Source: a virus. Taken from it: a stretch of 26,403 nucleotides of DNA. The position numbers and the translations under genes are program-made. The DNA lies in the IMG/VR virus record IMGVR_UViG_3300008954_000238, positions 1-26,403 of that record; one strand, written 5' to 3'. Of this stretch, positions 1 to 26,403 are shown one piece after another. The notes under the pieces are model-generated. The model worked only from the letters and a program-made list of their open reading frames with translations, was not told the origin of the DNA and made no database searches. Every line of letters begins with the position of its first letter. Position 1 is the stretch's first letter.

Positions 1-35
1 GACCAACGTCAAGCACTTTAAATTAAAAAAACCAC

Positions 36-64
36 TTGAGTTTATGCTGTGACGCATATATTAT
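36..64 (+). promoter_or_regulatory. Early promoter (sigma70-like)
   Basis: A -35 hexamer TTGAGT (36-41) and a -10 hexamer TATTAT (59-64) are separated by exactly 17 bp. The predicted transcript starts near 71 and the first gene starts at 121. It heads a long run of overlapping early genes, so it is the likely PR-type early promoter. The hexamers match consensus 4/6 and 5/6. Confidence 0.6.
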
Positions 65-85
65 ATTCTCTCAATCGCTGAGAAT
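65..85. promoter_or_regulatory. Dyad at transcript start (possible operator or RNA hairpin)
   Basis: Perfect 6-bp inverted repeat: ATTCTC at 65-70 and GAGAAT at 80-85, around a 9-nt centre. It abuts the -10 element and spans the predicted start site. It could be a repressor operator or, in RNA, a short stem near the 5' end (a boxB-like position). Only one copy is seen because the window begins just upstream, so operator and hairpin cannot be told apart. Confidence 0.4.
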
Positions 86-120
86 AGGCGAAAATTTTTA
101 ATTTGATTAGAGGTGAAAAT

Positions 121-438
121 ATGATAAGAAATAGAATTGATGTTTTTTATGATGATAAAAACAGTTCTGACTGGCCAGCCACAAACCCGATAAAATTTAT
201 TCAATGGTTTCAAGAAAAAATTGATTTGATACCGGATGAATTTAAAGAAAGCGCGAGTATTGAAATATCGTCTGATGACGCTGGAGTCCCAGAAATAGAT
301 ATTTACTATTATCGACCTGAGAACGAGGAAGAGACCGAGAAACGGCTTTCACGTCTATCAATGCTAGAATACAGGAAAAAACAAAATGAATTAAAACAGC
401 TAAAATATTTAAAAGAAAAATACGAGGTCAGCAAATGA
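121..438 (+). CDS. Conserved phage protein of unknown function, early operon
   Basis: A 105-aa acidic/charged protein. A longer reading from TTG at 103 is possible, but ATG 121 is preferred because AGAGGTG lies 6 nt upstream of it. The middle reads as alternating strand-like sequence (SIEISSDDAG, then DIYYYRPENEEE). It is followed by a Lys/Glu-rich helical tail with coiled-coil character. From memory, small phage proteins with this beta-rich section and a YxRPE-type turn followed by a charged helix occur in early operons, but I cannot name a family. It is the first gene after the promoter at 36-64, and its stop overlaps the next start (ATGA at 435-438), so the two are translationally coupled. 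Function unknown. Confidence 0.7.
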   Translation: MIRNRIDVFYDDKNSSDWPATNPIKFIQWFQEKIDLIPDEFKESASIEISSDDAGVPEIDIYYYRPENEEETEKRLSRLSMLEYRKKQNELKQLKYLKEKYEVSK

Positions 439-647
439 GTGTATTGAAACGTTATTTATGCGAGATTAAAGAAACGGGATTAACTGACAGCAAGATAGCT
501 AGGTTAATATCTGAAAAAAGTTATCAAGACGTTAATCAATCAACAATAACTAGAATCAGGAACGGCAAAATAATCGATCCTAAGTGGTCAACGGGCGAGG
601 CTATAAGGGCGTTGCATTGCAAAACAGTAAAAAGGGGGCGCAAGTGA
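435..647 (+). CDS. Small HTH (Cro-like) DNA-binding protein
   Basis: A 70-aa basic protein. Residues about 17-45 fit a Cro/CI-type helix-turn-helix: the segment SKIARLI is followed by a turn and then the putative recognition helix QSTITRIRNGK. The motif order (target-independent helix, turn, QSTxxRIxxG) is typical of phage Cro-like and regulator proteins that bind operators. The C-terminus is basic (KTVKRGRK). The start overlaps the previous stop (ATGA) and the stop overlaps the next GTG start. Its place as second gene of the early operon fits a Cro-type regulator or a replication accessory. The family assignment is by motif only, and its operator could be the dyad at 65-85. Confidence 0.6.
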   Translation: MSVLKRYLCEIKETGLTDSKIARLISEKSYQDVNQSTITRIRNGKIIDPKWSTGEAIRALHCKTVKRGRK

Positions 648-829
648 AAAGGCCGAGCGATAAAGAGCTAATCAAGTTTAAAGATAGCAAGAATATTAAA
701 TTAGTAAGGAAAAAGGTATTTGATAAAATCCCGCCTTTATATGTTTACACGGGCGATGATATTAACTATAACGACCCATACGAGGCTTACATGATTACTG
801 AGCTTCAATTGTGGGCTAATGGGGAGTAA
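644..829 (+). CDS. Hypothetical 61-aa protein
   Basis: The frame is open further upstream (ATG 584), but that would overlap the HTH gene by more than 60 nt. The GTG at 644 is preceded by AAGGGGG at about 631-637 and overlaps the previous stop as GTGA, so it is the likely start. The N-terminus is very basic (K-rich) and the C-terminal half aromatic and acidic (YVYTGDDINYNDPYEAY, ending WANGE). No family recognised. It is coupled to both neighbours: the Shine-Dalgarno sequence of the following gene lies in its last codons. Confidence 0.6.
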   Translation: MKRPSDKELIKFKDSKNIKLVRKKVFDKIPPLYVYTGDDINYNDPYEAYMITELQLWANGE

Positions 830-833
830 TGAA

Positions 834-1538
834 ATGGCTGGAGATTGGATCGCAATGACGCACAATTTATGTGATAAGCCAGAAGTTAGAAGAATAGCAA
901 GAAAAACGGGGGTTACAATTGATGAGGCAGTGGGTAAGCTTCACAGGTTTTGGTGTTGGCTTGACGTTAATTCTATAGATGGTGTTGTAGACGGTGTTGT
1001 GTCTACAGATGTAGACGATATAGTAAGGCTTGACGGCTTTAGTTCTGCCCTCGTAGAGTCTGAATGGGCCTTCTTTGATGATAAAAGCGAAAAGATGACA
1101 GTCCCAAATTTTGGCAATTACAACGGCGAAACAGCTAAAAAGCGGATGCAAAAGAATAAAAGGCAAGCTAGATGGCGCAATAAAAACAGTGACTTAGGTG
1201 ATGTAGACGGTGTAGCGTCTACGCAAGCGTCTCAAAAAACGTCTACCAGAGAAGAGAAGAGAAGAGATAAAAAAAACAAACAAAAAAAGTTTGACTTTAA
1301 ATCTGAGTTGATTAAGATTGGTGTTGATGATCAAGTCGCTTCAGATTATTTAAGCGTTAGGTCAAAGAAAAAAGCCGCCAATACTGAGACTGCATTCAAG
1401 AGGATAAAATCAGAGATTGAAAAATCTTGTTTGACTCCTAATCAAGCAATAACCCAGTGTGTCGAGAGGTCGTGGAGCGGCTTCAATTCTGCTTGGGTGG
1501 ACGGAGGCGCAAATAAATCAGAGGGCATAAAGTGGTGA
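834..1538 (+). CDS. Phage replication protein, O/DnaT-like helicase-loader type
   Basis: A 234-aa protein. ATG 834 is chosen over ATG 819 because GGGGAG (821-826) lies 7 nt upstream of it. The N-terminal ~95 residues form a winged-helix-like module starting AGDWIAMTHNLCDKPEV, a pattern found at the start of many phage O-like replication initiators. A short repetitive linker, rich in V/D/G codons, and a very basic stretch (RREEKRRDKKNKQKK-like, about residues 140-155) follow. The C-terminal ~70 residues end in a W-x-G-F-x-x-x-W motif, seen in DnaT-like and O-like helicase-loading domains. It lies two genes upstream of the helicase, as expected for an origin-binding or loader partner. The origin may lie within it, as in lambda O, but no clear iterons were found. 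Confidence 0.6.
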   Translation: MAGDWIAMTHNLCDKPEVRRIARKTGVTIDEAVGKLHRFWCWLDVNSIDGVVDGVVSTDVDDIVRLDGFSSALVESEWAFFDDKSEKMTVPNFGNYNGETAKKRMQKNKRQARWRNKNSDLGDVDGVASTQASQKTSTREEKRRDKKNKQKKFDFKSELIKIGVDDQVASDYLSVRSKKKAANTETAFKRIKSEIEKSCLTPNQAITQCVERSWSGFNSAWVDGGANKSEGIKW

Positions 1539-1915
1539 GCGAAAAATATACAATTGATGAGCTTTTGCGTAGAAAATGGGACGGATGGGACATGGCAGAT
1601 TATTTGTTTTTGTCTGTAATTGGTGACGTGGCGTTCTTGAGGGAATTTAACCAAATTAAAAGAACTGAAGACTACTCGGGTGTTAGGGGTATGTCTATAT
1701 GTGTTGTGGGCAGCCCAGAAAGACCTCAGCAAGCATATTCTGAGTGTGAGAAATTAATAACATGCGGGGCTGAGAATGTAGGAATTTGGTTGCTCGGCGA
1801 CCCTTGTGTCAGAGAAATATGTTTCAACGGCGTTAGACCAAAAATAGAGGGTGAAGTATTTCTAACTGAAGAATGGCGATCTGTTGTAAGGCAGTTAAGC
1901 GAGGCGGTATCATGA
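1532..1915 (+). CDS. Hypothetical 127-aa protein between loader and helicase
   Basis: The start is one of two adjacent GTG codons, 1532 or 1535. AGAGGG at about 1519-1524 fits 1532 best, while 1535 gives the GTGA overlap used elsewhere in the operon. The protein is rich in W, C and G. It contains a hydrophobic strand followed by a turn (MSICVVGSPERPQQAY) and a second strand-like stretch (NVGIWLLGDP), suggesting an alpha/beta fold. No family recognised. The stop overlaps the helicase start (ATGA, 1912-1915), so the two are probably co-translated. Its position between a loader-like gene and a helicase suggests a replication accessory role, by context only. Confidence 0.55.
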   Translation: MVSEKYTIDELLRRKWDGWDMADYLFLSVIGDVAFLREFNQIKRTEDYSGVRGMSICVVGSPERPQQAYSECEKLITCGAENVGIWLLGDPCVREICFNGVRPKIEGEVFLTEEWRSVVRQLSEAVS

Positions 1916-2832
1916 TTTTAGATGAAAGAGACATAAGGGATGCTTTAACAAAAATGAAGCCACCAAGCGAGGCCGCATTGATAAAAACACCGTCACAGGT
2001 TCGTGATGATGTTGTAGCTTTAGTTCATGACGATTCATTTGGTATGCAGGGTTACCCAATACACTTTCAAGGCTTCGAGCCAAAATTAAGGTTTAGGCCA
2101 TCAGAGGTTAGCATATGGTGCGGACAAAACCACACGGGCAAGTCTGAAGTTTTGAACCAGTTTATATTATCACAGTCTGGGGAGTGTAAAAGTTTCATTA
2201 TGTCCCCCGAAATGCCACTTCACGTTACAGTAAAAAATATGTGCCAGCAGATTTGTAAAAGTGATAAGCCGCCGATACAGACAATTGACAAGTTCATAAA
2301 TATGATTGAGGGCAAAATTTATTTATTAGATCAAGATGGAATGTTCAACCCTGATGACGTTATAGCGTTGATAAGGTATGTTCACGCAGAATACGGCTGT
2401 TTTCATTTTGTCATTGACTCGTTAATGAAGTGCGGGATTAATGAAAATGAAGACCACGGAAGAATCAAAAATTTTGTAGATCAGCTTTGCATTACTGCAA
2501 AATATTTAAAATGCCACATACATTTAGTAGCACATTCAAAAAAGCCAAACGGTATTGGTGAGCGTCCAAGCCGTTATGATATAAAAGGTAGCGGCGCTAT
2601 ATCTGACTTGGTTGACAACGTTTTAATCATGTGGAGAAACAACGAAAAAGAGAAGCGTTTAGACGAAGGTGTCAGAGATCACGCAAAAGAAATGGAGCTA
2701 GAAGCGGAGCCAGACGCAAGATTGATTGTTGACAAGCAGAGACACGGTTCTAGCTGGCGAGGTTCTATAAATTTAAAACATTGCCAGCAAAGCCGCTCGT
2801 TTTATGTTCCCGACAATAGATTTAGTGTGTAA
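1912..2832 (+). CDS. Replicative DNA helicase, DnaB/T7 gp4 C-terminal type
   Basis: A 306-aa ATPase. ATG 1912 is preferred over the upstream ATG 1873 because it has GAGGCGG about 5 nt before it and overlaps the preceding stop as ATGA. Walker A is GQNHTGKS (residues 71-78). A conserved MSPEMP follows the next strand (98-103), as in DnaB/Twinkle-type helicases. Walker B is FVIDSL (about 166-171), followed by LVAHSKK (205-211) and the KGSGAISDLVDN segment (225-236) typical of the RecA-like helicase core. The protein is core-sized and lacks an N-terminal primase or DnaB N-domain, so it must use a host or unrecognised primase. It is predicted to form a ring on ssDNA at the fork and unwind DNA with NTP hydrolysis. 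Family call firm, exact subfamily uncertain. Confidence 0.88.
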   Translation: MILDERDIRDALTKMKPPSEAALIKTPSQVRDDVVALVHDDSFGMQGYPIHFQGFEPKLRFRPSEVSIWCGQNHTGKSEVLNQFILSQSGECKSFIMSPEMPLHVTVKNMCQQICKSDKPPIQTIDKFINMIEGKIYLLDQDGMFNPDDVIALIRYVHAEYGCFHFVIDSLMKCGINENEDHGRIKNFVDQLCITAKYLKCHIHLVAHSKKPNGIGERPSRYDIKGSGAISDLVDNVLIMWRNNEKEKRLDEGVRDHAKEMELEAEPDARLIVDKQRHGSSWRGSINLKHCQQSRSFYVPDNRFSV

Positions 2833-2891
2833 GGAAATAAACAATGTATGATTAAAAAGCATTGCAAAAAATACAATTTAAGGGTTAGAAT

Positions 2892-3110
2892 GTGTCAAAC
2901 AAATTAAACGACAATAGTTATGAACTCGCAGAATCAATGTACAAGTTATGCAAAGAAATCAAAAAGCAAGGGCGCTCAACCATGCGAAACGGCGAGCCGC
3001 TTGCAAAATTCTTTGAGCGAAACTTCGGAGTCACACCGAGAGAGTTTGAACAAATCGAGAAGCCCAGAAGAGACATTTCAACACTGGGTAGAAAAAGCAG
3101 GTTTAAATAA
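2892..3110 (+). CDS. Hypothetical 72-aa protein, possible +1 frameshift extension
   Basis: GTG start at 2892 with AAGGG at 2880-2884, 7 nt upstream. The protein is helical and charged through about residue 58 (LAKFFERNFGVTPREFEQIE), then ends in a less protein-like tail (RRDISTLGRKSRFK). The +1 frame continues from codon CCC (3063-3065) with a plausible sequence, EETFQHWVEKAGLNK. That frame stops at 3114, overlapping the next ATG as ATGA, which is the junction style of this operon. The gene may therefore be either a 72-aa protein or the product of a +1 shift or single-base indel. No family recognised. Confidence 0.5.
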   Translation: MSNKLNDNSYELAESMYKLCKEIKKQGRSTMRNGEPLAKFFERNFGVTPREFEQIEKPRRDISTLGRKSRFK

Positions 3111-3491
3111 ATGAAAACAAGTTCATTAGAAATGATTTTTTATCTACAGTGCAAGGAGTATTGTTTGTCAACTCCTAAGCGGCAATTTAGGTTTGCGGCT
3201 GAGCATGTCGGGCTTGGTAAAGGCATCAGAGAGAGATTAAAAAAAACGGGGCTTCAAGATTGGCGGTTTGATTTTTTGTTCGATGAATGGCTCGCGGTTG
3301 AGGTTAACGGCGGAACACATATTAACGGCAGACACAATCGAGGGGCAGCACTGACCAGCGAATATCGAAAGATTAACAAGGCTCATGAACTTGGATTTAC
3401 TGTTATTATTTTTGATGCGGGAATGGTAAAGAGCGGCGAGGCAGTAGAGCAGGTTAAAAGGCTGCTAGATAACAGACCTAATATATTATGA
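3111..3491 (+). CDS. PD-(D/E)XK-like phage endonuclease
   Basis: A 126-aa protein. The core reads WRFDFLF (D54), then LAVEVNGGTHINGRHNRG (E64 to about residue 78), then a helix and the strand FTVIIF. This D...ExN-GG-x(3-6)-GRH-RG pattern matches small phage endonucleases of the PD-(D/E)XK superfamily, related to VRR-NUC/DUF559-type proteins near replication and Nin-region genes. The usual Lys of ExK is Asn here. The predicted role is metal-dependent cleavage of branched or damaged DNA during recombination or replication; the exact substrate is unknown. ATG 3111 directly follows the TAA of the preceding frame, and the stop overlaps the next ATG. Confidence 0.7.
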   Translation: MKTSSLEMIFYLQCKEYCLSTPKRQFRFAAEHVGLGKGIRERLKKTGLQDWRFDFLFDEWLAVEVNGGTHINGRHNRGAALTSEYRKINKAHELGFTVIIFDAGMVKSGEAVEQVKRLLDNRPNIL

Positions 3492-3889
3492 ATGTAAAAA
3501 TACACGTAAACAGTCAAGACAAATTAACACAGGTTTTGAATTCAGTGAGGTATTTAACAATCGATGGAGCTTATGAGGTTACTATTAAGAAGCTGCCCAA
3601 AACTCGCACAGCACAGCAGAGAAAAGCTATAGAAGTTTATTGCAGGGAGTTGGCGAAGGCTTGGAATGAAGCCGGGTTGACAGTTCAATTTGTTCTATCC
3701 AAAACTCTTGATTCTGAATGGTCGCAAGAACTTGTCAAGGAGGCAATTTACAAGAAAGCAACAAGTAAGGCTTTGAATAAAAAATCAACAACGGAACTAT
3801 CAAAGGAAGAGGTGAGCGCAGTCTATGAGCTAGTAAGCCGCTTTGCCTCTCAATTTGGTGTTTATGTTCCATTTCCAGAGAAATATTAA
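3488..3889 (+). CDS. NinB-like phage recombination protein
   Basis: A 133-aa protein. The start of the fold, a strand YEVTIKKL followed by R-T-x-x-Q-x-x-A and a helix, resembles the NinB family (lambda Orf lineage, ssDNA-binding recombination mediators). The C-terminal part (KSTTELSKEEVSAVYELVSRF, then FGVYVPFP) matches a widespread phage variant of this protein as I remember it. NinB/Orf proteins load recombinases on SSB-coated DNA. It overlaps the nuclease stop (ATGA) and precedes a YbcO-like gene, a typical Nin-region neighbourhood. The family call rests on remembered pattern rather than alignment. Confidence 0.55.
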   Translation: MNVKIHVNSQDKLTQVLNSVRYLTIDGAYEVTIKKLPKTRTAQQRKAIEVYCRELAKAWNEAGLTVQFVLSKTLDSEWSQELVKEAIYKKATSKALNKKSTTELSKEEVSAVYELVSRFASQFGVYVPFPEKY

Positions 3890-3891
3890 AC

Positions 3892-4200
3892 ATGATTATT
3901 AAACATAAACGCCACCAATCAAAAAAACTCAGAGACAGCGCAAAAGGTCAGGAATGTTTTATCCGCTCGCCTGTTTGCAACTACGACCCATCCACTACAG
4001 TTTTGGCTCATCTCAATGGCGGAGGAATGGGAACAAAGCACAGCGACCACATAGCGGCCTTTGCTTGTTCATCTTGTCATGATCTTGTGGATGGTAATTA
4101 TAAAGGTTACAGCCCCGCAGTGGTTCAAACAATGCATTATGAAGGCATTTTCAGAACTCAGCAATATTGGGCAGACATTGGACTAATTAAATTAAAATAG
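3892..4200 (+). CDS. YbcO-type zinc protein (DUF1364, putative nuclease)
   Basis: A 102-aa protein strongly resembling YbcO of the DLP12 prophage (DUF1364): KKLRDSAKGQEC near the start, then PVCNYDPSTTVLAHL, GGGMGTKHSD and the CSSCHDLVDG knuckle. Cysteines 22, 29, 59 and 62 with H40, H50, H53 and H63 form a probable zinc site with HNH-like geometry. Proteins of this family sit next to NinB, NinG or RusA in Nin regions and are regarded as structure-specific or HNH-like nucleases, without firm biochemistry. The start has only a weak Shine-Dalgarno and lies 2 nt past the previous stop, so reinitiation is likely. Confidence 0.8.
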   Translation: MIIKHKRHQSKKLRDSAKGQECFIRSPVCNYDPSTTVLAHLNGGGMGTKHSDHIAAFACSSCHDLVDGNYKGYSPAVVQTMHYEGIFRTQQYWADIGLIKLK

Positions 4201-4209
4201 GAGAAAAAA

Positions 4210-4428
4210 ATGCTAGTACCCCCAGAATACAAACTTACACAAAAGCAAAAGGACACTTATTCAAGTTCTCAGACGGAAGTCGAAAAGAGAAAAGCGAGCG
4301 AGCGAATCAAGGAGGATATACGAGTTTTTTTGCTAAACGACAAAAATAAAATTCAAAAATTAAACTCTAATGAGTTTGGCTATAATCCGCTAAAAGCAAA
4401 TAAAAAGCAAAAAGCTATGAGGCTTTAA
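4210..4428 (+). CDS. Hypothetical 72-aa charged protein
   Basis: Start ATG 4210 with TAGGAG 6-7 nt upstream, one of the better ribosome sites in this part. The protein is Lys/Glu/Gln-rich, predicted mostly helical, without cysteines or membrane segments. The C-terminal portion is basic (NKKQKAMRL). No family recognised. It sits between the YbcO-like gene and the Q-like antiterminator. Its last codons form a weak AAAGC...GCTTT hairpin followed by a short T run (4411-4435), which may attenuate transcription before the Q-like gene. Confidence 0.5.
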   Translation: MLVPPEYKLTQKQKDTYSSSQTEVEKRKASERIKEDIRVFLLNDKNKIQKLNSNEFGYNPLKANKKQKAMRL

Positions 4429-4435
4429 CTTTTTT

Positions 4436-4906
4436 ATGAAGAAAATTAACAAAAAAATAAAACTAGAACTATTTAAAAGAAATCTAAAGCGAGGGGTGAA
4501 AGTTGACACTACAAGCTATGAGGCGCATAATTTGGCTGATTCAATATTGAAAGTGTGGGCAAAAGGTTACCCAAACGGAAATTTTAAAGAAATTTTGATT
4601 GCGACTGGTAATTCTAAGCATTCTCCTTTGGGTAAGCAGTTTATTAGCAAAAATCAAAAAAAAACAATTTATGATGATTTGCCGATTAATTACGATGAAG
4701 AAGATTATGCAAAAATCAATAAAATAGTAGCTCAAATGAGCTTGCTAGACTCTAGTTTGTTGACGATGCACTACATATTGAAGGCCAGACATAACATGAC
4801 AATCAACCAAGTATTAGAGCATTTATCTATTTCAAGAAATGAATATTACAATAGGCTGAAGTCTGCGCGTCAAAACTTTATAATAAGGGGTGGCATATGG
4901 GCCTAA
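4436..4906 (+). CDS. Q-like late antitermination protein (Q21-type, probable)
   Basis: A 156-aa basic protein without cysteines. The C-terminal half follows the order seen in Q21-type antiterminators: a helix with MSLLDSSLLTMHYI, a second helix ending VLEHLSIS, then the recognition-like segment RNEYYNRLKSARQNFI. Q proteins bind DNA at the late promoter, join RNA polymerase at a sigma-dependent pause and make it resistant to downstream terminators. Its position at the end of the Nin-like region, upstream of a promoter-terminator leader before the terminase genes (7789-8010), fits that job exactly. The start has a poorly spaced GAGG (4419-4422), suggesting low translation. A generic sigma-like HTH activator is the main alternative. 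Confidence 0.6.
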   Translation: MKKINKKIKLELFKRNLKRGVKVDTTSYEAHNLADSILKVWAKGYPNGNFKEILIATGNSKHSPLGKQFISKNQKKTIYDDLPINYDEEDYAKINKIVAQMSLLDSSLLTMHYILKARHNMTINQVLEHLSISRNEYYNRLKSARQNFIIRGGIWA

Positions 4907-4971
4907 AATTGTTAAAAAAATATGTGGAATTTCTAACAATGCAGCAGCATCGAGCAGCTATAGAGGGGTGA
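4897..4971 (+). CDS. Micro-ORF, 24 aa
   Basis: ATG 4897 lies 6 nt after a strong AAGGGG (about 4885-4890) inside the end of the Q-like gene. It reads MGLKLLKKYVEFL, then TMQQHRAAIEG, and stops at 4971. The first 13 residues could form an amphipathic basic helix. The end of this ORF carries the GAGGGG ribosome site of the next gene (ATG 4975), so its translation would couple the two. It may be a leader peptide rather than a functional protein. Confidence 0.4.
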   Translation: MGLKLLKKYVEFLTMQQHRAAIEG

Positions 4972-4974
4972 TTA

Positions 4975-5244
4975 ATGACTAAAGAGCAATACATTAGTTT
5001 GTTTTTGCCTGCACTTTCAAAGGTTGCTGAGAGGTGTGTTGAAAATGAAAAAAAATATTTCGAGGGTCTAAGGTATTCTCCACATCACGGCCTAAAGGCA
5101 ATAGGGCATTTATCCAAGTCTATGCGTAGTATTAATGATGAAAACACAAGCCACGCGGTCGCTGCTGCATACAATTCTCTGATGATGGTACTTTATGAGG
5201 AATGTCCGCAAATAGGGGATAGAGATATATTTAAAACATTGTGA
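4975..5244 (+). CDS. Hypothetical 89-aa helical protein
   Basis: ATG 4975 with GAGGGGT about 7 nt upstream. The protein is almost wholly helical, with YSPHHGLKAIGHLSKSM followed by NTSHAVAAAYNSLMMVLYEE. Paired helices carrying HH, H and SHAxAAxxN recall all-helical NTP pyrophosphohydrolases (MazG-like, DUF5664-like), but the acidic EExxE metal motif is not clear, so I do not assign that function. No membrane segment. It lies just after the Q-like gene. Confidence 0.5.
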   Translation: MTKEQYISLFLPALSKVAERCVENEKKYFEGLRYSPHHGLKAIGHLSKSMRSINDENTSHAVAAAYNSLMMVLYEECPQIGDRDIFKTL

Positions 5245-5280
5245 AAGAATGAATCTATAAAAAATGGGAGAGATTTTTAA

Positions 5281-5385
5281 ATGAGTTTAGATTATGAAGC
5301 GTTAATTGATTACGCGAAAACACAAAGGCAAATAGACATTTTAAATGCTTGCATTGATAGCGGGAGCCAAGAAAAGGCCGCATGA
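5281..5385 (+). CDS. 34-aa truncated duplicate of the metallophosphatase HTH start
   Basis: ATG 5281 has GGGAGAG 7 nt upstream; the ORF stops at 5385, overlapping the next start as ATGA. Its sequence is clearly related to residues 1-31 of the following protein: YEALIDYAKTQRQIDILNAC against YEKLLPYATDRQKEVLHAC, then IDSGSQEKAA against IDSDTQADAA. The duplicate stops just where the partner continues into the second helix of its HTH. It is therefore either a remnant of a tandem duplication or a small protein retained to couple translation. Its good ribosome site argues that it is translated. Confidence 0.6.
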   Translation: MSLDYEALIDYAKTQRQIDILNACIDSGSQEKAA

Positions 5386-6413
5386 AATACGAGAAATTAC
5401 TACCATACGCAACGGACAGGCAAAAAGAAGTTTTACACGCCTGTATTGATTCAGATACACAAGCAGACGCGGCCAAGCTGCTTGGGTTAAAAAGCACTCG
5501 CTCACTTGAGCGCACGCTGGCCAGAATAAAAAAGAAACGCGGCGAAGCAAAGGAAGAAGGAGAAAACATATTCTCTGGAAGGGTTCACGCGATGATACCA
5601 GACACGCAGGTCGCGCCAGACACGCCCATAGATCATTTGGCATGGATTGGTGAATATCTATCCGAGATTAGGCCAGATGTAATAGTTCATATAGGCGACC
5701 ATGCTGACATGGAGTCGTTAAGTAGTTACGACTTTGGCAAGAAAGCATCAGAGGGGCGCAGAGTTATTAATGATATAGATTCTGCAAATAAGGCTTTCAA
5801 GCTACTATCTAATCCCATATTAGGAGCTAAAGGATACAATCCAGAACTTCATATCACGTTAGGCAATCACGAGCACAGGATTGATCGACATTGCGAAACT
5901 AACGCAAATTTAGAAGGCTTTCTCAGTACCGAAAACCTAAACTACAAGGATCTTGGCTGGGCAGTTCACCCATTCCTAAGACCTGTTGCTATTGATGGAA
6001 TACAATATTGCCACTATTTCTATAACCCGAATTCTGGCAGACCTTACGGCGGTGAGTCGCTAGAGACAAGACTCAAAAACATTGGATTTTCTTTCACGGC
6101 TGGACACGAGCAAGTCTGTAAGGTTGCAACTAGACCACTAAACAATGGCAAGATAATACGCGGCTTAGTGCATGGCGTTTGTTATTTGCACGATGAAGAC
6201 TACAAGGGGCCACAAGGGAACACACAAAAGAGGGGAATCATAATCAAGAATGAAGTTTTCGACGGTAATTATGACTTGATGGAAGTCTCACTCGATTATC
6301 TATGCCGAAAATATGAGGGTATTAATCTAAGCGACTTTATGAGGAAGAAATATCCAGACATTTACCATCAATCGGCGTGGCTTCAGATGCTTGACGCTAG
6401 AAAGGGGTTATAA
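5382..6413 (+). CDS. Calcineurin-like metallophosphoesterase with N-terminal HTH
   Basis: A 343-aa protein. Residues 1-52 form a homeodomain-like HTH (QADAAKLLGLKSTRSLERTL). Residues about 68 on carry the metallophosphatase motifs in order: PDTQ (73-76, the D-x-H position modified to D-x-Q), GDHADMES (105-112), GNHEHR (161-166), CHYF (210-213) and AGHE (240-243). These ligate two metals in calcineurin-like phosphoesterases. The substrate is unknown; related phage proteins are usually annotated as phosphoesterases, possibly acting on nucleotides or DNA ends. The HTH fusion suggests DNA or RNA targeting. It overlaps the 34-aa duplicate by 4 nt and is followed by an AT-rich spacer with a promoter. 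Confidence 0.85.
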   Translation: MKYEKLLPYATDRQKEVLHACIDSDTQADAAKLLGLKSTRSLERTLARIKKKRGEAKEEGENIFSGRVHAMIPDTQVAPDTPIDHLAWIGEYLSEIRPDVIVHIGDHADMESLSSYDFGKKASEGRRVINDIDSANKAFKLLSNPILGAKGYNPELHITLGNHEHRIDRHCETNANLEGFLSTENLNYKDLGWAVHPFLRPVAIDGIQYCHYFYNPNSGRPYGGESLETRLKNIGFSFTAGHEQVCKVATRPLNNGKIIRGLVHGVCYLHDEDYKGPQGNTQKRGIIIKNEVFDGNYDLMEVSLDYLCRKYEGINLSDFMRKKYPDIYHQSAWLQMLDARKGL

Positions 6414-6431
6414 AAAATAATAAATAAAATG

Positions 6432-6460
6432 TTGACAATGATTGTTGAATGTATTAGTTT
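6432..6460 (+). promoter_or_regulatory. Probable promoter in AT-rich spacer
   Basis: A perfect -35 TTGACA (6432-6437) and a weak -10 TAGTTT (6455-6460, keeping the key T, A and final T) are 17 bp apart. The spacer 6414-6508 is the first gene-free stretch in over 1 kb. It would transcribe the small basic gene at 6509 and the following small genes. Confidence 0.4.
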
Positions 6461-6508
6461 TAAAATATTAGATTAATAAAATAATTCAGTTTATTAAATA
6501 GGTGAAAT

Positions 6509-6586
6509 ATGAAGAAAAAAAGCAAAGGATACGGGAAAATGCCAGCAACTCCAAAACCTAAAAAATACAAGCCAAAAAAGAAATGA
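6509..6586 (+). CDS. 25-aa lysine-rich peptide
   Basis: ATG 6509 with AGGTGA 5 nt upstream, stopping at 6586 and overlapping the next ATG (6583). The product is over half Lys/Pro/Gly (starts MKKKSKGYGKMPATP), without hydrophobic residues. From memory, short KGYGKMP-type peptides occur near structural genes in podoviruses; the function is unknown. It probably binds nucleic acid or is simply disordered. The ribosome site and ATGA coupling support real translation. Confidence 0.6.
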   Translation: MKKKSKGYGKMPATPKPKKYKPKKK

Positions 6587-6846
6587 AAGAAAAAATAAAG
6601 AGCTTTATAGGGACGCTTGAAAGCGATCTTGATGATATGTATGAGCACATTCTTGATGAAAAAAGGCCGCATATTGACAATATTTTATATTGTGGTAGAG
6701 TAATGGAAAGGGAAAAAATTATAAATAAGTTAATTTTTTTATTAGATGATTTGGAATTAGATGATTTGGAATTAAAAGATGGAAACAATAGAAAGCATAG
6801 CAAGCCTAGCAAGCCTAAAGTTGCAAACAAGATGGGCCAGAAATAG
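6583..6846 (+). CDS. Hypothetical acidic/helical protein with in-frame 15-bp tandem repeat
   Basis: An 87-aa protein starting within an ATGA overlap. Residues 1-55 are helical (ESDLDDMYEHILDEKRPHID), with two candidate amphipathic helices. A perfect in-frame 15-bp duplication (6742-6771) gives two LDDLE units. The C-terminal ~20 residues (NNRKHSKPSKPK, then KMGQK) are of different character and overlap the next coding frame by 68 nt. The native protein may therefore have ended near residue 65, or the two frames may once have been joined. No family recognised. Confidence 0.5.
   Translation: MKEKIKSFIGTLESDLDDMYEHILDEKRPHIDNILYCGRVMEREKIINKLIFLLDDLELDDLELKDGNNRKHSKPSKPKVANKMGQK
6742..6771 (+). 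repeat. Perfect 15-bp tandem repeat
   Basis: Two head-to-tail copies of TTAGATGATTTGGAA, in frame within the 6583 gene and encoding LDDLE twice. The right end supplies GGAA about 8 nt upstream of the ATG at 6779, so the duplication may also affect initiation of the overlapping gene. Confidence 0.85.
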
Positions 6847-6970
6847 AGTTTTAAGGGCTGAGTCTGAATTAAAAGAATCAATTGAACACCTTGAAAAACT
6901 AGAGAAGATGCTAGAATTAGAGCTAGAAAAATACAATAATTCACATTTAAGCCAAGAGAAACGAGCCTAA
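6779..6970 (+). CDS. Hypothetical 63-aa coiled-coil protein
   Basis: ATG 6779 preceded by GGAA at about 8 nt. The N-terminus reads METIESIASLASLK, then WARNRVLRAE. A long Glu/Leu/Lys helix follows, with heptad spacing (ESELKESIEHLEKLEKMLEL). It overlaps the preceding gene by 68 nt, unusually long for this genome, but its amino-acid texture is more protein-like than the overlapped tail of that gene. It is probably a small oligomeric helical protein. A +1 join between the two frames is possible. No family recognised. Confidence 0.5.
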   Translation: METIESIASLASLKLQTRWARNRVLRAESELKESIEHLEKLEKMLELELEKYNNSHLSQEKRA

Positions 6971-6986
6971 GCGGTGGCAAAGTATT

Positions 6987-7253
6987 ATGAAAGTTTTGAA
7001 CAATCGTGACAAAGTGATTGAATTAAGGCTCGCGAACTGTAAAGAGCAGCAATTTATAGACAATACGCCGGAGTGGTTAATGCCTAAATCCTTTTTAATA
7101 GAATCTTACGATGAGCTAGAAAGGAAAGAGCGAGATCCTAATGAGCTGGTCGAGTGTGGTGACGTGTTTGGCGACAAATCATTCGCATATGTAGAGCTGG
7201 CAAAAAAGAAAGTGAATCAATTTAAACAGACGCCTTTTGACGATTATGATTAA
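6987..7253 (+). CDS. Hypothetical 88-aa protein
   Basis: ATG 6987; only a weak ribosome site is visible (GCGGTGG further upstream). The protein is charged, with a conserved-looking middle (NTPEWLMPKSFLIESYDEL) and an acidic C-terminus ending FDDYD. No membrane segments, cysteine pairs or known motif. The stop overlaps the start of the next gene. Confidence 0.5.
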   Translation: MKVLNNRDKVIELRLANCKEQQFIDNTPEWLMPKSFLIESYDELERKERDPNELVECGDVFGDKSFAYVELAKKKVNQFKQTPFDDYD

Positions 7254-7443
7254 CGGCTTGCATCAGTTTACAACAAGGGCTTTAGTGGTTGAGCTAAAGA
7301 ACAGGGGTGAGGAAGAGATCGAGCCGTACTTGCAAGATATACTCGATATATATTTGTCTGGCGTTGATTGCGTGGATAGTTATGCAAGCGTCGATGATAT
7401 GATACTTGAAGACCTAGAAGATATAAACGATCACTTAACTTGA
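7246..7443 (+). CDS. Hypothetical 65-aa acidic protein
   Basis: The frame is open from TTG 7237, but ATG 7246, which overlaps the previous stop, is the simpler start. No clear Shine-Dalgarno is present, so reinitiation is likely. The protein is very acidic, especially at the C-terminus (DDMILEDLEDINDHLT). The N-terminal helix TTRALVVELKNRG is the most ordered part. It could be a nucleic-acid mimic or small regulator by charge alone, but no evidence beyond composition. The stop (TGA, 7441-7443) shares a base with the ATG of the broken mini-gene that follows. Confidence 0.5.
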   Translation: MINGLHQFTTRALVVELKNRGEEEIEPYLQDILDIYLSGVDCVDSYASVDDMILEDLEDINDHLT

Positions 7444-7510
7444 TGACGCCAGAAGACAGAATAAGTTTCTAGACTTTATATATGAGAATCACACAGATAC
7501 ATACACATAA
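7443..7510 (+). pseudogene. Broken mini-gene with apparent 1-nt deletion
   Basis: ATG 7443 overlaps the previous stop (TGATG) and reads MTPEDRISF before TAG at 7470-7472. The -1 frame at the same point continues KFLDFIYENHTDTYT to TAA 7508-7510. Joining them (MTPEDRI + KFLDFIYENH...) gives a coherent 22-aa peptide. One missing base near 7463 explains it best; no slippery heptamer is present. It could be a sequencing error. Confidence 0.3.
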
Positions 7511-7534
7511 TATATTTATCGAGCGGGTTTAATG

Positions 7535-7744
7535 ATGGCAAAGAAAAAAATATCAGCAAAAAAGAAGTATGCAGACGGAACAACTTATCGATCCGAGGGA
7601 AAGACCATAAGACGCGTTTCATCGCCGGGCACAAAAAGGGGTGACGCTTACTGTGCTAGGAGTAGCGGACAGAAAAAGACAGCAAAAGTTAAGGCTAGGC
7701 GCTCCGCATGGGGTTGCAAAGGTAAAAAGTCATATAAAAAGTAA
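7535..7744 (+). CDS. Small basic protein, conserved phage type (DUF6321-like?)
   Basis: GAGCGGG (7521-7527) is best spaced for the second of two adjacent ATGs (7535; the other is 7532). The 69-aa product is Lys/Arg-rich throughout. It carries the patterned segment SPGTKRGDAYCARSSGQ, a later WGCKGKK and a basic tail. I remember viral proteins with the order KR-x-(S/A)-YCARS-x-G...RRRxW-x-C, annotated only as a domain of unknown function (DUF6321 in my memory). The two cysteines (in YCAR and WGC) are the conserved pair. Probably DNA-associated or virion-associated, by charge. It is the last gene before the late control region. Confidence 0.6.
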   Translation: MAKKKISAKKKYADGTTYRSEGKTIRRVSSPGTKRGDAYCARSSGQKKTAKVKARRSAWGCKGKKSYKK

Positions 7745-7788
7745 AATCTTTTTGTTGCAGTATATTGATTTAATACTTAAAAAAAAGC

Positions 7789-7830
7789 TTGCATTTTGAT
7801 TAAAACTGTTGTATATATATGGCATAAGAT
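7789..7830 (+). promoter_or_regulatory. Probable Q-dependent late promoter (pR'-like) with pause element
   Basis: -35 TTGCAT (7789-7794) and -10 TATATA (7812-7817) with a 17-bp spacer predict a start at about 7824. TAAGAT at 7825-7830 is a second -10-like hexamer at the very start of the transcript. This is where lambdoid late promoters carry the sigma70-dependent pause signal used for Q loading. GCTT-N8-GATTA (7787-7802) and GCTT-N6-GATTA (7833-7846) form imperfect direct repeats on either side, a possible Q-binding arrangement. The stretch 7745-7868 has no gene. Confidence 0.5.
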
Positions 7831-7868
7831 GGGCTTTTTGTGATTACGCTTATTTTATTTATAATCAA

Positions 7869-7899
7869 CGGGCATGTATGAAACTCTGCCCGCTTTTTG
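7869..7899 (+). terminator. Leader terminator (tR'-like)
   Basis: Stem CGGGCA (7869-7874) / TGCCCG (7887-7892) with a 12-nt loop, followed by CTTTTTG. It lies about 70 nt after the predicted late start, so unmodified polymerase would make a very short leader RNA. Confidence 0.65.
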
Positions 7900-7964
7900 T
7901 GTGTAGCTTAAATATAGAGCACTAGACCGATAAACTAGGCGCTGGTTAAATTCCAGCCACACCA
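7897..7964 (+). other. Degenerate tRNA-like element (Ile-GAT-like anticodon)
   Basis: Five-bp T stem GCTGG/CCAGC (7941-7945, 7953-7957) with loop TTAAATT. TA-GCTT...AGAGC-A resembles the D arm (7904-7920). A CTAG/CTAG anticodon stem holds loop CCGATAA, giving anticodon GAT. GTGTG/CACAC forms most of the acceptor stem, ending CACACCA. Defects: C in place of U33, an A-A mismatch closing the anticodon stem, a D loop lacking GG, a very short variable loop and a mismatch in the acceptor. Probably a decayed tRNA or tRNA mimic. A tRNA-derived attachment site is an alternative, but no integrase is present. Confidence 0.45.
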
Positions 7965-7986
7965 AAAAAATCATTCTCCTGATTTT

Positions 7987-8010
7987 GCCCCGTAACAGGG
8001 GCTTTTTTTT
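7987..8010 (+). terminator. Rho-independent terminator before terminase
   Basis: Stem GCCCC (7987-7991) / GGGGC (7998-8002), loop GTAACA, followed by eight T. An extra 7-bp AT hairpin (AAAATCA 7967-7973 / TGATTTT 7980-7986) sits just upstream. It is the second terminator in the late leader and must be read through for late gene expression. Confidence 0.85.
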
Positions 8011-8035
8011 AATTGCATAAGGACAATCATACTTA

Positions 8036-8509
8036 ATGGCTGAGAATAAAGGCGGAAGGCCGAGCAAATATACCCCAGAGTTAGCGGACTCCATATGCGC
8101 TTTACTAACAGAGGGTAGGTCGCTTCGGTCAATTTGTCGTCAAGACGATATGCCAGCCGCGTCCAGTGTCTTCAAATGGCTAAGAGAACAGGAAGGCTTT
8201 TCGGAGCAATACGCAAAGGCCAAGGAAGAAAGCGCCGATGCTTTAGTTGAAGATATGCTTGATATATCAGACAACGAGGTAAAGGAACCAGTTGTTATTG
8301 ATGGCGTCCCGCTTGTGGTAGACGGAAAGATGGTAATGCAGACGACAAGCGCGGCGGTAGCACATGCAAGGCTTAGGGTTGACACTCGCAAATGGTCGGC
8401 CTCTAAACTCAAGCCTAAAAAGTATGGCGATAAAGTCACAACAGAGCATACGGGAAGCGTAAAAACAGCACACACATGGTCAATACAGCCCGTCAAGCCA
8501 AAGGAGTAG
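8036..8509 (+). CDS. Terminase small subunit (Sf6 gp1-like)
   Basis: A 157-aa protein. The N-terminal HTH region starts GGRPSKYTPELADSICALL and continues SLRSIC...SVFKWL, closely following Sf6 gp1 and related small terminases. ADALVEDMLDI and AHARLRVDTRKW with KKYGDK are also family hallmarks. It is expected to form an oligomeric ring that recognises the pac site and presents DNA to the large subunit. About 17 residues longer than Sf6 gp1, largely an insert at VVIDGVPLVVDGKMVMQ before the ARLR helix. AAGGA is 12 nt from the ATG, slightly long. It overlaps the large terminase gene by 34 nt. Confidence 0.9.
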   Translation: MAENKGGRPSKYTPELADSICALLTEGRSLRSICRQDDMPAASSVFKWLREQEGFSEQYAKAKEESADALVEDMLDISDNEVKEPVVIDGVPLVVDGKMVMQTTSAAVAHARLRVDTRKWSASKLKPKKYGDKVTTEHTGSVKTAHTWSIQPVKPKE

Positions 8510-9942
8510 AGGTAAGGTGCGCAGAGAAGCTTCTGCCAATACTATCTAAGCCTAAACGGTTAAAGATTGCCCTCGGCGGGCGCAGTGCAAGCAAATCTAT
8601 TTGTTTTGCTGATGCGTTTTTATATTTCTGTGATGTAGGCGAAAAGCTTTTATGTGCTCGTGAGTTTCAAAATAGTATTGAGGACTCAGTTCACGGGCTA
8701 TTAAAGGCGCGAATTAAAGAGCTGGGGGTTGAGACTCTATCGTCCAGTGCAACAGGTATCACAAGTCAGAATGGCGGTGAAATCTTTTATAAAGGTCTGG
8801 CTAGAAATCCTGATTCCATCAAATCCACTTATGGAATAGACAAGGTTTGGATCGAAGAGGGATCAACAATATCCCAGAAGACGCTGGATATATTGTTGCC
8901 AACTATACGCGAGGATAACTCCGAAATATGGGTAAGCATGAATAGGGGAAGCTCCAAAGACCCTATCTATAGCTTAGTGAGGCCATATGAAAAAGAAATA
9001 GCTAGAAATGGCTTTTATGAAGACGACGATATTTTGATCGTTGAGATCAACTACCCAGATAACCCATGGTTTCCTGAAGTCATGGAGAAGCAAAGGCGCA
9101 GAGATAAGGCGCTATTACCAAGGGCTAAATACAACCACATTTGGTTGGGTCATTTGTCTGATTCAGTGGATAACGCAATCATTCAGCCGGAATGGTTTGA
9201 TGCTTGTGTCGATTCTCACAAGAAGCTTGGTTTTAAAGCGGAAGGTCAAGATGTTGTGGCACATGACCCATCAGACGATGGAGAAGACGCAGACGCCAGA
9301 GCATTAGCGCACCGTAAAGGCTCGGTTTTTATCGATGTAGGAGAGAACGATAAGGACGATATAAACAAAGCTCTCGACTGGTCTACAGATTACGCAAACA
9401 ACAACCTAGCAGACCTCTACTTATGGGACTGTGACGGCGTAGGGCTTGGCCTGAAGCGTGATGTATCAAATGCGTTTAAGGGTAAACATACGAAGTTTCA
9501 CATGTTTAAGGGAGGCAATACTTGTTACCACCCTGACAAGGTTATTGAAACGCTTGAAAACGAAGAGAAGGGCTTAAAAAAGAGAGTTACAAACAAAGAT
9601 CTTTTCTTCAACACCATAGCCCAGTGTTATTGGGAGCTTGCCGAACGAATGCGTAAGACGTACCGAGCGGTCGAGCATGGCGAGTATATCGACCCGGACG
9701 AATTAATCAGCTTTAACTCAAGTATAAAGAAAATAGATTTTCTTCGATCTGAGCTTTGCAGCGTGCCGAAGAAAGAAAACGGCAACGGCAAGTTTCAGTT
9801 AGTACCAAAGAAAGACCGGGAAGATGCAAGCCCGAATATGGCCGATTGTTGCGCCATGACAATGGCAGCTAAATATATCAATTTAGAGAACAAAAAAAGC
9901 ACAATTAATTTACAAATGGCACAAAACTTCACGCATTTCTAA
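8476..9942 (+). CDS. Terminase large subunit (Sf6 gp2-like)
   Basis: A 488-aa packaging ATPase/nuclease. It follows Sf6 gp2 across its length: LCAREFQNSIEDSV, SIKSTYGIDKVWIEE (Walker B with catalytic E), ILLPTIR...EIWVSMN, INYPDNPWFPEV, HIWLGH, AHDPSDDGEDA (nuclease acid) and YLWDCDGVG. It cuts concatemeric DNA and drives it through the portal using ATP. The P-loop (residues 34-41) reads GGRSASKS, with Ser where Sf6 has the Gly before Lys. ATG 8476 lies inside the small subunit gene without a clear Shine-Dalgarno and is the only plausible start in frame. The stop shares one base with the portal start (TAATG). Confidence 0.95.
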   Translation: MVNTARQAKGVEVRCAEKLLPILSKPKRLKIALGGRSASKSICFADAFLYFCDVGEKLLCAREFQNSIEDSVHGLLKARIKELGVETLSSSATGITSQNGGEIFYKGLARNPDSIKSTYGIDKVWIEEGSTISQKTLDILLPTIREDNSEIWVSMNRGSSKDPIYSLVRPYEKEIARNGFYEDDDILIVEINYPDNPWFPEVMEKQRRRDKALLPRAKYNHIWLGHLSDSVDNAIIQPEWFDACVDSHKKLGFKAEGQDVVAHDPSDDGEDADARALAHRKGSVFIDVGENDKDDINKALDWSTDYANNNLADLYLWDCDGVGLGLKRDVSNAFKGKHTKFHMFKGGNTCYHPDKVIETLENEEKGLKKRVTNKDLFFNTIAQCYWELAERMRKTYRAVEHGEYIDPDELISFNSSIKKIDFLRSELCSVPKKENGNGKFQLVPKKDREDASPNMADCCAMTMAAKYINLENKKSTINLQMAQNFTHF

Positions 9943-11927
9943 TGAAAGACGATTTACAGAAATTCCTGTCAGAACTTGAGGCGGACAGAAACGCGAATGA
10001 CGATATTCGCGATATGTGCAATGAAGAACTGCGATTCGCTTTAGTTCCCGGCGCTCAATGGGAGGACTGGGACATAAAAGGCTATAGCAATCGACCTAAG
10101 CTTGAAATCGACATGACTTCTCCGTATTTAATGCGAACCTATGCGAAGTATTGCGACTCAAGAGTGCAGCCAGACTTTCAGCCGGACGACGGAGCCGGGG
10201 ATGACTTGTCTGATGTTGTGGACGGCCTATATCGTCGAGATGTTCATCGTAGAGGCGGGCAAGACGCAATAGATACGGCTGTTTTTGAGGCTATGGCTTG
10301 CGGTTTTGGTGCGATATTGTTCGGTGAAGAGTACGACGATGAGGAAGACTTAGATAATGATCGGCAAAACATCAAGATAACGGAAATAAATAACGCTTAT
10401 AGTTCGGTGTTTTTCGATTGCTCAAGCAAAAGAGCAGATAAGGCAGATGCCCAGCATGTAACATTGCTGACAATGTACAGCAGGGAAAAGTTCAGTGAAA
10501 TATGGCCAGACAAAGAATTTTCAAGCCTCACCACTAGGGACAGAAAGTCATTTAATTATAATGTAGGAAATAATATGACTTATGTCGCGACTAGGTATGA
10601 CATAAGGGAGAAAAGAGAAAAATTTTACTTTTACACAAACCCTATGGTGCAGGGTGATAATGCAACCCAAAGACTGCCAAAGAATGACCACTGGGAAAAA
10701 GACGATGCGCTATTGCGTAGTCAAGGGTATCAATTTACAAGAGCTAGAACGCTAAAAATAAAAAGCGTATACAAAACAGTATTTAGTGGATCAGAGATTT
10801 TAGAGAAGCCAACAAGGATACAGGGAAAGCTTTTACCTGTCGTTCCTTGTTATGGGTTTAGAATGTTCGTTGACGGGTCAGAATATTTTCACGGATTAAG
10901 CAGAAAAAAAATAGACTCGCAAAGAATGTTCAATATGGTGGGCAGTCTTACGGCTGAAAGTGCAGCAAGAAGTCATCCGGCAATACCCATACTGACGAAT
11001 GACCAAATGGCAAACGAAGAAAGTCAAAAATTGTGGCGTTCTGATAAAAGTAAGCTTGCCTTTTTAACCGTTGATCCTCATGTGGATGAGACCACCGGAC
11101 AAACTCAATTTGGCCCTGTTGGGTACTTGCAAGGCGAGGCAATGACTCAGAGCGGCGCGCAACTTGTCCAAATGACGAATGATATATTGAGACAACAAGT
11201 AGGCGGCGCACCGCAAGACATAACCGATCCCAACGCAAGCGGAAAAGCATTAAACGCCATGATTGGCATGGCCGACCAAGACACTAGGATTTTGTTTGAT
11301 AACATAACCAAATTTGCAAAACGTTGCGGTGAGGTCTGGTTGTCTAAGGCAAAAGAAGTTTACAGCGGCAAGGATAACGCCGGTCGTGTTATGCGTATCT
11401 TTACTAAGAAAGATCAAACAAAGCCGATCACATTATTAGAGCAGCAAGGCGGGCCAAATGGAGTTCAGACCGTAAATGATGTGAGCAAGGGCAGGTTTGA
11501 AGTTATTGTCGATGTCGGCAAATCTTATCAAACCAAGCAAGAAGAAACCTTTGAACAACTAAAAGACATTTTGTCTGTATCTCAAAACACCCCATTATTC
11601 AACACATTGTTGAGCGCGCTAATTCAAAGTATGCCAAGCGCAGGAATGGAGGACATAAAGAAATATTTGCGAAGACAGCAGTTAGCGGAAGGCACTGCAC
11701 AGCCTGAGAGTCAAGAAGAACTTGAATATCTTCAATCATTACAGGCAAGCACAGCCAACCAAGGGCCGGATGCTCAAACCTCCTATATCATGAGCGAGGC
11801 TGCTAAAAATGCAGCAGAAATTCAAAAGGTTCAGAGCGAAATAGCAAAAAATGAAGCTGTTACAGAAAAAACGAGAGTTGAAGCAGCAGCAAAGGCGCAA
11901 GATATCAGAAATAATTTTACCCAATAG
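9942..11927 (+). CDS. Portal protein (P22-like)
   Basis: A 661-aa protein similar in layout to P22 gp1 (725 aa). The N-terminal helix is acidic. It carries GAQWEDWD and later VVDGLYRRDVHR...AVFEAMACGFGAILF. SSVFFDCSSKRADKADAQHV aligns with the P22 segment ending DKSDARHC. The VYKTVFSGSEILEKP and PVVPCYGF...YFHGL stretch and the FEVIVDVGKSYQTKQEE segment also match. The C-terminal ~60 residues are a long Ala/Glu/Gln helix, as in the P22 barrel but shorter. Twelve copies form the DNA channel at the capsid vertex. Translation starts in TAATG overlap with the terminase stop. Confidence 0.93.
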   Translation: MKDDLQKFLSELEADRNANDDIRDMCNEELRFALVPGAQWEDWDIKGYSNRPKLEIDMTSPYLMRTYAKYCDSRVQPDFQPDDGAGDDLSDVVDGLYRRDVHRRGGQDAIDTAVFEAMACGFGAILFGEEYDDEEDLDNDRQNIKITEINNAYSSVFFDCSSKRADKADAQHVTLLTMYSREKFSEIWPDKEFSSLTTRDRKSFNYNVGNNMTYVATRYDIREKREKFYFYTNPMVQGDNATQRLPKNDHWEKDDALLRSQGYQFTRARTLKIKSVYKTVFSGSEILEKPTRIQGKLLPVVPCYGFRMFVDGSEYFHGLSRKKIDSQRMFNMVGSLTAESAARSHPAIPILTNDQMANEESQKLWRSDKSKLAFLTVDPHVDETTGQTQFGPVGYLQGEAMTQSGAQLVQMTNDILRQQVGGAPQDITDPNASGKALNAMIGMADQDTRILFDNITKFAKRCGEVWLSKAKEVYSGKDNAGRVMRIFTKKDQTKPITLLEQQGGPNGVQTVNDVSKGRFEVIVDVGKSYQTKQEETFEQLKDILSVSQNTPLFNTLLSALIQSMPSAGMEDIKKYLRRQQLAEGTAQPESQEELEYLQSLQASTANQGPDAQTSYIMSEAAKNAAEIQKVQSEIAKNEAVTEKTRVEAAAKAQDIRNNFTQ

Positions 11928-11940
11928 GGGAATATAGGTA

Positions 11941-11955
11941 CGTGACCTTATCACG
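11941..11955 (+). other. Small hairpin between portal and scaffold
   Basis: CGTGA / TCACG stem with a 5-nt loop in the 58-nt spacer. No T run follows, so it is not a terminator; it might affect mRNA stability or translation of the scaffold gene. Confidence 0.35.
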
Positions 11956-11985
11956 GTTTACTCGAATCATAACGAGGTTAAAATA

Positions 11986-12894
11986 ATGAGTTTAGAAGAG
12001 GCAGTTAAAGAAGGCGAAAGTCTGAACGGTTCAATGCCCGAGCCACAAGAAGAGGTGGAAGTATTAGAGGTTAATACAACCGAAGAAACTGAGACCAAAG
12101 GCGAAGCGTCAGAAGGCAAGCCTGTCCCGTTACCGTCCTTTTTGGAACAAAAGGCGAAATGGAAAGCTAAAGCCCAAGACGCAGAGGAAACAGCGGAAGA
12201 ACTTCAGCGAAAGTACGAAGCCCAAAGAGCGGAGCTTGCTTTATATAAGGCAGCCCAAAGCGATGAAGGCGAAAAACATAATCTAGTGCCAGATCGATAC
12301 GATTATGACACTGATGAACAGTACGCCGAAGCAACTAGAGAGTATTACTCAAAGATTGCCGAAGAAACCGCACAATCAAAGCTGGAACAGCATTTAGAGG
12401 CACAACGCCAACAAATGGAGCAACAGCAAGCCGAGGAAAAGCAGAAAGCCGTTTTCGATAAACACTATGAACAGGCGGCGGCTTTTGGTGCTTCTGATTA
12501 TGTGGAGGCTGAAGATAATTTCAAACGTGTTTTTGGTAAAGACATAGCACAAAACATCATCACAGTTTTGTCTGACTTTGGGACGGATAGTGCTAAAGCA
12601 GCTTATCATCTAGGGAAGAATGAATCCAAAATGAATGAGTTGTTGACTACCCTAAGCCAAAATCCGGCCGTTGGATTACTCGCCATTAAATCTTATGTCG
12701 ATTCTATCGACACAACTAAAACAACACCCAATGCAGCGCCAGACGAACCGCAAACCAGCACAGGGGGCGGCTTAAATGTCGATTGGAAAACTAAAATTGA
12801 TAAATCTTTAGATGCTTTACAAGCCAAAAAGACAACAATGAAAGATCACATCGCATTGCTAAATCAGGCTAGAGCAGCGGGTGTAAACGTATAG
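11986..12894 (+). CDS. Capsid scaffolding protein (P22 gp8-like)
   Basis: A 302-aa protein, essentially the length of P22 gp8 (303). The first 45 residues are acidic and disordered. Residues about 50-155 are a highly charged helical region (KAQDAEETAEELQRKYEAQR and a Gln/Glu-rich stretch). The C-terminal ~35 residues form a basic helix-turn-helix (KIDKSLDALQAKKTTMKDHI), corresponding to the coat-binding end of gp8. It templates procapsid assembly and leaves before packaging. Position between portal and coat is the canonical one. CGAGGT lies about 8 nt before ATG. Confidence 0.9.
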   Translation: MSLEEAVKEGESLNGSMPEPQEEVEVLEVNTTEETETKGEASEGKPVPLPSFLEQKAKWKAKAQDAEETAEELQRKYEAQRAELALYKAAQSDEGEKHNLVPDRYDYDTDEQYAEATREYYSKIAEETAQSKLEQHLEAQRQQMEQQQAEEKQKAVFDKHYEQAAAFGASDYVEAEDNFKRVFGKDIAQNIITVLSDFGTDSAKAAYHLGKNESKMNELLTTLSQNPAVGLLAIKSYVDSIDTTKTTPNAAPDEPQTSTGGGLNVDWKTKIDKSLDALQAKKTTMKDHIALLNQARAAGVNV

Positions 12895-12906
12895 GTATAA
12901 AACACA

Positions 12907-14172
12907 ATGGCTAATTCATTTAGTAAACAAGAAATGGTTTTGTGGTCTAAAATATGCGAGGGCTACGAAAACCGAAATTTAACTGCGCAAATGGTCGAGA
13001 AATTTGACCCCGGCGCCCAATCAGTTGGCAGGGCTGGCGGCGCATACCGCTATGTTCTTGAAGACATGGCCGAAGTTTCGACGGGCATAGATGTATCTGG
13101 GGATTATAAAGATAAAGTTGAAGCCTCAGTCGCTATAACACTAGGTGCTACAGAAGACGTCAGAAATTCACCATGGGCCTTTTCTGCTTTTGATGCTAAC
13201 GACCCAACCAGACACGACCGAGCCGTCCAAGGAGCAGTGAAAAAGCTATCCTCTGACATTGACACTCGTGTCCAAGATGTGATTGTTAAGCAAGGCGCGC
13301 TAGTAAACTCGGTAACTACCGACATCACAAAATATGATGAGCTGGCCTTAGCCTCTCAATCTTACGCTGAAATCGAGCATAATGATTTTGACGCTCACAT
13401 GCTATTGCCTCCTAAAATTTCTCGCAAAGTTACTGGCGACGTTGCAAACCGTTCTACAATGAACGACAACGCCCGCAATGCTTACGAAAACGGTGTAATT
13501 TTGGATGTGGACGGCATCAGAACATATAAGGCTAATGTAACTAATCGATTGGCGGCGGCTTCTGCTGGCGCGGTCACTGTTGATGGTGCCTCACAAAACA
13601 AAACCCTTGTGGCTTGGCGTTCTGACAAAGACATAAACCCACTGGCAGCGGGCGAGATTGATGACCCACGCTATCAAACTTTAACCGTTGCTGGTACTTC
13701 CTTGTCAGATGGCGATGTTTTCACTATTGATGATGTAAACAGGGTCGGCATGGATACGAAAAAGGACACGAGCACCCAAATGACTTTTCGTGTAATTTCT
13801 GGGGGAGGCACCACTACGCCCGTAATTTCTCCGGCTATAATATCCGACGGCCCTTACCAGAATGTAAACGCAGAGCCTGCGGACGGTGCAGCTATTACAA
13901 AAATCAATGACGCGGCCTGTAATCCGGTTGTTCACTTTGATAAGAGCGCCGTTGTTTGGGTTGGCACCGAGTTTAATGTTGACCAGTTGCAAGGCTCTAT
14001 GGCGGTTGAAACATATACGACTGACTCAGGCATTAGTTTGTTGTTAGCCAAGCAGGGCGGCATTGATGATATGTCGGCAAAATTTAGGCTCACTGTTTGG
14101 GGGCGGCCAAATTTGGTTGACCCATTGAAAGCAGGCTTAATTTTACCTAATCAATCAACAGTAGTTGGTTAA
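12907..14172 (+). CDS. Major capsid protein (P22 coat-like, HK97 fold)
   Basis: A 421-aa protein, near the 430 aa of P22 gp5. The start MANSFSKQEMVLWSKI and the VGRAGGAYRYVLEDMA region fit P22-type coat proteins. An internal beta-rich section (about 215-345) corresponds to the inserted I-domain. It ends in a conserved-looking TVWGRPNLVDPLKAGLILPN. It builds the icosahedral shell. Surprisingly for the most abundant protein, the ribosome site is poor (AGGT about 11 nt from ATG), so translation may depend on coupling to the scaffold gene 12 nt upstream. A strong terminator follows. Confidence 0.93.
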   Translation: MANSFSKQEMVLWSKICEGYENRNLTAQMVEKFDPGAQSVGRAGGAYRYVLEDMAEVSTGIDVSGDYKDKVEASVAITLGATEDVRNSPWAFSAFDANDPTRHDRAVQGAVKKLSSDIDTRVQDVIVKQGALVNSVTTDITKYDELALASQSYAEIEHNDFDAHMLLPPKISRKVTGDVANRSTMNDNARNAYENGVILDVDGIRTYKANVTNRLAAASAGAVTVDGASQNKTLVAWRSDKDINPLAAGEIDDPRYQTLTVAGTSLSDGDVFTIDDVNRVGMDTKKDTSTQMTFRVISGGGTTTPVISPAIISDGPYQNVNAEPADGAAITKINDAACNPVVHFDKSAVVWVGTEFNVDQLQGSMAVETYTTDSGISLLLAKQGGIDDMSAKFRLTVWGRPNLVDPLKAGLILPNQSTVVG

Positions 14173-14178
14173 ATTATT

Positions 14179-14209
14179 GGGGGCGGCTAATAACTGCCCC
14201 CTTTTTTTT
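14179..14209 (+). terminator. Strong terminator after coat gene
   Basis: GGGGGC (14179-14184) and GCCCCC (14196-14201) enclose an 11-nt loop, followed by eight T. It would raise coat/scaffold messages above tail messages. The Q-modified polymerase would pass it. Confidence 0.92.
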
Positions 14210-14211
14210 AT

Positions 14212-14385
14212 ATGAAAATGATTTATGTCCCAGAAGGCACAGACGGCGCAAAACTTGGCATTTCTGGCAAATGGTTTATTAAGGTTCCAGATGATTTTAA
14301 GCAAGAAGAAAGCGAGCCAGTGAAGAAAAGAAAGAGACGAACAAAGGCAGAAATGAAAGCGGCAGAAAAAGGTATTAATAGCTAA
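14212..14385 (+). CDS. 57-aa basic protein between coat and gp4-like gene
   Basis: The ORF begins three nt after the terminator T run (ATG 14212 or 14218), so no Shine-Dalgarno is possible beyond the U-rich tract. The first 30 residues look folded (IYVPEGTDGAKLGISGKWFIKVP). The rest is a basic tail (EPVKKRKRRTKAEM, then KAAEKGINS). The stop overlaps the gp4-like start as TAATG. Small genes of this kind sit at this place in P22-like phages, but I recognise no function. It could be a virion DNA-binding protein by charge. Confidence 0.55.
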   Translation: MKMIYVPEGTDGAKLGISGKWFIKVPDDFKQEESEPVKKRKRRTKAEMKAAEKGINS

Positions 14386-14846
14386 TGTCTACAGGCGCTC
14401 AAATTGTTTTGAATGCATTAACTGAAATTGGCATTCAAACAGAACTTGAAAATGCTTCAGCCGAAACCAAGTCGGCTTGCTTTGCCCAATTGCAGAGCCT
14501 TTTAGCGGAGCTTAAAAAGAAGCTTATATTGCTGAGAGAGAAACAAACAGACGGGTCTTATATAACAATAGCAGAGCCAACCACCGATGCAGACGAATTA
14601 AACGAGCCGCTGGCATCTAGAAACGATTTAGAGAGGCTTTTAGCGGTAAGGTTTGCGGCTAAAGCTAGGTTTCCTATAACGCCCGTATTGCAAACAGAAG
14701 GAGGTAAAAGCTATTCTCGTTTAGCGCAAATGTATCGCGTTTCTCCTGTTGTTCTGGCAGATCAGAGCGAGCTACTACCTAGAGGTCAAGGCGGGAGAAG
14801 TTATGGCCGCTTAGGGGAAGCTTTTTTTCCCGGCAGTGAACAATGA
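14385..14846 (+). CDS. Tail accessory factor (P22 gp4-like)
   Basis: A 153-aa protein, near the 166 aa of P22 gp4. It has helical segments with STGAQIVLNALTEIG at the start, LQSLLAELKKK, then a turn-rich section and the LERLLAVRFAAKARF helix. The C-terminus YGRLGEAFFPGSEQ ends like the P22 protein (YFPGEQ). gp4 binds the portal after packaging and starts tail assembly; P22 gp4 also has cell-wall hydrolase activity, which cannot be judged here. It overlaps genes on both sides (TAATG, ATGA). Confidence 0.8.
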   Translation: MSTGAQIVLNALTEIGIQTELENASAETKSACFAQLQSLLAELKKKLILLREKQTDGSYITIAEPTTDADELNEPLASRNDLERLLAVRFAAKARFPITPVLQTEGGKSYSRLAQMYRVSPVVLADQSELLPRGQGGRSYGRLGEAFFPGSEQ

Positions 14847-16429
14847 ATCAAATACCATTAACGACAACTATCGAGGGCGAATCAAACTCGCCGAAGCTTG
14901 TTAAGTTTAATAAAAACCTAATATCTAGCTCTAAGGAGCTATACTCACGCCCGGCATTTGTAGAAGTTGCAAAATATGCCGATGTTGTGAATGGTGTTGA
15001 TTCTTATTACGCCAATGCAAATTTGAATATTGCAATTACAACCATGTTCGAGTTTTTCGGCAGTCTATACACTGTATATTCTGGCGAGCTTTACTCAATC
15101 GATACCTTTAATGGCACAGCAACAAGTACGCTATCAATACCAAATACAGCGTTTTTGTTTAGTGCCTCTAGACCTCAGTCTGGGTACAATGGCAAGGTAG
15201 TTATACCTCGTTATGAGTTGGATTTATTTTCGCTCACTGCCACGCCAATAACTCTACCATCCTCAAACCCTCAATCCGATGTGATAAGGGTTTCAAATAG
15301 GTACGTTTTTTTAAGTGACGATGTAATGTATTTTTCAGATGTTAATAATGCTACATCAATACAACCCTTGTCTTTCTTTGACGCTGAAACATACACAGAT
15401 AGAACGGTAAGAATAGCAAGATATAAAGATGATTTAATTGCGTTCGGGGAAAACTCAATTGAGAGGTTTTCTGCTACATCTTCAGTAACCACACCATTTA
15501 GAAGAATAAAAGCGGCAACTAGCGCGGTTGGGTATGTTGGCGGGTTAACCTCATTCGAGAATGACTTGTTTTTTGTTGGTAGAGATACAGACGGATCAAT
15601 AAAAATATTTTCCTATGGTAACTCTGGCGCGGTGCCTATAAGCAGCCCTGAAATTGACGGTTTATTAAACTCTGGCGATGGCGGTTATAACATACCGTCT
15701 AGCAAGGTCTCGCAAAATGGCGAGTCATTTATATGGAACGGCAACAAATCTTTAATTTTTAATTTTTCTGAGTTTTGCTTGCTTTGCACCTTTACCAGTA
15801 GCGGGCTGTCTTGGTCTTTCATCGAGGCGGCATACGAGCCGGTTGTGGGCGCAAACATAAACAGCAGTAACTCTGTGTTCGAATTTAAAGATTTTACCAC
15901 TATGTCGGACGGTAGAATATTTTGTCATGACAGATACGGTGTATATGAGCTTAAAGACCTTCCTCAAGACGTTGTTTCGGATGTTAGAGCGCCACGTTCA
16001 AACAATATTACGCCTCCGGTCGAGGGCGACGACACTAAAAGCGTTTATATTGAAGCATACAGTCAGACTTACATTAGAGACCCTTCAGAGTCGTACATAT
16101 TCCCATCTAAAATAGAGGTCAATTTTGCTGATAGAGGGATTAAGCCTCAGCCCTTTCCGATAAGGGATAGAGGCGAATCATTCGGCGAGGATTCGCCCGT
16201 ATATGTTGAGCCTACACAAATAACATCAAGCGAAGATCAAAAAATTTGGCTTGAAACTAGCAAAAACGGCATAGACTGGACTGACAAACTTTATTATTCG
16301 CTAGATGACACGGGCGTGGGCGTTTTTAATCCTTTGGGCGGACTCGGCAGGTATAAGGGTTATATGGGTTTAAGGATTGGATTTGATAATATTTCAACAA
16401 TCACAATAGACAATATAACATACAGATGA
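14843..16429 (+). CDS. Head-completion/plug protein (P22 gp10-like)
   Basis: A 528-aa beta-rich protein, longer than P22 gp10 (472). The middle aligns by pattern: RIARYKDDLIAFGENSIERF corresponds to the gp10 run ending VCFGSSTIEYF, followed by the same SAVGYVGGLTSFENDLFFVG blade. Repeated strands with FxxxLYTVYSGELYSI and VIRVSNRYVFLSDD suggest a propeller-like fold. In P22, gp10 forms the hexameric hub below gp4 and stabilises packaged DNA. No acid or metal motifs. Overlaps its neighbours as ATGA. Confidence 0.78.
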   Translation: MNQIPLTTTIEGESNSPKLVKFNKNLISSSKELYSRPAFVEVAKYADVVNGVDSYYANANLNIAITTMFEFFGSLYTVYSGELYSIDTFNGTATSTLSIPNTAFLFSASRPQSGYNGKVVIPRYELDLFSLTATPITLPSSNPQSDVIRVSNRYVFLSDDVMYFSDVNNATSIQPLSFFDAETYTDRTVRIARYKDDLIAFGENSIERFSATSSVTTPFRRIKAATSAVGYVGGLTSFENDLFFVGRDTDGSIKIFSYGNSGAVPISSPEIDGLLNSGDGGYNIPSSKVSQNGESFIWNGNKSLIFNFSEFCLLCTFTSSGLSWSFIEAAYEPVVGANINSSNSVFEFKDFTTMSDGRIFCHDRYGVYELKDLPQDVVSDVRAPRSNNITPPVEGDDTKSVYIEAYSQTYIRDPSESYIFPSKIEVNFADRGIKPQPFPIRDRGESFGEDSPVYVEPTQITSSEDQKIWLETSKNGIDWTDKLYYSLDDTGVGVFNPLGGLGRYKGYMGLRIGFDNISTITIDNITYR

Positions 16430-17028
16430 GCGAAGAACTAGAAGAGCTGAAAGCGCAACGCCCAAGTTTTAAGGATACGGTCGCAAGGTCGGACGATGGC
16501 GGGCAAAATATATATTTTATAGACGCGCAAGAATCTTTTATTACTTCATTGCTTGAATACTTAGAAGAGGCCGACAAAGGTAGAATATATCAAAGGAGTG
16601 GTGTATTTGATGGCGCAAACTATGTCATAACGCAAACTTCTTTGCAGCCTTTATATGTATTTCCGGCAATTACGCCAAAATCTAATGAAACATCTATTTT
16701 TTATTCTATTCGACTAGACGCCAGAATTAAAGGTGCATCATCGCAGAAAAACATTCGCGGACGATTTAGGGTTCAATTTAAAAATAGCGTGGGGAGCTGG
16801 CAAGACACAGGAATTAACTATTTTTTAGGTCACGACAATTTGACGGCTGCTACCACAAATATAACCGTTTTTTCAAACAATACATTGTCGGGAGACTTGG
16901 GCGTAACCCGGAAAAATCCAGATGGAGACTGGGAAATAAGGATTGCCGCAGAAGTTGATTACTCTAACAATTCAATAGAAACATTTAGCGCATTAGCAAA
17001 CTTTGAAGAAAAGCTACCTTCTTTTTGA
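16426..17028 (+). CDS. Tail protein at the needle position (unknown)
   Basis: A 200-aa protein at the slot where P22 has the tail needle gp26. The first ~55 residues are charged helices (ELEELKAQRPSFKD, then SFITSLLEYLEEADKG). The remainder is beta-rich (FRVQFKNSVGSWQDTGI, then DWEIRIAAEVDYSN). There is no long coiled coil, so a gp26-type rod is unlikely. A short-stemmed knob, as in needle tips, would fit. No similarity recognised; role inferred from gene order only. Confidence 0.5.
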   Translation: MSEELEELKAQRPSFKDTVARSDDGGQNIYFIDAQESFITSLLEYLEEADKGRIYQRSGVFDGANYVITQTSLQPLYVFPAITPKSNETSIFYSIRLDARIKGASSQKNIRGRFRVQFKNSVGSWQDTGINYFLGHDNLTAATTNITVFSNNTLSGDLGVTRKNPDGDWEIRIAAEVDYSNNSIETFSALANFEEKLPSF

Positions 17029-17051
17029 TAAACAATCATTGATAAAGCAAT

Positions 17052-17375
17052 ATGAACAAAAAACAATTAATTTTTAGCGGAACTCCCACGCAAGGGCAAG
17101 TTGTAAAATTTGACGTAGACAGAGAGGGCGAGCCAGACGGAGCGCCGAGAGCATTGTATGTGATTGGCACGGGGTCATTCGAGGCTAATATGGTGGTCTT
17201 GAAAAATCCTAAAACAAACAGTTCAAGCGCCAGTGATGCGGACTATGCAGACGTGTACGAGGACGGTCTAGTAAATTACTCGGTTACTAATTCAGTTGTT
17301 GTAATTAATTTTCACGGCTCATACGGTGTAAAGTTTACTACTGTTGATGGCCCGGTTGATGTGTTTTGGTATTAG
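17052..17375 (+). CDS. Hypothetical 107-aa beta-rich protein
   Basis: Probably an all-beta small virion protein: QLIFSGTPTQGQVVKFDVD, then ALYVIGTGSFEANMVVLK, and a strand-rich C-terminus ending VDVFWY. Start ATG 17052 has only a weak ribosome site (AAAG). It ends inside the next gene. No family recognised. It sits between the needle-position gene and the GNAT-like gene. Confidence 0.5.
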   Translation: MNKKQLIFSGTPTQGQVVKFDVDREGEPDGAPRALYVIGTGSFEANMVVLKNPKTNSSSASDADYADVYEDGLVNYSVTNSVVVINFHGSYGVKFTTVDGPVDVFWY

Positions 17376-17749
17376 AGAAATCTTACCGGAAGATAAGGGA
17401 AATAATAACGCAGAAAGAGGCTTTCCACATGGTGTCAAATGATACCGATATGGAAAACTTCACACCAAACCCTCAAGCATATTACTTTAGAGAGGGTAAA
17501 AACTTAGTTTGGTATGAGCCGCGCGGGTATTCCTTGGAAATGTTCGGGGTGGTTATGCATAGACCTAAAAAACCAGTATCTAAAGTCTATAAGCAGTGGG
17601 AATACTTAAAGGGTCTTGGGTTTTATTCTGTTTATGCAACGGTTGATAAAAATAATTTAAAGTCGGCAATTATGTGTCGCGCTTTTGGCATGAGTAAAAT
17701 TGAGTGCGAAGGCTCAAAAAATATATATAAAAGGGTGATTTATGGGTAG
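17366..17749 (+). CDS. GNAT-like protein, T7 gp13-type (probable)
   Basis: Up to 127 aa. The C-terminal third reads KQWEYLKGLGFYSVYATVDKNN followed by AIMCRAFGM, the strand-helix pattern of GNAT acetyltransferases (last strand after an N-x-x-S/A-x-x-x-x-x-x-x-G-F/M turn). T7-like phages carry such a protein (gp13 family) next to the internal virion proteins. An acetyl-CoA P-loop (R/Q-x-x-G-x-G/A) is not evident, so enzymatic activity is doubtful. The start is uncertain. TTG 17366 has no ribosome site but includes an IREIITQKEAF segment that looks like the GNAT first strand/helix. ATG 17429 has AGAGG at 9 nt but would lose that strand. Confidence 0.5.
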   Translation: MVLEKSYRKIREIITQKEAFHMVSNDTDMENFTPNPQAYYFREGKNLVWYEPRGYSLEMFGVVMHRPKKPVSKVYKQWEYLKGLGFYSVYATVDKNNLKSAIMCRAFGMSKIECEGSKNIYKRVIYG

Positions 17750-18758
17750 TCAGGGCGGCGATGGCGGCGCTTCAATAGAGGCAGCAAGAATACAAGCACA
17801 GGCAGCGGAGCGTGTGGCGCAACTTCAAGGTGATGCAGGGCTTGAGGCGGCGAGACTGCAAACTGAGGGCGCAAGAGAAGCGCAGCAATTGAACGCGGCG
17901 TTAACCCGCGAGGCAATAGACGCGCAAAACGCCCAGTTCTATTATACAGACCGAAGGTTTCAACCATTTGTGGATGTTGGCCGTAATGCTATATCTGACG
18001 TGAACGCGGGCGCAGATATTGACGGCTTTTCTAACAGGCTAGATCAAATTATGGCTACCGATCAATTCCAAGGTCTAAGAGATCAGCGGCAAAGATCAGC
18101 AGACGCCCAATTATCCGCTGCGGGACTCACTAGGAGCGGGGCGGCAGCACAAGCAGCGGCGGATATAGACACAGACTTAGCATTAGCATTAGAGGGTCAA
18201 CTTTTTAGCCGTAGCGCGGACAATTTAAGAGTTGGCCAAGCATCAGCCGCGCAAGTTGGGGCGGCGGGCGCTAGTAATGCATCTTCAATTGGCGGAATTT
18301 TAAGCGGCGCAGCGGGCCAGCAGTCAAATTTATTACTTCAAGGGGCAAATGCGGCAGCGGGCGGAGTTACTAACCAAGCTATAGCAGCCGGGAGCGGCAT
18401 TCAAGGGGCGGCAAATGCAATGGCAAGTGGCTTAATTAATCAGTCAAACGTTCAGCAGCAAAACAGGCAAAATAGAAATAATATGTTTTTACAGACTGGC
18501 TTGGCAGTAGCTCAAATCTTCTCAGGCTTCTCAGACGAAAGGCTAAAAAAGAACATGAAAAAAATCGGCAAGGTCAAAGACTTAAATTTGTATGAATGGG
18601 ACTGGAAAGAAGACGCCAAGGACGTGGCCGGGTGTGATATGAGTACAGGATTCAAAGCCCAAGAAGTAAAAGAAAAGTATCCAGAGTGCGTGTACGAGGC
18701 CAAAGGTTTTCTGGCCGTTGACTACTCAAAACTAATAGAGCAAATGGAGGCGGCGTAA
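17742..18758 (+). CDS. Ejection-type protein with C-terminal S74-like chaperone domain
   Basis: A 338-aa protein at the P22 gp7 position. ATG 17742 has AAGGGTG at about 6 nt. Residues 1-240 are Ala/Gln/Gly-rich helices (QLQGDAGLEAARLQTEGARE). An IATA/GAA-rich low-complexity section follows. From residue 264 the sequence is FSDERLKKNMKKIGK, then YEWDW and GFKAQEVKEKYPECV, ending VDYSKLIEQMEAA. This is the Peptidase_S74 / intramolecular-chaperone pattern (S-D-x-R-L-K with the catalytic Ser at 264 and the EV...P...VDY...L end). If active, it would release the last 75 residues. S74 domains are best known in tailspikes; an ejection protein with one suggests virion assembly dependent on self-trimming. 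The stop shares a base with the next start. Confidence 0.75.
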   Translation: MGSQGGDGGASIEAARIQAQAAERVAQLQGDAGLEAARLQTEGAREAQQLNAALTREAIDAQNAQFYYTDRRFQPFVDVGRNAISDVNAGADIDGFSNRLDQIMATDQFQGLRDQRQRSADAQLSAAGLTRSGAAAQAAADIDTDLALALEGQLFSRSADNLRVGQASAAQVGAAGASNASSIGGILSGAAGQQSNLLLQGANAAAGGVTNQAIAAGSGIQGAANAMASGLINQSNVQQQNRQNRNNMFLQTGLAVAQIFSGFSDERLKKNMKKIGKVKDLNLYEWDWKEDAKDVAGCDMSTGFKAQEVKEKYPECVYEAKGFLAVDYSKLIEQMEAA

Positions 18759-19966
18759 TGTTTAGACAAACTCCTATGATTTTACCGGGGCCAGAAGTTG
18801 CCCCAGACAACAGCCAAACATTGGACATTATGGGTCGCCTTTCTCAGCAGATTGGCGTAAATTTAAAACAAAGAGCAGACACCAAAAAGGCGCAAGAATT
18901 AGCTAGTATTTTGGTTAATGGATCGCCAGAGCAAAAGCAAGACGCACAAATTCAAATTGGCGCAATGCAGGCTCAAGACCAACTAAACCAAAGGACCCAA
19001 GCAGCTAGACAGCAAAACAAAATCCAATCAAATATGCAGCGGATTATGTCTGATGATACGACTAGGAATGCTTTAATAAAACTTCAGCAGTTAAACCCGC
19101 AGATGGCTTCAACTTTAGTTGGCGCAATGGTGCAAGAGGATCAAGCGGCGCAGGCTGAAATTGCCGCCCTATCAAAGAAAGCACAGAATTTTTACACAAA
19201 CGCAATATCATTTGCAGTAGACGAAAGTAGAGGCGGAATAGAAAGCGCCAAAAAGTTTGTATTCGACAAAAGGCAAGAGTTGCAAAGGCAAGGGCAGCCG
19301 ACAAACATTCTCGACAATATGCTATCACAGCAAGGGGATGAATTTATAGCCTCATTGTATCGCGCCCAAGCGGAAGCCGGGGCAGTGAACGAAATACCCA
19401 GCCTGCAACAAGCTTTTGAGAATTCGATTGCTGAAAGGGAGACATCAGTCAAAGAGCAGAACGCCAATACCGCAAGCGGCAGATTAAGTTTTGATAGAGG
19501 ACAATCTAATGAAGAGAATCAGCTAGACTCTAGGCGGCTCGATCTAGAAGAACGCAAGCAATCGCTGCTGGAAAGCCAGCCGGCCAAGCCAAGCAAACAA
19601 GAGCAGCAAGCAATCGAGATTGATAGAAAGTATAACGCTTTTGATGTTGCAATGACCGCAGTCGAAGAAGCGTTTTCCAAAACTAACACGGGGCCTATTT
19701 CTGGGCGTTTAAGGTCAGCAGGCAGAGACAATCGAAAAGCAAAGGCGGCGGCTGCTTTATTGCAACCAGCATTAAAGGATATGTTCAGGTCGGCTGGTGA
19801 AGGGACGTTTACTGACTCAGACCAGAAGATATTGCTTGATCTTGCACCGACCATCTATGATGACGACGACGTAGCCAGATTTAAAATGCAGAAAATCAGG
19901 GAGATTGTTAGCGCAAAACTCGGCGTTGGAAATACAACAGAAAATGACCCGCTAGGTTTAAGATAA
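18758..19966 (+). CDS. DNA ejection protein (P22 gp20-position, helical)
   Basis: A 402-aa protein, rich in Gln/Ala/Lys/Glu and predicted mostly helical, with coiled-coil stretches (QKQDAQIQIGAMQAQDQLNQ, then RRLDLEERKQSLLES). No signal or membrane segment. The C-terminal ~60 residues are a compact conserved-looking domain, PALKDMFRSAGEGTFTDSDQ and TIYDDDDVARFKMQKI. The gene occupies the second ejection-protein slot, between the S74-tailed protein and the gp16-like protein, all joined by TAATG overlaps. Such proteins leave the capsid with the DNA and help it through the periplasm. Confidence 0.65.
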   Translation: MFRQTPMILPGPEVAPDNSQTLDIMGRLSQQIGVNLKQRADTKKAQELASILVNGSPEQKQDAQIQIGAMQAQDQLNQRTQAARQQNKIQSNMQRIMSDDTTRNALIKLQQLNPQMASTLVGAMVQEDQAAQAEIAALSKKAQNFYTNAISFAVDESRGGIESAKKFVFDKRQELQRQGQPTNILDNMLSQQGDEFIASLYRAQAEAGAVNEIPSLQQAFENSIAERETSVKEQNANTASGRLSFDRGQSNEENQLDSRRLDLEERKQSLLESQPAKPSKQEQQAIEIDRKYNAFDVAMTAVEEAFSKTNTGPISGRLRSAGRDNRKAKAAAALLQPALKDMFRSAGEGTFTDSDQKILLDLAPTIYDDDDVARFKMQKIREIVSAKLGVGNTTENDPLGLR

Positions 19967-21702
19967 TGAACATTGCTGAAATTCGGGAAAAATACCCGCA
20001 ATATAGCGACCTGAGCGACGAACAACTCGCTCGCGGCCTTCACGCTAAACATTATTCAGATTTGAATTTTGATGACTTCTCGCAAAGGATAGGTTTATCG
20101 AAAGAACCAACACTTACAGAGCAGACTTTTGACCAGTCAAAACAATCATTCCTTAACCCTTTGGGCGCTAAAGGTGCCATCACTGGCGAAGGCGAGGATT
20201 TAGTAAACCAAGTCGGTCAGGGTGCCACGTTTGGATTTTTAGACGAGGCTCAAGCCGGCCTTTATGCTGCGCTTGGCGTTGGCCTCCCTGAATCACTAGG
20301 GGGCTTGCCTGAGGGTGTGGGCTACTCTGAGGCATACAAAGGCATACGTGAAGAAATACGAGGCAAAAATAAGGCATTTGAGGAAGAAAACCCAAAAACA
20401 GCGGTAGCGGCTCAAGTGGGTGGCGGTCTTGCTTCTGGCGGTCTGTCAGCAATTAAAACTCTTGACAAGGTTGGCGATGTTGCTGCACTTGCAGACGCAT
20501 CCAAAAAGACTAGACAAGCCGTTCAAGCTGCAAAAGTGGCGGGTGTGGCTGGTGCTCAAGGTGCTGTGGCTGGGGCTGGATACAGTGAAGGCGACACTTT
20601 AGGCGAGATCGCCGAAGATTCAGCCAAGGGCGCAACAGTGGGCGCTCTTGTAGGTGCTGGAGGTCAATTAGCAGTAAAGGGAGCTAAAGAGGTGGCCAAA
20701 TCTAAAGCAGCCAGAAAAATAGCGGCTGAAGCCTCCGAGACAGTGGAGAGTCTCAAAAATGAATCAAAAGAGCTATACGATCAAGTTAAAAGTGAATCGT
20801 TAACCAAGCAGGCTTATGGCAAAATGTTGTTAGATGTTGAGCGAAATCTGAAAAAGGCAGGTTATAGGCCAGCGCAACACGCTGGAATTAAAGCGGCTCT
20901 AAAGGACATGAAGAGTGAAAAAGGGAAAGCAGTTTCCATCGACACAGTGGAGCAATTAAGGCGAGCTATACGCGACACAGGCGGCGATATTGGCTCAAAT
21001 GACGCGAGACTTGCAAAAGTGGCCACAAACAAGATTGATGACTTTATCGAGAACATACCAGAAAAAGCAATTGCAGGTGAAAACGCTCAAACAGTATCAA
21101 CCAAGCTGAAGGAGGCGCGCTCGCTGTGGGGCAGAGCTAAGAAGGCGGAAATGATCGAAGACCTGTTTGAAGGCGCTGAAGTGCAAGCGTCTGGCATAGA
21201 AAACGGACTAAGAATAAAGGCTCGACAGATATACAACAACCCAAGAAAAAGAAAGCAATTCAGCAAAAAAGAGCAGGAAGCAATTAAATCGCTTGCTAAT
21301 GGCACAAGCGCAGAAAACATATTGAAAAACATTGGTAAGTTCGGTGTAAGCGGCGGGCATCAGGGGCAAGCTTTACTCCCTATTCTTGCAACTGTTATTG
21401 GTGGCCCTCAGTTTGTTATAGCGGCCAGTGTAGCTAAAAAGGTGGGGGAGAAATCAACCCAGAAGCGCGCCCAGAACTTGCAAAGCCTAATACTAAATAA
21501 GGGTGACGTCAATTCAATAGCAAGAATTTATGTTGGCAACGTTCCCAAGGCTCAGCAAAGTGCACAAGAGCTTTCTGAAATAATTAAACACGGGAAAGAG
21601 GCGGATTTATTGAAAATTAGTAACTCGAAGAATCAGACGCTACAAGAGGCGGCAATTATCGCGCTAGGCTCTACCACCAGCGCCCAAACAGCTTTGCCAT
21701 AA
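19966..21702 (+). CDS. DNA ejection protein (P22 gp16-like)
   Basis: A 578-aa protein. The N-terminus IAEIREKYPQYSDLSDEQLA and the YSDLNFDDFSQRIGL that follows match a common short domain at the start of phage internal/ejection proteins. Residues about 65-240 hold several Gly/Ala zipper segments (GQGATFGFLDEAQAG, VGGGLASGGLSA, GAQGAVAGAGYSEGD) able to insert in or span membranes. From 240 on it is helical and charged. A second Gly/Ala/hydrophobic stretch occurs near 460-480 (LPILATVIGGPQFVIAASVA). It probably forms part of the trans-envelope channel for DNA entry, as P22 gp16. It is the last gene of the ejection set; its end overlaps a minus-strand gene by 32 nt. Confidence 0.72.
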   Translation: MNIAEIREKYPQYSDLSDEQLARGLHAKHYSDLNFDDFSQRIGLSKEPTLTEQTFDQSKQSFLNPLGAKGAITGEGEDLVNQVGQGATFGFLDEAQAGLYAALGVGLPESLGGLPEGVGYSEAYKGIREEIRGKNKAFEEENPKTAVAAQVGGGLASGGLSAIKTLDKVGDVAALADASKKTRQAVQAAKVAGVAGAQGAVAGAGYSEGDTLGEIAEDSAKGATVGALVGAGGQLAVKGAKEVAKSKAARKIAAEASETVESLKNESKELYDQVKSESLTKQAYGKMLLDVERNLKKAGYRPAQHAGIKAALKDMKSEKGKAVSIDTVEQLRRAIRDTGGDIGSNDARLAKVATNKIDDFIENIPEKAIAGENAQTVSTKLKEARSLWGRAKKAEMIEDLFEGAEVQASGIENGLRIKARQIYNNPRKRKQFSKKEQEAIKSLANGTSAENILKNIGKFGVSGGHQGQALLPILATVIGGPQFVIAASVAKKVGEKSTQKRAQNLQSLILNKGDVNSIARIYVGNVPKAQQSAQELSEIIKHGKEADLLKISNSKNQTLQEAAIIALGSTTSAQTALP

Positions 21703-21871
21703 CTTGGTCATATTCATATTCGCTCATATCAGAATGGCTGTAAAACTTATCGTGTATTTGGATGATTACTAACCACATACCAGAGAGAAACCCAAAGGCC
21801 AATCCAGTGATCAAATAAAACTTCATTAGCCCGGCGGCGCATCCAATTAGTCCAATTATAATTCTAATCAT
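21671..21871 (-). CDS. Small inner-membrane protein, moron (immI-like position)
   Basis: A 66-aa protein. Residues 2-15 (IRIIIGLIGCAAGL) and 19-38 (YLITGLAFGFLSGMWLVIIQ) are hydrophobic and likely membrane helices. The C-terminal ~28 residues are polar (HDKFYSHSDMSEYEYDQVMAK). It is the only clear minus-strand gene, and its 3' end overlaps the gp16-like gene convergently. P22 and relatives carry the immI/sieA island between gene 16 and the tailspike gene, and SieA is a membrane exclusion protein. By place, direction and membrane nature this may be a superinfection-exclusion or similar lysogenic conversion gene. No sequence similarity to SieA is visible. A promoter lies directly upstream and the mRNA appears leaderless. 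Confidence 0.6.
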   Translation of the reverse strand: MIRIIIGLIGCAAGLMKFYLITGLAFGFLSGMWLVIIQIHDKFYSHSDMSEYEYDQVMAKLFGRWW

Positions 21872-21877
21872 TATGAA

Positions 21878-21906
21878 AAAATATCACAATTTCAACAAAG
21901 AGTCAA
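21878..21906 (-). promoter_or_regulatory. Promoter of the minus-strand moron (leaderless)
   Basis: On the minus strand, TTGACT (21906-21901) and TATTTT (21883-21878) are 17 bp apart. The predicted start falls on the A of the ATG at 21871, with no Shine-Dalgarno present, so translation would be leaderless. An imperfect inverted repeat (AAAGAG ... CTCTTT, 21897-21921) covers the -35 and could be an operator. Confidence 0.55.
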
Positions 21907-21982
21907 TAAACGGCTCTCTTTTAAAGGTTGATGGTTAGTTTAATTCTAAATAGAGCACAAAATAAAAATTTTAGAGAAAAAA

Positions 21983-23152
21983 ATGAATACAGCATTTCGT
22001 CGCAACGCTTTTATATTTAAAGCCAACCCAAAAGATATTGAAAATGACAAATTACCTATATTGATCTTAGTTACAGGGCAAAGTAATTCGCTAAATTCTA
22101 CGACACCCGGCGTTACTGGAGACGGCGATGTTCAAGATCACCCGAACATTTGGACTTATGAACATTTTCCCGATGTGGATCAGACGCAAGGCTGGAAATT
22201 TGGTTTTAAAACTTCTCCTGATTATCCAATAGATCCGGGCGTAGGGAATGCGTTTGATTATCATGTAGCAAAGCATTTAGAAAAAACAACGGGGAGACCT
22301 GTGCTGATTGCCAAACAGTCGGCAGGGGGGCAAGGTGTGGCAGAATGGCTTCCTTCGGGCGGAGGAATTCCCGGCGCGACTGGCTCAATGTTTTCCTCAG
22401 TCTCAGCCATGTTTGAAGCGGCTATCGCTGCGCCTTTGCCATTTAGGAGAGACAATAAGAGCCTTATTGATTTAGGAATTAGCACAGCGGACTATATGTT
22501 ATGGCATCAAGGCGAAGCAGATGCAGACTATAGGCCAAATCCGGCAAGAAATGGTGAGGGCGAATACATAGAGACTTTTAAATCTGTTTTAAGTGTGTTT
22601 TTAAATCCCTCTATAAATGGATCGTCTGCCGCGCCGAAGATAAATGAAAATACTCAAATTGTTGTTGGTGAGCTATTAATAGGCGGAAATTCTGCTGGAA
22701 ATCCAACAGATGACAGAAATACAGACCTAGAGAGGATTGCATCACAAATAGAAAATGTTAGTTTTGCAAATTGTGGCAATTTAACCTCAACAGATGGTCT
22801 GCATTTTGACAATGACCAAGCGCCAAGAATGGCCCAGAAATACATTGAAGCCTTGAGCCGTCGCTCAATTGCATCAGAGTTTGTTAGTCCCAATGAATTT
22901 TGTATCGATAAATCTTCAAATACTTGGATTTTTCGAGGATTAGTTAACGTTTCGCCTAGTTCGTCTGTTTCGGTAACCCTTCCCAAAACATTAGTGGATT
23001 CTGGTTTTACGGTCTCTATGGACACATCAACTTCATTAGAAAAGTTCCCGAGCATAAGCGGCAAAACCTCCACAGGCTTCACTATAAATAACGGCAACTC
23101 CGCTAATAGCGCCGTCGTGAGATGGACTGTTATTTCGAGGGTATCTTTTTAA
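21983..23152 (+). CDS. Tail protein with SASA/SGNH esterase domain
   Basis: A 389-aa protein. The start MNTAFRRNAF is a short tag shared with other genes here. The SGNH/SASA (sialate O-acetylesterase-like) catalytic blocks are present in order: GQSN (Ser34), a Gly-rich oxyanion loop (KQSAGGQGVAEW, about 110-120), WHQGEAD (174-180), and DGLHFD (Asp271, His274). It should remove O-acetyl groups from host surface polysaccharide during adsorption, like deacetylating tailspikes of other podoviruses. The C-terminal ~90 residues are beta-strand-rich (LVNVSPSSSVSVTLPKTLV), probably a trimerisation or binding tip. The ribosome site is weak (TTAGAG, 7-8 nt). Confidence 0.8.
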   Translation: MNTAFRRNAFIFKANPKDIENDKLPILILVTGQSNSLNSTTPGVTGDGDVQDHPNIWTYEHFPDVDQTQGWKFGFKTSPDYPIDPGVGNAFDYHVAKHLEKTTGRPVLIAKQSAGGQGVAEWLPSGGGIPGATGSMFSSVSAMFEAAIAAPLPFRRDNKSLIDLGISTADYMLWHQGEADADYRPNPARNGEGEYIETFKSVLSVFLNPSINGSSAAPKINENTQIVVGELLIGGNSAGNPTDDRNTDLERIASQIENVSFANCGNLTSTDGLHFDNDQAPRMAQKYIEALSRRSIASEFVSPNEFCIDKSSNTWIFRGLVNVSPSSSVSVTLPKTLVDSGFTVSMDTSTSLEKFPSISGKTSTGFTINNGNSANSAVVRWTVISRVSF

Positions 23153-23185
23153 ATATAAATATTTTAAAAATTTTCGAGAAAAAAA

Positions 23186-23719
23186 ATGGAAAGAGCATTT
23201 AGCAGGCGATTATTTACAGATAACAAAGCGACCGATTATGTAAACTTTGGGTTTATAGATTACAACGACACTAGCGGTAATATAAGTTTAACTTCTGGCC
23301 AATGGGAGACAATACCCAATAACGGGCAAGGGTCATTTTCTAATAGCCAATTCAGGCCGAAAGATGTAAATGAATTAATGGATTCGTCCACAGGAGCGTT
23401 AGACTTTACTTCTCTAAGTTTAGGCGATATAGCTTTAATACGAAATGATTTTACAATAACGCCGACTCAAAACAATGGCGGTGTAGAATTTAGATATGTT
23501 TTAGGCGACATCAACAATCAATATACGCTGGAGACTAGACTTGGCCGAATGGATAATGGTAGCGGCGTTCCGTACAGGTTTTCATTAAACACACAAAAAA
23601 TATACATGGGCGACTTAAACACAAAAGACAATCCTGTTGTTTTGCAAGTAAAATCTAGCGTTCCCGCTGTTTTAAATAATGCTGGGTCGGTTATTACGGT
23701 TTTAGGGCTTAAATCATGA
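23186..23719 (+). CDS. Beta-rich tail fibre/receptor-binding protein
   Basis: A 177-aa protein with the same N-terminal pattern as the esterase (MERAFSRRLF), followed by a strand-rich domain: LTSGQWETIPNNGQGSFSNSQ, DFTSLSLGDIALIRNDFTIT, GGVEFRYVLGD and YRFSLNTQKIYMGDL. The alternation is compatible with a jelly-roll of the TNF/C1q type seen at tail-fibre tips; this is inferred from pattern. The upstream sequence (TTTTCGAGAAAAAAA before ATG) resembles that of the esterase gene. The stop overlaps the next start as ATGA. Confidence 0.6.
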   Translation: MERAFSRRLFTDNKATDYVNFGFIDYNDTSGNISLTSGQWETIPNNGQGSFSNSQFRPKDVNELMDSSTGALDFTSLSLGDIALIRNDFTITPTQNNGGVEFRYVLGDINNQYTLETRLGRMDNGSGVPYRFSLNTQKIYMGDLNTKDNPVVLQVKSSVPAVLNNAGSVITVLGLKS

Positions 23720-24999
23720 TTAAAATATACAAAGATTCGACAGCTAACGCGATATTCATAGAAGATGCAAGCGGCGTTCAATTTTTAAACTCTTTGCAAG
23801 CAACAATATCGGGAGATAATTGCAGCGTTTCGGACTTGGCGAAAAATATCGAGATTGTAACAAATGCTGCACCGTCTGAGTTTGTTGACGATAATGGAAA
23901 CTCTTACGGCGCCGATGCTACCGAAGTTTGCAACGCGCTCAATGCAATATTTCAAGCAAGCGGCACTCCTAGCGGTTCCGCGCCCTCTATAACGTCCGCT
24001 TTAACTATTTCTTTGACACAAGGAGAGACTATAAACTATGAGTTGACGGCCAGCTTTGGCGTCGGCTATGAATGGGACTTGTCTAACGTTTCAGGCGTTT
24101 CAACAGTTGAGGGAAATGTTAGAAAGCTTATCGGCGGCTCATCCTTAGCTGTAGGAACTTACAATATACCAGTCAAGGCGATAAATTACAACGGCGAAGA
24201 CTCTCAAACGATAGTTTTAACAGTTTCAACACCGCCTTTTGCAAACACTAAAAGCGTTCAATTTGACAACCAAGATTGGGCCGGGGCAAACGCTTCGTTG
24301 TTGGATGGTGTTTTGGGCAGAACCTCAAATGGTTCCGGATCGGGTGACGCTTGGACGATTCAATTCTGGTATAAAGCAAGTAGCGCAAGTCAAGGCCAGG
24401 TCATTTTTTATTTTGGAAACAATGACATTCAAAACCAGGGTTATATCCAATTAATGCAAGTAAACTTATCAGGCGGTAAAGGTTTGAGATTGAGATATGG
24501 CACAAACAACAATAATTTAAGGATTCAAACAACCGCCGGAAGCCTTGTTTCTGGAAATTGGCATCATGTTGTTTTCACCTATGACGGCGGAACGACCGGC
24601 TCAAGTAGTGCGGATTTGAACGACTACTATTCAAGATTTAAGATATTTATAAACGGCGCCTTGCAGACTACGAACAACAGTCAAGGAAATTATGGATATA
24701 CCGGCTCAGTAATAGGGCAAAATTTAAGAATTGGGCGTTTTGTTAGTGGTAACTATATGAGGACGGCAAATGTTGACGAATTGGCCGTTTTTGATAGTGA
24801 TCAAAGTTCAAATATTTCTGATCTATACAACAGCGGCGCACCGTTTGATTTAATGACTTTGACAACAAAACCCAAGCATTGGTGGCGAATGGGTGACGGA
24901 GATACTTATCCAAACCTACAAGACAGAGGAACAGAGGAAAACTGCACATTTGTCATGTATAACATGACTAGCGCGAATATTGTTAGCGACGTACCATAA
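23716..24999 (+). CDS. Tail adhesin with Ig-like and LamG (concanavalin A-like) domains
   Basis: A 427-aa protein. Residues 1-90 are an unassigned strand-rich base (DDNGNSYGADATEVCNALNA resembles short phage fibre attachment domains). Residues about 95-170 resemble a putative Ig-like (He_PIG) domain: ALTISLTQGETINYELTASF, ending QTIVLTVS. Residues about 175-380 match the LamG/pentraxin family, with WTIQFWYKASS, GNWHHVVFTYDGG, FKIFINGALQTT, IGRFVSG and VDELAVFD in the usual order. LamG domains bind sugars or proteins, suggesting surface recognition. It lacks the MxxAFxxxxF tag of the two preceding genes. Confidence 0.75.
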   Translation: MIKIYKDSTANAIFIEDASGVQFLNSLQATISGDNCSVSDLAKNIEIVTNAAPSEFVDDNGNSYGADATEVCNALNAIFQASGTPSGSAPSITSALTISLTQGETINYELTASFGVGYEWDLSNVSGVSTVEGNVRKLIGGSSLAVGTYNIPVKAINYNGEDSQTIVLTVSTPPFANTKSVQFDNQDWAGANASLLDGVLGRTSNGSGSGDAWTIQFWYKASSASQGQVIFYFGNNDIQNQGYIQLMQVNLSGGKGLRLRYGTNNNNLRIQTTAGSLVSGNWHHVVFTYDGGTTGSSSADLNDYYSRFKIFINGALQTTNNSQGNYGYTGSVIGQNLRIGRFVSGNYMRTANVDELAVFDSDQSSNISDLYNSGAPFDLMTLTTKPKHWWRMGDGDTYPNLQDRGTEENCTFVMYNMTSANIVSDVP

Positions 25000-25006
25000 T
25001 AGAAAA

Positions 25007-25111
25007 ATGAAATTATCATTCAAGCAAAAATCATTTAAGTCAAAATCTTTTGAAAAGAAAGCATTTTCACGTCAAGCGTTTAAGAAGAAATCTTTTCAAA
25101 GGCCACAGTAA
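25007..25111 (+). CDS. 34-aa peptide with Phe every fifth residue
   Basis: ATG 25007 is followed by 34 codons to TAA 25111. The peptide consists of pentads in which position 4-5 is Ser/Ala-Phe: Phe occurs at residues 5, 10, 15, 20, 25 and 30, with Lys/Arg/Gln between (for example KSFKSKSFEKKAFSRQAF). It is strongly basic. Its first ten residues fit the pattern of the two tail proteins upstream (Phe5, Phe10, Ala/Ser at 4). The ribosome site is weak (TAGAAAA), as for those genes. It could be an adaptor or membrane-active peptide. No known family. Confidence 0.55.
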   Translation: MKLSFKQKSFKSKSFEKKAFSRQAFKKKSFQRPQ

Positions 25112-25133
25112 TTAATAAATACAAATAATTTAC

Positions 25134-25454
25134 ATGAGTTTAAGAAAAAAACAAAGCAAATTTTGCAAAATGGTGGCGCTGTTAATCTTACATGCAGAAC
25201 AGCTTGGTTACGAGGTCACTTTTGGTCGGGCCTACTCAAGCCCAGAGGCAAACAAGGCCGACGGCGGAATTGATGGCAGTTTGCACACTCAGCGACTAGC
25301 AATTGATTTGAATCTATTTAAAAACGGTAAGTATTTAATCAGCACTATCGACCATGAACCGCTTGGTGTTTATTGGGAGGCTATCGGCGGGAGCTGGGGC
25401 GGTCGTTTTAACGATGGCAATCACTATTCATTAGAGCATAACGGTAAAAAATAA
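25134..25454 (+). CDS. Endolysin, M15-type peptidase (L-Ala-D-Glu or D-Ala peptidase)
   Basis: A 106-aa protein. The start MSLRKKQSKFCKMVALLILHAEQ and GYEVTFGRAYSS are standard for phage M15C endopeptidases. The zinc site is H51 and D58 in SLHTQRLAIDLNLF plus H97 in NDGNHYSLEH, with E101/H102 nearby. GGSWGGRF is the conserved loop. It cleaves the peptide part of peptidoglycan at lysis. No signal peptide, so a holin is needed; none is recognisable nearby. No clear Shine-Dalgarno before ATG 25134, which is nonetheless the right start by homology. Confidence 0.88.
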   Translation: MSLRKKQSKFCKMVALLILHAEQLGYEVTFGRAYSSPEANKADGGIDGSLHTQRLAIDLNLFKNGKYLISTIDHEPLGVYWEAIGGSWGGRFNDGNHYSLEHNGKK

Positions 25455-25458
25455 ATAT

Positions 25459-26211
25459 ATGATTTATACAAAAAAATTAATTATCTTAATTGTCTGTTTT
25501 TTTATTTCTGGTTGCGCTAGGTTTTCAATGGTGACCTTGAGTGATGGAACAATTATGCATAAAAGCGCCTACATTGCACAGCAAAGATATGAAGCAGAGA
25601 GAGCGTGTCATGAGTCACGCGCGTTTAAGATTCCACAAAACCCAACTAGCGAGCAAGTATTGGCATTTGCTATATCTGAACTGGCAAAACAAAACAAGAG
25701 ACCTTGCGCCGGGACAAATGAGAATGACGTTGAAATCGCGAGAACTAAAGCGAGGTGGTCTTTTGCTGGAATATTTGCCGTAGCGGCTAAACAGTCTATT
25801 GTTGCGGGCGAGATTGCACAAACCGTTTCGACCATTGCAAAGTCAAGGGTTAGCAACAACACAACATATTCAACAAGAGTTGGTAGCATAAGCCAGTCAA
25901 ATAAAACAATTATTAATTCAGAATCAAACGGTGGTAACTCTGGGGCATCTTCTGGGGGCAATGGCGGCAATGCAACGATAAATGAAAACGCTGAAAGGAA
26001 TAATCAAATTGTATTTAATGGCAACGGTGCGATTGCAAGGGATAACGCTAACGCAGGCGATGGCGCTCTACTTAATGCCGATTCAGGATTAATAAGCAGC
26101 GTCAACGAATCAGAGATAAAGGGAAGCGACACAGCAAGAGAGATAAACAAGCCTGATGACAGCAGCAGTTTTGACGATAATGACGGCGGAAACGGGGCTT
26201 TTGATTTATGA
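25459..26211 (+). CDS. Long lipoprotein in lysis cassette
   Basis: A 250-aa protein. Signal sequence MIYTKKLIILIVCFFISGC with lipobox ISGC, so Cys19 is the likely lipidated residue. Residues about 20-120 have two further Cys and Arg/Lys-rich helices. An Ala/Ile-rich helix (about 95-125, AGIFAVAAKQSIVAGEIAQT) follows. The remainder is Ser/Gly/Asn/Asp low complexity (NGGNSGASSGGNGGN). An outer-membrane lipoprotein next to an endolysin would suggest an o-spanin (Rz1 type), but it is far longer than usual and has no Pro-rich tail. No C-terminal membrane helix, so not a unimolecular spanin. Other options: virion release or exclusion lipoprotein. Confidence 0.6.
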   Translation: MIYTKKLIILIVCFFISGCARFSMVTLSDGTIMHKSAYIAQQRYEAERACHESRAFKIPQNPTSEQVLAFAISELAKQNKRPCAGTNENDVEIARTKARWSFAGIFAVAAKQSIVAGEIAQTVSTIAKSRVSNNTTYSTRVGSISQSNKTIINSESNGGNSGASSGGNGGNATINENAERNNQIVFNGNGAIARDNANAGDGALLNADSGLISSVNESEIKGSDTAREINKPDDSSSFDDNDGGNGAFDL

Positions 26212-26403
26212 GCTATGTCACCCCGCTAGAAAGAAAATGTGCTTCTTTGAGTCTTCTTATTTACAAGGAGGCAAAATCTTTAATTGATAGAAATCATTTC
26301 GATGAGGTTATAGTAAACGGCAACGCGCAGACGGGGATTGTTGAAATTGACAAAATACTTTATGTGTGCCATCAAGGGACAAATAATTTAAAAGATTGGG
26401 CTG
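26208..26403 (+). CDS. Lipase class 3-like protein, 5' part only
   Basis: Begins with ATG 26208 overlapping the lipoprotein stop (ATGA) and runs off the window after 65 codons. The segment IDKILYVCHQGTNNLKDWA resembles the strand plus RGT-x-x-x-x-DW motif of class 3 lipases (alpha/beta hydrolases), with His-Gln in place of Phe-Arg. The catalytic Ser (GHSxG) would lie beyond the edge, so the call is provisional. Phage lipases may help release by damaging membranes. Confidence 0.55.
   Translation, partial: MSYVTPLERKCASLSLLIYKEAKSLIDRNHFDEVIVNGNAQTGIVEIDKILYVCHQGTNNLKDWA

Follow-up and report, generated by a model that had tools for sequence, protein, structure and literature searches.

Short Phe-pentad N-termini on two tail proteins and a 34-aa peptide of an uncultured phage: a candidate modular attachment tag

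Introduction

Phages change their hosts by exchanging receptor-binding parts, and the fitting of very different parts onto one tail is, to our knowledge, known in few phages only. The closest described systems are those of a few E. coli and Klebsiella phages. In the latter, Latka et al. (2019) found conserved N-terminal peptides, down to seven residues in length, on the second receptor-binding proteins (PMC6872550). In the same work N-terminal peptides of 7 and 11 residues were reported for the receptor-binding proteins of K1E, K1-5 and SP6, and the second receptor-binding protein of KpV767 was described as truncated to 69 residues, a 29-residue peptide included (PMC6872550). A paper of 2026 on KP32 uses the same model and terms the peptide an anchoring structure (PMC13082707).

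Results

Gene content of the window

The window, that is, the whole stretch of DNA analysed here, is a complete virus record from IMG/VR, 26,403 bases long, possibly representing a partial genome. It contains virion genes coding for an Sf6-type small terminase, a large terminase, a P22-type portal, scaffold and coat proteins, a head-closure protein and ejection proteins including a gp7-like one. The phage is an uncultured, short-tailed one and appears to be a P22/Sf6-like podovirus. A search of IMG/VR by the portal found no close relatives of the virion.

The gp7-like DNA-ejection protein (17742-18758) carries a C-terminal Peptidase_S74 intramolecular chaperone domain (PF13884), which is odd for an internal protein. 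Between the ejection and tail genes there is an ORF on the minus strand (21671-21871) coding for a hydrophobic 66-aa product, possibly a membrane protein, with no Pfam hit. The intergenic motifs TATAAATA and TACAAATA (23152-23165 and 25116-25127), located 5' of the fibre and endolysin genes, resemble T4-type late promoters and may be AT-rich chance occurrences.

The features of the tail region are as follows:

21965..21982, plus strand: leader AAAATTTTAGAGAAAAAA, immediately 5' of the esterase start (leader scan, up to 3 mismatches)
21983..23152, plus strand: putative tail-associated esterase (SASA/SGNH, PF03629; Pfam), body from about residue 25
21983..22012, plus strand: tag 1, MNTAFRRNAF, on the esterase (sequence)
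23167..23184, plus strand: leader AAAATTTTCGAGAAAAAA, just 5' of the fibre start (leader scan)
23186..23719, plus strand: fibre/knob protein of 177 aa, predicted TNF/C1q-like jelly roll from about residue 20 (homologues, model, fold matches)
23186..23215, plus strand: tag 2, MERAFSRRLF, on the fibre (sequence)
23716..24999, plus strand: LamG-domain protein (PF13385), partner of the fibre, without a tag
25007..25111, plus strand: basic 34-aa peptide with six [A/S]F pentads, MKLSFKQKSFKSKSFEKKAFSRQAFKKKSFQRPQ (sequence, composition)
25134..25454, plus strand: M15 peptidase-type endolysin (PF13539), downstream of the peptide

Shared N-terminal pattern and its expected frequency

The original prediction reported that the esterase, the fibre and the 34-aa peptide all have Phe at residues 5 and 10 and Ala or Ser at residue 4. 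When the sequence was re-checked, the three N-termini, their coordinates and their residues all proved correct, and the pattern is present in the three proteins alike. The tags of the window have [A/S]F at five-residue spacing, beginning within residues 1-5. The LamG protein, encoded between the fibre and the peptide, has no such tag.

Not one of 834 N-termini of background phages has the pattern M..[AS]F....F, which was present in four of 18,295 background ATG frames; in the AT-rich window, five of the 493 ATG frames have it, namely those of the three genes plus two in antisense orientation. Since the pattern was picked after the data had been seen, a pattern-free BLOSUM score was added. By this score the esterase and the fibre rank first among 666 pairs within the window, but the expected number of pairs as similar is about 0.6, and without the peptide the similarity of the two proteins is weak and not significant. 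Triples as similar as the esterase, the fibre and the peptide appeared 14 times among 6 million random triples, which in this unweighted test corresponds to a probability of 4.7e-5 within the six-gene tail module and of 0.02 across the window. It is unlikely that the three-gene pattern arose by chance.

The first alternative to be weighed is nevertheless coincidence, in which AT-rich phage genes, often beginning with codons for Ala or Ser, Phe and Lys or Arg, have provided two adjacent genes and an odd peptide that happen to align. The expected number of esterase-fibre-like pairs and the two antisense frames given above are in line with it, as is a scan of GTDB genomes for M-x-T-A-F-x-x-N-A-F, which yielded essentially chance matches only. 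However, the probability of the three genes taken together, the adjacency of the esterase and fibre genes with their common leader, and the six-pentad run of the peptide, which 1 million composition-preserving shuffles never produced, all argue against coincidence, and we consider it an unlikely explanation.

The 34-aa peptide

The peptide starts with an ATG at 25007, an alternative in-frame TTG being located at 24980, and has a pI of 11.4 and a charge of +10.5. The pentad repeat that had been described up to Phe30 is indeed there, with Phe at residues 5, 10, 15, 20, 25 and 30 and Ala or Ser before each, and the unit AFSRQAF, which had been noted as close to the tags, is the best match to both tail-protein tags. 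The Ala/Ser and Phe codons vary among the units mostly synonymously (TCA/TCT, GCA/GCG, TTC/TTT), which points to a protein-level constraint and not to a recent DNA repeat. No stable terminator hairpin was detected 3' of the peptide gene.

Searching INPHARED by tblastn gave no match to the peptide, which may be hidden there by the low-complexity filter of BLAST, and the 34-aa ORF is absent from the fibre-LamG cassette in other loci. A degenerate search for runs of five [AS]F pentads retrieved mainly antisense repeats and low-complexity frames, while an ATG-anchored pentad scan was largely noise with three plausible relatives. The pentapeptide repeat fold (PF00805), which like the peptide has a period of five with Phe, was considered and rejected on account of the wrong register and the lack of a Pfam hit: in PF00805 there is A at i-2, N/D at i-1 and L/F at i, whereas in the peptide A/S occupies i-1 and the residue at i-2 is mostly Lys.

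The peptide might also be unrelated to docking and represent a cationic lysis or envelope-disrupting (disruptin-like) peptide, or else a basic DNA-binding one, given its pI and charge, the M15 endolysin gene directly downstream, and Lys-rich ORFs of 26-27 aa found shortly after the LamG gene in two other phages. If so, only two tags would remain, which are not significant on their own by the pattern-free score. Set against this, a period of five is expected to yield neither an amphipathic helix nor an amphipathic strand, the AFSR unit that the peptide shares with the two tail proteins would have to be a coincidence, and Phe is missing from the Lys-rich peptides of the other phages; such a function is quite unlikely in our judgement.

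The two Lys-rich ORFs (MKYNTRG..KKKKK; 5774-5854 in locus L149 and 4271-4354 in locus L150) start 8-10 nt past the LamG gene, the distance for the window peptide being 8 nt, and in both loci a GC-rich, terminator-like inverted repeat follows.

Leader sequences of the esterase and fibre genes

The near-identical start region claimed for the esterase and the fibre was borne out: the leader AAAATTTT[A/C]GAGAAAAAA has exactly two sites in the window, each directly 5' of one of the two starts, with 17 of the 18 bases identical. With up to 3 mismatches allowed, no sites were detected elsewhere in the window, and the peptide start has no leader. GCA TTT codons are common to both tags, and the repeat D7 covers the start and codons 1-5. 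These three likenesses would suit a duplication of the 5' gene end, whereby the leader and first codons were copied together with the ribosome-binding region at insertion of the second body and the residues in common stem from expression signals or recombination and do not form a binding motif, but Phe10 has been retained despite the divergence of codons 6-9 and the peptide has the amino-acid pattern without the leader, so this explanation appears the least probable of those weighed here.

The esterase and fibre bodies

The assignment of the esterase as a putative SASA carbohydrate esterase is by family, with a PF03629 score of 25.0 bits against a cut-off of 24.8 and the blocks GQSN at residues 32-35 and HQGE at residues 175-178. 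Its only good relative, at locus L001, is 37% identical over the body and has a different, longer N-terminus. The AlphaFold model of the esterase, built from two sequences, had a pLDDT of 52 and was set aside.

For the fibre, alignments with homologues in INPHARED start at residues 16-25, and the N-termini of the homologues are coiled-coil, collagen-like or other. Sixty-three homologues from IMG/VR were sorted into 29 N-terminal kinds with one common boundary, G-F-I-D-Y-N-D; examples are MSIRNELLEQILAA, which is the commonest, MTIQHKDIPEAQLHDVKG and MSLLPHIVDKIVK, and MERAFSRRLF of the window is the sole representative of its kind in this comparison. Residues 1-20 of the AlphaFold model have pLDDT values of 49-58, while those of the body from residue ~20 are about 97, and the tag is predicted to be flexible. 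The fold matches of the body (Foldseek, VIA-align) include the short tail fibre of cyanophage A-1(L) with a Z-score of 11.9 and the Sf6 tail needle knob with 11.6. The body is thus modelled as a TNF/C1q-like fold whose top matches are phage receptor-binding knobs; as many TNF-like folds have nearly equal scores, the match names a fold and not a function.

The original prediction held that homologues of the two tail proteins without the ten-residue pattern would speak against a docking motif. The tag is indeed lacking in them, but because those homologues belong to other kinds of virion, swapped anchors are what would be expected of a docking tag.

In IMG/VR, 70 loci contain the LamG protein, with the fibre gene upstream in nearly all of those where the contig extends there; the protein is 62-63% identical between the window and the first two relatives read, and no LamG cassette was confirmed in GTDB genomes. 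The TNF/C1q-like knob and the LamG protein seem to constitute a mobile cassette (window 23186-24999; loci L149-L220), present on many phage contigs, some of them of other head and tail types, with 29 anchor kinds. In locus L159 an N-terminal anchor of ~35 residues is common to two tail proteins (MANYVITSTDNSFEV / MASFVITTNTASFEV), encoded by a fibre gene ending near 4998 and a 664-aa ORF beginning 31 nt after the LamG gene (~6321), which by sequence appears to be a further instance of two proteins sharing an anchor.

AFQ-pentad N-termini in other phages

Scanning IMG/VR for AFQxxAFQxxAF returned at least 120 matches. Among the matches listed, 87 of 105 ORFs have the start of the array at a residue offset of 1-5, the sequences that follow it form at least about 48-50 unrelated clusters, and 39 representatives can be aligned only over M-x-x-A-F-Q-x-N-A-F-Q-x-x-A-F-Q. 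A few of the tagged bodies listed match baseplate-wedge, virion-structural or LamG families. The gene preceding the tagged ORF, again among the matches listed, shares its strand in 86 of 94 cases and often codes for a tail-fibre or minor tail protein, with matches to phrog_13892 in 12 of 57. The listed loci (L280-L398, L234, L260 and L231) mostly adjoin tail genes. The AFQ tag has no family in Pfam or PHROGs and no sequence match in the PDB, and nothing relevant on NAFQ/AFQ tags was found in the phage literature.

The AFQ class and the window are alike in the M-x-x-A-F register, the period of five, the N-terminal position, the unrelated bodies and the tail-fibre neighbours, and differ in that the AFQ class has Gln after each Phe and Asn or Asp before Ala, whereas the window tags have Arg, Lys or Ser. 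Against the AFQ profile, a score as high as that of the esterase tag was reached by just 2 of 3884 background N-termini, while 112 and 370 of them scored equal to or higher than the fibre tag and the peptide, respectively. The esterase tag therefore resembles the class, though without Gln, and the fibre tag and the peptide are not members by profile score.

Unlike the window, each AFQ locus among the matches listed has one convincing tagged protein, and the idea that phages as a rule have several tagged proteins was rejected for the class. Short members with basic ends include those at L383 (40 aa), located after a fibre-type gene, and at L231 (49 aa, an AFS/SFQ variant), flanked by a gene of no known family, read as fibre-like, and by an endolysin-type gene. 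In position, the latter closely resembles the window peptide.

Discussion

The best reading of these data is that the ten-residue start of the esterase and the fibre may be a modular N-terminal attachment tag and the 34-aa peptide its body-less six-unit version, for which we put the probability at roughly one half. The modular docking motif proposed originally is supported, homologues of both bodies having other N-termini at the same boundary and the fibre tag being predicted to be floppy, but not proven. That the tag would plug into a tail component is suggested by the modularity and by published precedent; binding, a partner, multivalency and a place for the peptide in the virion are all inferred.

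The tag, M-x-x-A-F-x-x-x-[A/L]-F, would be short, flexible and basic; Phe5 and Phe10 would act as hydrophobic keys in a pocket of one tail component, and Arg or Lys would supply charge. One kind of site could thus accept two unrelated bodies, receptor-recognising or polysaccharide-modifying. The SASA esterase and the TNF/C1q-like knob with its LamG partner may have been acquired from other phages, the tag of the window virion replacing their former anchors. The peptide, with the same keys in six tandem units, might fill or bridge the same sites, which is a guess from its sequence.

A wider and rather doubtful extension is that Phe-pentad peptides ([A/S]F-x-x-x) constitute a docking code that is widespread among phage tails and so far undescribed, with one or a few units on dozens of unrelated tail proteins and with free multi-unit peptides serving symmetric tail rings as multivalent plugs or linkers. 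If the docking reading is true, a ten-residue sequence tag would reveal receptor-binding proteins in uncultured phages and would explain the movement of one fibre body among unrelated virions with its 29 N-terminal kinds. With the AFQ class, for which Pfam and PHROGs apparently have no entry, the docking question becomes testable on many phages.

Comparison with known systems

The window shares with P22/Sf6-like podoviruses the Sf6-type terminase, the P22-type portal and coat and the gp7-like ejection protein. A P22-type tailspike head-binding domain was not found on its tail proteins, and the tail end looks like a foreign cassette with short tags. The module proteins scanned gave no family hit to a T4 gp10-like branching or anchor domain, a scan that could miss divergent docking domains.

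The original prediction knew of no described system of this sort, which cannot be maintained, as short N-terminal docking peptides have been published (PMC6872550, PMC13082707) and the proposed mechanism is consequently of a known kind. In KP32/KP34 and in K1-5/K1E/SP6, N-terminal peptides of 7, 11 or 29 residues are present on differing receptor-binding proteins and are thought to dock on an anchor or adaptor. The window likewise has at least two proteins that by family and fold are putative receptor-binding or depolymerising ones, the SASA esterase and the TNF/C1q-like knob, plus the LamG protein, and the bodies are exchangeable behind the N-terminus, with 29 kinds on the fibre body and another N-terminus on the esterase body of L001. 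The KP34 peptide is hydrophobic (MALxxLV), whereas the window tags are basic Phe pentads, and the body-less element is a single truncated copy in KpV767 and a six-unit repeat in the window. What is new here, as far as could be found in the literature, is the Phe-pentad sequence type together with the free six-unit peptide.
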